Shown piece by piece: positions 1-60,440 of a stretch of 60,440 bases of DNA. Positions within the stretch are counted from its first letter, which is position 1, and each line of letters starts with the position of its first letter. A model generated the notes under the pieces. That model had not been told where the DNA came from and ran no database searches. It worked only from the letters and a program-made list of their open reading frames with translations. A program made the position numbers and the translations under genes. Origin of the DNA: Euryarchaeota archaeon TMED192 (lineage in GTDB: Archaea; Thermoplasmatota; Poseidoniia; Poseidoniales; Thalassarchaeaceae); NCBI GenBank assembly GCA_002170775.2, contig NHIP02000003.1, positions 48,931 through 109,370 on the forward strand. The letters run 5' to 3'.

Positions 1-3000
1 GGGATATTCAGAAGAATCTTCCAGTCGATGGGATGTGAGGTGATTCATCTAGGCCATGATAGGAGTGCTGAAGATGTTGCTAAAGCAGCCATACAGGAAG
101 ATGCCCATCTCATAGCGATTACATCCTATCAGGGAGGAGCGGTGGAGATGTTTACCCATACTCGACAAATCTTGGATGAGGCTGGATTCAATCATGTTGT
201 ACTGGTAGGGGGTGGAGGCGGGACGATTCTACCCTCTGAGATAAGACATCTCCGAGACTCTGGAATTGCAAGAATATACTCTCCAGACGATGGACGGGAG
301 CTCGGTCTAACTGGGATGGTGGAAGACGCCATTGGAATGGTCTCCGGAGTCGATCTTACTCTTTCGTCCAGATTTGATTCCATTCAGGATGTAGATTCCA
401 AGGACCATGGGGGTGTTGCAAAACTGCTTACCCTAGTTGAAAGTGGGGATTCGGAACAACTTGGACGTTATCTAAAGAATGACATGGATGGTTGCCCGGT
501 AATTGGGCTCACTGGAACCGGGGGGGCTGGTAAATCTAGCTTGACTGACGAATTGGTCTTGAGGATACATAGGGACAACCCAGAAACAAAAATCGCATTA
601 CTCGCAACGGATCCCACCAGGAAAAGAACCGGAGGGGCACTTCTTGGCGATAGAATCAGAATGAACTCTCTACGAAATCCTCTTTCATTCATGAGGTCCT
701 TTGCAAGTCGCGATAGCGGTAAGGAGCTCTCTGACGCAGTTAGTAGCGCCATCGGGGTATGCAGATCGGTTGGATTCGATCTGATTATCGTAGAAACTAG
801 CGGTATTGGACAGGCTGACGATGCTATTGCCTCTGTTGCGGATGTTTCTCTTTATGTTACTACCAGGGAATATGGCGCTCCGAGTCAGTTGGAAAAGCTG
901 GCAGCATTGGATTTTGCAGATCTTGTTGTCCTCAACAAATTTGACCGTCCAGGAGCTGAAGACGCATTGGTCGAGATTAGAAAACAGGTACGAAGAAATC
1001 GAGAAATGTGGGATTTGGATGATGTTGACATACCGGTAGTCCCTACGATAGCAAGTAGATTTGCTGATGCAGGCGTAGACCAGCTATGGGAGCGTTTGTC
1101 TGAATTATTGAACAATAGGACTGGTTCCTCCTTCGTGGCCAGCTCTGCAAAAATGGGCAAAGACGGCCTCCCTGACAGAGTTCAACCGATTCCTCCATCG
1201 CGACATGGTTACCTGGCCGAGGTATCCAACTGCATCAGGGCATATCACGAAAAGACGGAGTATGAAGCAAATTTAGCCTCCACGATTCAGAATCTGGAGA
1301 AGTCTGCTAATCAAATGGAGGCTGCTGGGCGTGATGGTATCGCCGCAGAATTGAGAGAAGAGGGCAGCCGTCTACGTGTAGAATTAGGCAATCGGGCACT
1401 TGACGATCTCGCTCATTTTGATTCGATTTCAGAAGCCTACTCCTCAGGAAAGACGAGTTATACCGTCAGAGGGAGAGAGATTGAAGTCGAGACGACGAGG
1501 AAGACTTTGTCTGGTTTGGATCTCCCTCGAGTGGCATTGCCAAGAACAGAGGATTGGGGCGATCGGCTAAGATGGATTAGATCTGAAAATATTCCTGGTT
1601 CATTCCCTTTTACAGCAGGTGTCTTTCCATTCAAGAGACAGGATGAGCTCCCAGTGCGTATGTTTGCAGGGGAAGGGTCTGCAGAGAGGACGAATGAGAG
1701 ATATCACTTCCTCGCTGGTGATCAGCCATTCAACCGTCTCTCAGTTGCTTTTGATTCTCCCAGCCTGTATGGCCATGACCCAGTCACTCAACTCGATATA
1801 TTCGGCAAAGTATGTGAGTCCGGGGTTTCGATAAGTACTATTGATGAAATGGAGCGGTTGTTCGAGGGTTTCGATCTGTGCGCGCCTGAGACTAGCGTCT
1901 CTATGACCATAAACGGAAACTACTGGTGGCATCTTGCAGCATTTTTCCGTGTTGCAATGCGACAACAAGTTCGTAAATTCGAGGAAGAGAATGGAAGGCC
2001 ACCCAATGTAGAAGAGGAGTCTGGAATCCGTAAATTCACCCTATCCACAGCGAGAGGAACTGTTCAAGCTGATCAGTTGAAAGAAGCCATGGGTCAGAAT
2101 ACTCTCGTGTTCAATCTTGATACTTCGTTGAGAATGATGGGGGATGTTGCTGAATTCTATGTTCAGAATGAGGTTCGTAATCACTACTTCGTGAGCATCT
2201 CCGGATATCATATTGCAGAGGCAGGTGCTAACCCGATAACTCAGGCTGCTCTAACTCTCTCTAATGGCCTCACTTATGTTGAATTATTCAAGGCCAGAGG
2301 TCTTGATCCAAGTAATTTCCTTCGGAATTTCTCATGGTTCTTCTCGAATGGAATGGATCCCGAGTATGCTGTTATCGGAAGGGTTGCAAGAAGAATATGG
2401 TCGATTGCAATGAGGGATCTATATGGAGTTAGTGAGAGAGGTCAGAAATTGAAGTACCACATTCAATCTTCGGGAAGATCGCTGCATGCCCAAGAGTACA
2501 CATGGAATGACTACAGGACCACGTTGCAGGCGCTATATGCCCTCGCTGATAATGCCAATTCGCTACATACCAACAGCCGCGATGAGGCCTTCGGGACCCC
2601 CACTGAAGAAACGGTGAAGGATGCAGTCGCTATTCAACTGATATTATCGAGAGAATACGGATGGTTGCAAAATGAGAATCCGCTACAAGGTTCATTCGTT
2701 GCCTCTTGGCTGACACGACATGTAGAGGAAGAGATTCTCCGAATATTCGAGGAGATGCATCGTCGGGGAGGGGTTCTTGGGGCTCTAGAAGTCAACTATC
2801 AGAGAAACAGGATACAGGATGAGTCGATGGTTTATGAGCATAGGAAACATACTGGTGAGATTCCGATAATTGGAGTGAATACATTCCAAGATCCGGACGC
2901 TGTCAATCTGTCAGCAGACGATGCTGATTCTTTCAACATGGATGTTACTCGCTCAGACGAGGATGAGAAGAAAATGGTTATTGATCGAAATATAGCATTC

Positions 3001-3171
3001 CGGGATTCTCATCTTTCAGAAGCTGAAAAGGGCATTGAGAGGCTTAAGAAGACGGCTCGAGAAGGCGGTAATCTGTTCGAAGTTATGATGGACGTTGTTG
3101 AGCATTGTACTGTGGGCCAGGTTACAGAAGCACTATTCGAAACAGGCGGCCAATTCAGGAGAAACATGTAA
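1..3171 (+). CDS. icmF: Fused isobutyryl-CoA mutase IcmF (5' truncated)
   Basis: The frame is open from base 1, so the gene starts upstream. About 1,057 residues are visible and the family is near 1,090. Domain order is that of IcmF. A B12-binding Rossmann domain comes first (to about 360); its cobalamin DxHxxG motif would lie just outside the window. A MeaB-type G domain follows, with Walker A GTGGAGKSS near 515-540 and NKFD near 933-945, and then the TIM-barrel mutase (about 1,550-3,165). The mutase carries GVFPFKR and RMFAGEG, which resemble IcmF rather than methylmalonyl-CoA mutase. The expected reaction is interconversion of isobutyryl-CoA and n-butyryl-CoA using adenosylcobalamin, with the G domain acting in cofactor loading. 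An SDR gene follows by 35 bp. The IcmF assignment is firm; the substrate is inferred from motifs. Confidence 0.93.
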   Translation, partial: GIFRRIFQSMGCEVIHLGHDRSAEDVAKAAIQEDAHLIAITSYQGGAVEMFTHTRQILDEAGFNHVVLVGGGGGTILPSEIRHLRDSGIARIYSPDDGRELGLTGMVEDAIGMVSGVDLTLSSRFDSIQDVDSKDHGGVAKLLTLVESGDSEQLGRYLKNDMDGCPVIGLTGTGGAGKSSLTDELVLRIHRDNPETKIALLATDPTRKRTGGALLGDRIRMNSLRNPLSFMRSFASRDSGKELSDAVSSAIGVCRSVGFDLIIVETSGIGQADDAIASVADVSLYVTTREYGAPSQLEKLAALDFADLVVLNKFDRPGAEDALVEIRKQVRRNREMWDLDDVDIPVVPTIASRFADAGVDQLWERLSELLNNRTGSSFVASSAKMGKDGLPDRVQPIPPSRHGYLAEVSNCIRAYHEKTEYEANLASTIQNLEKSANQMEAAGRDGIAAELREEGSRLRVELGNRALDDLAHFDSISEAYSSGKTSYTVRGREIEVETTRKTLSGLDLPRVALPRTEDWGDRLRWIRSENIPGSFPFTAGVFPFKRQDELPVRMFAGEGSAERTNERYHFLAGDQPFNRLSVAFDSPSLYGHDPVTQLDIFGKVCESGVSISTIDEMERLFEGFDLCAPETSVSMTINGNYWWHLAAFFRVAMRQQVRKFEEENGRPPNVEEESGIRKFTLSTARGTVQADQLKEAMGQNTLVFNLDTSLRMMGDVAEFYVQNEVRNHYFVSISGYHIAEAGANPITQAALTLSNGLTYVELFKARGLDPSNFLRNFSWFFSNGMDPEYAVIGRVARRIWSIAMRDLYGVSERGQKLKYHIQSSGRSLHAQEYTWNDYRTTLQALYALADNANSLHTNSRDEAFGTPTEETVKDAVAIQLILSREYGWLQNENPLQGSFVASWLTRHVEEEILRIFEEMHRRGGVLGALEVNYQRNRIQDESMVYEHRKHTGEIPIIGVNTFQDPDAVNLSADDADSFNMDVTRSDEDEKKMVIDRNIAFRDSHLSEAEKGIERLKKTAREGGNLFEVMMDVVEHCTVGQVTEALFETGGQFRRNM

Positions 3172-3206
3172 TCTGGATGGACCGTGGCCAGATATCGGTA
3201 GGTTGG

Positions 3207-3965
3207 ATGATGTCCTCGGCACTTGTCACGGGAGCCTCTAGCGGCATAGGGTTGGAGATCGCCAAAATACTGTCTAAAGATGTCGATCGCCTAGTCATCA
3301 CAGGTAGGCGTGAGGATCTTCTCAATGAATTGGCAGACACTCTCTCTGAATATACTGAAGTCGAAGTTGTAGTTGCGGATCTTTCAATGTCTTCCGAAGT
3401 TGATCGTCTGATCGGCATTGCTGGTGACATCGATATTCTGGTGAACAATGCTGGATACGGGCTTTACGGCAAGATGATGGAGCAAGACAGCAGTCAAATG
3501 CTGGGCATCATTGATGTGAATATTCGCGCGCTCACCTCATTGGGGCACCACTATGCTTCATCAATGCAAAGTCGGGGCAGAGGTAGAATACTCAATGTGG
3601 CTTCAATAGCAGCTTTTCAACCCGGTCCAGGGATGGCAGTTTACTGTGCTAGTAAGGCATTTGTACTCTCATTATCTAGAGCGATGAGTGCTGAGTTGAA
3701 GAAGACGGGGGTCACAGTAACAGCCCTGTGCCCGGGATATGTGGAAACTGGTTTTCAGAGGGTTTCTGGCATGCGCCTTACGGGTGTCGAAATATGGAGT
3801 TCTGTGCCAGTTGACAAAGTAGCCAAGATAGCCGTTAAGGCGATGAGAAAGGGAAGGCGCGAGGTTATTCCGGGTTTTGTCAACTGGTGGGTACCAATCT
3901 TGGGAAGAGTGCTGCCCATAAGCATCCAACTGTGGATTGTAAGGGCTTCATTGATGATGCGATAA
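3207..3965 (+). CDS. Short-chain dehydrogenase/reductase
   Basis: A classical SDR of 252 residues. The N-terminal cofactor motif TGASSGIG is followed by NNAG, a catalytic-region serine, and YCASK (YxxxK). The open frame extends to 3105 inside icmF, but the cofactor motif begins right after the ATGs at 3207 and 3210, so the internal start is used. It lies 35 bp after icmF on the same strand and could be cotranscribed. It converges on mutM with a one-base gap. A hydrophobic C-terminal stretch (about residues 225-248) may associate with membrane, as in some acyl or lipid-active SDRs. NAD(P)-dependent carbonyl/alcohol chemistry is expected; the substrate cannot be read from sequence. Confidence 0.9.
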   Translation: MMSSALVTGASSGIGLEIAKILSKDVDRLVITGRREDLLNELADTLSEYTEVEVVVADLSMSSEVDRLIGIAGDIDILVNNAGYGLYGKMMEQDSSQMLGIIDVNIRALTSLGHHYASSMQSRGRGRILNVASIAAFQPGPGMAVYCASKAFVLSLSRAMSAELKKTGVTVTALCPGYVETGFQRVSGMRLTGVEIWSSVPVDKVAKIAVKAMRKGRREVIPGFVNWWVPILGRVLPISIQLWIVRASLMMR

Positions 3966-3966
3966 T

Positions 3967-4860
3967 TCATCGCTGGCAACTTGAACAGGCATATGTTGAC
4001 CTGCCGGATTGAATATATCTTGAGACTGTGCCTTTGCAATCCCGATTGAGACACTTTTCGCCTTCTCTGCCGTAAACTTGGAACGATAATGGGAAGTATC
4101 CGAGCGCATTATCGCCGTCAACTCCGCGATAATCCCTCAATGTCGAACCCCCTGCGTCTATTGCTTCTACCATGACCTGATGTATTGAGCTAACAAGCCT
4201 GTGAATACGCTCAGTTGGGCCTTTTATTGAAGAAATGGTTCCAGCTTTCCTTCTAGGGGAGAGACGCGCTCTACTCAAAGCCTCACAGACGTAGATATTT
4301 CCGAGGCCCGCCACTACTCTCTGATCCAACAATGCTGACTTCAAGGGTGCTTTTTTACCAATCAAAGAGCGATTCAGAATATCTGGAGTTAGCGTGGATG
4401 GGAGAGGATCAGGACCCAGTTTGGCTAACATCGGGTGATCATCCTCAAAACCAGGCTCTATGAGATCGATGAAACCGAATCTTCTTGGATCGGAGTATAT
4501 TGCAGTGTAACCATTTTCAAAGTTGATTATTATCCAATCGTGGGGTCCTTCGCCTGATCCGATTTCACCGCCATGAGCGAATCTTCCAGGTCTTGTTATG
4601 ACATCGTCTCGGAGTATAGTCCAGCGGCCGGACATTCCAAGGTGACTGAGTAATGTCCATCCGTTATCGAGATCTATCAAGAGGTACTTCGCTCGTCTTC
4701 TCAAGGATGATATTTTTCTGCCTTGCACTTGTTCATTCAGGTTTTCGGGAATGGGGAATCTAAGATTGCTTCTTCTTTTCTCGACATATCGTATATTGAG
4801 CCCTAGGAGGGCCGCTTCTAATCCCCGGCGGACGGTCTCGACCTCCGGTAACTCAGGCAT
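3967..4860 (-). CDS. mutM: Formamidopyrimidine-DNA glycosylase (Fpg/MutM)
   Basis: A 297-residue protein beginning MPELPEVETVRRG. Pro2 would be the catalytic nucleophile and Glu3 the acid, as in Fpg. The central GLGNIYVCEALSRA matches the helix-two-turn-helix region. The C-terminus holds a four-cysteine zinc finger (C-x4-C, then C-x2-C). It excises oxidised purines such as 8-oxoguanine and nicks the abasic site by beta/delta elimination. The start is fixed because processing must leave proline at the N-terminus. Fpg is mainly a bacterial enzyme and archaea usually rely on Ogg/AGOG types, so a transferred origin is plausible. It is followed at 37 bp by the leftward fibrillarin gene. Confidence 0.95.
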   Translation of the reverse strand: MPELPEVETVRRGLEAALLGLNIRYVEKRRSNLRFPIPENLNEQVQGRKISSLRRRAKYLLIDLDNGWTLLSHLGMSGRWTILRDDVITRPGRFAHGGEIGSGEGPHDWIIINFENGYTAIYSDPRRFGFIDLIEPGFEDDHPMLAKLGPDPLPSTLTPDILNRSLIGKKAPLKSALLDQRVVAGLGNIYVCEALSRARLSPRRKAGTISSIKGPTERIHRLVSSIHQVMVEAIDAGGSTLRDYRGVDGDNALGYFPLSFQVYGREGEKCLNRDCKGTVSRYIQSGRSTYACSSCQR

Positions 4861-4897
4861 GATGTGTGAGCCGAGAAAATAGTCATGAGGATGATGG

Positions 4898-5602
4898 TCA
4901 TAGTTTCCTTACAACTATGACTGAATGCTGTTCCTCAAGACCGCTAAGGTCTATTCGCTCGATTAATTCCAAGTGCTCGGATTGACGGATTTTGGATTCA
5001 GCGTCACTAAAGAGTGCCTCGTCGCCTCCTCCGGTCCATCGCTCACTAGCGGCTTTGATAGCAATCATCCCCATGCCTTGTGATTCGAGTAGAACACGGG
5101 TTGCTTCGATGAATGTTGTAGCCTGATCGGGCATACTCAAATCTTGGAAAAGCCATTGAGCTCTAGTTCTAACATAAGGTATGACAGAATGAGGTGTGCG
5201 AGCATTACCGAGGATGGGCACGATACCTGGTCGTTTTTCAGACAGTGAGATGAAATCCCTCATCATCCTTGGAGAAATGTCAATTGCAACGATTTGTCCA
5301 CCGTGATGATTTCCAGCACCACACACATGGTCGTGAAGATGGCTGACCGTTGTGCCGCTTGAGGCTCCAAGATACACACAATCTGCTCCGGTAGATGGTA
5401 TCAGTTCCGAAGGGTTTGATGTACAACGGAGTAGAGTTGCTGCAACCTTAGATCTACGAGCGTCCCATCTCCTCCATTCGTTTCTTCCATCTCTCTTTCG
5501 TCTTTCACCCGATACTGAAACACCACGTACCGCATTTCTTGTCCATAATGAGCCCCCTTCCCGGCGTATCCCCCAACCTATGGGATGTGATCTGACCATC
5601 AT
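4898..5602 (-). CDS. flpA: Fibrillarin-like rRNA/tRNA 2'-O-methyltransferase
   Basis: A 234-residue fibrillarin homologue. The SAM-binding motif GASSGTTVSHLHDHV is followed by an acidic strand (IVAIDIS), then RMMRDF and a QDLSMPDQ stretch matching the family's QDVAQPNQ. Fibrillarin is the catalytic subunit of archaeal box C/D sRNPs, which 2'-O-methylate rRNA and tRNA with guide RNAs, Nop5 and L7Ae. The nop5 gene ends 6 bp upstream on the same strand, the usual archaeal pairing and a likely operon. The first ~35 residues are Arg-rich and less typical, so an internal start is possible. Confidence 0.93.
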   Translation of the reverse strand: MMVRSHPIGWGIRREGGSLWTRNAVRGVSVSGERRKRDGRNEWRRWDARRSKVAATLLRCTSNPSELIPSTGADCVYLGASSGTTVSHLHDHVCGAGNHHGGQIVAIDISPRMMRDFISLSEKRPGIVPILGNARTPHSVIPYVRTRAQWLFQDLSMPDQATTFIEATRVLLESQGMGMIAIKAASERWTGGGDEALFSDAESKIRQSEHLELIERIDLSGLEEQHSVIVVRKL

Positions 5603-5608
5603 ATAACC

Positions 5609-6613
5609 TCACTTTCTTCGAGGGGGCGAAGGGAATCTAGAACGAATCTCCTCGGATTTCTTATGAATCTCTCCGATCTCATCATCAGACCACGGAGTTC
5701 CATCGAAGTGATCAATTCGAGATGCTATACTGGCCTTACCAGCCAAAAACCGGGCTATCTTCCCACGGACCCACCGGGGTGACCGGCTCACTTGAGGCAT
5801 TGAGAAAATAACTGAGCCGTGCTTTGGAGGAGGTGCTCCTCGACGATGTGCCGCCATAGCAGCATGGGCGCCGAGAACTTGAATCGAGCCTGAAGGCATT
5901 CGTGCAAGTCTCTCTCTTCCGCCTGCTAAAACACATAATTTGGCGGCTCCGAGGGGGCCGAATAGTTTGGATAGAGTTGGTAGGTAATTAGCTGCCATGG
6001 ATCGTATCGCCTGTTCACTTAATTCAAGGCTCTTTGCGATACCAAGGCACCTTTCTGCTGATTCCTTCATTGCACTCCACTCCTCTGCCCCCGGAGGATG
6101 AGGCGGGGGTTCGGTTTCCAAATCGCTTGCTGCGACTTGCAGTGATTCGGAACTTGCAATCGCGGATGGAATCAAATCCCTCTTCACATCGAGATCAAGA
6201 GCGGGGAGTAACAATCCTGCCCATTCAATGCACCTCGCCTCGATAGTTGTCCAAGCAGATCGGAGTTCAGTCTGAGAAGATACTAGCATATCCAACCTCC
6301 TGTCTGGGTCGCCAGCAGACATCGCGACGCCTCGACGTGCGAGAATAATAGCGGCGCTAGCTACCATCTGCTCCTCCTCAAGAGTTATTTCTGGCCAATC
6401 AGAAATATCTAGATGTCCAAATGGATCTAATCGGGCGTCAGGGAATCGCTCAGATAGGACTCTTGTTTCTTGGGTCATTCTTCCGCGTTGTAGATCCCCT
6501 AGGCGATTAGCAACCTTGGATGAAGTCCTTGATGCCGTCCAAGCAGACTCATCCAAGATGTTGAGATCTTCGTCGATGACCCTAGCAAGTCTCCAGTCGT
6601 AGACGATGCGCAT
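5609..6613 (-). CDS. nop5: Nop5 (Nop56/58-family) box C/D sRNP protein
   Basis: A 334-residue protein. The C-terminal half carries the Nop signature: GAAKLCVLAGGRERLARMPS, then IQVLGAHAAMAAHRRG, APPPKHG and SPRWVRGKIARFLAGK. This half binds the L7Ae-C/D RNA complex. The N-terminal half docks fibrillarin and the middle coiled coil dimerises. It is first in a two-gene leftward unit with flpA, 6 bp apart, which supports a sRNP operon. It is divergent from tfs across 148 bp. The N-terminal domain is poorly conserved relative to other archaea. The identification rests on the Nop domain and the neighbour. Confidence 0.92.
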   Translation of the reverse strand: MRIVYDWRLARVIDEDLNILDESAWTASRTSSKVANRLGDLQRGRMTQETRVLSERFPDARLDPFGHLDISDWPEITLEEEQMVASAAIILARRGVAMSAGDPDRRLDMLVSSQTELRSAWTTIEARCIEWAGLLLPALDLDVKRDLIPSAIASSESLQVAASDLETEPPPHPPGAEEWSAMKESAERCLGIAKSLELSEQAIRSMAANYLPTLSKLFGPLGAAKLCVLAGGRERLARMPSGSIQVLGAHAAMAAHRRGAPPPKHGSVIFSMPQVSRSPRWVRGKIARFLAGKASIASRIDHFDGTPWSDDEIGEIHKKSEEIRSRFPSPPRRK

Positions 6614-6685
6614 GGCCTAGCGTGGAGGAGGCTTAACTTCAACGATATGGGAGATGCAGATTATTCCAATTGACGTTCATATGAC

Positions 6686-6693
6686 TATATATT
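6686..6693 (+). promoter_or_regulatory. TATA-box-like element upstream of tfs
   Basis: TATATATT lies in the 148-bp divergent spacer, about 70 bases before the tfs ATG. It is the best TATA match in the spacer, and archaeal promoters place TATA about 25-30 bases before transcription start, so a 5' leader of roughly 40 bases is implied. This is inference from sequence only. Confidence 0.4.
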
Positions 6694-6761
6694 GAGCCCT
6701 ATCAATGGGAGCATTCAAAAAACTAAGTCGTTGACTATCAGCAGTCTACTGCGGTGCGAGT

Positions 6762-7139
6762 ATGTTTTGTCCAGAGTGCGGTACACTAAGTTTCGTTGAT
6801 CCGAGCGGGAACATAAGGTGTACAAATTACAAGTGCGGATATGAGGGGCCTGTGGGTGGAAGAGACGGTTCTGGGAGCATCGTTATAGGGTCTGATGGAA
6901 AGGAAATAGATCTTACCAATACTAAATCATCGACTCAATCGACTGATTTGAAACATCTGACCGAGGTTCAGGCCCCCGATGTTGCAAGAGGGACATTGCG
7001 GGTAGGGGACTATCGATGCCCGAAATGCGATGGGGACCGTATCTTCGTTGAGTTGCAACAAACGAGGTCTAGCGACGAGCCTGAGACGAAAATATGTACC
7101 TGTGAGGGGTGCGGTCATCGATTCAGGGAATATCAATGA
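6762..7139 (+). CDS. tfs: Transcription factor S (TFIIS/RPB9-like)
   Basis: A 125-residue protein with two zinc ribbons. The N-terminal ribbon (CPECG ... CTNYKCGY) resembles RPB9. The C-terminal TFIIS-type ribbon (CPKC ... CEGCGHRFREY) contains QTRSSDEPET, including the acidic Asp-Glu pair that enters the polymerase channel. Archaeal TFS stimulates transcript cleavage by stalled RNA polymerase. It is followed by pcn on the same strand 64 bp downstream. Length and motif order are normal for the family. A polymerase subunit role instead of a cleavage factor is unlikely because the Asp-Glu pair is intact. Confidence 0.93.
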   Translation: MFCPECGTLSFVDPSGNIRCTNYKCGYEGPVGGRDGSGSIVIGSDGKEIDLTNTKSSTQSTDLKHLTEVQAPDVARGTLRVGDYRCPKCDGDRIFVELQQTRSSDEPETKICTCEGCGHRFREYQ

Positions 7140-7203
7140 AGCATTATGGGGCTCTGGGAAGGATGAATAACCTCCGGGAGCCATTATTTTTAGGAGCGAG
7201 CGT

Positions 7204-7956
7204 ATGCTGAGGGTAACTGCCAAGCAGCAGGTCATGAGAGAAATCGTAGACCTACTTTCAATTCTGGACAATGAAGAAGCGAAATTTCGTTGGGGCGAGA
7301 AGGGGTTAGCTTGCTCTTCAGTGGATGTAAGCCATGTTGCTATGCTTGAAATGATGGTCGCAGATGAATGCTTCGAGACTTACGAAGTTGATCCCGTTGA
7401 TGTTGGGATGGATCTACGTAAGTTGGGGGAGGTGCTAGCACTGGCTGGACCAAACGATTTGATTGAATTGGACTACGACGAGACTACGAGTTCAATGATT
7501 GTGCATGTAAGCGAGGTAAGAAGAACGATCAGGGGGCTTGACACTTCGATGATTGAAGAAGTCAAGCTTCCAAGTCTTGATTTCGATGGGATGAAAGTGG
7601 TTATCCCTACAGATAAATTCACCCGATCTTTTAGAGCTGCCAAGTTGGGGGGCGATCTTGTCGATCTTTCTGTTGATGCAAGTCATTTCGCAGTTCGTTC
7701 GGGTGAGCCGACTGGCGAATCTGTTGAGACTAAGTTCGAAGCGGGAGAATTGGGTGAACTATCAGTGAAACAGCCTTCTACATCGACATATTCAATCAGA
7801 TTCCCGAACGAGTTAGCTAGGAAAATAAATCCAGGTGCTACAGAATCTCTTGAAATTAAATTCAAGGCCTCATACCCACTGAAGGTGGATTGGGTGAGTA
7901 ACGGGGGAGGGGCGAAATGGACCTTCCTTCTAGCTCCCAGAGTGACTAACGAGTGA
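7204..7956 (+). CDS. pcn: DNA polymerase sliding clamp (PCNA)
   Basis: A 250-residue protein with the two-domain PCNA fold. The N-terminal half includes FRWGEKGLACSSVDVSHVAM and VGMDLRKLGEVLALAG. The interdomain and C-terminal part include DKFTRSFRAAKLGGD and the terminal APRVTNE, equivalent to the family's LAPRI/E end. It trimerises around DNA and tethers polymerases, FEN1, ligase and other factors. It starts at ATG with GGAG about eight bases upstream. It follows tfs and converges on the FGE-like gene with a 4-bp gap. Confidence 0.95.
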   Translation: MLRVTAKQQVMREIVDLLSILDNEEAKFRWGEKGLACSSVDVSHVAMLEMMVADECFETYEVDPVDVGMDLRKLGEVLALAGPNDLIELDYDETTSSMIVHVSEVRRTIRGLDTSMIEEVKLPSLDFDGMKVVIPTDKFTRSFRAAKLGGDLVDLSVDASHFAVRSGEPTGESVETKFEAGELGELSVKQPSTSTYSIRFPNELARKINPGATESLEIKFKASYPLKVDWVSNGGGAKWTFLLAPRVTNE

Positions 7957-7960
7957 GCAT

Positions 7961-8659
7961 TTACTCAAATTTCCAACCTGACTCTGTCTGGATGTATGTT
8001 GGTGTCTTTGGACGCCAGAGTATAGCAGTCGATAATCCCAAAAATACCCCACCCATTACTAAACCCAGCCATCCTTCAGATATGTATCCGGGAGATGCAT
8101 TGAACCACGCCCATATGAATGACGGCAGTACTCCCGTTGCAAGGCATATTACGGCCTCCTGCTTCAGAATTTTTTTAGCGTCACCGGTCCGTGGAAGTCG
8201 GATCGGCGTTTCAGAATATTTCGATTCCCTTCGGACTAGACGCAGAGGGTGAGAATCGGCTATCTCGATTGGCCTTGTTGATTCTAAGACCCCTCTCTCA
8301 GACCAGATCCTTACTCGTCTGGTTGTTATTTCCCCGTCCCCAGTCCATGGCCTACCATCGCACGGTTTCCCCCAATAGTTGCTGGCTGAATCGGCCAATA
8401 TCTCTATGCAGCCCAAATCGGCGTGTATCAGGCCCTGTGCCTTGGAAACCGCCCACTCTGACTCGGATGCTACTTCTGCTTCTCCAGATTTTATCATATC
8501 TGCTGCAATCTTGGCTGGTACAGGATTCTTAGTAATTTTAAATGATTTTGATATCTTTACCTGATGGCGCGGGCCCATACCCCCCCTTAGGATGGAGCGA
8601 TCATTAGATCCTAGCATGGCTGATCCTGGGTTCACTTGGGCCCAATCGAGACCCTGCAT
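7961..8659 (-). CDS. Degenerate FGE/sulfatase-modifying-like domain with two C-terminal TM segments
   Basis: About 232 residues. The first ~120 resemble a shortened formylglycine-generating-enzyme-like (FGE-sulfatase) domain: MLGS for the usual MGS, PRHQVKISKSFKITKNPVP for the F-I-x-K-x-PVT strand, ASESEWAVSKAQG for PTEAEWEYAARGG, and a following EWVxD-like GCIEILADS. Active-site cysteines of true FGE are not evident. Two hydrophobic helices follow near the C-terminus. The ATG at 8659 sits 2 bp past the ABC transporter stop with GAGGT upstream; an ATG at 8704 would overlap that gene by 43 bp. Coupling to the exporter suggests a membrane accessory role. FGE relationship is inference from motif spacing. 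Confidence 0.6.
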   Translation of the reverse strand: MQGLDWAQVNPGSAMLGSNDRSILRGGMGPRHQVKISKSFKITKNPVPAKIAADMIKSGEAEVASESEWAVSKAQGLIHADLGCIEILADSASNYWGKPCDGRPWTGDGEITTRRVRIWSERGVLESTRPIEIADSHPLRLVRRESKYSETPIRLPRTGDAKKILKQEAVICLATGVLPSFIWAWFNASPGYISEGWLGLVMGGVFLGLSTAILWRPKTPTYIQTESGWKFE

Positions 8660-8661
8660 AC

Positions 8662-10539
8662 TCAACTGACCTCTGAATCTAGCTCTCCGGTCTGTATTCT
8701 CCATTGGGAGGCATAGACGTTTTCAGCCTCAATGAGCGTTTCATGAAGACCTCGTTCTACGATAACGCCATCCACCATGGCAAGAATCTCATCGGCATTC
8801 CTGATCGTTGCCAGCCTATGGGCGACTGCTATAGTCATCCTATCTGCATCGTTGGAGGAGAATAATGAATTCTGAATCCTTTGCTCTGTTTCTGCGTCTA
8901 GTGCAGCGCTTGCTTCATCGAGAATCAACAAATCAGGTTTTGTAAGGAGTGCTCTTGCAAGGCTTATCCTTGCTTTCTGACCGCCGGAAAGTTTCACGCC
9001 TCTATCGCCGACTTCCGTATCGATACCCTCTGGCAAATTCATCACGAATTCTTTCGCCCCGGCTGCGTGCAATGCCTCATCTATGTCTTCTTCTGTAGCC
9101 TCTCTCGCATAGGCAATATTGTCCCTTATAGTACCGAAGAAGAGGAATGGATCTTGAGATACAAACCCAATGCGTTCCCTGATGGAATCAATCTTCAGAT
9201 TATTGATATCTACTCCGTTTACCAATATTCTACCGGACTGAGGCTCGTAGAACCTTTCAATAAGTTTCAGAATTGTACTCTTGCCGGCCCCAGTATGGCC
9301 CATTATGCCGATGAAATCACCCGGTTTGGCTTCGAAGGATATTCCATTGAGTACATTTGTATCTGACGAAGGGTATTCGAACGTCACGTCATCGAACATA
9401 ACTGATTTGATAGGGTCTTCCAGAGGAATGGCGTCAGGGTGATCCACTATGGAAGGCTCAAGATCCACTATTGCGAAAACTCGTCTTGCAGCTGCTTCGC
9501 CACGCTGTATCTGGTTGAGAAGGGCTCCGAGAATGAACAGGGGGAACGTCATGCGAGTGCTAATTAGTAAGAAAGTGACATACTCTCCAATAGTGATTTC
9601 ACCGGATTCAAGGACCCATCCACCTGCAGTCACTATGAGCCCGAAAGCGATACCGGCCACGAGATAAATCCCTGGAATGAATCGATTACGGATGAATGAG
9701 GCTGAAATTGCTTGATCTCGGTATCTTTCGGATTCACTGTTTATTCGAAGTTTCTCGAAATCCTGAGCATTGTAGGCTTGCATCACAGTGATTCCTCCAA
9801 GTACATTCTCAAGAATCGAGACGATGCTGCCAGTACTTTCACGCTGTTTTCTGTATCTTCGCTGAACCCTCGTAGCGAACCAGATAACCATTGGAATAAT
9901 CAAAACCAATGGACTGAACAACATCAAAGTAAGTTTTACTGACATGAATGAGAGCAATATTGCAGCCATGGCGAATGTAATTGTTATTCTGACAATGCTA
10001 GTGCTAGAGTCGGATATCACATCTTCTAGAAGGGAGATATCAGCGGAGAGAACTGACATGAGGTTGCCTGTTTGTCTATCTTCGAAATATGAGGCCTCCA
10101 TATTAATGAGTGATCGGGCCGCATCCATTCTGATATCATGTTGTGAGTTGTATGAAGTTGCTTGCCATAGAAAGTTGCTCGTACCCTGGAAAATGGCTAG
10201 AAGTGCAAAGCACATGAAAATTATAACTCCGAATCCAAGGTAAGGAGAGCCCCCTATGTAATTCTCCAACCATGATGGATTGAACGTACCATTAGCATAG
10301 AAATCAGCAGCCCAGCCTATTGTGAGGAATGGGAGCAGGTCCGATGCTCTTGCACCGGCATTTGCGATAAGCCCGCCTAGAGCGAGTTTCCAGTATCTCA
10401 TTACATAGGGGAATATTCTCCATATTTTCCGACCGATGACTTGCTTCTCTTCACCAAGATCAGAATTATCAAGACTGATTCCCTTTCGGGTCTCGCCGGG
10501 GTCTACTTTGGACCTTCCCTCGGGCTCCGCCATGTGCAT
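8662..10539 (-). CDS. ABC transporter, fused permease/ATPase (exporter type)
   Basis: A 625-residue half-transporter. The membrane domain has about six helices (residues 45-340), and the nucleotide-binding domain follows (about 375-610). The NBD has Walker A GHTGAGKST, Q-loop VSQDPFLFFG, signature LSGGQKARISLARALL, Walker B LLILDEASAALD and H-loop VAHRL. This is the MsbA/LmrA/MdlB class, which works as a dimer and exports lipids, peptides or drugs. Only one half is present here, so a homodimer or a remote partner is expected. Met3 is an alternative start. It heads a leftward pair with the FGE-like membrane gene. Confidence 0.95.
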   Translation of the reverse strand: MHMAEPEGRSKVDPGETRKGISLDNSDLGEEKQVIGRKIWRIFPYVMRYWKLALGGLIANAGARASDLLPFLTIGWAADFYANGTFNPSWLENYIGGSPYLGFGVIIFMCFALLAIFQGTSNFLWQATSYNSQHDIRMDAARSLINMEASYFEDRQTGNLMSVLSADISLLEDVISDSSTSIVRITITFAMAAILLSFMSVKLTLMLFSPLVLIIPMVIWFATRVQRRYRKQRESTGSIVSILENVLGGITVMQAYNAQDFEKLRINSESERYRDQAISASFIRNRFIPGIYLVAGIAFGLIVTAGGWVLESGEITIGEYVTFLLISTRMTFPLFILGALLNQIQRGEAAARRVFAIVDLEPSIVDHPDAIPLEDPIKSVMFDDVTFEYPSSDTNVLNGISFEAKPGDFIGIMGHTGAGKSTILKLIERFYEPQSGRILVNGVDINNLKIDSIRERIGFVSQDPFLFFGTIRDNIAYAREATEEDIDEALHAAGAKEFVMNLPEGIDTEVGDRGVKLSGGQKARISLARALLTKPDLLILDEASAALDAETEQRIQNSLFSSNDADRMTIAVAHRLATIRNADEILAMVDGVIVERGLHETLIEAENVYASQWRIQTGELDSEVS

Positions 10540-10583
10540 CCGTGTCCATAAGGGGTATGTAGTCTTCAGTACAAGTTCTAGAG

Positions 10584-10660
10584 TGGTGCGCCCGCCGGGA
10601 TTCGAACCCAGGATATGAGGTTGGAAACCTCAGGTGATAACCAGACTTCACTACAGGCGC
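10584..10660 (-). tRNA. trnG: tRNA-Gly(UCC)
   Basis: Read on the minus strand, a full cloverleaf is visible. The acceptor GCGCCTG pairs with CGGGCGC. The D stem is GTGA/TCAC. The anticodon stem TGAGG/CCTCA encloses loop TTTCCAA, giving anticodon UCC. The T arm carries GGTTCGAAT. The discriminator is A and CCA is encoded at 10584-10586. No intron is seen. It would decode GGA and GGG glycine codons. It lies 44 bp upstream of the ABC exporter start on the same strand. Confidence 0.95.
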
Positions 10661-10756
10661 TCTGACCCTGACGGAGAGAATGCTCCACTAAATCGATTCG
10701 GTCGTATGTATCCGTCGTCGTTATGCACCTCACGACATCTTGAAGCGTTGAGAAGC

Positions 10757-10978
10757 ATGATGTGGAGGCGCAAGATTGGCATCGCGATGATGGTTTTTTT
10801 CCTGCCTGTGAATGCTCCATTGTTTATTCTCGCGACTGAAGCTCTGGGATGGAACATAAGCCAACCTGACTGGTTGATTGGACTGTCTTTTCTCATTCTT
10901 TTCTGTTTAGGCGGGGTTCTTGCATTCATGCCCAGGATAAGCATATTTCGTTTATTTCAATCCGGAGACCAGTCATAG
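10757..10978 (+). CDS. Small two-helix membrane protein, hypothetical
   Basis: A 73-residue ORF beginning MMWRRKIGIAMMVFFLPVN. Two hydrophobic segments are evident, about residues 6-24 and 38-58, with basic ends. The frame opens earlier (10634), but that part overlaps tRNA-Gly on the other strand, so the internal ATG pair at 10757/10760 is preferred. The end overlaps the tail of the convergent TatD-like gene by 22 bp. No family is recognised. The hydrophobic pattern and Arg/Lys topology support a real gene, but no conservation evidence is available. Confidence 0.5.
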   Translation: MMWRRKIGIAMMVFFLPVNAPLFILATEALGWNISQPDWLIGLSFLILFCLGGVLAFMPRISIFRLFQSGDQS

Positions 10979-11856
10979 ATTGACTCGATCCAATCTCGAT
11001 TTACCCTATGGAGGAGTTCGTCGAGGGTGTGTTGATTTTTGCCCAATCTAATCCACTCATCACAAAATTCCTTAGTTCTACGTGGAACTGTTCGTGGGCC
11101 TAAAACAGCACCAGGGCGACGAGGATCGTCAAGATAGTCAGTTTCCATCCCCCAGTACGCGGCCCCCTCGTTCCATGAATCGATAATTTGAGCGATACTT
11201 CCACGCCCCACGCTGACCGTACAGGGAAGTTTGGATCTGAATGTGTCAGAAAGATTTGCTGGAGCATAATGACGAACCGTCTTTTTTCTGTCCAAACCTG
11301 ATTTTGATCTTATCTCATCGATACTTCTACAGGTTTTTTCAGCATTATCTTCGACGTGCAGTTGAACAGCCGAGTCATCCTCTTTGGCCATTTTCAAAAC
11401 GTCGAGTAGCATATCATTTGCATATCTCCATCTCTCATCTGAAACAGCATAGTGTGGTCTTCCAACCTCCCCAAGGCCAACTGCATCACGTTCGTTCACA
11501 TGTTCAAGCGCAATCGAGACTCCCTCGAGATGGAGCTCCGACGCTGCCCGGATACCAATCTCATCTACTTGATGATCCCATGCCACGGGATGCGGACCGA
11601 GTATTACTCCAACGTTTATCTCAACTTTTTTACGGACGAAATCGGCCATTTCAAGTGTTGATGAGTAGGCAGCCCTGTATCCTTCTCCATCGATGGGTAA
11701 AGAAGAAAAATTGGGCTTGTGGACCAATAATATCGAGGTTCCTCCAGAGGCCTTGAAGGCCTTGGCTGCCTCAATTCCCTGGCCTGATTTGTCTAGGTGG
11801 ATGTGATGATCAACTATTGGGCCCTGCCAGGACCATTCTCTGGCAGAAGGTATCAC
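10957..11856 (-). CDS. TatD-related metal-dependent hydrolase (COG1099-like)
   Basis: A 299-residue TIM-barrel amidohydrolase-type protein. The N-terminal metal site motif is DHHIHLDKSGQG. A central GLGEVGRPHY corresponds to the TatD GEIGLDY motif. VQLHVEDN supplies a later histidine and WGMETDYLDD the terminal aspartate strand. It resembles the archaeal TatD-related branch; a deoxyribonuclease or other phosphoesterase activity is possible but unproven. The ATG at 11856 overlaps the TBP-like stop (11853) by 4 bp, so it is translationally coupled as third gene of a leftward unit with the 255-residue unknown and the TBP-like gene. Confidence 0.8.
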   Translation of the reverse strand: MIPSAREWSWQGPIVDHHIHLDKSGQGIEAAKAFKASGGTSILLVHKPNFSSLPIDGEGYRAAYSSTLEMADFVRKKVEINVGVILGPHPVAWDHQVDEIGIRAASELHLEGVSIALEHVNERDAVGLGEVGRPHYAVSDERWRYANDMLLDVLKMAKEDDSAVQLHVEDNAEKTCRSIDEIRSKSGLDRKKTVRHYAPANLSDTFRSKLPCTVSVGRGSIAQIIDSWNEGAAYWGMETDYLDDPRRPGAVLGPRTVPRRTKEFCDEWIRLGKNQHTLDELLHRVNRDWIESIYDWSPD

Positions 11857-12386
11857 GCGAGCGCTCCTTCTTCCCCAAGAATCTCCAGATACGTATGAAT
11901 TGCCAATTCGGCGATCTTTCTGGAATTCATTCCGAACACGAATCCTCGACCACTCGGGAAGAGGATGATTGTGCCTCCGAATCTAGTGGCAGCAATCTCA
12001 ATTGCACCCAATTCTTTGTTCATGGATGCCTCGTTCAAACGGCTTATTGCTACACTAGAGATGATGGATCGGCCGGTTCTGAAACCAAGGAGGATGGGAC
12101 CGGATTCCATCGTGAGTCCTTCTTCCTGGTAACCTAGACGCAGTAATGCTTCTCTTGCTACGAGTTTCGCAACCTCCGGTCTGGCTATGCCATGGACCAG
12201 TATCCCCCCTGTTTGTTCAAACACCAAAGTGGCTCTAGGGTCTGAGCGTTCCAAGACGACTTCGTCGCCCACTTGCGAAGCTCCAGTTAGAGAAAGGGCC
12301 ACTCCTTGAGGTACTACGTCCCTCGGGGTGAATCTGAAAGTTTGATCTTCAACACTCACCTCTAGTCGATCAGTAACATCACTCAT
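11853..12386 (-). CDS. Divergent TATA-binding-protein-like factor
   Basis: 177 residues, near TBP length (~180). Two pseudo-repeats are visible. The first contains ATLVFEQTGGILVHG and the second GGTIILFPSGRGFVFGMNS, each followed by an amphipathic helix (PEVAKLVAREALLRLG; KIAELAIHTYLEIL). This matches the strand-strand-helix of each TBP repeat (L-I-F-x-SG-K-x-V-x-TGAKS). The canonical YNPExFPGL strand with the DNA-kinking Phe is not recognisable in either repeat, so DNA contact may be altered. It starts immediately after the stop of the 255-residue gene. It may be a TBP paralogue or a factor that has lost TATA binding. Relationship is inferred from the repeat pattern. Confidence 0.6.
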   Translation of the reverse strand: MSDVTDRLEVSVEDQTFRFTPRDVVPQGVALSLTGASQVGDEVVLERSDPRATLVFEQTGGILVHGIARPEVAKLVAREALLRLGYQEEGLTMESGPILLGFRTGRSIISSVAISRLNEASMNKELGAIEIAATRFGGTIILFPSGRGFVFGMNSRKIAELAIHTYLEILGEEGALA

Positions 12387-13154
12387 TCAAACCCCTCCGC
12401 CCATAGATTCCACATCAGGCCACATAGAAAGCACCTCCGAGATACGCTTCAGTCTTGACTGATGAATAGGTAGTAAGATGGTACTTGCCGACTCATCGGA
12501 TCTAATCTGGGCCATGGCGCCTCTGAGTCTAGACATCTGGCGCAGGTCCCTCTTGAGGTCTAAATCATTCTTCCATGTACGCTGTTCTTCTCTCCACCAA
12601 GCTGCTGCGGATGCTGCTGCTGCACCCATTTCAGAGTCTACATGCGGATGTGCGGATATTTGTGGTATCACTTCCGACCTAACTTTCCTCCATCTTCTTC
12701 CTGTACCAAGAAGGGCAATCAAGTTAGAGGCTTTGGCGGCTTGATCGGCATGCTCCACCATCAAATCTGCCCACCTGCGATCATCGCTTGGAGGCTCTAA
12801 TGGAAATATCTTTGATGAGGGGTACGAATCTACAAGTCTCATTGGTTCGGGGTCCGGAATTGACACCCCCTTCAAGTCAAGAGTCGTGATATCGGCCAGA
12901 TAACGTCCTAGCGAGGTTCCGGAGGCCATAGCAGCAGCAACATGCGCACCTGGATTTTTCTTATCTTCTGAGGATTCTTGTTCCCATCTCCAAATGTCCT
13001 CCGAAGATGCTAGTATCGCTATTGCGCTCCAATCTCCTATGGGCCTTAATTCTGTAGGAGATTCGATGCACGGGAGATGTGGCCAGAGGATGTAATTGCC
13101 ACCATCTGGATCGGCTAAATGAATTGGTTCCCATGCAAGATGCGCTCGGTCCAC
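12387..13154 (-). CDS. Hypothetical protein upstream of TBP-like gene
   Basis: 255 residues with no recognised family. It is rich in Trp, Ala and acidic residues, with predicted helices in the C-terminal half, including an Ala-rich run (about 175-190) followed by WWREEQRTWKNDLDLKRDLRQ. No signal peptide, cysteine cluster or P-loop is visible, so a cytosolic helical protein is likely. Its stop abuts the start codon of the TBP-like gene with no gap, which implies coupled translation and perhaps a shared function. It diverges from the thioesterase gene across 108 bp. Confidence 0.75.
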   Translation of the reverse strand: MDRAHLAWEPIHLADPDGGNYILWPHLPCIESPTELRPIGDWSAIAILASSEDIWRWEQESSEDKKNPGAHVAAAMASGTSLGRYLADITTLDLKGVSIPDPEPMRLVDSYPSSKIFPLEPPSDDRRWADLMVEHADQAAKASNLIALLGTGRRWRKVRSEVIPQISAHPHVDSEMGAAAASAAAWWREEQRTWKNDLDLKRDLRQMSRLRGAMAQIRSDESASTILLPIHQSRLKRISEVLSMWPDVESMGGGV

Positions 13155-13262
13155 GAGTCCAAGAAAGGAGGGGGTGAAATCAACGCCACGGTCAAATCTG
13201 TTTCATTTGGCACATTATGCGGGGTGGATTCAAGAGAGCGGGGCATCCGGCGTAGACCATAC

Positions 13263-13724
13263 ATGGATGAGAGTGAGAAGTCTGACCCGGTCATTCAACT
13301 GAATGAGGTATTTCCAGGCGACACCAATGCACTAAACACACTATTTGGTGGTCGACTGATGTCAATTATGGATACCGCCGCAGGTATGGCAGCAAGCAAA
13401 TTTTGCAGTGAGGACGTGGTCACCATCTCAGTTGATGCTTTGAAATTCAAGAGACCCGCATACCAGGGCGATATAATCAGAACTATTGCGAGGGTAGTGT
13501 GGACTTCCCCGAGAACCATTGGCGTGCACGTCACATCTTGCAGACTTTCCCGAAAGGAGTGGAATCCTGAAGAGATTTGTTCTGGGTTCTTTTTCATGGT
13601 CGCAGTGGACGGGTCGATGAAACCTACGGAGGTTCCCCAATTCATACCAAATGGCGAAGAAGAGAGTCGCCTGTACCACATGGCAATGCAAGCAAGAGAC
13701 GGCATGAGAAGCGAGGATTCCTGA
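13263..13724 (+). CDS. Acyl-CoA thioesterase, hotdog fold (YciA/BFIT-like)
   Basis: 153 residues. The signature NALNTLFGGRLMSIMDTAAGMAA aligns with the N-x-x-GTLFGGxLLxWMDxAAxxAA motif of acyl-CoA hydrolases, and VVTISVDALKFKRPAYQGD with VVTxSVDxLxFxxPVxxGD. The aspartate in IMD and the leading Asn are the expected active-site residues. It hydrolyses acyl-CoA to free acid and CoA in the cytosol. The open frame reaches back to 13119, but the hotdog domain fits the ATG at 13263, which also leaves a 108-bp divergent promoter space. Confidence 0.9.
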   Translation: MDESEKSDPVIQLNEVFPGDTNALNTLFGGRLMSIMDTAAGMAASKFCSEDVVTISVDALKFKRPAYQGDIIRTIARVVWTSPRTIGVHVTSCRLSRKEWNPEEICSGFFFMVAVDGSMKPTEVPQFIPNGEEESRLYHMAMQARDGMRSEDS

Positions 13725-13761
13725 TCCTATCGTCCAAGTAACTAACAGAGGTCATTGATTC

Positions 13762-14745
13762 ATGCCTGTTCTTAACGTGGCTGTACTTGCCACTGAGAGC
13801 CTGCTACGAAGTCTTGGTAAGATTTCGGATTCAAGGGATGTCGAGTCTTATGTTTACAAAGAAGGAGAAGGGGCGGAAAGAAGGATTCTTTCGATGATTA
13901 GGCCCCTGAAACATCCGGAGAGTCTGCGACCTCTCTTATCAACACTGAATGTCGCTGAATCTGGAATAATAGAGGTCAGGGAAATCAATGCAGCAATTGG
14001 GGAGGCCATGGTGGCATACTCCTCATCTAAGATAGAGAATGGGCACATCATCATCAATCCAAAGGATGGTGATTGGATTGATCCAGAGAAGTTATCATTG
14101 ATTCGTAATCAGGCCGGTCTTGATTCGTGGAAAATACACGATTCCTTGCCGGACCCGCATGACATTAGGTCAGAGCTTCTGAGCAGGGTTAGGATTGACA
14201 CTGCAGAGGAGGAGGTTCTTGTTTCCATTGATCAGCACTTTGTTGTACGGGGAATTGGATTGGTTGGGATTGGATATGTTCGTTCCGGGATAATCCGAAA
14301 ACATGAGTCTGTTGAAATTTATCCAGGGGGGCATGTCGGAGTGGTGCGTTCCCTGCAAGTAATGGATGATGATGTTGACTTCGCAGTGACAGGCGATCGT
14401 GTAGGCGTGGCTCTAAGAGGCGTTCAAGACAATATTCTTGACAAGGGCAGTCAGATTGTAAGTGTTGGATCGAAACTTCTGTCTCGAATGGAAAAAAGTG
14501 AGATCAAAGTCGATATTTCAGTATTCCAAAGAAATGTTCTGAAAGTTGGAGATATAGTCCACATGTCATGTGATTTGCAATTCATCGTTGGAAGGATAGA
14601 ATCCGTGAGTGGGGACAGCATGGTAATTTTGTGGGACAGGCCTGTAGATGTTAGGACATCTTCGAAAAAACCTCCACTTCTAGTGCAGTTGGATGCGGGC
14701 CCAATGAGAATTATTGGACCAATAACAGATATTCGTTCGGTCTGA
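13762..14745 (+). CDS. EF1A/SelB-related protein with degenerate G domain
   Basis: 327 residues. The N-terminus starts NVAVLATESLLRSLGK where SelB/EF1A carries the P-loop GHVDHGKT, so the nucleotide-binding loop is absent. The stretch LRPLLSTLNVAESGIIEV resembles the SelB core strand, and no NKxD is seen. Domain II is well kept (VSIDQHFVVRGIGLVGIGYVRSG, GDRVGVALRGV) and domain III follows to the end. It resembles pseudo-GTPase members of the EF1A/SelB family. A translation-linked role, perhaps tRNA or ribosome contact without GTP, is inference. It follows the thioesterase by 37 bp. Confidence 0.72.
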   Translation: MPVLNVAVLATESLLRSLGKISDSRDVESYVYKEGEGAERRILSMIRPLKHPESLRPLLSTLNVAESGIIEVREINAAIGEAMVAYSSSKIENGHIIINPKDGDWIDPEKLSLIRNQAGLDSWKIHDSLPDPHDIRSELLSRVRIDTAEEEVLVSIDQHFVVRGIGLVGIGYVRSGIIRKHESVEIYPGGHVGVVRSLQVMDDDVDFAVTGDRVGVALRGVQDNILDKGSQIVSVGSKLLSRMEKSEIKVDISVFQRNVLKVGDIVHMSCDLQFIVGRIESVSGDSMVILWDRPVDVRTSSKKPPLLVQLDAGPMRIIGPITDIRSV

Positions 14746-14826
14746 TGGTATTGTCCCTTGTAGGGGTCTGAGATATCGTTTTCAGCCTAAGAGTATAAAT
14801 CGTGAAGGTTCTGATGCACCCCCGGG

Positions 14827-16251
14827 ATGTACTCAGCCGGGCCACGGGCTCGAGCGGAGAATAGTGAGTCGGAATGGTTCGACGATCTCTCTCTGATCGG
14901 GCTATCAAGACACTTCAGAGCCGTGCTCGATCAGCGTAGGCTACGATTTGAAGATCCTCGAGGCTTAGGAACTGCGATTGATCTCGGATCGATTGACGTT
15001 CTGAGGCAGACAGATATTCAGAGATTCTCCAGCACTTGGCTCCTAATTGGGTTGGCATTTATTTTCTCAGCACTCAGAATACTCGTCGCGCCATACTCCT
15101 ATATCGCAATTCTAGCAGGTATCGCTTCTGTTGGAATTTATACTGCATTCAGACTTCCAGTCCTAGCTATCGATCATTCAAATGGGATGCGTCACCTCAT
15201 ATCCGGTTCCCAGAGCGATCTTCTATATCTTTACCAGATGCTGAACAGAGTTATGCACGGGGATACAATCAGTGATGCTCGTCGCGATATCGGGAAATCG
15301 AGGATATACGAAGAGGAAGGACGGATTGTAAATTCAATGGCCAGTAGTGCACTCATTCAAACAAACCACCCATCCATTAGGAATTCGTCTCCAGCGACTA
15401 TTCAGAGGCCCAGTATGAGTTACACGGCCGCAGAGAGCAGATCGGAAGTTCCTCCCGTGATCTCCTCGCCACCAGCATCTTCGTCCATGATTGAATCGGC
15501 GCTTCCATTTGATGCGAGTTTCGGATTTGACGATCATGGGAATGATGGAGGAATGCAATGGGGGATGTTTGATGACCCTGCACCTGCAATTGAATCTGTC
15601 GAGAGTGCCGTGTCAAGTGAGCCAGCGGCTATGACTGGGTGGGGCAGCAGCGAGATTTTCCCTGCCACTAATGAGGTTCCTCCATCGAGTTCAATGATGC
15701 TCAGTCGAGCAGTTAAGTCACATGAACCTGCAATAATGGGTAGTGATGTTCTACCCGACCCCACAGACGCTGCTGTAAGAGAAGAGTGCCGTCCGGGTAT
15801 TGTGAAGCAAGCTAGAGCGAAAAGGGCCATGAAGAGCATTGGGCCCGGACGTAGTAAGATTTCGTCAATTGTTTCATCGGACAAGCCCCGTAGTCGCAGT
15901 TGGGTTGAACGTATGCTAGTTCCCATTCCAAACAAGAGCAGAGGACGAAAGAGACACGAGAATTTAACAGAAGACTTTGATCAGGACTCAAGACTACGAT
16001 CTGCACAGAAACTGAGGCTGCGTGCTGACCACCAACATCAATCCGAGGTCAATCTTGGAAGGGCTTCGACACGTGTTCATCCTGAAACAAGTGGTCAAAA
16101 TGCATTGCGGGAAATAGTGATGAAGAAAAGGCTCGGAATCGGCGATATGCCTGTTGAAGAAGGTGGTTTACTCCCAAGGTTCAGCGAATTAAGACCCACT
16201 ACTTACGGCGAAGAGGAAGTTGGAATTCCTGGTGTGCGTCATCTCAGATGA
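14827..16251 (+). CDS. Membrane protein with long disordered tail, hypothetical
   Basis: 474 residues. A ~60-residue cytosolic N-terminus precedes two hydrophobic helices (about 69-87 and 92-111). A soluble part follows with SDLLYLYQMLNRVMHGD. From about residue 190 to 470 the composition is low-complexity: Ser/Pro/Ala-rich, then Arg/Lys-rich near 330-420, with no folded domain recognised. The architecture suggests a membrane-anchored protein with an extended cytosolic tail. It overlaps the convergent PfkB gene by 8 bp. Similar proteins are common as unknowns in marine Thermoplasmatota (general impression, not searched). Confidence 0.8.
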   Translation: MYSAGPRARAENSESEWFDDLSLIGLSRHFRAVLDQRRLRFEDPRGLGTAIDLGSIDVLRQTDIQRFSSTWLLIGLAFIFSALRILVAPYSYIAILAGIASVGIYTAFRLPVLAIDHSNGMRHLISGSQSDLLYLYQMLNRVMHGDTISDARRDIGKSRIYEEEGRIVNSMASSALIQTNHPSIRNSSPATIQRPSMSYTAAESRSEVPPVISSPPASSSMIESALPFDASFGFDDHGNDGGMQWGMFDDPAPAIESVESAVSSEPAAMTGWGSSEIFPATNEVPPSSSMMLSRAVKSHEPAIMGSDVLPDPTDAAVREECRPGIVKQARAKRAMKSIGPGRSKISSIVSSDKPRSRSWVERMLVPIPNKSRGRKRHENLTEDFDQDSRLRSAQKLRLRADHQHQSEVNLGRASTRVHPETSGQNALREIVMKKRLGIGDMPVEEGGLLPRFSELRPTTYGEEEVGIPGVRHLR

Positions 16252-17209
16252 TTCCGGCCATTCTCCGATAACGATCGAGTCTGGCTCGATACTTTCCACG
16301 TTTCAAAGTCGAAATGGAATCTGATCCAAATGATTCTATGTTGAATGATGCAGTCACTGTAGCATGTATCAACGCTCTACGGATAGATTCGATATCTGAA
16401 AGGTTTCCATCATGGGGAACGAGTTGTGCCAATAACGCACCAGCAAAAACATCACCACAGCCAGTGGGGTCAACTACCGATTCTATGGGATAAGCAGGGA
16501 GAATGATGAGACCGTCCCTATGAATGCATACGCATCCTGCACTGCCCCTCTTTATAATCAGACATTGAGGGCCGGAACCAGACAATTCACCTCCGTCCAG
16601 ACTCTGGCCAGTCATGATGTTTCTTCCCGATTCAAGGAAGTTCGAGCCATCTCCAATAGCATTGACCTCATCCTCATTAAAAATGGCAATATCGACTTTT
16701 CGAAGAGCCTCGCTTAATCCGGAAAATTCTGAATCAATCCAAAGTTGAAAGGTATCCAATGCAGTGATCTTGGAGCCCTGGTTAGCATCCAAAACTGCGT
16801 TCTGTGTAGTGGGACTTGCGGAGGAGCAGAACAAAATCGGAGGATCTTTCCAGGATTCAGGCAAAATTGCCTTGAAATCTGAAAGAACATTGACTTCTGT
16901 TGACACAGTTGTGGCCTGGTCCATTGAACCCTCGTACCTTCCTGACCAACGAAATGTCATTCCATCAGATTGTTTTACGCCTGTGATATCTAAGCCCGCA
17001 TCAACGATTCTTCTACGAGACGTCTCGTCAAAATCGGATCCTATAATCGACACCAAACCAACGCTTACTCTTTGCAGCCCCATATCGCGGGCATGGAATG
17101 CTGCAGAGAGGCCAGAATATGACGCTGATCCGCCCAATAGGCCACTGACTTTTCCACTAGGCGTCTGTATGTCGTCATATCCAATGCTACCGACAATCAC
17201 AAGATCCAT
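16244..17209 (-). CDS. PfkB-family carbohydrate/nucleoside kinase
   Basis: 321 residues. The N-terminal PfkB region has LLGGSASYSGLSAAFHARDMG. The C-terminal signature VVDPTGCGDVFAGALLAQL carries the GxGD anion hole and catalytic Asp. The family phosphorylates sugars or nucleosides with ATP. The substrate is undetermined: ribokinase, adenosine kinase and sugar-acid kinase are possible. The gene begins 4 bp after the biotin carboxylase stop, so the two are likely cotranscribed, although a functional link is not obvious. Confidence 0.9.
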   Translation of the reverse strand: MDLVIVGSIGYDDIQTPSGKVSGLLGGSASYSGLSAAFHARDMGLQRVSVGLVSIIGSDFDETSRRRIVDAGLDITGVKQSDGMTFRWSGRYEGSMDQATTVSTEVNVLSDFKAILPESWKDPPILFCSSASPTTQNAVLDANQGSKITALDTFQLWIDSEFSGLSEALRKVDIAIFNEDEVNAIGDGSNFLESGRNIMTGQSLDGGELSGSGPQCLIIKRGSAGCVCIHRDGLIILPAYPIESVVDPTGCGDVFAGALLAQLVPHDGNLSDIESIRRALIHATVTASFNIESFGSDSISTLKRGKYRARLDRYRRMAGII

Positions 17210-17213
17210 GCCG

Positions 17214-18548
17214 TCACCTAAAATTATGATCTTCTAGATATGAAATTGTAATCTCCCGGTTTACAAAATCGGGCTCCCTCAATATCTTCCTATGCAACGG
17301 TATTAACGTTTCCACTCCATCAAGAATGGTTTCTCTCAACGCTGCATCCAATCTCTCAATGGCCTCCTTTCTATCACTCCCATGAGCTATAATCTTGGCA
17401 AGCAAGGAGTCGAAGCAAGTTGGCATGGAATATCCTGAACAAGCATGCGAATCGACTCTAATACCAGGCCCAGAGGGAAGAATACACTCCCATAGCCTCC
17501 CTGGGGCAGGTGTGAAATCTTCTGGCCTCTCGGCATTTATCCTAGCTTGTATTGCATGGCCTCGAAGAGATATATCTTGTTGGCTTACTGGAAGGGATTC
17601 GCCTGCAGCAACCCTAATTCCCAATGATACTAGGTCGAATCCTGTCAGGGCCTCAGTGACCGTATGCTCAACCTGGACTCTTGGATTGACTTCCAAGAAG
17701 TAGAATTCTCCCTTGGCATCCCTCAGGAATTCGAATGTCGCAAGACCGCAGTATCCTACTGCTTTCGCACCTTCGACGACTTTGGACCCGATTCTTTCCC
17801 TGACCTCATCATTCAGCCAAGGGCCTTCTTCCAATATCTTTTGATGACGACGCTGTATGGAACAAAAGCGCTCGCCAAAATGGACTGCATCTTTCCCATC
17901 GCCGAGAACCTGGAATTCAATGTGTTGTGCTTTCTCTATGTACTTCTCAACAAAGACTCTGCCATCTCCAAAGGCAGAAGAGGCCCTACTTGAACATAGA
18001 CGAAATGCAGAGTCGAACTCGTCTTCACTGTGCACTATTTGCATCCCTATGCCGCCGCCTCCAGCAGCGGCTTTGATGATGACTGGATAGCCAATCTCTA
18101 CTGCAATAGCCATGGCACTCTCAGAGCTCTCTATCGGACCTTCTGATCCTCGGGCAACAGGGAGTCCTGCGGCAGTCATCGCGGAACGAGCCTGAATCTT
18201 ATCCCCAAGAAGTTCTAGGATTTCTGGAGAAGGGCCGATGAAAGTGATTCCTTCCTCAGCGAGTCTTCGGGCCAGATTGGGATTTTCCGCAAGGAAGCCA
18301 TACCCCGGGTGGACTGCATCGGCTCCGACACTTTTTGCAGCATCTACAACTGCTTCGACATCGAGATAGCTCGCAAGAGGATCGTCCCGATAGATCTGTA
18401 CTGCTGAATCAGACCAGCGAACAGGCAGGCTCGATCTATCTTCTCTTCCATGTATTATTGAGGCTTCAATACCAAGTGTTCTGAGGGACCTCATTATCCT
18501 CAATGCAATTTCACCGCGATTTGCGATGAGTACTCGTGAGAATCCCAT
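17214..18548 (-). CDS. accC: Biotin carboxylase subunit (acyl-CoA carboxylase)
   Basis: 444 residues, normal for a free biotin carboxylase. It opens with FSRVLIANRGEIALRIMR, then HPGYGFLAEN, the ATP-grasp glycine-rich loop KAAAGGGGIGM, HIEFQVLGD, CSIQRRHQKILEE and EVNPRVQVEHTVTE. It carboxylates biotin using ATP and bicarbonate and would supply an acetyl- or propionyl-CoA carboxylase. No carboxyltransferase or biotin carrier gene lies in the window, so the partners must be elsewhere. It lies 51 bp downstream of the CysJ-like gene and 4 bp before the PfkB gene. Confidence 0.93.
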   Translation of the reverse strand: MGFSRVLIANRGEIALRIMRSLRTLGIEASIIHGREDRSSLPVRWSDSAVQIYRDDPLASYLDVEAVVDAAKSVGADAVHPGYGFLAENPNLARRLAEEGITFIGPSPEILELLGDKIQARSAMTAAGLPVARGSEGPIESSESAMAIAVEIGYPVIIKAAAGGGGIGMQIVHSEDEFDSAFRLCSSRASSAFGDGRVFVEKYIEKAQHIEFQVLGDGKDAVHFGERFCSIQRRHQKILEEGPWLNDEVRERIGSKVVEGAKAVGYCGLATFEFLRDAKGEFYFLEVNPRVQVEHTVTEALTGFDLVSLGIRVAAGESLPVSQQDISLRGHAIQARINAERPEDFTPAPGRLWECILPSGPGIRVDSHACSGYSMPTCFDSLLAKIIAHGSDRKEAIERLDAALRETILDGVETLIPLHRKILREPDFVNREITISYLEDHNFR

Positions 18549-18599
18549 CGACTCTACGAGAGGTGGACAACGTTTGAGTTCATCTGAAATTATCAGCTC

Positions 18600-19877
18600 T
18601 CAATATACGTCTCTGAGATATCTCTTCTCGACCCTCATCATTCGGTTTTCGACGAATTCGTGAGCATCTTCTTCAGACATACCGCCATGTTCGCCGCAGA
18701 TGCTTATGAGGGTCTTGTGAACGTCTTTTGCCATTCTTGACTTATCCCCGCAGACGTAGAAATAAGCTCCGCCATCTATCCATGCCCATATTTCTTCGCC
18801 GTGTTTCTTCATGAGATGCTGAACATACACTTTCTCTGAGCCATCTCTAGACCAGGCTAAGTCATGTTTTGTCAGAATACCCCTCTCCTTCCAATCATCC
18901 ATTTCTTCCTTGTAGTAATTTTCACCAGACTCTGTCCAATCACCAAAAAATAGCCAATTTCTTCCGGTTGCACCGTCGATGTCTCTCTGTTGCAAGAAGG
19001 CTCTGAATGGTGCTATTCCTGTTCCTGGACCTACCATGATTATGTCTGTACTGAGATCTTTTGGCAGAATGAAGGATCGAGTGGGGGACATGAAAATTCC
19101 AATATCAGTGTCTTCTACTTTGCAGCGATCTGCGAGAAAGCCAGTAGCCAATCCGGTTCTATCCCTGTCATAATGGGTATATCGGACGATTCCCACGGTA
19201 AGATGGACAGTCCCTGGCTCGTACTCCGGACTACTGGCGATAGAATACAGCCTTGGCTTGAGTCGATCCATTCCATCCACGAGTTGTTGGGGAGTTGATA
19301 TTATGTGTCCAAAATCAGAGATCGCGTCAATGTAATCCCTTGACCAGATGTAATCTTCAAGTCTCGAGTCGTCGCTATCCATCCCATTCCACAAATCGAT
19401 TGTAGGGTCTGCAACAGAGCCAATTTCATTATACTCCAATGGTACGTCCCCCTCTAATCCTGAGCCGCTCCACTCCAAAAGTACAGTATCATCATTAGTG
19501 GAGGTTCTAGTTCTGGATACCAGTCGGATACTAATTTCTTCAGGTGCTTCAAGACGCTCACCTAGATTCCTAACCCATTTCTTTGATAGGCGATGTATCT
19601 CATAGGCAGACGTCAGAGCCTGCCTCAATTCCATATCGCCTAAGTGAGTATCAACTATCTCAGACCCCGAAAAACCGGATGCTACAAGTAAATCCTCGAC
19701 AAGCCTTGAGGGAGCTACGGGAATCACGCCTAGAGCATCTCCTGCCTTGTACTCCAGTCCCGACGACGCCAAATCGAAAACTATGTGCCTAGTTTCTTTG
19801 CCGGAACCTTCGCCATTGAGGACGAAATTTTGAGTCAAATTTGAACTGTATGGGTTCTTTGCGCTCCAGTCAGTCAT
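18600..19877 (-). CDS. CysJ-like FAD/NADP-binding flavoprotein reductase (no FMN domain)
   Basis: 425 residues covering the FAD, connecting and NADP-binding parts of sulfite reductase flavoprotein/cytochrome P450 reductase. GLEYKAGDALGVIPV and the FAD motif RLYSIASSP are followed by TGLATGFLADR, the NADP loop MVGPGTGIAPFRAFLQQRD and a terminal region ending RYLRDVY. The flavodoxin-like FMN domain that precedes these parts in CysJ is absent. It may reduce a separate flavodoxin or ferredoxin-type carrier. NADPH-dependent electron supply is expected; the acceptor is unknown. It diverges from the MBL-fold gene across 116 bp. Confidence 0.88.
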   Translation of the reverse strand: MTDWSAKNPYSSNLTQNFVLNGEGSGKETRHIVFDLASSGLEYKAGDALGVIPVAPSRLVEDLLVASGFSGSEIVDTHLGDMELRQALTSAYEIHRLSKKWVRNLGERLEAPEEISIRLVSRTRTSTNDDTVLLEWSGSGLEGDVPLEYNEIGSVADPTIDLWNGMDSDDSRLEDYIWSRDYIDAISDFGHIISTPQQLVDGMDRLKPRLYSIASSPEYEPGTVHLTVGIVRYTHYDRDRTGLATGFLADRCKVEDTDIGIFMSPTRSFILPKDLSTDIIMVGPGTGIAPFRAFLQQRDIDGATGRNWLFFGDWTESGENYYKEEMDDWKERGILTKHDLAWSRDGSEKVYVQHLMKKHGEEIWAWIDGGAYFYVCGDKSRMAKDVHKTLISICGEHGGMSEEDAHEFVENRMMRVEKRYLRDVY

Positions 19878-19993
19878 GTCTGCGACCCCTTCTACGATTA
19901 ACCTAGGGTCGAAGCCCCCTTATCAAAATCGCTAGGAAATGGATATTTCAAATCAATCGAAGCGGTCAAGCGGATTGGCCCGCTGGGTGGGTC

Positions 19994-20779
19994 ATGTCCC
20001 GCATCACCTTCATCGGAACTGGGAATGCTTTCTCTCCCGATGGAAGGCTTCATGCTTGTCTTTCAATTGACAATAGTGTCCTGATTGACACACCTCCAAC
20101 AATTATGGCTCAGCTTAGGAGGAATGGTACGGATACATCCGATATTCGTCACATCCTCATAACCCACTGGCATGGTGACCACACATTTGGGATGCCATTT
20201 ATTCTACTAGATAGGAAATACATATCAGATCCGAATGACGAAAATGAACTAACAGTATATTTGAGGCCAGGCGGAGAGGAGTTTTTCTCTTTACTTTGTA
20301 ATATGGCCTTCCCAGGAAGTCTTGAGGATTCTCTGAAGAACTCGGTTGATTGGAATTCGGATGAAACCGGACATCTTGGAGATACGGGTTGGGTGTATGA
20401 GAGATTTCCAGTATATCACACCCCAGAGACGGATCCTAATGGATATGAATTGATTCACGATAGTGGTTTCAGGTTACTGCATTGTGGTGATTCTGGGCCT
20501 TGTGAAGAGATTGAAAAGAGGGCTTTAAGAGCTGATGTGGTGATTCTGGAAATGGGAGTTCCGGACATTGGAGAGTTTCCCTATCACCATCGTCCGTCTG
20601 ATGTGATTTCATTTGTTCAAAGGCACCCGGATGTCAAAGTTTTAGTCACTCACAATTATGCTTCTGGGAAGGGTGTAGAATCGGGTTTCAGAATGGCGGA
20701 ACTTCCTGGATCAGTACACCAACTGGAAGATGGCGATTGGTTAGAAGTGAATGGAGATGGTTCTTTTTCCGTTAATTAA
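19994..20779 (+). CDS. MBL-fold hydrolase, RNase Z/arylsulfatase-like
   Basis: 261 residues with the metallo-beta-lactamase metal motif THWHGDHTFGMPF, a later HCGDSGP aspartate strand, a YHHRPSD segment and VTHNYASG. It begins ITFIGTGNAFSPDGR, as in RNase Z-like and cyclic-phosphodiesterase members. The exosite arm typical of tRNase Z is not evident, so tRNA 3' processing is not claimed. A dinuclear zinc phosphoesterase or hydrolase acting on a small substrate is likely. A T-rich run follows 105 bp after the stop. Confidence 0.85.
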   Translation: MSRITFIGTGNAFSPDGRLHACLSIDNSVLIDTPPTIMAQLRRNGTDTSDIRHILITHWHGDHTFGMPFILLDRKYISDPNDENELTVYLRPGGEEFFSLLCNMAFPGSLEDSLKNSVDWNSDETGHLGDTGWVYERFPVYHTPETDPNGYELIHDSGFRLLHCGDSGPCEEIEKRALRADVVILEMGVPDIGEFPYHHRPSDVISFVQRHPDVKVLVTHNYASGKGVESGFRMAELPGSVHQLEDGDWLEVNGDGSFSVN

Positions 20780-20883
20780 ATTATATATTTTATAACATTA
20801 TTACAGTACCTATCTCTCAGATCGAGATAATCGATATATGATGAACAATGATCTCGGCTCCCACATTGATACCTTTCATCATT

Positions 20884-20898
20884 GGTTTTTTTTATTTT
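20884..20898 (+). terminator. T-rich run, possible terminator of the MBL-fold gene
   Basis: Two Gs, eight Ts, one A, then four Ts on the plus strand, 105 bases beyond the MBL-fold stop. Archaeal RNA polymerase terminates at oligo-T tracts. No strong hairpin precedes it, as is usual in archaea. It also sits in the candidate origin region, where AT-richness has another possible explanation. Confidence 0.35.
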
Positions 20899-21103
20899 GT
20901 CAGAGTCGAATCCTATGTCTCGGCATATTGCCTAAAATCTAATCTTCATGGTGGTCTATTTTGTTAATAAAATTGCTTTAATGAGTCTAATAGAGGTGTT
21001 CGTTTATATCCGAACTTTGGACGATAACTGGTTCCACGGTGAATGAACTCTGGGGGACGTTTATTATCGAAGAGTGCATCGGTCGAGTCCTGCGCATTTG
21101 AGC

Positions 21104-21124
21104 ATCCCGGGTCTGACCGGGGAT
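21104..21124. repeat. Imperfect inverted repeat upstream of orc1
   Basis: ATCCCGG at 21104-21110 pairs with CCGGGGAT at 21117-21124, apart from one extra G, around a 6-base loop. It lies 39 bases upstream of the orc1/cdc6 start codon and is GC-rich within an AT-rich spacer. It may be an Orc1 binding site, an autoregulatory operator, or an RNA hairpin in the leader. Confidence 0.45.
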
Positions 21125-21163
21125 AATCATGAGTCGTTGTTTTGAAGATTAAGGTGTTAAAAA

Positions 21164-22402
21164 ATGAGTGAGAATATTTTCGACTCTCTTATCGAAAATA
21201 ATTCTCTTTTTGTAAATCGTGGGGCTTTCGAGCATGGTTTCGAACCTCAGAATCTCCCTCATCGTGATAAGGAGGTTCGGGCCCTTGGGGAGAATCTTGT
21301 TGAAGCTTTAAGAGGGCATATTCCGTCAAACATGCTTCTGTACGGGGTTCCTGGATCTGGAAAGACAATTGTCACCAAGACGGTTCTAAAACAGCTCAAA
21401 GCGAAAGGAAAGGCAAATGGAACTGCTGTCAAAGCGTACACCATTAATTGCAGGACTGTGGATACCAAATATCGAGTTGTTCAAGCTCTTGCGAATCGTC
21501 TTGAAAGGGATGAAGATGTGAAAATTCCTTTCACTGGATGGCCAACTGACAGAGTTCTTGAGGAGTTTCGAAGAAGGATGGACCGCAGAGGCGGAATCCA
21601 TGTGATAGTGCTTGACGAAATAGATCACCTTGTGTCGAAAGTTGGAGATTCAATAATATACAATCTTACTAATCTCAATTTGGAATTAGAGTCGTCCAGA
21701 TGCTGCATTATCGGCATTAGTAACGATCTTTACTTCACAAAGATGCTGACGCCCCAAGTAGCATCAAGGCTTGCCCAGATTGATCTCGTCTTCCACCCCT
21801 ATGGTGCAAATCAGATAAATGACATTCTCGAAGACAGAGTGCTGAGAGGGGTTCGATCTGGTGCTCTGGAAAGTGGTGTGATCGGATTGTGTTCTGCATT
21901 GGCTGCTCAGGAACATGGCGATGCACGAAGAGCTCTTGACCTTCTTAGAATCGCAATCAAGAAGGCGCAAAAAATGGGCCATGACCTGGTAGACAAGGGA
22001 CATGTCAGACTCGCACAAAGTCAACTTGAGCATGATCAACTGACGCCAGTATTGAGAACCCTCCCCCTTCAACAAAAGATTCTGCTCTTTTCAATCTGCA
22101 TGAATGAGGACAATGGACTCAGGAATATTTCCACCGGGGAAATATTCAGAACTTATTCAGAGGTATGTCTCAGGATTATGATAGAACCCCTCACGCCTAG
22201 AAGGATATCATCTCTTCTAAACGAACTAGATAGTCTTGGGATTATAATCGCAAGGAATGTCAGCAAGGGTCGTGGCGGAAGAAGCAAACAGATCAATTCA
22301 GCGATACCAGGGTCTCTCGACGTTATGACTGAATTGAGAGACTCAGAACCACTCATTGTGGAAGCTTCGAAGGGGAAATATCGTCTTCAGAGGCCCCTCT
22401 GA
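21164..22402 (+). CDS. cdc6: Orc1/Cdc6 replication initiator
   Basis: 412 residues. The AAA+ domain has Walker A GVPGSGKTIVTK, Walker B VIVLDEIDHL, sensor 1 GISNDL, and the box VII/sensor 2 region HGDARRALDLLRIA. A C-terminal winged helix for DNA binding ends the protein (about 320-412, including PLTPRRISSLLNELDSLGII). It recognises origins and loads MCM. The ATG follows an AT-rich stretch with no strong Shine-Dalgarno. It lies beside the 384-bp candidate origin and is followed 19 bp later by a membrane protein gene. Confidence 0.95.
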   Translation: MSENIFDSLIENNSLFVNRGAFEHGFEPQNLPHRDKEVRALGENLVEALRGHIPSNMLLYGVPGSGKTIVTKTVLKQLKAKGKANGTAVKAYTINCRTVDTKYRVVQALANRLERDEDVKIPFTGWPTDRVLEEFRRRMDRRGGIHVIVLDEIDHLVSKVGDSIIYNLTNLNLELESSRCCIIGISNDLYFTKMLTPQVASRLAQIDLVFHPYGANQINDILEDRVLRGVRSGALESGVIGLCSALAAQEHGDARRALDLLRIAIKKAQKMGHDLVDKGHVRLAQSQLEHDQLTPVLRTLPLQQKILLFSICMNEDNGLRNISTGEIFRTYSEVCLRIMIEPLTPRRISSLLNELDSLGIIIARNVSKGRGGRSKQINSAIPGSLDVMTELRDSEPLIVEASKGKYRLQRPL

Positions 22403-22421
22403 ATTATGATTGGGCCCGGCA

Positions 22422-22964
22422 ATGGTTAAACAGAGGGCCAAGGTGCCGCGAGCAATGGCACAGAGTTCTTGGAAGGATGAAGTAACCAAGCCTAGTAGAT
22501 TCTTGTCGGTTGTTTCATTCTGTATAGGGGCGTGGCTTGCCTTTGTCTCATTAATTAACGTAGCATTCGGAGCTTTCGCCCCGGGGCAGAAAATCGAATG
22601 GCTGGGCTTCATGGATGGCTCAAGTCTCTCTGAGGCTTATTCAGCGCATTCCTCCATATCTATTGGCGTTGGCGATATTATTGCATTTGTTCTTGCAGTG
22701 ATTCTAATTGTAATCGGAGCAAGGGGCATAGAATCTTCCTCTGGATTGCGCACGTTCCTGCAATCAATAATTCAAAGACCTCGTCAAATGATGAGTTCCG
22801 ATGATGAGTTATCCCTCGTTGTGGCAAACTGGATGGTAGTCGGCGGGATTGTATTCTACGTAATCTGGTCCACGATTAATACCACGTGGGTTGATCCCGG
22901 TGTTTATTCAGTTTCCATAGTCGTGATTGCTAGTGGTCTAGGCATTGAAGCCATGCACGAATAA
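22422..22964 (+). CDS. Four-helix membrane protein, hypothetical
   Basis: 180 residues from the ATG at 22422. An in-frame TTG at 22410 and an ATG at 22455 are alternatives. Hydrophobic segments lie near residues 27-45, 79-95, 132-149 and 158-174, giving about four helices with a basic N-terminus. No domain is recognised. It follows orc1/cdc6 on the same strand by 19 bp and may share its transcript. It converges on the CoaD-DUF359 gene. Confidence 0.75.
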   Translation: MVKQRAKVPRAMAQSSWKDEVTKPSRFLSVVSFCIGAWLAFVSLINVAFGAFAPGQKIEWLGFMDGSSLSEAYSAHSSISIGVGDIIAFVLAVILIVIGARGIESSSGLRTFLQSIIQRPRQMMSSDDELSLVVANWMVVGGIVFYVIWSTINTTWVDPGVYSVSIVVIASGLGIEAMHE

Positions 22965-22980
22965 TGGGGCTATTCCTCGC

Positions 22981-23997
22981 TCATGGGCTATCAAGAGCCA
23001 TGGATTCTAGAATCGCCCTGCAATTTTTCTTGGTCTCCAGATCAGTCACCCTGGTTACAACCCCCCTGCCAGGCTGTCCGTAAATTATGACTGAGTCAAT
23101 AGGTAGCATCAAATGGAGTACTATTGGTGAAAGGTCTTCTTCCCCATCAACTATGATCAGCGACTTTGATCCGTAATTTAGTGAATTGACGGCACTCTTG
23201 CATGTTTCGAATAATTGCGGGGTTAGTTTTCCTGCTGGATTCTGAGTGCTGGAAACTATGTCAAATTTTGAATGGTCGATGAGCTTTGTATTGGGCCAAT
23301 TATCTCGTTGTGTCATTCCATCTATTATTGCAATATCGGGAGTGCAAGAAAGTTTGAGTAGCCCCAACACAGTTACGTCTCCGACTGCGACGATATTCGA
23401 ATCGCTTTGAATGGATTCGAGGGCCTTGGTTAGGGCTATGGCATGATCTGATTCTGGGCCCTCGTGTAATGTGCCGAAAGGTGTTTTCAACATCAACTCA
23501 ACCTTTGGCGAGAGAGTTCTTGCACCATTGAAATCTGATTCGTGGATAAACAACTCTCCTGACTGATCTATCCTACCATTGCGGATACGCGAGCTTGAGA
23601 TTAATTGGCCATCAGACCCCCTGGCATGCTCTATCACAATGATTTCAAGAGGTTTCATTTGATTCTCAATTCGAATTCTGTTTATTTCTTCACAGCCGGG
23701 TAAAGTCTCATTAGTGCATATTATGGCATCTGCATCTAGGTGTTCAGTGGCAGGTCCAAAGGAGTCATGAAGCATATCAAATGATACTCTGCTCCTGGAA
23801 TCTGGATCGACAATCATCTCAATTTCTGAACGTCGCCTACTCCAATCCCAGCATCTCTCATCTTTCGTCTTTGCAACATCATCGCTGGTAATCCATATCT
23901 CTAGATGCGCGCATTGCTCCAGTGCTTGATTGATTAGCCGGGCGTGGCCCTTGTGCACACGATCGAAGGTCCCGCCGAGAAGGCCGCGTCGGAACAT
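22981..23997 (-). CDS. CoaD-type phosphopantetheine adenylyltransferase fused to DUF359 GTP-dependent dephospho-CoA kinase
   Basis: 338 residues. Residues 1-150 are an archaeal phosphopantetheine adenylyltransferase: GGTFDRVHKGHARLI holds the HxGH-type motif (HKGH) and ISSSRIRNG the family's ISSTxIR. Residues ~165-335 match DUF359: VGDVTVLGLL, PDIAIIDGMTQR and LIIVDGEEDLSPI. DUF359 proteins have been shown in Thermococcus to be GTP-dependent dephospho-CoA kinases. The fusion would therefore carry the last two steps of CoA synthesis in one chain. The frame extends to 24129, but the fold begins right at the ATG at 23997. Family assignments are strong; the activities are inferred. Confidence 0.85.
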   Translation of the reverse strand: MFRRGLLGGTFDRVHKGHARLINQALEQCAHLEIWITSDDVAKTKDERCWDWSRRRSEIEMIVDPDSRSRVSFDMLHDSFGPATEHLDADAIICTNETLPGCEEINRIRIENQMKPLEIIVIEHARGSDGQLISSSRIRNGRIDQSGELFIHESDFNGARTLSPKVELMLKTPFGTLHEGPESDHAIALTKALESIQSDSNIVAVGDVTVLGLLKLSCTPDIAIIDGMTQRDNWPNTKLIDHSKFDIVSSTQNPAGKLTPQLFETCKSAVNSLNYGSKSLIIVDGEEDLSPIVLHLMLPIDSVIIYGQPGRGVVTRVTDLETKKNCRAILESMALDSP

Positions 23998-24342
23998 GTG
24001 CCTCCATCTTGAGTCTCGAACTTTAGGGCTGCGGGTAATGTGCCCCGGGGCGTAACGGGCGCCATCATCGCGATGGCTCCGGGCCCTGACCCACCCCGGG
24101 ACGTCTGTAGGAGGATGGGGTTGTCCCATGAGTCATTCCGTAGTCATCTGGGGACCCATCATCCTCCATCCGTACGATTGCTCCGCAGATCATCCCAATA
24201 GGTCACGGCGGTCTTCGTCGTCCGGTGGCCCGAACCGTGGTACCGCGGTTCATCCTAAGCCTCCGGCGTGGGGGCTTCGTCGACGCGGTGTTGCCGGACG
24301 GGCATCACGTCCGGAGAATGTTGTAGATATCAAGTCATGGAA
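23998..24342. other. GC-rich spacer with strong hairpins, possible structured RNA
   Basis: 345 bases between two leftward genes, clearly richer in G+C than the surroundings. Stems seen: GCCATC/GATGGC near 24061-24077; GGAGGATGGGG at 24110-24120 with CCC plus CATCCTCC at 24155-24167; a near-perfect 20-base palindrome at 24232-24251; and CCGGACG/CGTCCGG near 24294-24314. High GC with several stems in a moderate-GC archaeal genome often marks a noncoding RNA. SRP and RNase P RNA signatures were looked for on both strands and not found. It could also hold the promoter of the downstream CoaD fusion. Strand and identity are unknown. Confidence 0.35.
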
Positions 24343-26901
24343 TTAACTGCCGGGGCGTGTATCTATGGCATATCTACTCCTGCCAATGAGTAATCTGGCC
24401 ATGACCATAGAGTTGCCCTGCATGGTTTCGATATGCGCCATATCGGGCCATTTATCGAAGGGTTGGGCTAGCCATCCGACCATCTTGTGACTCTTTCCAT
24501 CTACTGGGGGGGAACCCGATGAGGCCTTTTCCAAGGCCATTAAGAGATCAGATATGTGAATTAATTGTAAATCCTCGAGAGCTTCTAGACCCATTTCAGA
24601 TTGTATTGCGTCTTCGAGTCTTCGAAGTAAGTCATTACTCTGCCCGGGGTGTTCTAATCCTTCTGTTCCCGGGAGAGAGTGGTATTCGCCTTTAGGCCTG
24701 AGTATTAATGCAGCCCAGGGGATGGAAGATAGCTTTGGTTGATTCCACCAATCTTCCATTTTGATGATGTTCAACAATAATTGTTCAGATAATGGTGCAT
24801 ACCACTCCATGGGAAGATGCTGGATTACAAGGCTTGAGAAAGAGGGGGTCAATCTACCTCTTCCCTGCGTTATGCGGACGAATCTTGACCATGTGCTAAG
24901 ATCTGAATTTGGATGTCCAATCGCTGATTTATGGACCTCATTAAAGAATTCATCCAGATTTTCTAAACCTTGTACTTTCATCGCAGCGGAAAGTGTGTCA
25001 ACAGATATTTCAGGTGGATTCTGGAGCCACGCGGGGATGGCCCAACTTTTGAGATCCTCGATCATGTCTCTTGAGAGATGATTTGCAAAGGTTAGGAGTC
25101 GTGAAGCAACCCATGATGACCCGCGGGAAGAAAATTCTGCGGGAGTCATTGGTCGCACATCGAAAGCGAAATTTGGATTTTCAGATATTATTTGGCTGAA
25201 TTGTTCCGAATAAGCTGTTTGGAGATCGGGGGTGGTTTGATTCATCAACTCATGGACTTCGTATTCAGGCATATCCTCAAGACGAATCATTGCTAACCAT
25301 TTGATGTGCACCCTATCCCCGATTCGTTTCCATCTATGCCACCTGAGGCCGGGGGGCGTGGCTATCAGAGATGCTTCCGGATGCTCCGCTTCAATAGAGT
25401 TGGCCCAATCCTCATTTTGGCCAAGCATCTCACTTATAGATTCTAGAATAATGGGGTCAGAAGACTCTGAAGAGTCTAATTGAACTTCCAACTTTGATTG
25501 GATTGGGCCTATTTCGTCTATCTGTGTCGTAGGAAACCGATTTCGCTTCCCATCGTCGATACGAACAGGAGATGATAATCCGGCTGGATCTGAATATCTT
25601 GTCCAAGGGAGTGGCCTCGTAGAATCGGCACTCAATCTTGCTACTCCGGGGATATTGACTGAAGGGTCGATTTGTATTATGCCTCTATCCAAATGTCTCA
25701 TACAATCATGAATTAGATATTCTGGGAGATCTTCTTCAATTTCAACCCGCATAGGAATCTGGGCATTTGTTTGGATGGCCCACTCAATCAGGGAATGTCT
25801 TGCTCTAACGCCTAGATTGGAAGTATTAAGACGAATATCATTGATTTCTTTGATTTCAAAAAGGGAGTCCCCCCAATCTAGTCTGAATCGCCGCAGAGTT
25901 TCTTCAGGGACACGTGATCTTCTTCTAAATAATATTCTATCTTTCAAGGCTTGTGTCCTTCGACGAAGTTCAGAAGGATTTGTTCTTGGATGTGCTAAAC
26001 GTATCCAATTATCCAGTACCTCCAAAGGGAATACGGATTGGTGATTCTTGTTGTCTTGTATCCTGCCAATTGTAACAAATTCATCAGGGGTAATTCTGGA
26101 TATTAATGATTTACCCATCCGTCCTTCGATATCGACTACAAGTATTTCAGGCGAAAACACGGGTGTGGAATTGGGATGTATCGTTCCTAAACGTATACTA
26201 TATTCAGAATATGACGAAAATGGATGTATCGCCAAATCGAACCTAGGTGTAAACCAAGTTCCAGGAGTGATTGAAATTGGCCTTCCGGATTCAATTATTC
26301 GAGCATGAAAAATGCATAACGGCCTATTGACTTCAGAGAAGGACTCAATCTTATTTGGGTCTCCAGACGCACTCGGTGCAGCGCATAATTTTCCCGTATG
26401 TGGATTGATCCATCGACGAATTTTATTTTCTACTTCGGCAAGTATCCAAATGACCCCTTCGTTTCCACTGGAATCCGTAATGGGAAGAGGACGATCCGGG
26501 ACTGCTATCGAAGCCTGATCGAATGGCAAGGTGGAGGCGAGTAGAAGTTGGTCCCGATCACGCGATACCATGCACACTGCGTTACTTGAAGGAGGAATCG
26601 GCTTACATGATTGGACTCTATGAGCTTCGTCCAACATTATTGCCTCTCTACCTCTGTGTGTCAGGTATATCGAGGAGCCGCGAGTTCCTGGGTCTGCAGT
26701 ACTACTGACCATTCCCTCATTTCTGAGACGTTTCAACTCAGCAGAAACATGTGGCATCCTAAGACCAGTCTGTCGAGATATCTGGGCTACTGTCAAATCA
26801 GAACGAGAGAGGGCGAAAAGAACCCTTCTACGGTGGAGTCCCCGGATTCTCCGAGGTTTGTCTTCAGAGTTGGGAGATATGATCTCGGCCATCAATGACA
26901 C
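24343..26901 (-). CDS. Very large winged-helix protein of unknown function (852 aa)
   Basis: 852 residues. Residues ~20-90 are a winged helix-turn-helix: RRVLFALSRSDLTVAQISRQ, then RMPHVSAELKRLRNEGMV and a wing ending LTHRGREAIM, as in MarR/ArsR-like regulators. The remaining ~750 residues match no family I recognise. They are rich in Trp, Pro and Ser and include RRRTQALKDRILFRRRSR. No P-loop, membrane segment or zinc cluster is evident. A regulator with a large sensing or scaffold domain is the simplest reading. It diverges from the small wHTH gene across a 303-bp AT-rich spacer. Confidence 0.85.
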   Translation of the reverse strand: MSLMAEIISPNSEDKPRRIRGLHRRRVLFALSRSDLTVAQISRQTGLRMPHVSAELKRLRNEGMVSSTADPGTRGSSIYLTHRGREAIMLDEAHRVQSCKPIPPSSNAVCMVSRDRDQLLLASTLPFDQASIAVPDRPLPITDSSGNEGVIWILAEVENKIRRWINPHTGKLCAAPSASGDPNKIESFSEVNRPLCIFHARIIESGRPISITPGTWFTPRFDLAIHPFSSYSEYSIRLGTIHPNSTPVFSPEILVVDIEGRMGKSLISRITPDEFVTIGRIQDNKNHQSVFPLEVLDNWIRLAHPRTNPSELRRRTQALKDRILFRRRSRVPEETLRRFRLDWGDSLFEIKEINDIRLNTSNLGVRARHSLIEWAIQTNAQIPMRVEIEEDLPEYLIHDCMRHLDRGIIQIDPSVNIPGVARLSADSTRPLPWTRYSDPAGLSSPVRIDDGKRNRFPTTQIDEIGPIQSKLEVQLDSSESSDPIILESISEMLGQNEDWANSIEAEHPEASLIATPPGLRWHRWKRIGDRVHIKWLAMIRLEDMPEYEVHELMNQTTPDLQTAYSEQFSQIISENPNFAFDVRPMTPAEFSSRGSSWVASRLLTFANHLSRDMIEDLKSWAIPAWLQNPPEISVDTLSAAMKVQGLENLDEFFNEVHKSAIGHPNSDLSTWSRFVRITQGRGRLTPSFSSLVIQHLPMEWYAPLSEQLLLNIIKMEDWWNQPKLSSIPWAALILRPKGEYHSLPGTEGLEHPGQSNDLLRRLEDAIQSEMGLEALEDLQLIHISDLLMALEKASSGSPPVDGKSHKMVGWLAQPFDKWPDMAHIETMQGNSMVMARLLIGRSRYAIDTRPGS

Positions 26902-27204
26902 CCACTGTCAATCATAACATGTTTTACTAACCATTTATTCTATTAAAATGTTATTTTTGTTATATTATATTACATATTTCCAGTAGAAAATAACTTATTG
27001 TCGTTGCAATGTACTCATTAAGTCGGCAAGATGAGGGCTATTCCTGCAACTTGATGTAACCAAAATGCTGACTCGACCAAGAAGCGTTATATTGTGGTCG
27101 ATTGTCCTGTGCTATAACGCTGAGGCGGAGGGTTACTGAGAAAGGCTGCAATAGTCTTTCAAATAGCCTTCTGGTAATGCGTTTGAAGCGGAGGTGCAGA
27201 TCTA
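26902..27204. promoter_or_regulatory. Divergent regulatory spacer between two wHTH genes
   Basis: 303 bases. The left part (about 26915-27000) is strongly AT-rich with several TATA-like stretches and probably serves the leftward 852-residue gene. The right part contains an exact 8-bp inverted repeat (27084-27091 and 27113-27120). The small wHTH gene has GGAGGTG about nine bases before its ATG, a clear ribosome-binding site. No ORF of useful size is present. Confidence 0.5.
27084..27120. repeat. Perfect 8-bp inverted repeat, candidate operator
   Basis: GCGTTATA at 27084-27091 and its exact reverse complement TATAACGC at 27113-27120, separated by 21 bases. The centre-to-centre distance is 29 bases, close to three helical turns, so a dimeric wHTH pair could bind one DNA face. 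The right arm contains a TATA-like sequence, so binding could block TBP. It lies 84 bases upstream of the small wHTH gene. Confidence 0.5.
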
Positions 27205-27465
27205 ATGAGAACAACAAGACTTAGAGAAAAAATCAAGAAATTCCTGAACGAGAGGGGGCAGGCGAACACTACTGAGATTCTCGAGCATGTCAATTCGACA
27301 ATGCGCCATGGCACTACCCCTCAGCAACTCGGCAATGTACTTTCAAAGGACAAAGATATTCGCAAGATAGCGACAACGAAGCGTGGGGGCGCCCTCTCAG
27401 GGAGATACGAGATATGTGTCTGGACGCTTCGAGAGGACGAGCGAAATCCTGGACTTCAAGGATGA
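27205..27465 (+). CDS. Small winged-helix DNA-binding protein
   Basis: 86 residues. KIKKFLNERGQANTTEILEH followed by TTPQQLGNVLSKDKDIRKI reads as helix, turn, recognition helix, then a wing (TTKRGGALSGRYEICVW). This is the compact wHTH plan with basic surface residues. A strong GGAGGTG ribosome-binding site supports the start. A perfect inverted repeat upstream suggests autoregulation. It converges on fba with a 2-bp gap. Targets are unknown. Confidence 0.78.
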   Translation: MRTTRLREKIKKFLNERGQANTTEILEHVNSTMRHGTTPQQLGNVLSKDKDIRKIATTKRGGALSGRYEICVWTLREDERNPGLQG

Positions 27466-27467
27466 TC

Positions 27468-28475
27468 TCATATTTCAAGATCTGATGACCAAGCGCCTAC
27501 TGCGGCGAGAGCATTCATTTTCGAGCGATGGCGAAGTCTCGCTTGGGCGCCTTCAACGTCCGACTTCGACCATAGCGAGAGGGCATCTGCAAGCAGTGCG
27601 CGGCCGAATGAAAATGTCAACGGCCAAGGAGCATTTCCAATAGTCAGATTGGTCTCATTAAGATGGGATGTTGCATCGATATCCGACTGTCCGCCAGACA
27701 AGAATGCGACTCCCGCGACTTCTTGCGGGACTGTTTCTTTGAGCACCTCTGCAGTCGCCCTTCCAACAGATTCTGCATCTTCCTTTTCAGCTTCTGCACC
27801 TGATAATACCATATTCGGTTTGAGAATCGTACCTTTGAGGTTAACACCCTGAATTTTACACTCTGAATATACCGCTTTCAATATTCTGGACGTGGTTCTA
27901 GCGCACTGCTCTAACCCATGGGGCCCTGACATCAAAACTTCAGGTTCTATGATCGGGACTATGCCCTGTTCTTGACATATTGCAGCATACCTTGCAAGAG
28001 CATGTGCATTTACTGAGATTGCGGCGGCACTTGGGAGATCTCCTGATATCTTAATCACGGCTCTCCACTTGGCAAATCTTGCTCCCATGCGATAGTATTC
28101 TTCGCATCGGCCCCTCAATCCATCAAGGCCCTCGGTAACTGTCTCTCCTTCGTGCCATGAAAGAGGCTTTGCCCCAGTATCCACCTTTATCCCTGGAATA
28201 ATTCCTTTAGAAATCAGATAATCTGGAATTGGGGTACCGTCATCCATCTTCTGCCGTATGGTCTCATCAAACAGTATCACTCCCGAGATATACTCCTCGA
28301 TTCCTTCTGAAGAAAACATAGCTGTTCTATATGCTCTGCGAGTGTGCTCACTCGGTTCCACGTTCACGGCCTCCAATCGTTTTGACATCGTTCCGTTGCT
28401 TTCGTCGGCTGCTAGAATGCCTTTACCGGATGCGACTAGGTTCTGTGCGATTTGTTCCAATGACTGGGACGGCAT
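27468..28475 (-). CDS. fba: Class I fructose-bisphosphate aldolase (bacterial/eukaryotic type)
   Basis: 335 residues. GKGILAADESNGTMSKRLE, the catalytic-region EPEVL, the Schiff-base lysine in GTILKPNMV and GVAFLSGGQS identify the classical class I aldolase of animals, plants and some bacteria. This is not the archaeal DhnA type or the bifunctional archaeal FBP aldolase/phosphatase. It interconverts FBP with DHAP and GAP. It is the last gene of a leftward run moaE-moaC-glpX-fba, 58 bp after glpX, so a gluconeogenic aldolase/phosphatase pair is encoded together. Confidence 0.95.
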   Translation of the reverse strand: MPSQSLEQIAQNLVASGKGILAADESNGTMSKRLEAVNVEPSEHTRRAYRTAMFSSEGIEEYISGVILFDETIRQKMDDGTPIPDYLISKGIIPGIKVDTGAKPLSWHEGETVTEGLDGLRGRCEEYYRMGARFAKWRAVIKISGDLPSAAAISVNAHALARYAAICQEQGIVPIIEPEVLMSGPHGLEQCARTTSRILKAVYSECKIQGVNLKGTILKPNMVLSGAEAEKEDAESVGRATAEVLKETVPQEVAGVAFLSGGQSDIDATSHLNETNLTIGNAPWPLTFSFGRALLADALSLWSKSDVEGAQARLRHRSKMNALAAVGAWSSDLEI

Positions 28476-28533
28476 ATTCTACAGACACCCTACTAGAGGT
28501 TTGGAAATGAAGGCATCGCCTTGAAGGGCTGCA

Positions 28534-29481
28534 TCATAGAGTGCTTTCTAAAATTGATCTGGTTGATGTTTTAACATCGATAATCTCTGAAGTCACAATC
28601 ATGTTGCCTTCCTGATTCTTGCGGACTCCTGGGACCCTTCCAGGGCAAACTCCTGACCCGATGTATACCGCATCGCTAGAAGCACAGAGTTCATCTCGGT
28701 CCCAAATATCGTCGATTCGGTCTCCAACCATCTTCAATGCTCTCTCTTGATGGTCCTTTGTTGTGGTAACGAGTCGTCCTTCGAAAGGGGCATCTAGTCC
28801 ACGAAGTGCTGTAGCGGTGATTACCCCCTCAGGTGCTGCCCCTATACCCATCAGAAGGTCGGTGTTTGAGTCAGGGTCTGCTGCATCAAGCGCCGCTGCT
28901 ATATCTCCGTCTCCAATCAACCGGACCTTAGCACCTATTCCTTCTATTCTCGAGATCAAGTCTGTATGTCGAGGGCGGTCCATTACCACCACAGTCAAAT
29001 CGGATATTGGGCGGTCGAGTACATGGCTTGTAGCTTCTATATTGTACTGAGCGGACCCCTCCAGACTTATCTCGCCTTTCAGTATCGAGGGGCCTGCAAT
29101 CTTGTCCATGTAGCAGTCAGGGGCATGAAGTAAAGCACCTCTTGGGGCTGCCGCCAGAACAGCCATGGCATTTGGGAGATCATTTGCAACATGATTGGTG
29201 CATTCAAGAGGGTCTACTGCTATGTCTATCATCTGAGCGTTCTCTAAACCTTGACTGGAACCTAATGGCTCACCGATCCAAAGCATGGGGGCATCATCTC
29301 GTTCTCCCTCTCCTATGGCGACTCTGCCATCGAATGGGATTGTATCGAAGACATCGCGCATTGCCTCTACAGCTGCCCCGTCAGCGGCTTTTCCGTCTCC
29401 TTTGCCTACCCAGCCGTAGGCTGCAGCTGCAGCTGAGGTTGTAGCACGAAGAAAATCCGCTGTCAAATCTCGAACTGGCAC
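28534..29481 (-). CDS. glpX: Class II fructose-1,6-bisphosphatase GlpX
   Basis: 315 residues from a GTG at 29481. The N-terminus (VRDLTADFLRATTSAAAAA) aligns with E. coli GlpX. Motifs include GKGDGKAADGAAV, GEGERDDAPML, DPLECTN and GIGAAPEGV, which bind metal and substrate. It hydrolyses FBP to fructose-6-phosphate. The frame is open to 29700, but that part overlaps moaC; a TTG at 29511 is an alternative start. It lies 26 bp after moaC and 58 bp before fba. Archaea mostly use other FBPase types, so transfer from bacteria is likely. Confidence 0.92.
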   Translation of the reverse strand: MPVRDLTADFLRATTSAAAAAYGWVGKGDGKAADGAAVEAMRDVFDTIPFDGRVAIGEGERDDAPMLWIGEPLGSSQGLENAQMIDIAVDPLECTNHVANDLPNAMAVLAAAPRGALLHAPDCYMDKIAGPSILKGEISLEGSAQYNIEATSHVLDRPISDLTVVVMDRPRHTDLISRIEGIGAKVRLIGDGDIAAALDAADPDSNTDLLMGIGAAPEGVITATALRGLDAPFEGRLVTTTKDHQERALKMVGDRIDDIWDRDELCASSDAVYIGSGVCPGRVPGVRKNQEGNMIVTSEIIDVKTSTRSILESTL

Positions 29482-29507
29482 AGTCGGTTGTAGAGGGGGG
29501 GCAGCAA

Positions 29508-29963
29508 TCAATCCTGCGCAGGATGCTTGTGCTTCGATAGCACCCGTATTCCCTCGATTGAGGTCCCCGGATATTGTCCATCTGAGTCCTTGAGGATTGG
29601 TTTTAACATGTCGAGGGCGCAAAGTAATCCTGCTGATACACCGCAAAGAGCTTCCATTTCGACCCCCGTTTTTGCCGTGGCAGTCACAGTGACTGTACAT
29701 CTCAAACCAAGATCATCATCTTCCCAGTCTACAGTGCAGCTGTCTATGGGGATGGGGTGGCAATGTGGAAGAGATGTGGGCGTATTCTTCACTGCCATAA
29801 TGGCTGCAATTGTCGAAGACGTTCTGAGATCTCCTTTGGATGTCATGCCCTCCAATGCTATTTCCAATACTTTTACCGGGACCGTTAGAACTCCTGTTGC
29901 TATTGCTCGGCGGAACATCGGTTTTTTTGAACCGATATCAACGACTGACGGGTTACTGGGCAT
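29508..29963 (-). CDS. moaC: Cyclic pyranopterin monophosphate synthase MoaC
   Basis: 151 residues with the MoaC signatures KGDLRTSSTIAAIMAVKNT, PHCHPIPIDS and GVEMEALCGVSAGLLCALDM. It converts the MoaA product into cyclic pyranopterin monophosphate in molybdenum/tungsten cofactor synthesis. It lies between moaE (43 bp upstream) and glpX. MoaA, MoaD and the later steps are not in the window. Usual length and intact histidine motif suggest an active enzyme. Confidence 0.93.
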   Translation of the reverse strand: MPSNPSVVDIGSKKPMFRRAIATGVLTVPVKVLEIALEGMTSKGDLRTSSTIAAIMAVKNTPTSLPHCHPIPIDSCTVDWEDDDLGLRCTVTVTATAKTGVEMEALCGVSAGLLCALDMLKPILKDSDGQYPGTSIEGIRVLSKHKHPAQD

Positions 29964-30006
29964 ACATCTCTCTCCATATGGGGGTACTTAGGCGCTCGGA
30001 CGTGAC

Positions 30007-30426
30007 TCAACCAAGTCCCTCTATCCAGTATTCGCCGCTTGAACGGAACTCCTTCTTCCATATTGGTGCCTGGCGCTTTAATTCATCGATGGTCCAACTA
30101 CATGCAGCAAAGGCTTGGGCTCGATGAATTGCCGATACATGTATGCAGACGATCGTTTCACCGGGTTCGACATAGCCGATTCTATGTGCAATAACGATTG
30201 ATTTTAGATTCTGTTCTACAACAGCCTTCTTTCCGATTTCCTCCAAGACTTTGGGGAGTCGGCTTCCCCATGCCTCAAACTCGAGCCCCATTACTTCTTC
30301 ATCGCCGTGGCTAGCTCGTACAAGACCGATGAAAGATGCAACTGCTCCAGCACCATCAGAATTGATCATGGTCATCAAATTAGAAGGAACAAGTTGGCTC
30401 TCTGTGACAATGACCTCGACGACCAT
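30007..30426 (-). CDS. moaE: Molybdopterin synthase catalytic subunit MoaE
   Basis: 139 residues. Signatures are GAVASFIGLVR, a central EFEAW, AHRIGYVEPGETIVCIHVSAIHR and the active-site lysine region APIWKKE. It transfers sulfur from MoaD thiocarboxylate to cyclic pyranopterin. It heads the leftward unit moaE-moaC-glpX-fba and diverges from the FAD reductase gene across 43 bp. No moaD is seen beside it. Confidence 0.93.
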   Translation of the reverse strand: MVVEVIVTESQLVPSNLMTMINSDGAGAVASFIGLVRASHGDEEVMGLEFEAWGSRLPKVLEEIGKKAVVEQNLKSIVIAHRIGYVEPGETIVCIHVSAIHRAQAFAACSWTIDELKRQAPIWKKEFRSSGEYWIEGLG

Positions 30427-30469
30427 GACCGGTGGGCACGAATCTGAGGGATAGGGCTATCTCCATCGG

Positions 30470-31708
30470 ATGAGGCGGGGTGACGTGGGCGAAAGGGTGG
30501 ACATACTCGGAGCTGGCCTTTCCGGTCTTGCGGCTGCGACTATTCTCGCCAAGGCAGGAAAAGAAGTTCATGTCCATGAGGTAAGAAAGGACAGTGGGGC
30601 TCGTTTTGATGGCGACTTCCAAGGGATTGAAAATTGGACTTCTCAGAAAGACTTCTTTGATGAGATGCGCGATTGGGGGCTTGACCCCGGGGCTTTCAAA
30701 TCAGATCCATTCAGCATAGTTGACCTGGTCCACCCAGATGACGTGATAACAAATCCAATCACAGACGGTATTGCGTTTAGAGTGGTGGAACGAGGAACAG
30801 ACAAGCATTGCATAGACCAGGGATTCAAAGAAATGGCGAAATCAGCTGGTGCAAAAATTCACTATGGGACCAAGAAGAATCCTTCGGAATGCGACATAAT
30901 AGCCGCAGGGCCGAAGCAATCGAGTGCAGTGGCGTTCGGAGAGATATTCAAGACCAGTCATGAGAATCATGTAACATTTCAACTCAATGACAAGCTAGCT
31001 CCTGGAGCCTACAGCTACATGATAATCATAGATGGAGTTGGGTTGATTTGTACCTGTCTATGGAGAAAACAGCGTAAGAGTGGTCGCTTCCTTGATGAGA
31101 CTGTAGCATGGTATGATCGTAATTACAAATTAGATAGGGTGCCCATAAAGCGAGTCGGTGGGAAAGGGGATTTCTCAATTCCGGATCGTTATGTCATTGA
31201 TGGCCGCCATTATGTCGGCGAAGCAGGCGGACTTCAGGATTTCATGTGGGGCTTCGGTATGCGATATGCGATAACTAGCGGGGTGCTGGCAGCGAAATCA
31301 ATCATGGGAGAAGCGGATTATGAAGAGGAAGTGCGTGGGCGTCTTCTCCCATTGGTTAAGGCGAGTGCGACTAATCGATTCTTGATGAACAGAATGGGCG
31401 ATAGGGGATTCAAGGCAGTAGCAAGATACTGGATGAGGGATCAGAAGCGTTCAGGAGATGGGTTACGATTCATGAGGCGGATTTACGAACCGGGTCTCTT
31501 GAGAAGAATGATCTGGCCCGTGGCTCGATTGGCGATGTTGAGAAAGGGGGCATCTTCAGATGGTCGCCGGCATCTCCGTATGCCTTTTCGAAAGGCGCTC
31601 AAGAGAGATATATGGGAGCCGAGCACCGAGGCCTTAGAGGTGTCAGAACAGTGGAAAAAGACGCAGAAGAAAGGTGCCAGTACTTCTTTCAGTAGTTCTG
31701 ATCAGTGA
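30470..31708 (+). CDS. FAD-dependent oxidoreductase, geranylgeranyl-reductase-like
   Basis: 412 residues. The N-terminal dinucleotide fold is VDILGAGLSGLAAATILAKAG followed by VHVHEV. A later VGEAGGLQDFMWGFGMRYAITSG matches the FAD-binding segment of the geranylgeranyl reductase family, which saturates isoprenoid chains of archaeal lipids. The C-terminal ~100 residues are basic with hydrophobic stretches, suggesting membrane association. It is the first gene of a rightward run leading into the crotonase and BoxB-like genes (61 bp before the crotonase). It could act on lipids or on a product of that pathway. Confidence 0.82.
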   Translation: MRRGDVGERVDILGAGLSGLAAATILAKAGKEVHVHEVRKDSGARFDGDFQGIENWTSQKDFFDEMRDWGLDPGAFKSDPFSIVDLVHPDDVITNPITDGIAFRVVERGTDKHCIDQGFKEMAKSAGAKIHYGTKKNPSECDIIAAGPKQSSAVAFGEIFKTSHENHVTFQLNDKLAPGAYSYMIIIDGVGLICTCLWRKQRKSGRFLDETVAWYDRNYKLDRVPIKRVGGKGDFSIPDRYVIDGRHYVGEAGGLQDFMWGFGMRYAITSGVLAAKSIMGEADYEEEVRGRLLPLVKASATNRFLMNRMGDRGFKAVARYWMRDQKRSGDGLRFMRRIYEPGLLRRMIWPVARLAMLRKGASSDGRRHLRMPFRKALKRDIWEPSTEALEVSEQWKKTQKKGASTSFSSSDQ

Positions 31709-31769
31709 CCTCATGAGGTCTAAATCCGTTAATCGCTTGGTTGATATGGGCGTTTGAGGCCGGCGATGC

Positions 31770-32630
31770 ATGGCTGAATGGCCCAAACTTACCCCGATGA
31801 AGAATAGACTCGTCAACTATGGCGTGACTGACAATGGTGTTGCCATTATAGAGTTGACATCAGACTCCGATGGTGCACCACTTGAAGAGGGAAAAACTGC
31901 AGTCAACACGTACACCAGGGAAATGTGGCACGACATTGATGATGCCATCTTGAGTGCGCGCTTCGATGATGAAGTAAGTGTTATTCTGATAACAGGGCAT
32001 GGAGATAAATTCTTCTCGGCTGGTGCTAGCATAAAATATCTCAATCGGCTTACTCCTCGCTACAAGTACTTCTTCTGCCTCCATGCCAATGAGACTTTGA
32101 GCCGGCTTGAGCAAACACCTAAGCTCGTTGTCGCCGCGCTGAACGGCCACACAGTAGGAGGAGGGCTCGAAATTGCAATGGCAGCAGACATCAGAATTGC
32201 CCGTAAGGGAAATTTCCAAGTCGGTCTTCCAGAGGTCTCGCTCGGAGTTTTGGCTGGTACGGGTGGCACAGCTAGGCTTTCACGGCTGGTAGGAAAGGCA
32301 AAATCAATGGAAATAATGGTCACTGGGAGAAAATTCCAATTCGAAGAGGCAAAAGACATGGCTCTTGTACATGATGTGTATGACAGTATGAGTTTGGAAG
32401 AGTTCCGCCAAGATGTCCTGGATTATGCGAGTCAGTTCTCCTTGCCATTTGCTGCAGCAAAGGCGATTGGAAATATCAAGAGAAGCGTGCAGAGCGGTCT
32501 TGAAATACCATTAGAATATCATCTTGCATTAGAACGTGAGTTACAATCTGACCTCTTCCAATCAGATGATGCGAAAGCAGGTATAGCGGCGTATGTGGAC
32601 AAGAAAACTCCCAAATTTACTGGACAATAG
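31770..32630 (+). CDS. Enoyl-CoA hydratase/isomerase (crotonase) near BoxB-like gene
   Basis: 286 residues. The oxyanion-hole strands ITGHGDKFFSAGASIKYL and NGHTVGGGLEIAMAADIR are present, as are the catalytic-region glutamates GLEIA and LPEVSLGVLAGTGGTARLSR. The family hydrates, isomerises or cleaves acyl-CoA thioesters. It lies immediately before the BoxB-like oxygenase, where Box pathways place BoxC, itself a crotonase-related dihydrodiol lyase, but BoxC is about twice as long. Normal crotonase length argues for a hydratase-type role. Confidence 0.9.
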   Translation: MAEWPKLTPMKNRLVNYGVTDNGVAIIELTSDSDGAPLEEGKTAVNTYTREMWHDIDDAILSARFDDEVSVILITGHGDKFFSAGASIKYLNRLTPRYKYFFCLHANETLSRLEQTPKLVVAALNGHTVGGGLEIAMAADIRIARKGNFQVGLPEVSLGVLAGTGGTARLSRLVGKAKSMEIMVTGRKFQFEEAKDMALVHDVYDSMSLEEFRQDVLDYASQFSLPFAAAKAIGNIKRSVQSGLEIPLEYHLALERELQSDLFQSDDAKAGIAAYVDKKTPKFTGQ

Positions 32631-32707
32631 TTTCTTTCCGTGTTTGATATCCGAAATTTGCTGGTAAAAGCCTGAACTTGAAATACGACCTAGCGGTCAT
32701 CGAGGCC

Positions 32708-33853
32708 ATGAGCAAGACTGAAATCGTCGAGGGCTACTCTCCAAACTTCGAAGGCTGGGTTCAAGAGTTCCATGAATGGCAAAATAGAATTGGATTCGAT
32801 CCTGCTTGGCTTGGAGATTATCGATTTGAAATTAGATTCGATTGGATTTCCGCTGGAGACAGTATCGAATTTGGAGATTTTGAGGGAATGCCGAAGTGGA
32901 GTCGCAGGATGCAGATACCCCAGCAAAACATCCGAGATGCTATCATCTCAATGATTAGCGTCCAGGGAGACACAGAGTTTGCCTCCGTGGAACAGCAAAA
33001 TCATCTTCTTGCCACTGCGCCGACTGAGTATGATCGAAAATCTGCTCTGAGAATAATGTGTGAGGAGCAGCGTCATGGTTGGCAGATGGCCTATCTTCTC
33101 TGCACCTACTTCGGTGAACAGGGAGTTCGTGAGGCGGCCAAATTACTGGAAAGAAATGCACAGGACGGAACAAGGCTTCTGGGTTCATTCAATGCTCCAA
33201 TCGATCACTGGCTCGACTTCTTCTGTTTTACCCATTTCATTGATCGAGATGGGAAGTATCAACTGAAGATGCTGTCCACCAGCTCTTTCCAACCCCTAGC
33301 AGCATCAATGGGCCCGATGCTTAAGGAAGAGTCCTTTCACCTCGGAACAGGAGCGAATGGTCTCAGAAGAATAGTCAAGGCAGGCGTTATCCCGACTACA
33401 TTCCTTCAGAAATATATCAACAAGTGGGTCAGCACAGGTCTCGACCTCTTCGGCACTGATGAGTCTACTTCGGCGCAATGGGCGTATGTATACGGAGTAA
33501 AGGGCAGGTACGATGAGCGAGAATCTGATGAGGATGCGGATAGAGACCATCTGAATGAAGCCAGCCGTGGGCTGTACTTTGACGAAATCAGATCTGAGAT
33601 GGCTCGCATAAGTAAAGGCCGACCAGAGGGAGATCCGGAGCTTTACCTCCCCTCGGATAAATTCAACCGTGGGATTGGGAAGTATTCTGGAAAATTATAC
33701 ACTGTAATGGGCGAAGATTTCGAAGGCAGTGAGGAAGAATACGCCGAATATCTTGCAGGAGTCCTGCCATCTGACGAAGATGAGCGGAAGCTGGTGGAAG
33801 AATACATGGCTCCTGGCGTAGAGTGGATACAGTACCGAGAGTCGAAGGAGTAA
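32708..33853 (+). CDS. BoxB-like (benzoyl-CoA epoxidase) diiron oxygenase
   Basis: 381 residues from ATG 32708; a TTG at 32678 is an alternative. The diiron ligand set of BoxB is visible in order: VQGDTEFASVEQQNHLLATA, then EEQRHGWQM, FIDRDGKYQL and KEESFH. The flanking text closely follows bacterial BoxB, the benzoyl-CoA 2,3-epoxidase oxygenase. The protein is about 90 residues shorter than typical BoxB, mostly at the C-terminus. A role oxygenating an aromatic or other acyl-CoA thioester is inferred. The reductase BoxA is not adjacent; the CysJ-like protein 13 kb away is a distant possibility. It is flanked by a crotonase and a helical protein. Confidence 0.82.
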   Translation: MSKTEIVEGYSPNFEGWVQEFHEWQNRIGFDPAWLGDYRFEIRFDWISAGDSIEFGDFEGMPKWSRRMQIPQQNIRDAIISMISVQGDTEFASVEQQNHLLATAPTEYDRKSALRIMCEEQRHGWQMAYLLCTYFGEQGVREAAKLLERNAQDGTRLLGSFNAPIDHWLDFFCFTHFIDRDGKYQLKMLSTSSFQPLAASMGPMLKEESFHLGTGANGLRRIVKAGVIPTTFLQKYINKWVSTGLDLFGTDESTSAQWAYVYGVKGRYDERESDEDADRDHLNEASRGLYFDEIRSEMARISKGRPEGDPELYLPSDKFNRGIGKYSGKLYTVMGEDFEGSEEEYAEYLAGVLPSDEDERKLVEEYMAPGVEWIQYRESKE

Positions 33854-33879
33854 CTCTCTCTTCCAGAAGGTGATTAATT

Positions 33880-34443
33880 ATGCAAACTCATGCTCTCCTA
33901 AATGTTGACAGGAACCTACTCTTGCCTTTCTTCGAAAGGGTTCCAGAACTCTTTGATAGACATCACAACGATCCACAGTCAAATCCAGAAATGTACGAAG
34001 AGCTCCTGTACAGGATTCACAGGCCGCTCTCGGGCGACATGCTCGATATGATCGATGATTGGATGGGGCTTGAACCCAGAAGGTTGAATCAGGATCAGGA
34101 TTTGATGCTGAGACTCTTTCTTTTAGCAATCAAATATCCCGACACCCTGCTGTTGGAGAGTCTAGATGACATAATCACAGAAGACGTTCGAAGGATATCG
34201 GCATACCTGCATTTCACCAGCCACACATACACGATATGGGACCAGGACACGCGGAAGGGACTGAAGCTACTAGGCTTCGATATCCCAGATACCCAGAAAG
34301 CTGACCCATTCATCTATGGGGCATATGTTGGAACCATCGAGCTGATCAAGGATTTAGCACCCTTCACATGCTTCCTTGAGCATGATGTGCCTCGCCAACG
34401 TCTGTTTCAGGCGGCCATAGCACAGTATGGCCGAGAAGCCTGA
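33880..34443 (+). CDS. Hypothetical helical protein linked to BoxB-like gene
   Basis: 187 residues, predicted mostly helical, with no recognised family. The middle carries ISAYLHFTSHTYTIWDQDTR followed by KGLKLLGFDIP. No signal peptide, Cys cluster or cofactor motif is apparent. It starts 26 bp after the BoxB-like stop with an AGAAGGTG ribosome-binding sequence nearby, so it is very likely cotranslated from the same mRNA. It precedes the 3-hydroxyacyl-CoA dehydrogenase by 26 bp. A partner or accessory of the oxygenase is the simplest guess from position alone. Confidence 0.8.
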   Translation: MQTHALLNVDRNLLLPFFERVPELFDRHHNDPQSNPEMYEELLYRIHRPLSGDMLDMIDDWMGLEPRRLNQDQDLMLRLFLLAIKYPDTLLLESLDDIITEDVRRISAYLHFTSHTYTIWDQDTRKGLKLLGFDIPDTQKADPFIYGAYVGTIELIKDLAPFTCFLEHDVPRQRLFQAAIAQYGREA

Positions 34444-34469
34444 AGTCCTAGCCATGGTGTTGCAAGCAC

Positions 34470-35366
34470 ATGGATGACAGCCCGATACGCGTAGTCGGAG
34501 TAATTGGCGCGGGCACAATGGGGGCTGGAATTGCTCAGGTGTGTTCCCAGATAGGCTGGGAAGTACGACTTCACGATGCACTGCCAGGGGGAGTTGAAGC
34601 AGGCATACTTCGTATTGAAGAATTCTGGTCAAAGGGCATTCAAAAAGGAAAAACTGATGCAAATATGGTTGAAAAATGGAGGATGAATATTATTCCATCT
34701 AGCCTTGAAGAGGCCGTCATGAGAAGTGATTTGGTTATTGAAGCGGTTCCGGAGAGGATGGATCTGAAAAGCGATATTTTCGGATCTCTTGATCGTTTGG
34801 CTAGGGAGGACGCCATTCTTGCGACTAACACCTCTAGCCTGAGTGTGAAAGAAATCTCAAAATCGACTCAGAAACCTGAGAGGGTTGTTGGGATGCACTT
34901 TTTCAACCCTGTACCCCTAATGCCGCTTGTAGAAATCATACGCCATGATGGAATCTCCAAGAGGGCGGTGGATATTGCAAAATTTGCAGCGGATAAGATG
35001 GGTAAATCTTCAATCGTAGTGAACGACGTTCCTGGTTTTGCGACTAGTCGTCTTGGGGTTGTGCTTGGAAATGAGGCGATTAGAATGCTTGCAGAAGGTG
35101 TTGCTTCTGCATCAGATATTGATACAGCCATGAAGCTAGGATATCGTCATCCGATGGGTCCGTTAGAGCTATCAGATCTTGTTGGGCTTGATGTTCGAAG
35201 GGATATTCTAAACGGTTTGGCAGAATCTTTCAAAGACGACTCGTATCGCCCCCATCCTCTGCTGAATCGACTCGTTGACGCAGGAGACCTTGGGAAGAAA
35301 ACTGGACGAGGCATATACGAATGGGATACGGGCGAGAAGAGAGACAGAGACGATCTTGGTACGTGA
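34470..35366 (+). CDS. 3-hydroxyacyl-CoA dehydrogenase
   Basis: 298 residues. The NAD fold VVGVIGAGTMGAGIAQVCSQ is followed by DLVIEAVPERMDLK, ILATNTSSLSV, the catalytic GMHFFNPVPLMPLVEI histidine-glutamate region, and VNDVPGFATSRLGV. This is the single-domain type (like 3-hydroxybutyryl-CoA dehydrogenase or PaaH). It oxidises a 3-hydroxyacyl-CoA to the 3-oxo form. It sits in the rightward run after the BoxB-like oxygenase, consistent with later beta-oxidation of a ring-opened CoA thioester. Confidence 0.93.
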   Translation: MDDSPIRVVGVIGAGTMGAGIAQVCSQIGWEVRLHDALPGGVEAGILRIEEFWSKGIQKGKTDANMVEKWRMNIIPSSLEEAVMRSDLVIEAVPERMDLKSDIFGSLDRLAREDAILATNTSSLSVKEISKSTQKPERVVGMHFFNPVPLMPLVEIIRHDGISKRAVDIAKFAADKMGKSSIVVNDVPGFATSRLGVVLGNEAIRMLAEGVASASDIDTAMKLGYRHPMGPLELSDLVGLDVRRDILNGLAESFKDDSYRPHPLLNRLVDAGDLGKKTGRGIYEWDTGEKRDRDDLGT

Positions 35367-35371
35367 TTCTA

Positions 35372-36142
35372 ATGACTTTGGAAGGGATGACGGTTCTAGT
35401 GACTGGGGGAGCAGGCGGTATAGGTCAAGCGATATGCCGACACCTCGCAAAGCAGGGGAGCAGGGTAATCGTCCATTATCACACATCGAAAGCCGAAGCT
35501 GAAAATCTGGCTGGAGAAATAGATGGAATTGCTATCCATGCAGACCTCAGAAAAAAGGATGAGGTTGACAAAATGTTCATTCGAATCGAAGAGGAAATAG
35601 GATTGTTGCAATGCTGTGTCGCCAACGCGGGAGTGTACCCTCCTGAACCTATGCCCATATGGGAAATCTCTGAGGATCGATGGAATTCTACACTCGAGTC
35701 CAATCTCGGAGTTACCGTATTAACGGCACAGGGCTTTCTCAGGGGTGCGATAACTAGTGGCAAAGGCAGTCTTGTGTTAATCGGGTCTACAGCGGGGGTT
35801 CATGGGGAAAGGGGGCACTCAGATTATGCAACTGCGAAGGGCGCAATTACGAGTGGCCTTCTCCGAACCCTCAAAAACGATGTTTCAGGAACTTCGATCA
35901 GAGTAAATGCAGTAGCTCCGGGTTGGACCCTCACAGATTCTAAAATCGAATCGGGCATTGATAGGGAGATTGCCAGCAGTGCAATGCGGACAATGTCGAT
36001 GAAGAAGCTTGCATCTCCTGAAGATGTTGCTGGGGCAGTGGCATTTCTCCTTTCAGATGTGGCTAGCGGTCACATCTCTGGACAGGTGATTGAGGTTTCA
36101 GGGGGAATGGAAGGAAGAGTGATACCCGGGCCTGGTGAATGA
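35372..36142 (+). CDS. Short-chain dehydrogenase in the oxygenase cluster
   Basis: 256 residues from ATG 35372, 5 bp after the HADH stop. The upstream open frame overlapping HADH is discarded. Motifs are TVLVTGGAGGIGQAICRHLA, NAGVYPPEP, a catalytic Ser in LIGSTAG, YATAK (YxxxK) and AVAPGWTLTDS. It resembles FabG-like 3-oxoacyl reductases. In this context it may act on an acyl-CoA or a cyclic diol. Its end overlaps the SemiSWEET start by 8 bp, so the run is tightly coupled. Confidence 0.92.
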   Translation: MTLEGMTVLVTGGAGGIGQAICRHLAKQGSRVIVHYHTSKAEAENLAGEIDGIAIHADLRKKDEVDKMFIRIEEEIGLLQCCVANAGVYPPEPMPIWEISEDRWNSTLESNLGVTVLTAQGFLRGAITSGKGSLVLIGSTAGVHGERGHSDYATAKGAITSGLLRTLKNDVSGTSIRVNAVAPGWTLTDSKIESGIDREIASSAMRTMSMKKLASPEDVAGAVAFLLSDVASGHISGQVIEVSGGMEGRVIPGPGE

Positions 36143-36416
36143 AATGGCCGCCCTTTGGATTGAGTTAATTGGACTGTTCGCAGGTATACTTGGAGTTATT
36201 GCATGGATACCACAGATCAAAGAAGTCTGGGTTTTGAAAAGACATGAAGGGATCTCGATACCAACTTTTGTTCTGGTGGCAACAGCGTTAGTTGCTTGGC
36301 TAATCTATGGTATTCTAGTTGAGTCTCCCTCGATTATTCTGGCTAATTTGGCAGCATTGTCGTGCATTTCCAGCATAATAGTTGGCGTCTTGCGATTAAG
36401 ACATCTTCAGACATGA
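36135..36416 (+). CDS. SemiSWEET-type PQ-loop transporter
   Basis: 93 residues in three helices, about 10-28, 41-60 and 66-87. The hallmark WIPQIKEVWVLKRHEGISIPTF holds the PQ pair and the conserved GIS turn of MtN3/SemiSWEET proteins, which dimerise to move sugars. It overlaps the SDR stop by 8 bp, so it is part of the rightward unit, the only transporter in it. Substrate is not deducible. Its end is one base from the convergent crotonase stop at 36417. Confidence 0.85.
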   Translation: MNEMAALWIELIGLFAGILGVIAWIPQIKEVWVLKRHEGISIPTFVLVATALVAWLIYGILVESPSIILANLAALSCISSIIVGVLRLRHLQT

Positions 36417-37202
36417 TCATTGGTTGAAATCTGGGTCTCGTTTCTCAAGGAACGACCTTACTCCCTCCTTGAACTCTGGAGTCAGTGCGGAGGCAACCAT
36501 CAACTGACGCTCAAATTCGAGTTGTGTTTCGAAGAAAGTTGTTGAAGAAGCGTCAAGAAGTTGCTTGGTGCCCCTCCTGCTGCTTTCAGACCATGAGCCC
36601 CATCTATCAGCAACTTGTATCGATCTTTGAATGAGTTCGTCCTCATTGACAACCTCATCCACAGCGCCTTTCTCTTGTGCTGTCTGACCGTCCCATACCG
36701 AGTTCTCGAAGAAGAATTTCCTTGCCGTTTGTTGCCCTACTAATCTTGGAAGGAGCCAGGTCGTGCCCCCGTCCGGAGATAGCCCGAGTCTGAAAAACGA
36801 GGCGGCGAGTTTCGCATTTGGTACGCATATCCTGTAATCCATGCTGAGTGCTAATCCTAGGCCACCTCCTGCTACAGCGCCGTTAATCGCTCCTATGAAT
36901 GCCGTAGAAGATCTCCTTATGCGAAGGAGTAGAGGGTGTAGATGCCCCGTCATAGCCTCGACCATATCTCCAATCGAACCATCGTCAATCGCTTCATCGA
37001 ACTTATCTACTGGTCCACCCGCAGAGAAAAACCTCCCTGTTCCCGTGAGTATCACTGAATCAGTGCTTTCGTCTTGGATTAGGCCGTCTATTGTATCGAT
37101 TAGATGTTCTATTGTACCAGAAGAAAATGTATCCTTCGATGCAGACTCAGAGAAGGTAACTAGAGCAGTTCTTTGGCTCGGGCGATCTACTGAGAGGACC
37201 AT
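36417..37202 (-). CDS. Enoyl-CoA hydratase/isomerase family protein
   Basis: 261 residues from ATG 37202. The open frame continues to 37859 but that portion is antisense to the aldehyde dehydrogenase. Crotonase motifs are ILTGTGRFFSAGGPVDKFDE and INGAVAGGGLGLALSMDYR, and LGLSPDGGTTWLLPRLVG. In place of the first catalytic Glu (GGGLELA) it has GGGLGLA, and GLSPDGG replaces the second glutamate region, as in isomerase-type PaaG-like members. Hydratase activity is therefore doubtful. It is divergent from the aldehyde dehydrogenase gene across 70 bp. Confidence 0.88.
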   Translation of the reverse strand: MVLSVDRPSQRTALVTFSESASKDTFSSGTIEHLIDTIDGLIQDESTDSVILTGTGRFFSAGGPVDKFDEAIDDGSIGDMVEAMTGHLHPLLLRIRRSSTAFIGAINGAVAGGGLGLALSMDYRICVPNAKLAASFFRLGLSPDGGTTWLLPRLVGQQTARKFFFENSVWDGQTAQEKGAVDEVVNEDELIQRSIQVADRWGSWSESSRRGTKQLLDASSTTFFETQLEFERQLMVASALTPEFKEGVRSFLEKRDPDFNQ

Positions 37203-37272
37203 GGTGGGGCACAGAAGGCAACACGTATGAACTCCATGAATGTGATAAGTGACTGTCGGGTGTGGACCCATT

Positions 37273-38697
37273 ATGCACAGAGACATGTTGTACATTGGAG
37301 GATCGTGGACTGAATCCCAGGGAGAAGGCCGGATATCCGTGGAGAATCCAGCAACGGGAGATATTATTGGAAGTGTTCCTGAGGGTACTTTAGAGGATGC
37401 AGATACAGCCGTATTGGCTGCCAGAGAGGCTTTTGAAGGGTGGTCTAATTCTCCAATAGAAGAAAGAATCAGGGTGTTGAATTCCCTCTCAGAATCTTTC
37501 AAAACTCGTACCAATGAACTGGCTGAACTCATAACAAAGGAAGTTGGCACGCCCATTGAATATTCGAAAATGGCAATGGTCGGCACTCCCCGTGTTGTTA
37601 CACGGTCATATGCAAAATTGCTTGAGTCGTACAAATGGGAGGAGGAAATACGAAATTCAACGATAGTCAGAGAGCCTGTCGGGGTCTGTGCATTCATCAC
37701 TCCGTGGAATTTCCCATTGCACCAAATAATTGGCAAGGTTGCTCCGGCTATTGCGGCAGGATGCACAATGGTCCTAAAACCATCAAAAGAAGCCCCACTT
37801 AATGCATTCATACTCGCTGAGATGCTCGACGAGATAGGTCTTCCGAAGGGTGTCTTCAACCTTGTAAGCGGGTATGGGTCTACGGTTGGGTCGCATCTTG
37901 CATCTCATCCAGAAGTAGACATGGTCTCATTTACGGGATCTACGGCTGCTGGAGTGAGAGTTTCTCAAGCAGCGGCTGAGAGTGTCAAACGTGTTACCCT
38001 TGAACTTGGAGGAAAGAGCGCAAATGTCGTCCTAGAAGATGGAAACGGGATCAGAGCAGCGAAGAACGCGATCGGTGCATGCTTTGCAAACTCTGGACAG
38101 ACATGCTCCGCACTAACTCGACTTATCGTTCCAGAATCGATCTTGAAAGATATCATTCCAGTCATATCTGAGCGAGTTGACGGGTATAAGCCGGGGGATC
38201 CCATGGATCCTAAAACGAAATGCGGTCCGATGGTATCGGCGAATCAACAAGAGAGTGTACTTGGCTACATACGAAGCGGTATCGAAGAGGGTGCTATTCT
38301 GGTAGCTGGTGGGTCGGATCTGATCGAGGGTCTCGAATCCGGGTATTTCGTCAGACCTACTGCATTCATGAATGTTGAACCAAACATGAAAATCTGGAAA
38401 GAGGAGATTTTTGGACCAGTGCTTTGTATTGCATCCTATTCATCAGAGGATGAGGCTCTTTCCCTAGCGAATGACTCAGAGTATGGGCTATCAGGAGGGG
38501 TTTGGTCAGAGGATACCGATCGTGCTATCGCATTCGCCAAGAGGATGCGAACTGGTCAAGTCAGTGTGAATGGTGGTCCCTTCAATATCAGTGCGCCCTT
38601 CGGAGGTTACAAAAAATCGGGTAATGGTCGAGAGCTTGGGATCCATGGTTTTGAGGAGTTCTTGGAAATCAAATCAATCCAGAAGCCGATCAAGTGA
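37273..38697 (+). CDS. NAD(P)-dependent aldehyde dehydrogenase
   Basis: 474 residues. FITPWNFPLHQIIGKVAPAI holds the catalytic-region Asn, KPSKEAP the cofactor site, VSFTGSTAAG the nucleotide loop, LELGGKSAN the general-base Glu, and NSGQTCSA the nucleophilic Cys. The frame is open from a GTG at 37249; ATG 37273 fits the family start better. It oxidises aldehydes to acids. It sits beside the crotonase at the end of the BoxB-like cluster, where Box pathways use BoxD, also an aldehyde dehydrogenase, for a dehydroadipyl-CoA semialdehyde. This parallel is inference. Confidence 0.92.
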   Translation: MHRDMLYIGGSWTESQGEGRISVENPATGDIIGSVPEGTLEDADTAVLAAREAFEGWSNSPIEERIRVLNSLSESFKTRTNELAELITKEVGTPIEYSKMAMVGTPRVVTRSYAKLLESYKWEEEIRNSTIVREPVGVCAFITPWNFPLHQIIGKVAPAIAAGCTMVLKPSKEAPLNAFILAEMLDEIGLPKGVFNLVSGYGSTVGSHLASHPEVDMVSFTGSTAAGVRVSQAAAESVKRVTLELGGKSANVVLEDGNGIRAAKNAIGACFANSGQTCSALTRLIVPESILKDIIPVISERVDGYKPGDPMDPKTKCGPMVSANQQESVLGYIRSGIEEGAILVAGGSDLIEGLESGYFVRPTAFMNVEPNMKIWKEEIFGPVLCIASYSSEDEALSLANDSEYGLSGGVWSEDTDRAIAFAKRMRTGQVSVNGGPFNISAPFGGYKKSGNGRELGIHGFEEFLEIKSIQKPIK

Positions 38698-38719
38698 TTG
38701 CTATGAATGTGATGTTGCG

Positions 38720-39538
38720 TCACTTTGAGATGCAATAAGGACAATGCTCTCCAACTATGTAGTCGGGGGATTGCTGCTGGTCTTGTGATAATGGTTCTCG
38801 GCATTTGAAACACATTTCGACTTTGGACTCACGGAGATTGTGGTCGACGGCGACTCTCTGATCAAAGACGAAGCAATCACCATTCCAATGCAATTCACCG
38901 TATTCTTGAAGATATGCGAGAATCCCCCCATCCAATTGGCGCACGTCCTCAAACCCAGCATTCAGCATAACGGCTGAAGCCTTCTCACATCGGATTCCAC
39001 CCGTGCAATACATCACGAAGGTCTTCGATTTATACTCCTCTGGCAATGTTTCTATGGCTTCGGGGAAGTTTCTGAAAGACTGGATATCCAGATCTATGGC
39101 GCCTTCAAATGAGCCTATACGGGTCTCGTAATCATTTCTAGTGTCTAAGATCACAATGTCTTCGTCATCATCCAGCATACGCTTGAACTCGGTTGGAGAT
39201 ATGTGCGGACCCGTGAAATCAGAGGGCCTGATATCATCCAATCCCAGTGATATGATCTCCCTCTTCCGTTTGACCAGCATCCTCCTGAATGGTTGATAAT
39301 CGGTATAGCTTGTTTTCAGATCTATCCCTATGAATCGCTCATCCAATTCCAGGTACTGAAGAAAGGCGTCGACTGAGGGCTGGGTGCCTGCGAGGTAGAA
39401 ATTAATTCCATTTTGACTGAGAAGTATGGAGCCTTTGAGATTAAGCTTCAAGCACTGTTCGAGCATTGGGTCTCGGATATTGTTCCTATCTGGGAGATCG
39501 ACGAATCGATATCCTGCAATGTTCACGATCGTATCCAA
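38720..39538 (-). CDS. trhO: tRNA uridine 5-hydroxylase TrhO (rhodanese domain)
   Basis: 272 residues. The N-terminal acylphosphatase-like domain has GSILLSQNGINFYLAG, and the rhodanese domain has ILDTRNDYETRIGSFEGA and the active loop MYCTGGIRCEKAS. A C-terminal four-cysteine motif (CFKC ... CPYC) matches TrhO/YceA. TrhO makes 5-hydroxyuridine at tRNA position 34 in an oxygen-dependent way. It is best known from bacteria, so an archaeal copy is of some interest. It converges on the aldehyde dehydrogenase gene, 22 bp apart. Confidence 0.92.
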   Translation of the reverse strand: MDTIVNIAGYRFVDLPDRNNIRDPMLEQCLKLNLKGSILLSQNGINFYLAGTQPSVDAFLQYLELDERFIGIDLKTSYTDYQPFRRMLVKRKREIISLGLDDIRPSDFTGPHISPTEFKRMLDDDEDIVILDTRNDYETRIGSFEGAIDLDIQSFRNFPEAIETLPEEYKSKTFVMYCTGGIRCEKASAVMLNAGFEDVRQLDGGILAYLQEYGELHWNGDCFVFDQRVAVDHNLRESKVEMCFKCREPLSQDQQQSPDYIVGEHCPYCISK

Positions 39539-39608
39539 GAGTAAAACCTCGATTCATCATCAAGCGAATGCTTTCTTCATACTCGGCGAGTCGAAACTCA
39601 GTTATCGT

Positions 39609-40688
39609 CTAATCGACGTATTCGATATTCTGGGTAGCGCACCATGCGGGCGCGCTTACTGGATTACATCTACTAGGCGTCCCCCCTGGTATCTCGACCC
39701 AATACTCGATTGATTCGACTTTTGCGGGATAATCCGTAGAAATGCTGTGTGCCCCAGAGGATAACGCTGCTTCCAGCCTGAATGTGTCGTTGTTATCAGC
39801 CTCTTCTCCGCCACTATCTGCTCTCGTACGCACGATATACCCCTCAGCAACCAATTGCTCGATCTCATCTCCATCGTCGATTGGATCAGTCATTGAGAAT
39901 ATCGCATGTGCCTGAGAAGGGGAGTCGTCTTGAGAGGTGAACATAGGAAACATACTACCCATCGGAAAGTGATCCTGAAGGTAGATTTCCCTCATGCCAC
40001 CAGTGGCAAGCAATACGAAGATAGCTTTGCCGCGACTATCCTCCAGCAAAGGCCAGCCCTCGTTGGCCAGGGCGTCACTGAGCAATGGATAATCTCCCAG
40101 GATATCTGCTGGAGTTATTGTCTTATTTCGAGGCCAGAATTGTGCTATCTCCGACTCTATCTCATCCAATATTCCAGACATTTGCACTGTTGTTGTTATC
40201 CCCATGCTCTGTTCTGGCCAGTCTTTCGGTTCTATCCAAATGAAAGCTGTATGGTGATTCGGATTGGCATTGGACCATTTGAGAAGCGTATTCATACAGT
40301 TTTCAAAAGTAGGGCAAGTGGTCCCAGAATCGTACTGGTTGTGATATACCCGGAGGCCGTTTCTAATATCCCACCACACATCAATCTCAAACTGTCTTAC
40401 CCCTAGCTGGGAAGCCTGAACATCGAGCTCCTCGTGAGTGTACATGTATTCCCGGGTGGGAGATACAAGTGGCTCGACGTGATACGAATTGTGAGTGCCT
40501 TTCATCTGTATGTGATTAATTCGCAATGGCCCTTCTGAATCTTGGTTTTCGGAAAAATCCGATCTGCTCCCTGAGTTATCGAGGCAACCGGAAAAGGGGG
40601 TTAACAGCATCATAAGAGTGATTGTTGCAACTCGCAGGCTTGCCCTGAATGTCATTGAATCAGTCTCTGGATCTCCGATGAAATTCAT
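39609..40688 (-). CDS. PI-PLC-like lipoprotein (Ca2+-dependent phospholipase C type)
   Basis: 359 residues. A hydrophobic N-terminus ends in LTPFSGC, a lipobox-like site, so the mature protein is probably lipid-anchored outside the membrane. The catalytic domain begins MKGTHNSYH and continues FEIDVWWD and FIWIEPKDWPEQ, matching the Ca2+-dependent phosphoinositide phospholipase C family. It may cleave archaetidylinositol or another phosphodiester lipid. The ATG at 40688 overlaps the RHH stop in an ATGA; an inner ATG at 40655 is an alternative. It is last in a leftward SPFH-RHH-PLC unit. Confidence 0.82.
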   Translation of the reverse strand: MNFIGDPETDSMTFRASLRVATITLMMLLTPFSGCLDNSGSRSDFSENQDSEGPLRINHIQMKGTHNSYHVEPLVSPTREYMYTHEELDVQASQLGVRQFEIDVWWDIRNGLRVYHNQYDSGTTCPTFENCMNTLLKWSNANPNHHTAFIWIEPKDWPEQSMGITTTVQMSGILDEIESEIAQFWPRNKTITPADILGDYPLLSDALANEGWPLLEDSRGKAIFVLLATGGMREIYLQDHFPMGSMFPMFTSQDDSPSQAHAIFSMTDPIDDGDEIEQLVAEGYIVRTRADSGGEEADNNDTFRLEAALSSGAHSISTDYPAKVESIEYWVEIPGGTPSRCNPVSAPAWCATQNIEYVD

Positions 40689-40825
40689 CTTCTGCTTTCC
40701 TCTATTGCCTTTCTCAGTATGAATTCGATATGGGCGTTAATTGATCTCATATCGTCCTTGGCCCAAACCTTGAGTTTTTCATGTAATAAGGGGTCTAGCC
40801 TAAGTAAGATTTTCTTTTTGTCCAA
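40685..40825 (-). CDS. Arc-like ribbon-helix-helix protein (46 aa)
   Basis: A short ORF from a TTG at 40825, with a run of seven Gs a few bases upstream as ribosome-binding site. The protein reads MDKKKILLRLDPLLHEKLK, followed by VWAKDDMRSINAHIEFILRK. That is a beta strand (KILLRLD), helix A and helix B with the conserved SxNxxIEFxLRKA end of Arc-type RHH proteins. Arc-type RHH dimers bind DNA with the strand. It lies 43 bp after the SPFH gene, and its TGA overlaps the PI-PLC-like ATG, so all three are coupled. It is probably the regulator of this unit or a membrane-linked partner. Target is not known. Confidence 0.8.
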   Translation of the reverse strand: MDKKKILLRLDPLLHEKLKVWAKDDMRSINAHIEFILRKAIEESRR

Positions 40826-40868
40826 GAAACCCCCCCATACCTCTCAATATCAGTTTTGACAGGGCCAA

Positions 40869-41780
40869 TCATTGATACAATGTGCCAGTGTTGACCACCG
40901 GTGTCGTATCCGTCTCAGAGCAGAGAACCACGAGTAGATTGCTCACCATCGTAGCTTTCTTATCCTCATCGAGCTCGATGATACCTTTCGTGCTGAGTTG
41001 CTCTAGGGCCAACTCGACCATACCAACAGCCCCGTCCACTATCTCGCGGCGTGCAGCGACGACCGCGGCAGCCTGCTGGCGTCGCAGCATGGCCTGGGCA
41101 ATCTCGGTCGAGTATGCGAGGTAGCTTATCCTGGCCTCTAAGACCTCTATTCCAGCTCGAGCAAGCCTTGCCTCGACAGATATCAGTAGTTCCTCTGCCA
41201 CAGCATCTTGGTGGCTTGAAAGAGTGATTCCCCCGATATCTTTCTCTTCGATGGCATCGTAGGGGTACTTTGTAGCCATTTCACGAACAGCGGCCTCACT
41301 CTGAATCTGTACGTAGTGATCGTAATTCTCTACCTCGAAAAGGGCCTCAGCGGCGTCGAAGACTCTCCACACGACGACTGCTGCTATATCTATTGGATTT
41401 GCATTGACATCATTCACTTTGAGTTTATTTGACTCAAAATTGTTTATCCTTAGAGAGATCTTCGTCTTCTGGTATAGCGGGTTGAGAAAGAACTGGAAGC
41501 CCTCATTCTTCAATGTGGCTGAGTATTTTCCGAAGAACTGTGCTACCACTGCTTCGTTAGGATTGACGATAGCGTAGCTGTTGAACATTAAGAACCACAA
41601 AGGTACTGTGATTATTTGCACAGGTATGAACAGCGGGGATATTAGAGGCATAGCAAGATTAGCAATACCAAGTGCGAGATGCATAAACAAACCCAAAAAT
41701 CCGTTTATCGAGTTAGCATCGATGTCACGATAAGTTGGTTCATTCTTGCTTAGTTTGATTGAGTCGGGCTTCTCCGCCAT
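40869..41780 (-). CDS. SPFH/stomatin-like membrane protein
   Basis: 303 residues. A hydrophobic hairpin near 29-66 precedes the SPFH domain, which starts with YAIVNPNEAVVAQFFGKYSATL and contains DIAAVVVWRVFDAAEALFEV. A coiled-coil with Ala/Glu/Arg repeats follows (about 210-260). SPFH proteins oligomerise on membranes and scaffold protein/lipid domains. It heads the leftward unit with the RHH and PI-PLC-like genes; pairing of an SPFH gene with a small Arc-like gene is seen in bacteria (recalled, not searched). The divergent spacer has TATA-like and palindromic sequence. Confidence 0.9.
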   Translation of the reverse strand: MAEKPDSIKLSKNEPTYRDIDANSINGFLGLFMHLALGIANLAMPLISPLFIPVQIITVPLWFLMFNSYAIVNPNEAVVAQFFGKYSATLKNEGFQFFLNPLYQKTKISLRINNFESNKLKVNDVNANPIDIAAVVVWRVFDAAEALFEVENYDHYVQIQSEAAVREMATKYPYDAIEEKDIGGITLSSHQDAVAEELLISVEARLARAGIEVLEARISYLAYSTEIAQAMLRRQQAAAVVAARREIVDGAVGMVELALEQLSTKGIIELDEDKKATMVSNLLVVLCSETDTTPVVNTGTLYQ

Positions 41781-41808
41781 AGCGGTTGGTCCGAGTGTAG
41801 AGCATATA

Positions 41809-41838
41809 ATGATATCATAAAAGTATCAATTATATATC
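41809..41838. promoter_or_regulatory. Divergent promoter with palindrome, SPFH/transaldolase
   Basis: ATGATATCAT at 41809-41818 is a perfect 10-base palindrome. On the minus strand CTTTTATGAT (41813-41822) is TATA-like, 33-42 bases before the SPFH start. On the plus strand TTATATAT (41830-41837) is TATA-like for the transaldolase. The palindrome touches the leftward TATA, so a dimer such as the RHH protein of this unit could bind here. The binding is speculation. Confidence 0.4.
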
Positions 41839-41931
41839 TAAATGATATGGTTAATGTCAGATTCTTGGTTCCAAAGCAACCATAATGTTAGTTTGCGAAA
41901 GAATGAGGTGTTATCCCGATTTGGAGGTTTT

Positions 41932-42594
41932 ATGGAGCTAATTCTAGATTCTGCAGTGATTAAAGAAGTCGAGGAAATTGCGTCTTGGGGCGTTCTTGAT
42001 GGCGTTACAACAAATCCGACGTTAATCAGGAGGTCGGGCGGTGATTTCGAAGAGACGATTCGTTCCATAGCAATGATATGTTCGGGGCCGATCAGTGCAG
42101 AGGTTACGGGGATGTCATCTTCAGAGATGGTGAAAGAAGGCCTCGATCTTAAATCGAAATTGCCTGAAAATGTGATCATAAAAATACCCTGCACCCCCGC
42201 TGGGCTTTCGGCTACAAGGTCTCTTGCAGATCGAGGCATAGGTGTGAACGTCACACTCGTTTTTTCAGTCGCTCAGGCTTTGCTCGCTTCTAAAGCAGGT
42301 GCTTCCTATGTTTCCCCCTTCTTGGGAAGGCTCGATGACAATGGCGGAGATGGGTTGAGTCTGATCAAGGATATCTCAGAAACATGGAAAAATCAAGGCA
42401 TAACAGGGTGTAAAATTCTCGCAGCTTCGATACGATCTGTCCATCATGTCGAGATGTGTGCAAAAATCGGCGCCCATGCGGCGACTATTCCATATGGCAT
42501 ATTCACCAAATTGGTCGAGCATGATTTAACGAACACAGGTCTCGAGAAATTCTTGGAAGATTGGGAAGCTGTGAGATCAGAAGGGAGAGCCTGA
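41932..42594 (+). CDS. tal: Transaldolase / fructose-6-phosphate aldolase family
   Basis: 220 residues. MELILDSAVIKEVEEI starts the TIM barrel. GVTTNPTLIRRSG, IKIPCTPAGLSA (catalytic-region lysine), VNVTLVFSVAQALLA, YVSPFLGRLDD and KILAASIRSVHHV follow, the small TalC/MipB type. It transfers dihydroxyacetone units between sugar phosphates or cleaves fructose-6-phosphate. GGAGG 6 bases before ATG 41932 fixes the start; an upstream ATG at 41842 is rejected because it falls almost on the TATA element. It abuts the convergent kinase gene without a gap. Confidence 0.93.
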   Translation: MELILDSAVIKEVEEIASWGVLDGVTTNPTLIRRSGGDFEETIRSIAMICSGPISAEVTGMSSSEMVKEGLDLKSKLPENVIIKIPCTPAGLSATRSLADRGIGVNVTLVFSVAQALLASKAGASYVSPFLGRLDDNGGDGLSLIKDISETWKNQGITGCKILAASIRSVHHVEMCAKIGAHAATIPYGIFTKLVEHDLTNTGLEKFLEDWEAVRSEGRA

Positions 42595-43140
42595 CTATTC
42601 CACTCCGATAGAATGTAGTGAGTTGAAGATGGACGCTCTAAAATCACCTTCCGTTTGATCATTTTTTATTGTTAAATCGGCGAGTTGCATCACCATCTCA
42701 AGCCCCCAGCCCCATTCTCTAGCTTCTCTTTCATCGAAATTGCCGTCATCTGACCTCAATCTGGAATTGATTCTCTCTCTCCTATCTGATTCGGGTGCCT
42801 CGACTGCGATCACAATCATTCTTGGTTGAGATGACTGTAAACGTTCTAATTCCTCGATTTGCCTGAGACCATCTATTACTACGTGATTGTGTTCCACAGC
42901 CGCTTCGATGTCATGGAGTAGGCGTTCCATCACTATCGCCGGACCGAACTGGTCTCTCATGTCCTGGGCAACGTACCCGATGTTCGAAGGAGTTGGTTCG
43001 AGGTTCCTAGAAGCGACTTCAGAACGGACTACGTCTCCTAGTGAAAGAATCTTCCACCCCATTTCTTCCAATATATGGCCGACAGCAGCCTTTCCAGATC
43101 CAGGCGGGCCTGACAATACGATGATCCTGTTTTCCGACAT
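42595..43140 (-). CDS. P-loop nucleotide kinase-like protein (UPF0200/dephospho-CoA-kinase-like)
   Basis: 181 residues of adenylate-kinase-like build. The P-loop is SGPPGSGKAAVGHIL: the Ser/Thr after GK is Ala. Helices, GDVVRSEVASRNLEPTPSN, VVIDGLRQIEELE and RRERINSRLRS follow. This resembles archaeal UPF0200 proteins, whose P-loops commonly lack the canonical Ser/Thr. Because the CoA kinase role is already met by the DUF359 fusion, another nucleotide or RNA-linked role is possible. It is last in a leftward run after a crotonase, 40 bp away. Confidence 0.82.
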   Translation of the reverse strand: MSENRIIVLSGPPGSGKAAVGHILEEMGWKILSLGDVVRSEVASRNLEPTPSNIGYVAQDMRDQFGPAIVMERLLHDIEAAVEHNHVVIDGLRQIEELERLQSSQPRMIVIAVEAPESDRRERINSRLRSDDGNFDEREAREWGWGLEMVMQLADLTIKNDQTEGDFRASIFNSLHSIGVE

Positions 43141-43180
43141 GGGATGCGATTCGATAAGTCGTTATTGAGCATCGCGCTGA

Positions 43181-44008
43181 TTAACGACCTACCCATTCTG
43201 GTTCCTTTTTCGAAAGAAATGCGTCAACTCCTATCGAAGCATCTTCAGTGTCAAAGAGTGCTACAAACTCAGAACGCTCGGTCAGGATACCTTGGGACAA
43301 TGGGAGGTCCAATGCAGCCCTTATCGCTCGTTTTGCTACTTTTACCGTGTAGGGGGACTTAGAAGCGATTTTGCGTGCGATTTCTAGTGTTGAGTCCCGT
43401 AGATCTTCTGGCGATACGACCTTGTTGACCAAGCCAATCTCCAATGCTCTATCTGCTGAAACCATATCCCCGGTGAGTATCATCTCAATGGAGGTCCCGT
43501 ATCCCACAAGACTGGTCAATCGCTGTGTTCCACCGCCTCCTGGGATGAGTCCTAGATTAATCTCTGGCTGACCAAATTTTGCTCGAGTCGATGCGATTCT
43601 CATGTCGCATGAAAGGGCTAGTTCGGTTCCACCTCCGAGTGCAAAACCGTCGACCATTGCGATCGTTGGTTTTGAGAGATTCCAGATACTCTCCCAAGCA
43701 TTTCTTTCAAAAAAGGGTCGGACATCTTCAGAACTTTGACCGGAGAACTCAGTTATATCCGCTCCTGCTGCAAATGCAACGGGCTTAGGGCGGTCTGCAT
43801 TCTTTTCAGGTTGAGTCCCTGCGATTAAAATCACTCTAGTCGAATCATCGGATTCAGCGCGCTCACAGAGGCCTATGAGCTCCTCGTGCATGTCACGATT
43901 GAGCGCATTTAGCCGATTAGGGCGATTGAGCGACCATATCTCGATGTATCCCCCCTCTGGATATGATGGAGTATCAATCCTGTCTACAGTCACGAGGTGT
44001 CCGGTCAT
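43181..44008 (-). CDS. Enoyl-CoA hydratase (crotonase)
   Basis: 275 residues. Motifs LNRPNRLNALNRDM, VAFAAGADITEF (oxyanion hole), DGFALGGGTELALSCDMR (catalytic-region Glu) and FGQPEINLGLIPGGGGTQRL (second Glu) match a typical short-chain enoyl-CoA hydratase with both glutamates intact. It adds water to 2-enoyl-CoA in beta-oxidation. It is a third crotonase in the window, in a run with Bud32, RdgB and a membrane protein. Confidence 0.93.
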   Translation of the reverse strand: MTGHLVTVDRIDTPSYPEGGYIEIWSLNRPNRLNALNRDMHEELIGLCERAESDDSTRVILIAGTQPEKNADRPKPVAFAAGADITEFSGQSSEDVRPFFERNAWESIWNLSKPTIAMVDGFALGGGTELALSCDMRIASTRAKFGQPEINLGLIPGGGGTQRLTSLVGYGTSIEMILTGDMVSADRALEIGLVNKVVSPEDLRDSTLEIARKIASKSPYTVKVAKRAIRAALDLPLSQGILTERSEFVALFDTEDASIGVDAFLSKKEPEWVGR

Positions 44009-44056
44009 ACCTCTACGTGACGTTACTTGCTGTTCAACCTCACCTCTCTAGTTGAC

Positions 44057-44857
44057 TCACATGGAGGGCGGCGGTGGCGGTGGCATATCCGGTGGCCGAG
44101 GTGGCATATTGGAATCTGAGTTTGGGTCCTTATTTTCAGCATCCTGATCTATTGTTTCTTCATCCTTGGTTGTCCTTGATGAATTGAAAGCAATTCTCCC
44201 AGTTATCTTAAGGATCCTTCCATCATCTATCCTGACAAGGCTTGAGGCGCTCGCCCCATCTTGTCGTTTGCCCCTCTTGTATTCGAGAATCTGTAGCCCG
44301 TGTTGGGTGCCCTCAATCAATTCATACAGTCCTTCACCATCTTCAGTACTAGCCCATTCACGTAATCGCTTATTCCGCATGGATGCCAACGACTTACGAC
44401 GTTCGCGTGCGATTCTTTCTCTAATTTCTGTGCGACGTTCACGCCGATTTTCAACGAATTGTTCAACTTCATCTTCAAATTCCATCTCGGCATCACTCGA
44501 AACAGCATATTTCTCGGCAACCTTTACTGAGTCTTTCGTTGATTCTGGATTTGTATTGTTGACTTCTGGTGCATCCTCTTGAGGGATCGTGGCTGCGGGT
44601 GGTTGAGGAGCCTGTGGCTTAGGTGAATCGCTCTTGGTTTCGACGGCGCTTGATACAGGTGCAGCTTTGATTGGTGCAATTGGTGCAATAATCTTCGGAG
44701 CGGGTCTTCCTGTGAACATGAGTATCGAGAGCAGGGCTAGCAAGGTAGTGGCTCCTGCTAAACGAGCAATTGGAGTCACCGCCCCTTGTAGAATCAAAAA
44801 AGCGGGTGTTCCCAATAGAAACATCGACCAGACGATGAGCCTCGAGACTGACGCCAT
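44057..44857 (-). CDS. Membrane-anchored protein with charged coiled region, hypothetical
   Basis: 266 residues. Two helices at the N-terminus (about 5-22 and 29-48) lead into a Pro/Ala-rich linker. Then comes an acidic/basic segment, FEDEVEQFVENRRERRTEIR followed by ERIARERRKSLASMRNKR, likely a long helix, and a small folded part GLYELIEGTQHGLQILEYKR. The C-terminus is Pro-rich (PPRPPDMPPPPPPSM). No family is recognised. It lies between rdgB (27 bp) and the crotonase (48 bp) in the leftward unit. Confidence 0.82.
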   Translation of the reverse strand: MASVSRLIVWSMFLLGTPAFLILQGAVTPIARLAGATTLLALLSILMFTGRPAPKIIAPIAPIKAAPVSSAVETKSDSPKPQAPQPPAATIPQEDAPEVNNTNPESTKDSVKVAEKYAVSSDAEMEFEDEVEQFVENRRERRTEIRERIARERRKSLASMRNKRLREWASTEDGEGLYELIEGTQHGLQILEYKRGKRQDGASASSLVRIDDGRILKITGRIAFNSSRTTKDEETIDQDAENKDPNSDSNMPPRPPDMPPPPPPSM

Positions 44858-44884
44858 ATGGTGGTCGGTTGGTGTTGCCTGACT

Positions 44885-45493
44885 TCACATTGACGGAAAG
44901 TTGAGTTTCTCAACCATCATCTTCAGAGCCATTGTCCTATGAGACAAAGCGGTCTTTTCTAACAAGGTCATTTCGGAGAATGTCCTGCCATCGCCTCCTT
45001 CTGGAATGAATATTGGATCGTATCCAAAACCAGAATCCCCCCTTGATTCTAATGATATTCTTCCCTTACAGTGCCCTTGTACTGAGTGAATCCTTTCTCC
45101 ATCCCAGAATGAAATTGATGATATATATCGTGCTGATTTATCTCTACTTTCTTCGAGCAACTTTACTATTCCATCAATGCCGACTGTGGAGTGAACGTAC
45201 GAGGAATAGACTCCAGGGAATCCTCCCAGTGCATCGACGAATAGCCCAGAATCCTCCACCATAAGCCAGTTACCATTAAGCTCATGTTCTACCGAATCTA
45301 ATACTTGCAATATTTTCGAATGTGCGACATAGGCGCTATTTTCCCCTTGTGGCTCTACTACGGAGATATTAGAAAAAGAATCTTTCAGGGGTCTTATTTT
45401 GATTTGTAGTTCAGACATGGCTTGGGAGGCTTCGTCCAACTTATGTTCATTTCCGGTATGAAAGAATATGAGTTCTGGTTTTTTCCTAAGCAT
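44885..45493 (-). CDS. rdgB: XTP/dITP pyrophosphatase (RdgB/HAM1)
   Basis: 202 residues. FFHTGNEHKLDEASQAM starts the Ham1 fold (T/SGNxxK). VEDSGLFVDALGGFPGVYSSYV matches the central acidic motif, and RGDSGFGYDPIFIP the C-terminal one. ALSHRTMALK ends the active site. It hydrolyses dITP/XTP to monophosphates and cleans the nucleotide pool. It overlaps the end of bud32 by 8 bp, a pairing that occurs in archaeal genomes. Confidence 0.94.
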   Translation of the reverse strand: MLRKKPELIFFHTGNEHKLDEASQAMSELQIKIRPLKDSFSNISVVEPQGENSAYVAHSKILQVLDSVEHELNGNWLMVEDSGLFVDALGGFPGVYSSYVHSTVGIDGIVKLLEESRDKSARYISSISFWDGERIHSVQGHCKGRISLESRGDSGFGYDPIFIPEGGDGRTFSEMTLLEKTALSHRTMALKMMVEKLNFPSM

Positions 45494-46139
45494 GGTATCT
45501 CACCCTCCCCCGAATGGCCTCAAATCTATGTACGACTTCACGTGCGTCGAAATTATCCGATTTTGAATTGTCGAGATAGCCCTCCAGAACTCTTTCCATA
45601 GATTTTGACCTATCTACATGATGCGCGGAAAGACATTCGTGAAGAGAATGCAGGTCGAGGCCGAAATGTTCCATCTCGGCCACTAGGCGGCCAAGACCAT
45701 AATCGATCAAAATCACGTCATCATCACACCATATGGCATTCATTGTGGTTACGTCACCATGCGATATGCCACTTGAATGGATTTCTCGGATGGCCTGGCC
45801 GAGTTTATACTCGACTTCATCATCAGAGTCCTCTTTGAGAATTTGAGCAAGACTCCGTCCCCCTATCTTACTCATCATTATCCATCCCTCTACTGGGTCG
45901 ATTCCAAATAAAATCGGAGATTTGATTCCATTTTCACAGAGACGGACAAGAATTCTAGCTTCGGCGAATATCCTTTGCCGTGAAAGATTCCGTTCAAGAA
46001 CAGGGTGTCGGTATCCCCTTGGAATTCTTCGCTTTAGTACAGCATCTCTTCCGATCCACGTGCCTGAAATTACTTCAGCTTCAGCGCCCAGATGAATAGT
46101 TTCTAGGGAAATCCATGGCAGCCACCCATCCCCGGCCAT
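45486..46139 (-). CDS. bud32: Bud32 kinase/ATPase of the KEOPS complex
   Basis: 217 residues, a minimal atypical kinase. It has a Gly-poor N-lobe with AVLKRRIPRGYRHPVLE, a catalytic loop ISHGDVTTMNAIW (HGD rather than HRD) and LIDYGLGR in place of DFG. KEOPS makes t6A37 on ANN-decoding tRNAs together with Kae1, Cgi121 and Pcc1; no kae1 is present here, so the genes are not fused. It is the first gene of a leftward run with rdgB and diverges from nadA. Confidence 0.92.
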   Translation of the reverse strand: MAGDGWLPWISLETIHLGAEAEVISGTWIGRDAVLKRRIPRGYRHPVLERNLSRQRIFAEARILVRLCENGIKSPILFGIDPVEGWIMMSKIGGRSLAQILKEDSDDEVEYKLGQAIREIHSSGISHGDVTTMNAIWCDDDVILIDYGLGRLVAEMEHFGLDLHSLHECLSAHHVDRSKSMERVLEGYLDNSKSDNFDAREVVHRFEAIRGRVRYHA

Positions 46140-46196
46140 GTGGGTTCCACATTAGATGGCTTGAAAGGTATTGCAGTCAGAAGGAGTTCTGTCGAG

Positions 46197-47285
46197 ATGG
46201 TCCTGAAACTGCCTCCGTTGCCCCAAAGAAACGATCTGGTTCATCCTCTATCGGAGGATATTGATGAGTTGGACAATGAGGCAAATAGGCTCATGGAACG
46301 CATAGGGCAAAAAATGAGATGGAGTCTTGACGCTTGTCGAACAATCGCGCCGTTAACACTGAAAATCAATCGCCTGAAGAAAGAGAAGGATGTGATTTTG
46401 ATAGCACATACATATCAAACTCCCGACATCGTCTATGGGGTTGCAGATGCTGTTGGAGATAGTTACACACTCTCGAAAATAGCCAGAGATGCTCCTCAAT
46501 CAGTCATATTATTCTCTAGTGTACGATTCATGGCGGAGACAGCTAAAATCCTCAGTCCTGATAAGACGGTTCTCCACCCATCTCCAGAAGCTGGTTGTTC
46601 GCTATCAGAAGGAATCGATGCAGATGATGTTCGCAAACTTAGAGCACTACATCCAGGCGTACCCGTGGCTTGCTACATCAATACAACTGCGGCTGTAAAG
46701 GCTGAGTGTGATGTTTGTGTAACCAGCAGCAATTACCTTTCAATCGCAGAAAATCTTCCTGGTGATGAGTTAATTTTCGTTCCCGACAGGCTCATGGGCC
46801 AACATCTGAGGACGTATCTTGAGGGGAAGAAGACCGTGTATCTGCATGAGGCGGATTGCGAGGTTCATGCAGCATTCAACACGAATAGCATACAGCGTCA
46901 GAGAAGAGAAGCGCGGAAGAGGGGTATTGAATTGCGAGTGCTGGCCCATCCAGAATGTGATGCCGACGTGCTGGCTGCAAGTGATTTTGTTGGGAGTTCG
47001 GAAAGGATACTCATTGAAGCAAAGCGAATTGCATCTGAAGAAGAGGCTGCAGTGATGATGATTACTGAATGCGGTACAGCAGAGCGGGCTATAGCTGAAT
47101 CAGAAAAGCCGATTGAACTGATGGGTACTTGTTCAATGTGTAGACATATGAAAAAAACTCATTTAGAAGACATCCTTCAAGCGATTGAATCTCCGAGGGG
47201 GGATCAAATCGTTGAGATTGGAGACGATGTGATAGGTAGAGCTCGAGACTGTCTCAATCAAATGTTCGAACTTGCTGAATCTTGA
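46197..47285 (+). CDS. nadA: Quinolinate synthase NadA
   Basis: 362 residues from ATG 46197, preceded by AAGGAG. A GTG at 46140 would abut the bud32 start and is less likely. The 4Fe-4S cysteines expected in NadA appear in AGCSLSEG, the HPEC region and GTCSMC. Motifs IAHTYQTPDIV, VPDRLMGQ and LMGTCSMCRHMKKTHLEDIL are typical. It makes quinolinate from iminoaspartate and DHAP for NAD synthesis. NadB/L-aspartate dehydrogenase and NadC are not in the window. It overlaps the convergent PAP2 gene by 32 bp. Confidence 0.94.
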   Translation: MVLKLPPLPQRNDLVHPLSEDIDELDNEANRLMERIGQKMRWSLDACRTIAPLTLKINRLKKEKDVILIAHTYQTPDIVYGVADAVGDSYTLSKIARDAPQSVILFSSVRFMAETAKILSPDKTVLHPSPEAGCSLSEGIDADDVRKLRALHPGVPVACYINTTAAVKAECDVCVTSSNYLSIAENLPGDELIFVPDRLMGQHLRTYLEGKKTVYLHEADCEVHAAFNTNSIQRQRREARKRGIELRVLAHPECDADVLAASDFVGSSERILIEAKRIASEEEAAVMMITECGTAERAIAESEKPIELMGTCSMCRHMKKTHLEDILQAIESPRGDQIVEIGDDVIGRARDCLNQMFELAES

Positions 47286-49362
47286 GGAAGTTGCTCTCTG
47301 ATGCCGCTTGGACGGTCCAGACCATCAGAAGTGGGGCGAGTATCACTACTGCAGCTTGGAGAAGTATAGATGAATATGGCTCAAATGGATCTTCTAAATT
47401 GTATACTTCGAGTATAGTGGTCCCATCTTCGTCGGTGACAAGCCATGCGGCTCCGATAGAGACAATTCTTGGATCTTCGTGAAGTGCCTCTGAACCACTT
47501 GTAAGTGAAACTGAAATCTTTTCACTCCTATCGTAGAGATAAACGTCATTTAAGTTGCTATTAGTATCCTGATTATTCGGATTGAAGGCTGTGATTTGGG
47601 TGAAAACTATCCTATCAGTTGTCAGATGTGGGCTCCATGCATCCCAAGCTGGTTCAGATATGATGACAGAATTTCCAACTACTCTGTCGACGAGGACAAC
47701 GCGTCGTATCTGACCGACATCCACGACTGCTGCAATGGATGTTCCATCCACTGATATCTCGGTGATTGTCCCATTAGCTGGGTCGACAAAGATTTCTGCA
47801 TCTATTAGTCCAGATTCTGTTTCATCGCTGGCAGAGGCATTAACGAAGATGTTCTGTCTCGTCTCAGATGATACTGAGAATATGCCTAACTTTGGGCCCT
47901 CGGTTCCATTAATTGCCCATATTACTGTATCACCATGTGCGGCAAGTGCAGTTGCGCCAGCCGTATCCGGTATTTTCGCAAGTTCTAATCCTGAGGGGTA
48001 CATAATCGATATTCCCTCGTCGTTCAATATAGCTGCATAAGAAGTTCCATCCACAGTTGTACCGATTGCAAGCTCTTGTATTCTAATTTCCACATCGTTC
48101 CTATATTGTGGTGAAATCGTGCCGAAGGAAGTATCGATTACGAACCAGTCGAATCTGAAACCTGCATAAATTGCCATTTTATCTTGGGATATTTCGACAG
48201 AAGGAGTCATTGCCCATGGAGCACCTCCAACCATGAATGAATCAGTTGTGCTTAGGTTCCACGCTGTGATCGTGGGTGCCTCATCTGGTGTTTCATTCAC
48301 TGCAATCATCCATTCACCCTCTCCTGTTGCCTCTGATGGGAATTCGACGCCCTCCAAGGGGAATGATTGGTGTGTGGCGTCATAGACGAGTATGGTCGTC
48401 GTCAGGAAGAGGACAGCGACTATGGCAGCCGATGTCTGCTTCCTGGAAGCCTGCCTGTAGGGTCTCAAGGTTCTTGAGATAATTCTTCTTGCCTTCTTCA
48501 AAGCTAATTTCGGATTATCTATCAATAGTGCAAATCGTCTTCCTATCAACCGTTCATCAAAGGCTCCCCAGACGCCTTTTCTGGTTTTATCTGCGAGGGC
48601 TACTGCGAGATGTGCAATTATAATTCCCCCGAGTATATCTGCAATCCAATGGATACCGAGGTACACGATCGTAAAGCTAGTTAGTAGTATGAATACGCCC
48701 AGTAGTTTCGTAAATCTGTTCCACCTCCCATCATTATCCCATCTGATAAAGGCCAGCCAGATGGCAACAGGCATTCCAACATGGAGGCTTGGCATCCCAT
48801 TGGTAAACGGATCAATGCCTGCGAACCAGTTCCTAATCTCGGGGGTTAGGTCGTAGGCTAATGTTTCCATACCGGGTATTACGTCCCCTGTGACTCGCAC
48901 GTTCAGGAAGAGATAGAATGGAACGGCTAATATGTAGACATAGAAAATTGTCAGCGACACCCTATCTGCCATGTATCTGTCATCAGCGTAAATCGGATAA
49001 ATGAAAGATGAGAATATTGCAGTCATATATCCCATTACATAGAAGTGGGTAAGTCCTACTGTAAGAAATTCGGACTGAAAGGCATCTTGGACCCAGAGAA
49101 CAACATCTCCCTCGATAGCATAGATGTACGGTGTGATTTCGATTCTCGTGCTAGCCATAAGAGCCCGGTCTATTTGGTCAAGCGGGTCTTTCCAAAGATA
49201 CACGGAGAAGACGATGACCATGTGAAACCAATATCTTCGGAACATGTCCACGTAAGCACTCCAGGAATGACGGATGAATCTCGGTCTAAGGAACGGCATC
49301 AATGCGATGCTACAGAGTATTGCTGCAGTGACCCAAGTGAGATAGATGCCCGTCTGTGCCAT
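47254..49362 (-). CDS. PAP2_3 (IPC synthase-like) membrane domain fused to extracellular beta-propeller
   Basis: 702 residues. The first ~265 residues hold about six helices with the phosphatase/transferase motif NGMPSLHVGMPVAIWLAF and GIHWIADILGGIIIAHLA (two catalytic histidines), as in PAP2_3/inositolphosphorylceramide-synthase-like enzymes. After a basic loop and another helix, a large extracellular part with TolB/propeller-like repeats follows (about 330-660), ending in a C-terminal helix near 672-694. The N-part could move or remove phospho-head groups of lipids. Fusion to a propeller is unusual. It overlaps nadA by 32 bp at the tail. Confidence 0.85.
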   Translation of the reverse strand: MAQTGIYLTWVTAAILCSIALMPFLRPRFIRHSWSAYVDMFRRYWFHMVIVFSVYLWKDPLDQIDRALMASTRIEITPYIYAIEGDVVLWVQDAFQSEFLTVGLTHFYVMGYMTAIFSSFIYPIYADDRYMADRVSLTIFYVYILAVPFYLFLNVRVTGDVIPGMETLAYDLTPEIRNWFAGIDPFTNGMPSLHVGMPVAIWLAFIRWDNDGRWNRFTKLLGVFILLTSFTIVYLGIHWIADILGGIIIAHLAVALADKTRKGVWGAFDERLIGRRFALLIDNPKLALKKARRIISRTLRPYRQASRKQTSAAIVAVLFLTTTILVYDATHQSFPLEGVEFPSEATGEGEWMIAVNETPDEAPTITAWNLSTTDSFMVGGAPWAMTPSVEISQDKMAIYAGFRFDWFVIDTSFGTISPQYRNDVEIRIQELAIGTTVDGTSYAAILNDEGISIMYPSGLELAKIPDTAGATALAAHGDTVIWAINGTEGPKLGIFSVSSETRQNIFVNASASDETESGLIDAEIFVDPANGTITEISVDGTSIAAVVDVGQIRRVVLVDRVVGNSVIISEPAWDAWSPHLTTDRIVFTQITAFNPNNQDTNSNLNDVYLYDRSEKISVSLTSGSEALHEDPRIVSIGAAWLVTDEDGTTILEVYNLEDPFEPYSSILLQAAVVILAPLLMVWTVQAASESNFLKIQQVRTFD

Positions 49363-49418
49363 GTTACGAGCCTATGTGCCCGTGTCCACATCATGAATGG
49401 AACCCCTGTGAGGAGGTT

Positions 49419-50432
49419 TTAGCGAATATTGACGGGTGTTCTCTCTGTTGCTTCGACGACTTGCATGACTTTGTCGACTACATCGACGAATGATCTTGCT
49501 GTTGGCCCCTCGGGATCTGCGATAATTCGGTGTACTCCATCATCACCACCCCTGACGACTCCTGGATCAAAAGGAATCTTGCCCAAGAAGGGGACTTCCA
49601 AATCCTTAGCCGCTTTCTCCCCTCCACCGGATTTGAAAACATCCAGAACGGTTTCCCATCTCCCGTTTTCATCAGTTTCTAACTCCAACGTTAAACCACC
49701 TGGTGCGTCTATTGACACAGATGATCTAGCCGGTGCAGATCCTGTCAACGTATACCCGCTCATATTTTCTACGACCCCTATTACTGGAAGGGAGACTGTC
49801 TTGGCGAAATTGATCGACTTTCGACTATCGAGTAAAGCAACTTCCTGAGGTGTCGTTACAATGACTACTCCATCTATTCCTGGAAGATTCTGTGAGACAG
49901 TGAGTGGTTCGTCACTGGTCCCTGGGGGGAAATCGATGATGAGCGCATCCAATTTGCCCCATGCTACGTCTCCAATGAATTGCTGAATAGCACCGAGTTT
50001 GATCGGTCCCCTCCATATGACTGGCTTGTCAGGATCCTCGATGAGGAATGCCATTGAGATGACTTTGATTCCTTCGGGGCCAATCGCTGGGAATATCTGG
50101 CCCTCCTCGACATGTAGCTCGGCTTCTTCAAGTGCCAGCATCTTGGGAATGTTTGGACCTGTTATATCGATATCCATGATTCCAACTGACATTCCTCTCC
50201 GTGCGAGAGTGAGTGCTAAGCCTACAGAAACGGTAGATTTTCCTACGCCGCCTTTTCCTGAGAGAACCATTATCTTGTGTTTTATCGACTTATCCATCTC
50301 TTCCATTCGCATCTTCCGACGCATCTGAGCGTATGCCTGCTCCATCTGTGCAGCCTGTTCATTTGTGGCAGCAGTCTTCTCATTATCCTGAGGTTTACCT
50401 CCAGCGTGGTGCGAAACGGGACCCTCTGCCAT
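49419..50432 (-). CDS. Mrp/NBP35-family ATPase (ApbC) lacking the C-terminal CxxC
   Basis: 337 residues from ATG 50432; the upstream open frame is discarded. The deviant Walker A VLSGKGGVGKSTVS, MDIDITGPNIPKML, DFPPGTSDEPLT and NMSGYTLT match Mrp/Nbp35, which load and deliver Fe-S clusters. The next motif, normally FxCPxCG binding the bridging cluster, is replaced by a ~45-residue cysteine-free segment before GGGEKAAKDL. An Fe-S transfer role is thus doubtful. The N-terminal helix QMRRKMRMEEMDKSIKHK is normal. It diverges from the phosphatase-like gene across 98 bp. Confidence 0.9.
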   Translation of the reverse strand: MAEGPVSHHAGGKPQDNEKTAATNEQAAQMEQAYAQMRRKMRMEEMDKSIKHKIMVLSGKGGVGKSTVSVGLALTLARRGMSVGIMDIDITGPNIPKMLALEEAELHVEEGQIFPAIGPEGIKVISMAFLIEDPDKPVIWRGPIKLGAIQQFIGDVAWGKLDALIIDFPPGTSDEPLTVSQNLPGIDGVVIVTTPQEVALLDSRKSINFAKTVSLPVIGVVENMSGYTLTGSAPARSSVSIDAPGGLTLELETDENGRWETVLDVFKSGGGEKAAKDLEVPFLGKIPFDPGVVRGGDDGVHRIIADPEGPTARSFVDVVDKVMQVVEATERTPVNIR

Positions 50433-50530
50433 GCTGCCCCTAGTAGACACCGATACTTCAAATTGAGTCTGCCTGTGTATGGGTAATCTATACGTGATAT
50501 TCAAGTATCTTATTTCCTGTATATGAGGAT

Positions 50531-50911
50531 ATGAAGTTACTTTTCGTCTGCGTGGGGAATACATGCAGGAGTCAGATGGCTGAATCAATCGCAAGATATC
50601 ATGGTCATGAGGCGTATTCGGGAGGCACGGAACCTGGGAATAGCGTATCTGAAAATGCAATAGAGGCTCTTGTTGAACGAGGGTACTCTACGGAAGGTCT
50701 TATCCCAAAATCCATTGATCTCGTTTATCCAGGAGATTATGATATGATAATCAGCATGGGATGTGGTGTTTCATGTCCAAACATACCTATCAACGAAGAC
50801 TGGGAGTTGGAAGATCCGGTTGGTCGGGACCTGGAAGTCTTCAGGAGTACCCGAGACGAAATTTTTCTCCGAATCTCGAAGATGGCCAAAGACCTCTCAA
50901 CCGACGCATAG
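50531..50911 (+). CDS. Low-molecular-weight phosphatase / arsenate reductase-like
   Basis: 126 residues. FVCVGNTCRSQMAESIARYH holds the CX5R phosphate loop at the N-terminus, and DWELEDPVGRD the aspartate DP motif. A downstream CGVSCP may offer the cysteines of arsenate reductases of the LMW-PTP type, but their number and place do not settle which. Substrate: arsenate or a phosphotyrosine-like group. It is followed 30 bp later by tRNA-Gly(GCC). Confidence 0.85.
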   Translation: MKLLFVCVGNTCRSQMAESIARYHGHEAYSGGTEPGNSVSENAIEALVERGYSTEGLIPKSIDLVYPGDYDMIISMGCGVSCPNIPINEDWELEDPVGRDLEVFRSTRDEIFLRISKMAKDLSTDA

Positions 50912-50941
50912 AAAAGGCAAGTTCCGGACACTCGACTCACT

Positions 50942-51016
50942 GCGAGCGTAGTGTAGTGGTTATCACCCCACGTTGCCAACGTGGGAACCCGGGTTCAAAT
51001 CCCGGCGCTCGCACCA
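50942..51016 (+). tRNA. trnG: tRNA-Gly(GCC)
   Basis: The cloverleaf is complete: acceptor GCGAGCG with CGCTCGC, D arm with TGGTTATCAC, anticodon stem CCACG/CGTGG around TTGCCAA (anticodon GCC), T arm CCGGG-TTCAAAT-CCCGG, discriminator A, and encoded CCA at 51014-51016. It would decode GGC and GGU. No intron is seen. It is just downstream of the phosphatase-like gene and convergent with the large surface protein. Confidence 0.95.
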
Positions 51017-51017
51017 T

Positions 51018-54000
51018 CTATTCGATCGATTCATCGGAGATGAAAACTCTGATTATCGCCCCGATTGCACCCATTGTCAGCATTGCTGCGACTACAACCG
51101 CCAGCATGTCGGCATTGCTTCCCAGCCAACTAGCAGAATCTGGTGATTCTTCTCTGACAAGTGTGATCTGATGGCCTTGTTCTTCAGGAGGGGTCATAGA
51201 CTGGTAGATATCAGTCGCCCTGATTCTTATTTCCATGGTTCCCGATTCAAGGGAAGATCTTGCATTGAATTCAAGGGAGTACATTCCATCCCCTGCAATT
51301 CTATCTCCATTCAAACCATTGTCATTCATGTTCAACCATGACTCCGATGACCCGATTGGGGCCAAGCGGCCTATCTTTGTCTGAACGACGGAAACTCCAT
51401 CTGGATCGTAAACGCTTACCTCGAAGACATGTCGGTTGGGTTCCCCTGAAATTGGTAAGACTACGGAACCTAGGTATTCTTCCCCTGTGGTCTGCGGATC
51501 CCCCCTGATTAATATCGAGGTGGAAATCATAGGTGGTTCATTCAGTACAATGAATGAGATGTCGTCGCCCAATACGCCAGTATGGATCGTTCTTGCTCCG
51601 AATGAGTCCTCAAGTACGATGGGGAAGGCCACCTTTCCAGGACTTACCCCATTTGGCATTATGGCGCTACCGGACCAGGTGTCTCCAGTCAATTCGAGCA
51701 TCACCTTATCACCGCCGTATGACTGCAAATCTATGCTAACAGTAGCGATTCCATGCATATCCGTTGCATCGACCGAGATAGAGAACTCTTCCCCCCGGAA
51801 TAGTCGATTTGGTGCTCTATCGACCTCTATGACCCTAGGTCCTGGATTAGTGATATTCAGTATGACGTTCTCAGATATCGTTGCCCAAATGTCCTCCACG
51901 TAGATAGTGGCTTCCATGGCCCCATAGAATAATCCCGAGGAGTTGACTTGAGTAGTCCAGATGTCATCATGGACAACGAGGTCGCCTGAGAGGCCGGAGT
52001 CTGAAAGCTCCAATATCCCCCAATCCTCGCCGTGGAGATCTATCATTACCGAAATTACGTCAGTATCCGGATCCACAATGGTAACTTCGAGATGTACATT
52101 GCCCCCTTCTCCACGCCATATCCCCTCTCTGTAAGCAACGCCTGTAATCTCGGGAAGGGTATTTTCAGCAGCAGTGATGACGGACGGCCTGAGCACCCTG
52201 TCAACTGTCTGAGTTTCCCTGAATATCGATGGGTCTTCGTCCTCCAGAATGGGCAAGGAAATCGTACGCTCACAATAGATAAGCAATCCTGCTAAGATCC
52301 CTTCATTGACTGTGGAACCAATTGCTTGCCCCCCACCCGGATATGTTCCAATCCATTCTGCTGACTTAACCTCATGGCCATCGATATCTTCAATCGAGAT
52401 ATTTTGTACATCAACAGCCATGGAAAATCGGCCATCATGCACCAAATCTATGCTATCGCCCTGGATCAGCACATCAGGTACCAGCCCAGACTCTCTTGAC
52501 ACATTTGAAGAAAGAATAGAAACGGCTTCTGGGGGCACTGGGCTTAGAACTCTTGGAGATTCCGGAGGGAATTCATTGTTGACTTCTCCATTATCCTCGA
52601 CATATCGATATCTCACTACCGGAGATTCCCAGTCGATGTAGGGAGACGTGTACAAATAGGTAAGATTGTGTTCGGAATATAGCTCCTGGCCAGGAACGGT
52701 GAATGCAGATCCGGAGACATTGAACCAATATTCATCACGAATAACGATCACGTCGTGGTCAACTCCAGAAGAATTAGTCTGCACACCGGTATCCATGATT
52801 TGCCGGACTGATCCAAATGTTCCGGAGGCGGTGCCAGAATAGATGCCGTCAAGGATGAATGTATCAGCGATGATTACCCCGTCTAACTGTTCATTGTAAA
52901 TCTCTTCAATAGTTCCATTTACCTCGATCTGGATACCATTCTCATCCTCAATCAAGACATCAAAATCACCATCTCCTCTGAATCTCTGATGTTGCTCGAC
53001 ACGCTGATCTCCTTCCCAACGTTCCCTCAGAATGAACTCGTCAAGTTCGAAGTTTATCCTATCTGAGTCGAACTCAATCAGTGCGGTAGCCATTGCCTCG
53101 ATCCAGATGTCCTGGAAGACTCGTTGACCATCTACATCGGTAGTTTCGTACCTCAATAAGGATATATCGCCCGAGATATCAAGTGATCCCTCCTCATTTG
53201 AATTCAAAACTAATGAGCCGTTTGCCTCGAGTTCCAGGTGCTCAGTGATAATGCCATTTTCTAGTGTTCTGATGAATTTGGCTTCTCTAACTGTGCCATT
53301 GACCGATATGCCCTCAAAACCATCATGGAGGATCATTCGTATTGTTCCTGAACCTTCCAAGTGAAACTCCTGGCTGGAAAGGGCAGTTCCATTCCAAGAC
53401 TCGTTCAACCATGCCCTCTGAATATCCAGGTTGACATCGATCTCCCTGTCTTGATCGTTAAGCATCAATCGAATGGTTCCGTTTCCAAGCTCGTTGGCTT
53501 CTAGATTCAAATCTGAGCGTTGCTGCCACCCTCTTCCAGTTACATATAATGCAGTTTCATCTGCTCCAGAAGTTAACGACCAAGTTGTTTCTCTGGTGAT
53601 TTCGTGGTCCATAACCGGCTGATTCCACATTGTGACTTCGAACGACCTCTCACATGATGCTTCAGTAGTTTCGACCGAGATGGAGACGGTATCCCCGAAA
53701 GACGGAGCATGAGCCATCTGTATGTCTATCACCCCCCCTGCGGTGAAGGAGGAATACGTTCCAACCTGGATTCCAGCGTTATCGATATGGGTTGCAATTA
53801 CATCCACGTTAGAAGGGTCCACTGCAAGGGGGAATGCAGGATAGAATTGAACTCTGTAAGCATGTTGAGTTTGTTCGCCTGAATCGCTCCAAAAGGTTCC
53901 CCAGTCTGCATGTATGACACACACTCTGGAATCGGACTCATTACCTTCTTGCTGTGCTACCGCAATTGATGAGAAGGCGAGTGACGCTGTCAGTACAGCC

Positions 54001-54032
54001 AGGGCGAATGCCTCGACTTTCCGCGTTACCAT
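51018..54032 (-). CDS. Large secreted/surface protein with C-terminal anchor
   Basis: 1004 residues. A signal peptide (about residues 1-26, ending SSIAVAQ) and a C-terminal helix (about 973-995, then a basic-acidic tail) suggest a surface protein anchored at its C-terminus. Residues ~180-420 show several tandem ~55-65-residue beta-rich repeats alternating EVNGT/DISGD-like turns. The second half contains at least two Ig-like or 'choice-of-anchor'-like repeats with DNGLNGDRIAGDG and DSGLSGDLVVHDD motifs. Asn-rich NxS/T sites are many, consistent with glycosylation. A cell envelope or adhesion role is inferred. It lies just downstream of the DUF6015-like gene. Confidence 0.85.
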   Translation of the reverse strand: MVTRKVEAFALAVLTASLAFSSIAVAQQEGNESDSRVCVIHADWGTFWSDSGEQTQHAYRVQFYPAFPLAVDPSNVDVIATHIDNAGIQVGTYSSFTAGGVIDIQMAHAPSFGDTVSISVETTEASCERSFEVTMWNQPVMDHEITRETTWSLTSGADETALYVTGRGWQQRSDLNLEANELGNGTIRLMLNDQDREIDVNLDIQRAWLNESWNGTALSSQEFHLEGSGTIRMILHDGFEGISVNGTVREAKFIRTLENGIITEHLELEANGSLVLNSNEEGSLDISGDISLLRYETTDVDGQRVFQDIWIEAMATALIEFDSDRINFELDEFILRERWEGDQRVEQHQRFRGDGDFDVLIEDENGIQIEVNGTIEEIYNEQLDGVIIADTFILDGIYSGTASGTFGSVRQIMDTGVQTNSSGVDHDVIVIRDEYWFNVSGSAFTVPGQELYSEHNLTYLYTSPYIDWESPVVRYRYVEDNGEVNNEFPPESPRVLSPVPPEAVSILSSNVSRESGLVPDVLIQGDSIDLVHDGRFSMAVDVQNISIEDIDGHEVKSAEWIGTYPGGGQAIGSTVNEGILAGLLIYCERTISLPILEDEDPSIFRETQTVDRVLRPSVITAAENTLPEITGVAYREGIWRGEGGNVHLEVTIVDPDTDVISVMIDLHGEDWGILELSDSGLSGDLVVHDDIWTTQVNSSGLFYGAMEATIYVEDIWATISENVILNITNPGPRVIEVDRAPNRLFRGEEFSISVDATDMHGIATVSIDLQSYGGDKVMLELTGDTWSGSAIMPNGVSPGKVAFPIVLEDSFGARTIHTGVLGDDISFIVLNEPPMISTSILIRGDPQTTGEEYLGSVVLPISGEPNRHVFEVSVYDPDGVSVVQTKIGRLAPIGSSESWLNMNDNGLNGDRIAGDGMYSLEFNARSSLESGTMEIRIRATDIYQSMTPPEEQGHQITLVREESPDSASWLGSNADMLAVVVAAMLTMGAIGAIIRVFISDESIE

Positions 54033-54080
54033 ATTGCCTTTGGCTGCTTTTTTCGTATAACAGGCTGTGGGCGTATTGAC

Positions 54081-54485
54081 TCAAAACAGTGGTTCATCCC
54101 AGTCGTCTTCCTCTCCTGCTTTCTCTCTCCACACAGTCTGAGGGACATCTTCGTACAGACCCGCATATGGGTCTTCATCATCGTCATCTTTAGATCCTCT
54201 TCCAACATATTGGCCTGCATTAGACTTGAATTTCCAGTAGTGTATTCTCCACTCCCTTCCATCCCAGAGTGTGGTCTCCTCTGATTCAGTGGTCAAGAGA
54301 TCGTAATCTTGAAGTTGATAAAACAGGTTTCTATCGTTTGGCTCCAACGCATTGTCGATAATTCGATTGGAGAACCCAAAGAATCCAAGTGCATGTTCAG
54401 CAATCGATTCAGCGACACTTACCTCCATGTCCATATCGACACGATTACGAATTGCTTGAGTCAGATCTTGGAGTGTTAGGCCCAT
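54081..54485 (-). CDS. DUF6015-like archaeal protein
   Basis: 134 residues. ALGFFGFSNRIIDNALEPND and YQLQDYDLLTTESEETTLWD followed by GREWRIHYWKF fit the pattern I recall for an archaeal DUF6015-type family; the function is not known. The C-terminal 40 residues are acidic and disordered. It precedes the surface protein by 48 bp on the same strand. A shorter open frame at 54026-54262 in another frame is a shadow. Confidence 0.75.
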   Translation of the reverse strand: MGLTLQDLTQAIRNRVDMDMEVSVAESIAEHALGFFGFSNRIIDNALEPNDRNLFYQLQDYDLLTTESEETTLWDGREWRIHYWKFKSNAGQYVGRGSKDDDDEDPYAGLYEDVPQTVWREKAGEEDDWDEPLF

Positions 54486-54577
54486 ATGTCGTCACCCGCG
54501 CAACCCATCGACATAGGGTTCGTTATTTCAACATGGTTCGCGTAAGCGTCGAATACCGGTTGCCGCACGGAGCAATT

Positions 54578-55489
54578 ATGGCGGCATCGGCGCGAATCGG
54601 TTTTCTCGGTCTCGAAGAGGACTGGTCGCAAGTTCCTGATGTCTCTGTTATTCAGGTTCCATTCGAAATGACGGTGAGTTATGGGACTGGTACCTCAATG
54701 GGTCCTTCAGCAACGTTAGAAGCATCTTCACAAGTAGAGATTTACTCGGATTATCTTGCAGATGATTTACCAGCCGGCATGAACATTAGAACTCTAGATG
54801 CTTGGGAATTTGAAGGCCCAACTTTGATTTCTCATCTTGAATCGATACAAGGCCATATCGAACAGGGAATAACTCATGGCGAGTTTCCAATCCTGCTTGG
54901 AGGGGAGCACGGGCTTCTTCTCCCGGCTCTAAAGGCCTGTGTCACAGGAGGGGTTTTGGAAACTCTGAATGACCTCACCTTAGTTCAGATAGATGCTCAC
55001 GCCGATCTTCGTGATCACTTGAATGGTGAACGTTTTAGTCATGGAACGGTAGTTAGAAGATGTCTTGATGAAGGGCTCAGCCGTGCTATTCAAATCGGAA
55101 TTCGAGCCTATTCCTCAGATGAGGCTCGCATGATAGAATCGGATGATAGGATCATTGCATGGCGGGCTAGGGAAATTCGGGAAGATGAGCAGACTATCCT
55201 TTCTATTCTTGATTGCTTGTCGGACATAAACGGCCCCATTTGGTTGAGTATAGATGTTGATGCTCTAGATCCGTCAATTGTACCCGGAACTGGAACACCG
55301 GTACCGGGCGGGCTTGACTACTGGCTTGTGAATCGTATCATAGAGGGTGTATTCGAAGGAAATGGGCGCGTTATCGGTGCCGACATATCAGAGATTGCGC
55401 CGGACGAATATGGAATAACGCAATTTACAGCTGCCAGTCTTGCAACCTCAGTTCTTGCCTGTCATGCAAAGACGAAGAGGGGGGTTTGA
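54578..55489 (+). CDS. speB: Agmatinase / arginase-family ureohydrolase
   Basis: 303 residues from ATG 54578 with GGAG just upstream; ATG 54533 is the alternative. The binuclear Mn motifs are LLGGEHGLLLP, IDAHADLRDH and LSIDVDALDPSIVPGTGTPVPGG. The family hydrolyses agmatine to putrescine and urea, or related guanidino compounds. Agmatine use is typical of archaea for polyamine synthesis; the precise substrate is not fixed by these motifs. It is followed by the GNAT gene 3 bp after its stop. Confidence 0.92.
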   Translation: MAASARIGFLGLEEDWSQVPDVSVIQVPFEMTVSYGTGTSMGPSATLEASSQVEIYSDYLADDLPAGMNIRTLDAWEFEGPTLISHLESIQGHIEQGITHGEFPILLGGEHGLLLPALKACVTGGVLETLNDLTLVQIDAHADLRDHLNGERFSHGTVVRRCLDEGLSRAIQIGIRAYSSDEARMIESDDRIIAWRAREIREDEQTILSILDCLSDINGPIWLSIDVDALDPSIVPGTGTPVPGGLDYWLVNRIIEGVFEGNGRVIGADISEIAPDEYGITQFTAASLATSVLACHAKTKRGV

Positions 55490-55492
55490 GGC

Positions 55493-55903
55493 TTGTTCAT
55501 AGTCGAGAGGGGGGTTCCTTCTCCAGAAGTTTTCCTCATGATCAGAAAGGCAGCAGGAATGGGGCCTAGATCAATGGAAGGTGCTACCAGGGGATTGGGG
55601 AGAGAGTTGTGCTCAGTGGTTCTAAAGCTTGAAGAAAACGAAAAAATTGTTGGAATGGGGCGAATTGTGGGGGACGGAGGGACCGTATTCCATATCTGCG
55701 ACATGGCTGTTATTCCTGATTACCAAAGACAGGGCGGGGGTACAATGGTAATGAATGAGTTAATGCGTTACATCAAGGAAGAAGCCCCGACTAACACATA
55801 CATCAATCTCCTAGCAGATGTCAGTGGTTTCTACGAACGCTGGGGTTTCAAACCATCTCGTCCTTCCTCCACAGGCATGCATCTAAGGAGCGATTCTAGG
55901 TGA
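55493..55903 (+). CDS. GNAT-family N-acetyltransferase
   Basis: 136 residues from a TTG at 55493, 3 bp after the agmatinase stop. The acetyl-CoA loop is VIPDYQRQGGGTMVMNELM (Q/RxxGxG/A), followed by FYERWGFKPSRP. Small single-domain GNATs acetylate amines or proteins. Its tight coupling to agmatinase suggests a polyamine or guanidine substrate, but this is inference from position. Confidence 0.87.
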   Translation: MFIVERGVPSPEVFLMIRKAAGMGPRSMEGATRGLGRELCSVVLKLEENEKIVGMGRIVGDGGTVFHICDMAVIPDYQRQGGGTMVMNELMRYIKEEAPTNTYINLLADVSGFYERWGFKPSRPSSTGMHLRSDSR

Positions 55904-55946
55904 TTATAGTCGTATTATTCAATAATGAGGATTAGGGAGATTGTAC

Positions 55947-56591
55947 ATGGGAGAAGAGGCCATCACCCTTGAGGTGGGCGGTATGACCTGCGACGGTTGC
56001 GCCGGAAGGGTCCGTAGTGCCCTCGAAGACGTATCCGGAGTCGTATCTGCGGTTGTATCTCATGAGTCAGGCTCAGCTATCGTTTCGCACTCCGGAGTCC
56101 CTCGGAGTTTGATGGCCGGCGCTGTCCGCGCAATCGGCTATTCTGTGGACGGAAGTGCTGAGGAGTTTCACTGGCGGGATGGTTCTGTTTGGAATCGGTC
56201 TGCCTACAATACAATGTGGTGCTTAATCGGTTGTAGTATTGGGGATCTTGGGACGATCGCCTATTTCCAATTTGTTTGGACAGATTCAGGGTGGTCGACT
56301 ATGGCAATCATGATGCTTGCCATAATGAACGGATTGTTGACTTCAATTGCTCTTGAAACCGTGATATTGCTGAAACAACTTCCATTCCGAAATGCATTGC
56401 GAACCGCAGCGGGGATGTCATTGATTTCCATGATCGCGATGGAAGCTGCAATGAATATCACAGATATTGTGTTGACAGGGGGTGCCATGTTGACATGGTA
56501 CGCCATTATCCCGATGTGGGTTGCTGGGTTCCTGACGCCCTGGCCATACAACTATTGGCGCCTGAAGAAATACGGTGTAGCTTGTCATTGA
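55947..56591 (+). CDS. HMA metal-binding domain fused to DUF4396 membrane domain
   Basis: 214 residues from ATG 55947; a TTG at 55941 is also in frame. Residues 5-70 are a heavy-metal-associated domain with EVGGMTCDGCAGRVRSAL (CxxC). The rest is a DUF4396-type membrane domain: MWCLIGCSIGDLGTIAYFQF, SIALETVILL, GMSLISMIAMEAAMNITD, and PYNYWRLKKYGVACH. About four helices are present. A copper or other soft-metal sensing or transport role is inferred from the HMA part; DUF4396 has no assigned function that I know of. Confidence 0.88.
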   Translation: MGEEAITLEVGGMTCDGCAGRVRSALEDVSGVVSAVVSHESGSAIVSHSGVPRSLMAGAVRAIGYSVDGSAEEFHWRDGSVWNRSAYNTMWCLIGCSIGDLGTIAYFQFVWTDSGWSTMAIMMLAIMNGLLTSIALETVILLKQLPFRNALRTAAGMSLISMIAMEAAMNITDIVLTGGAMLTWYAIIPMWVAGFLTPWPYNYWRLKKYGVACH

Positions 56592-56618
56592 TTCGAGTCA
56601 TCTTTTAGTTAGTCAAAC

Positions 56619-58004
56619 ATGCAAATGATTCTTGGTGGTAGCCCCTACAGCGGCGCTATGCGCCGCTGGGTTACCGCATTCGTTGTGGGGTCAATGCTCG
56701 CAGTTTCTGCTGCACCTGTGGCAACTGCGCAGTTTGGTCAGCCCGACATTGTCCAAGAGCACTGGTATCATTCCTATGCCACCCTGACATTGGACCTCAA
56801 TGAATGGGCGGATGATTATCCGGGTATAATCAATCTATTCAGTATAGGAAAAACGGAGTTAGGGAGAGAAATATGGATGTTGCAGATCTCTGATTGGAGC
56901 ATTGAAACCAAACCAGATGGGACGGCGAAAGATGTGGCATATATTGATGGAGGGCATCATGGAAATGAGCATCTCGGAACTGAATTGGCTTTCCTTGTTG
57001 CGGAATACTATATTGAGGGATGGATCGATGAAGAGCAGGATGTAATCGACGTTTTGACCAATACGGAATTGCATATCCTGATTATGCTAAACGCAGATGG
57101 TAATGACTTCGATACTAGATGGAATGTGAATCAAGTGGATCTGAATAGGAATTACGACCATTATTGGAATACCTGTCCAACGACTCAGCCGGGAAGTAGT
57201 GCGTTTAGTGAATCTGAAACTTTCGCGAATTCGATATACATGAATGATGTTGTACCTCATGCTGATTTGTACATCACCATGCACACGGGGGTGTGGATCA
57301 TGCTCTACCCGTGGGGTAAATGGCCAGATCAACCTTCGGATTGGGAAATGTATCATTTCATCAAAGATGAAATTAATACCAATATTTCTGACATACCCAT
57401 CCGAAATGCCAATCAGGGCTTGTACCCAAACTGCGGTACGAGCAGGGATTACGGATACGGAGTAATGGGGTATCCTACGTTTACCTTTGAAACAGATGAT
57501 GAGCAATTTCTTCTTGGCACGGTAGAGGCCCTCTCAGATAGATTGGAAGAGGAGCTCGATGTTATGCGATATCTGATTCAGAATATTTGGTTCTGGCGTG
57601 CTCGCTTGGTTGTAGAAGAGGTCGAAATCAACGGAGGGGAGGTGAAAGCTCATGTTGTGAACTTAGGGCATGCTAGTACATCCAATGCAACACTCCAGTA
57701 CATCAGTTCTAATGGAGATTTATTGTGGAATTCCTCAAGCTTCGGTGTCAACGCAACTAATGAAACAAATGTGGTCTTCGATAGCGAAGGTCTTACTATC
57801 GTGGACAGTGGATCTTGGAGCATAAGTTATCAGAAGAGAGTGATTGATGCTTCGATGTGGGTAGATGAGGTAGTGGACCTAGACGTAGTAGACTGGTCCG
57901 GCAAAGATTCCAGTGGTTTTCTTCCAACTCCCTCGGTGTTTGTCTTATTCATCGCCTTCGCTCTTGCTGCTATTGGTGGAAGAAATAGCAGATTGGAACT
58001 ATAA
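56619..58004 (+). CDS. Secreted M14 zinc carboxypeptidase with C-terminal anchor
   Basis: 461 residues. A signal peptide (ending about ATAQ) precedes the M14 domain. GGHHGNEHLGTELAF supplies the HxxE zinc ligands, NRNYDHYW the substrate-binding Asn-Arg, MHTGVW the third histidine, and TFTFETDDE the catalytic glutamate. After a beta-rich C-part, residues ~436-461 form an SSGFLPTPS-hydrophobic-RNSRLEL tail, reminiscent of archaeal PGF-CTERM-type sorting signals. It would cleave C-terminal residues from peptides outside the cell. It is followed by the M17 gene. Confidence 0.93.
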   Translation: MQMILGGSPYSGAMRRWVTAFVVGSMLAVSAAPVATAQFGQPDIVQEHWYHSYATLTLDLNEWADDYPGIINLFSIGKTELGREIWMLQISDWSIETKPDGTAKDVAYIDGGHHGNEHLGTELAFLVAEYYIEGWIDEEQDVIDVLTNTELHILIMLNADGNDFDTRWNVNQVDLNRNYDHYWNTCPTTQPGSSAFSESETFANSIYMNDVVPHADLYITMHTGVWIMLYPWGKWPDQPSDWEMYHFIKDEINTNISDIPIRNANQGLYPNCGTSRDYGYGVMGYPTFTFETDDEQFLLGTVEALSDRLEEELDVMRYLIQNIWFWRARLVVEEVEINGGEVKAHVVNLGHASTSNATLQYISSNGDLLWNSSSFGVNATNETNVVFDSEGLTIVDSGSWSISYQKRVIDASMWVDEVVDLDVVDWSGKDSSGFLPTPSVFVLFIAFALAAIGGRNSRLEL

Positions 58005-58098
58005 TTTATCGATCCAAATGATTGATTATCATTTCAAAGTTAATGTTTCTAAGCAATTATTTGTATATCATTACAAAATACGATAGTTTAGTGATATT

Positions 58099-59628
58099 GT
58101 GAATTGGACAAATTCTGAATTTAATGAAGCTTGCGAACAACTGCTGATACCTCTGTTCGAGGGGGTCGTTCGAGCGCCTAACAATGCACTATCTGGTCTG
58201 GGGCGTAGTCAAAGAAATCTAGTCAGAGAAGCCATCTCTTCGAATGATTTTGAGGGGAAGAAAGGAGAGAACATGGTTGTGTGGACTCCCGGATGCAGGA
58301 TCAAGCTCGTCGGAATGGGTGAGAAGAGCGAGATGGGTCATGAACTTGCACGAACGACCGGTGCCCGTGTGATGGGCTCACTTTCAAAGAAAAACGGGCT
58401 ATCAGTATGTGTTAGATTCACTTCAGGCTGGTCTAGTGATCGTATGATTGACTTTGCAGAAGGTATGATGCTCCGAGATTATGAATTCATTGAACATCAA
58501 GATATTGCAGAGGATCATATCCTAGCTCCTTGGTCGGTTCAATTCCAAGCCAGTCCCAGATATCAAAAACATCTCGAAGAGGGCCTTTCTAAGTCGCAAG
58601 CGTTAGTCACGGGGGTGCATCTAGCACGTGATCTTGGCAATGAGCCTGCTAATGTTCTGTACCCGATGGAATATGCCCGTAGAGCACAAAAATGGGCAGA
58701 AGGCAAAGAAAATGTTGTGGTCGAGGTATATGATTGGGATAAGCTCAACGAACTAGGTATGGGGGGACTGATAAACGTAGGAAAGGGGAGCGATAGGAAA
58801 CCCTGCATGGTCCTCTTCACCCTTAATCCTCATGCAGACGATGGTGTTCGTCGGCCATGCATCGTGGGCAAGGGGATAACTTTCGACACAGGAGGCATTT
58901 CAATCAAACCAACGAGCGGCATGTGGGACATGAAGTACGATATGTGTGGTGCTGCTACTGTTTTTGGTCTGATGGAGGCTCTGTATTCTACCGGCTACAA
59001 TCGCAGGGTGAACGGGATAGCGTGTTTGGCGGAGAATATGCCTGGATCTGGAGCATATAGGCCTGGAGACGTATTCAAGACATATTCTGGAAAAACCGTG
59101 GAAGTCTTCAGTACGGACGCCGAAGGTAGGAATGTTTTGGCTGATGGCCTCTGCAAGGCAGGAGAGTTCGATCCTGAATTCATTGTAGATCTAGCGACCC
59201 TGACGGGTGCAGTAGTAGTTGCTTTGGGCAATCAAATAACAGGAATGTGGGGCAATGATTCCTCGCTTGTTAAGAGGGTCGAATCGGCTGCCTCATTATC
59301 CGGAGAGCCGGTCTGGGAAATGCCTTTGAATGACCAATTCAAGAGGTACATGACAGATTCAGCATTCGCAGACATAAGGAACGGTTCGATTGGAGGTAGG
59401 GCAGGTTCATCTAATGGCGCTGCGGCTTTCTTGGAGTTCTTCGTTCCATCCAGAGGCAAGGACGAGGGATCTTCGAAAATACCCTGGGTGCACTTGGATA
59501 TTGCAGGAACTGCATGGGGCCCGGGTTCCAAGGCACGGACAGAGCGTGAGAATCCATTCTTCCAGTTCGGTACATCGGGTGTGCATGTAAGGACTCTGCA
59601 CCGACTTATTACGAGCGAAAGTCATTGA
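58099..59628 (+). CDS. pepA: M17 leucyl aminopeptidase
   Basis: 509 residues from GTG 58099. ARDLGNEPANVLYP, the metal site KGITFDTGGISIKPTSGMWD followed by MKYDMCGAA, VFSTDAEGRNVLADGL, and IGGRAGSSNGAAAFLEFF define a di-metal M17 peptidase. It is cytosolic (no signal peptide) and completes degradation of imported peptides, pairing functionally with the secreted M14 enzyme 94 bp upstream. Confidence 0.94.
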   Translation: MNWTNSEFNEACEQLLIPLFEGVVRAPNNALSGLGRSQRNLVREAISSNDFEGKKGENMVVWTPGCRIKLVGMGEKSEMGHELARTTGARVMGSLSKKNGLSVCVRFTSGWSSDRMIDFAEGMMLRDYEFIEHQDIAEDHILAPWSVQFQASPRYQKHLEEGLSKSQALVTGVHLARDLGNEPANVLYPMEYARRAQKWAEGKENVVVEVYDWDKLNELGMGGLINVGKGSDRKPCMVLFTLNPHADDGVRRPCIVGKGITFDTGGISIKPTSGMWDMKYDMCGAATVFGLMEALYSTGYNRRVNGIACLAENMPGSGAYRPGDVFKTYSGKTVEVFSTDAEGRNVLADGLCKAGEFDPEFIVDLATLTGAVVVALGNQITGMWGNDSSLVKRVESAASLSGEPVWEMPLNDQFKRYMTDSAFADIRNGSIGGRAGSSNGAAAFLEFFVPSRGKDEGSSKIPWVHLDIAGTAWGPGSKARTERENPFFQFGTSGVHVRTLHRLITSESH

Positions 59629-59712
59629 AAATCGCTGTAGACTGGCATAATTGATCGATTATGCGTTGTATAACGGCATGTTCTATACGTTGAATGGAAT
59701 TTTTCAGTTTAC

Positions 59713-60440
59713 ATGAATGGGTCGTTCAGGGTGCTGATTGCTTGCCTGCTGACAATAGCAGTTCTTTCGTCGGGTGTCGTCGCTCAAGGAGCTGAAGAGA
59801 GTCTGGAAGAAGATTCTAACATCATCATCGATGTGATTCTTCCCCTGTCTCTCGCATATATCATGTTCTCATTAGGGATAGGCCTCAAAATATCTGATTT
59901 TGGCCTTATTTTTACTGAACCAAAAGCATTTGCAGTGGGTTTGGGGAATCAGATGGTTATCTTACCGATAGCAGGATTCGGAATAGCAAGCATCCTCGAT
60001 CTATCTGGCGAGATGGCTGTTGGTCTGATGATTCTAGCTTGCTGTCCGGGAGGAGTGACATCCAATATTCTGACTAAATTAGCAGGTGGAGATACAGCCC
60101 TATCCATCTCATATACTGCAGTTGTAAGTGTTGTATCCGTAATCACACTTCCACTCATAGTTGGCTTCTCAATGGATCATTTCATGGGCGCTACATCGCC
60201 TGATATCGATATTCTAGATCTTGGCATAACCATGTTTCTTCTGACTACTCTGCCAGTGGTGATCGGGATGCTAATTCGCAGGTATTCAGAGTCCACTGCT
60301 GATAGCATTGAGCCGTTAATTGGAAAAATCGCGGCTGGGCTTTTCGTTATCATCGTCATTGCCGCTATTGCAAGTGAATTTGATACGCTGATGGAGAATC
60401 TTGGGACACTTGGTCCAGCGGTTGTCGCACTCAATATCCT
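59713..60440 (+). CDS. Bile acid:sodium symporter (BASS) family transporter, 3' truncated
   Basis: The frame from ATG 59713 stays open to the last base. It begins with a signal-like helix (about 5-24), then PLSLAYIMFSLGIGLKISDF, and the BASS hallmark MILACCPGGVTSNILTKLAG, followed by further helices. The family imports organic anions with sodium, including bile acids and keto acids such as pyruvate. At least six helices are visible. The C-terminal part is outside the window. It lies 84 bp after pepA. Confidence 0.9.
   Translation, partial: MNGSFRVLIACLLTIAVLSSGVVAQGAEESLEEDSNIIIDVILPLSLAYIMFSLGIGLKISDFGLIFTEPKAFAVGLGNQMVILPIAGFGIASILDLSGEMAVGLMILACCPGGVTSNILTKLAGGDTALSISYTAVVSVVSVITLPLIVGFSMDHFMGATSPDIDILDLGITMFLLTTLPVVIGMLIRRYSESTADSIEPLIGKIAAGLFVIIVIAAIASEFDTLMENLGTLGPAVVALNI

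Follow-up and report, generated by a model that had tools for sequence, protein, structure and literature searches.

Origin recognition boxes (ORBs), the boxes bound by Orc1, are usually described in archaea as paired intergenic sets near orc1. Regulators of the ArsR/SmtB and MarR families, which carry a winged helix-turn-helix (wHTH), are dimers of about 100-150 amino acids. F1-type ATPases and HerA, a hexameric DNA translocase, have a HAS barrel and a RecA core in common. The common archaeal ORB motif is TCCA[CG]T[TG]GAAA[TC][GA]AAGGGGT (PMC4164010), and in Methanomassiliicoccales paired ORBs adjoin orc1 (PMC4153887). An origin-linked wHTH protein other than Orc1, WhiP, has been described at oriC3 of Sulfolobus (PMC4010727). 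HgcG/Pab40 of Pyrococcus is an H/ACA guide RNA with two motifs (PMC4652768).

All of these systems can be compared with one locus in the window analysed here, the whole stretch of 60,440 nucleotides, which comes from a member of Candidatus Poseidoniales (marine group II). These uncultured archaea are abundant in surface ocean waters. In the literature that we searched, no paper describing their replication origin was found. The locus contains a gene for a very large protein, hereafter the giant.

The giant gene and its conserved block

The giant lies in an invariant block of genes, for which the window gives the following positions:

21164..22402, plus strand: orc1/cdc6
22410..22964, plus strand: small membrane protein gene, an invariant neighbour of orc1
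22981..23997, minus strand: PPAT-like cytidylyltransferase and DUF359 (GTP-dependent dephospho-CoA kinase family)
24037..24310, minus strand: HgcG/Pab40-like H/ACA RNA gene, directly downstream of the giant and on the same strand
24343..26901, minus strand: giant protein gene, 852 amino acids (wHTH at 17-100; predicted HAS-barrel/RecA-like part at 100-462; all-helical part at 464-852)
27205..27465, plus strand: small DUF3860 wHTH gene (PF12976; PDB relative 2od5)

The giant ORF comprises 852 codons and starts with GTG. Compared with four close species, synonymous differences exceeded non-synonymous ones 6-8 fold, and they did so equally in the wHTH, in the middle and in the C-terminal part. 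The dN/dS of the whole gene was 0.12-0.18, with low values in each of its thirds. Matches were found in 38 of 40 relatives, and in most of the 40 the homologue was full length in a single long frame. Because of these full-length homologues and the low dN/dS, the giant is a real gene under purifying selection.

The gene is normally single-copy throughout the order Poseidoniales and occurs in nearly all genomes of both families. It was absent from the sister lineage of the same class (0/7), and elsewhere in the phylum its wHTH alone had matches and no full homologue was found. All 79 giant loci from a contig scan of GTDB genomes belong to Poseidoniales; the homologous contigs are titled Thalassarchaeum, Thalassarchaeaceae, Poseidoniales or MGII euryarchaeote. 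No relative was encoded on viral contigs, a fold search of BFVD gave nothing below E 1e-3, and no internal repeats were found in the giant. Most of the sequences used are metagenome-assembled genomes. The preliminary description, made from the letters alone, had left the distribution across Thermoplasmatota to be checked, and the gene proved to be confined to one lineage, the order Poseidoniales.

The neighbours are conserved as well. At 21 loci, drawn from both families, the genes follow each other as MBL, orc1, membrane protein, a glycosyltransferase in several genomes, PPAT/DUF359, giant and DUF3860, and the genes outside the block are reshuffled among these loci. In a larger count, which is biased to family 1, every testable family-1 locus had the divergent DUF3860 gene (75/75), the RNA gene (74/74), PPAT (72/72) and, given enough flank, orc1 (63/63). 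The orc1 gene of the block is the better-scoring and more conserved of two paralogues. The longest PPAT/DUF359 ORF (22981-24129, minus strand) starts inside the RNA gene. Since this longer ORF crosses the RNA gene, we place the actual start near 23997. A plus-strand ORF at 24128-24346 also overlaps most of the RNA gene and is probably spurious.

The DUF3860 protein is 98-100% identical among species whose giants are 82-90% identical, and its gene is tandemly duplicated in many genera. Its matches to TAL effectors were judged to be chance, as no stretch passes alone. The preliminary description had seen a regulator facing a small wHTH gene. The facing gene is indeed there, but the description missed the orc1 block, the RNA gene just downstream, the ORB within the ORF and the ORBs common to mcm and the probable origin.

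The RNA gene fills the stretch between the giant stop and the PPAT start, which is nearly invariant among close species and conserved in both families, and it was also present at eight family-2 loci. Its consensus structure consists of H/ACA hairpins with a 3′ end CACA, and 29 of 39 pairs have compensating double changes. The sole Rfam match was HgcG/Pab40 (RF00064), at 20-32 bits against a gathering cut-off of 77; the best match among the homologues was full length, with 31.8 bits and E 4.6e-5 (one homologue). Identities as SRP RNA or RNase P RNA were rejected, both being located elsewhere in the genome. HgcG matches also occur in many other Thermoplasmatota. In one genome of another Thermoplasmatota family (G059), the HgcG RNA is also close to orc1 (locus L235, 5749-6028 and 6840-8078), hinting at an old linkage. 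An 856-aa ORF beside them was rejected as a relative of the giant, being TPR/ATPase-like and unrelated. The single gene that the HgcG neighbourhood in MGIII (L234) has in common with the window is an ORF that does not belong to the orc1-giant block.

Domains and predicted fold of the giant

The wHTH at residues ~17-100 is the sole part of the giant recognised by sequence libraries (Pfam, NCBIfam and PDB profile searches). The ArsR model HTH_5 (PF01022) matched residues 24-67 with 35.1 bits, above its Pfam cut-off of 22, the MarR_2 model scored just under its own cut-off, and an NCBIfam metalloregulator model stayed far below (29.4 bits against 55). This agrees with the MarR/ArsR-like N-terminus of the preliminary description. 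None of 25 homologues had another credible Pfam or NCBIfam family, and no PDB chain matched residues 100-852 by profile. The Walker A motif [AG]xxxxGK[ST] occurred in 0 of 78 homologues, and no hydrophobic segment exceeded a mean Kyte-Doolittle value of 1.04, in line with the earlier statements that the protein has neither a P-loop nor a membrane helix.

An AlphaFold model of the whole protein, built from 25 homologues (mean pLDDT 84, pTM 0.50), showed a beta domain and an alpha/beta part after the wHTH, and a C-terminal half made up of helices only; the helical residues 464-852 have no family match. Residues 100-462 modelled alone gave pLDDT 83.9 and pTM 0.80. Their six best fold matches in the PDB (Foldseek) were all HerA proteins (E 5.6e-9 to 2.4e-6), followed mainly by F1-type ATPases. 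The top match, SsoHerA (4d2i), had E 5.6e-9, probability 1.00 and a TM score of 0.55 of the query, although the rmsd of 10 Å makes it a loose superposition of a predicted model. The whole-chain search again placed HerA as the top family.

Sequence comparison did not follow the fold. With hhalign, residues 100-462 matched 17 HerA sequences from Thermoplasmatota at a probability below 1%, profile comparison with a V/A-type ATP synthase alignment gave nothing, and the Pfam HAS-barrel model matched none of the 25 homologues. Because Walker A is missing and the profile-profile comparison was empty, we regard residues 100-462 as HerA-like in predicted fold (a HAS barrel and a RecA-like core), but not as HerA. 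The earlier claim that about 750 residues lack a recognised domain is thus correct for the sequence (Pfam, NCBIfam, PDB profiles) and gives way at the level of predicted fold. The same holds for what had been named as evidence against that claim, a C-terminal region that matches a known enzyme family: HerA is such a family, in predicted fold only and not in sequence or motif. The DUF87 proteins of some relatives were rejected as paralogues, since they are FtsK/HerA-like with a P-loop and membrane segments.

The giant's predicted HerA-like fold occurs where HerA matches are missing. The HAS-barrel (HerA) and NurA models matched neither G000 nor the sampled Poseidoniales genomes listed, and they matched the class-mate (MGIII) and many other Thermoplasmatota. 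As these models are weak, the absence of HerA and NurA from Poseidoniales is suggestive only.

ORBs within the giant gene and across the genome

The spacer between the giant and DUF3860 and the ORB within the giant have these positions:

26902..27204, no strand: divergent spacer, with conserved GTTACAT/ATGTAAC elements and 82% A+T over 26916-27000
26959..26990, minus strand: putative giant promoter element, a palindromic ORB-like core (of the type TTTCCAnTGGAAA, in the window TTTTCTACTGGAAA) that passes into a BRE/TATA-like stretch rich in A+T (GAAATATGTAATATAATATAAC)
27082..27097, plus strand: probable TATA region of the DUF3860 gene (AAGCGTTATATTGTGG), conserved, role inferred
26453..26472, minus strand: ORB TCCAGTGGAAACGAAGGGGT, giant codons 143-149, peptide SSGNEGV

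Among 43 diverse spacers, the commonest 8-mers occurred in 24-29, whereas shuffled sequences gave no more than 9. The spacer in which operator-like repeats had been seen earlier thus does contain conserved elements. The giant promoter element is conserved order-wide (the 43 diverse spacers plus family 2), and no copy of this composite was found outside the spacer in seven genomes searched. Its ORB-like core has no G-string.

The scan for conserved spacer elements yielded the motif TTCCAnTGGAAA, which led to an exact ORB inside the giant. This site has the core TCCAnTGGAAA and the G-string and matches the published common motif without mismatches. Even when three mismatches are allowed, the window has no other match, with 0.04 expected. 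The codon alignment of about 80 homologues reads TCC Ann [GA]GA Ann nnn GGG Gnn. Codon 2 encodes Ser, Thr, Asn, Ile, Met or Lys and codon 4 Asn, Ser, Thr, Ile or Arg, while the first base A is fixed. Thus TCCAnn[GA]GAAnnnnnGGGG is nearly invariant within the order, even at synonymous bases, and the amino acids vary.

Codon usage is equally biased at this site. Of 34 diverged sequences, 32 encode the serine by TCC, a codon that makes up only 17% of serine codons in these genes, and the glycines are GGA in 30/30 and GGG in 34/34, against background usages of 34% and 19%. When synonymous constraint was scored in 892 five-codon windows across 35 diverged homologues, the top five scores all fell at residues 142-150 (z 12.3-14.1; mean 3.7, sd 1.6). 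The gene has only three nearly invariant third positions, TCC144, GGA/AGA146 and GGG149. In the model, the encoded peptide is a low-confidence loop (142-148). Since the amino acids vary while the bases stay fixed, selection acts here on the DNA and not on the peptide. The ORB was exact in 31 of the 36 genomes in which the N-terminal part of the giant was assembled, and diverged in the other five. Judged from the motif, Orc1 would be expected to bind this site.

In 40 genomes, the strict ORB pattern had 105 matches, compared with 8 for the reversed pattern. A genome in one contig (G025) has four exact ORBs. Two of them are inverted and 165 bp apart, the third lies immediately upstream of mcm and the fourth is in the giant. 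Inverted pairs 144-172 bp apart occurred in 11 genomes. In four genomes inspected, from both families, the pair lies upstream of a beta-CASP/MBL gene and around an AT-rich stretch. In four genomes inspected for mcm (MCM by Pfam), a single exact ORB lies just upstream of the gene:

L239 9747-9930, L240 8887-9049, L241 8557-8730 and L242 8011-8193: inverted ORB pairs, 144-165 bp apart, linked to beta-CASP/MBL
L243 7501, L244 5935, L245 6736 and L246 6170: single exact ORB upstream of the MCM helicase gene, with a GatB/GatE-type gene after mcm

The inverted pair by the beta-CASP/MBL gene, which is not beside orc1, is the best oriC candidate in Poseidoniales. It is possible that Orc1 controls mcm through the upstream ORB. 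The giant locus itself has one full ORB, whereas an oriC should have at least two, usually inverted, around an AT-rich region. The GC skew of G025, taken from 61 samples that cover 59% of the genome, did not point cleanly to an origin. Because the paired ORBs of Methanomassiliicoccales sit beside orc1, the origin and orc1 appear to have become separated in Poseidoniales, with one ORB retained inside the giant.

Possible roles of the giant and comparison with known systems

The gene and its block are conserved, its ORB is selected as DNA, and the genome-wide ORB set is small, with the oriC-like pair and single sites at mcm and in the giant. Through this common set of ORBs and through the orc1 block, the giant is linked to replication. 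We therefore give roughly even odds (about 0.5) to the reading that the giant is a DNA-binding protein specific to the order and connected with replication, and that Orc1 acts directly on its gene, together with mcm. Its biochemical activity and the direction of regulation are inferred. On this reading it would be a replication factor or regulator that binds DNA and probably does not depend on ATP.

By its family, the wHTH would bind DNA. The predicted HAS-barrel/RecA-like middle without Walker A might serve as an assembly or DNA-embracing scaffold and not as an ATPase, and the helical C-terminal half might contact partners. Orc1 would occupy the intragenic ORB, and possibly also the ORB-like core at the giant promoter. 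Expression of the giant and mcm could in this way depend on the initiator's state; one example would be repression while Orc1 is bound to DNA. The giant itself might take part in initiation or in events close to it, either as a factor that assists or limits the process or by regulating replication genes. Against Orc1 regulation count the position of the ORB, about 430 bp inside the gene and away from the promoter, and the missing G-string of the core at the promoter. The ORB could serve the chromosome, as a secondary origin or by titrating the initiator, without regulating the giant, and the adjoining CoA and DUF3860 genes could be the giant's own regulatory targets.

The giant might instead be an ordinary autoregulatory transcription factor of unusual size. 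Its wHTH, which is of the ArsR/MarR type, would bind the GTTACAT/ATGTAAC elements and control the giant itself, DUF3860 and perhaps the CoA genes, with the C-terminal part as a ligand or protein sensor and the ORB left to the chromosome. The constant divergence from DUF3860 is consistent with such a factor, as are the order-wide elements near both promoters and their composite found only there. However, it leaves the invariant orc1 linkage, the intragenic ORB and the HerA-like fold unexplained, and 852 amino acids are unusual for a single-target regulator. We consider it rather unlikely.

The 5′ half of the giant and the AT-rich spacer might also form a second origin beside orc1, with the giant as its dedicated initiator, in a logic like that of WhiP. 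An exact ORB, a second ORB-like core about 0.5 kb away, the 82% A+T stretch between promoter and giant start, and the adjoining orc1, as at the Methanomassiliicoccales oriC, would suit this arrangement. It seems improbable, because the single full ORB contrasts with the inverted pair around an AT-rich stretch upstream of the beta-CASP gene elsewhere, and the GC skew of G025 does not mark the giant locus. Finally, Poseidoniales might have lost HerA-NurA, and the giant, without ATPase, might then have taken the place of HerA in processing DNA ends or handling the chromosome. This would fit its predicted fold and the pattern of HAS-barrel/NurA matches, but is very improbable given the lack of Walker A, sequence similarity, NurA partner and adjoining repair gene and the weak models behind the loss.

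The replication-linked reading with Orc1 as regulator can be made more specific, at some cost in likelihood. Tentatively, Poseidoniales may have an additional replication factor peculiar to their lineage, in which a wHTH is joined to a HerA-like ring scaffold that works without ATP. With an ORB inside its reading frame, the gene would be part of an Orc1-mcm-giant circuit in which expression of the replication machinery follows the occupancy of the initiator. The locus gives marine group II a testable map, with a candidate oriC, an ORB upstream of mcm and an ORB in a core gene. It suggests that an archaeal initiator may regulate replication genes through single ORBs, and points to a replication-linked protein family confined, as far as found, to Poseidoniales. 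The locus also shows clearly how a regulatory element in the DNA constrains coding sequence across an entire order.

Compared with HerA (4d2i, 9x1m, 7f6d), the giant may be alike in the HAS barrel followed by a RecA-like core, predicted at 100-462 with HerA as the best fold match. Unlike HerA, it has no Walker A in the 78 homologues, no profile similarity, an additional N-terminal wHTH and about 390 helical C-terminal residues. NurA, the partner of HerA, is not among its neighbours, nor was there a NurA match in the Poseidoniales genomes listed. With ArsR/SmtB and MarR regulators it shares the wHTH (residues 24-74), but at 852 amino acids it is not a small regulator. WhiP differs in size and architecture and resembles it in logic only. 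The RNA gene is similar to HgcG/Pab40 (RF00064) in its 3′ hairpin and terminal ACA, although it scores below the gathering cut-off. The intragenic site matches the common motif of archaeal ORBs exactly, G-string included. Unlike the usual archaeal ORBs, it is single, lies within a protein-coding sequence and is conserved there across the order.
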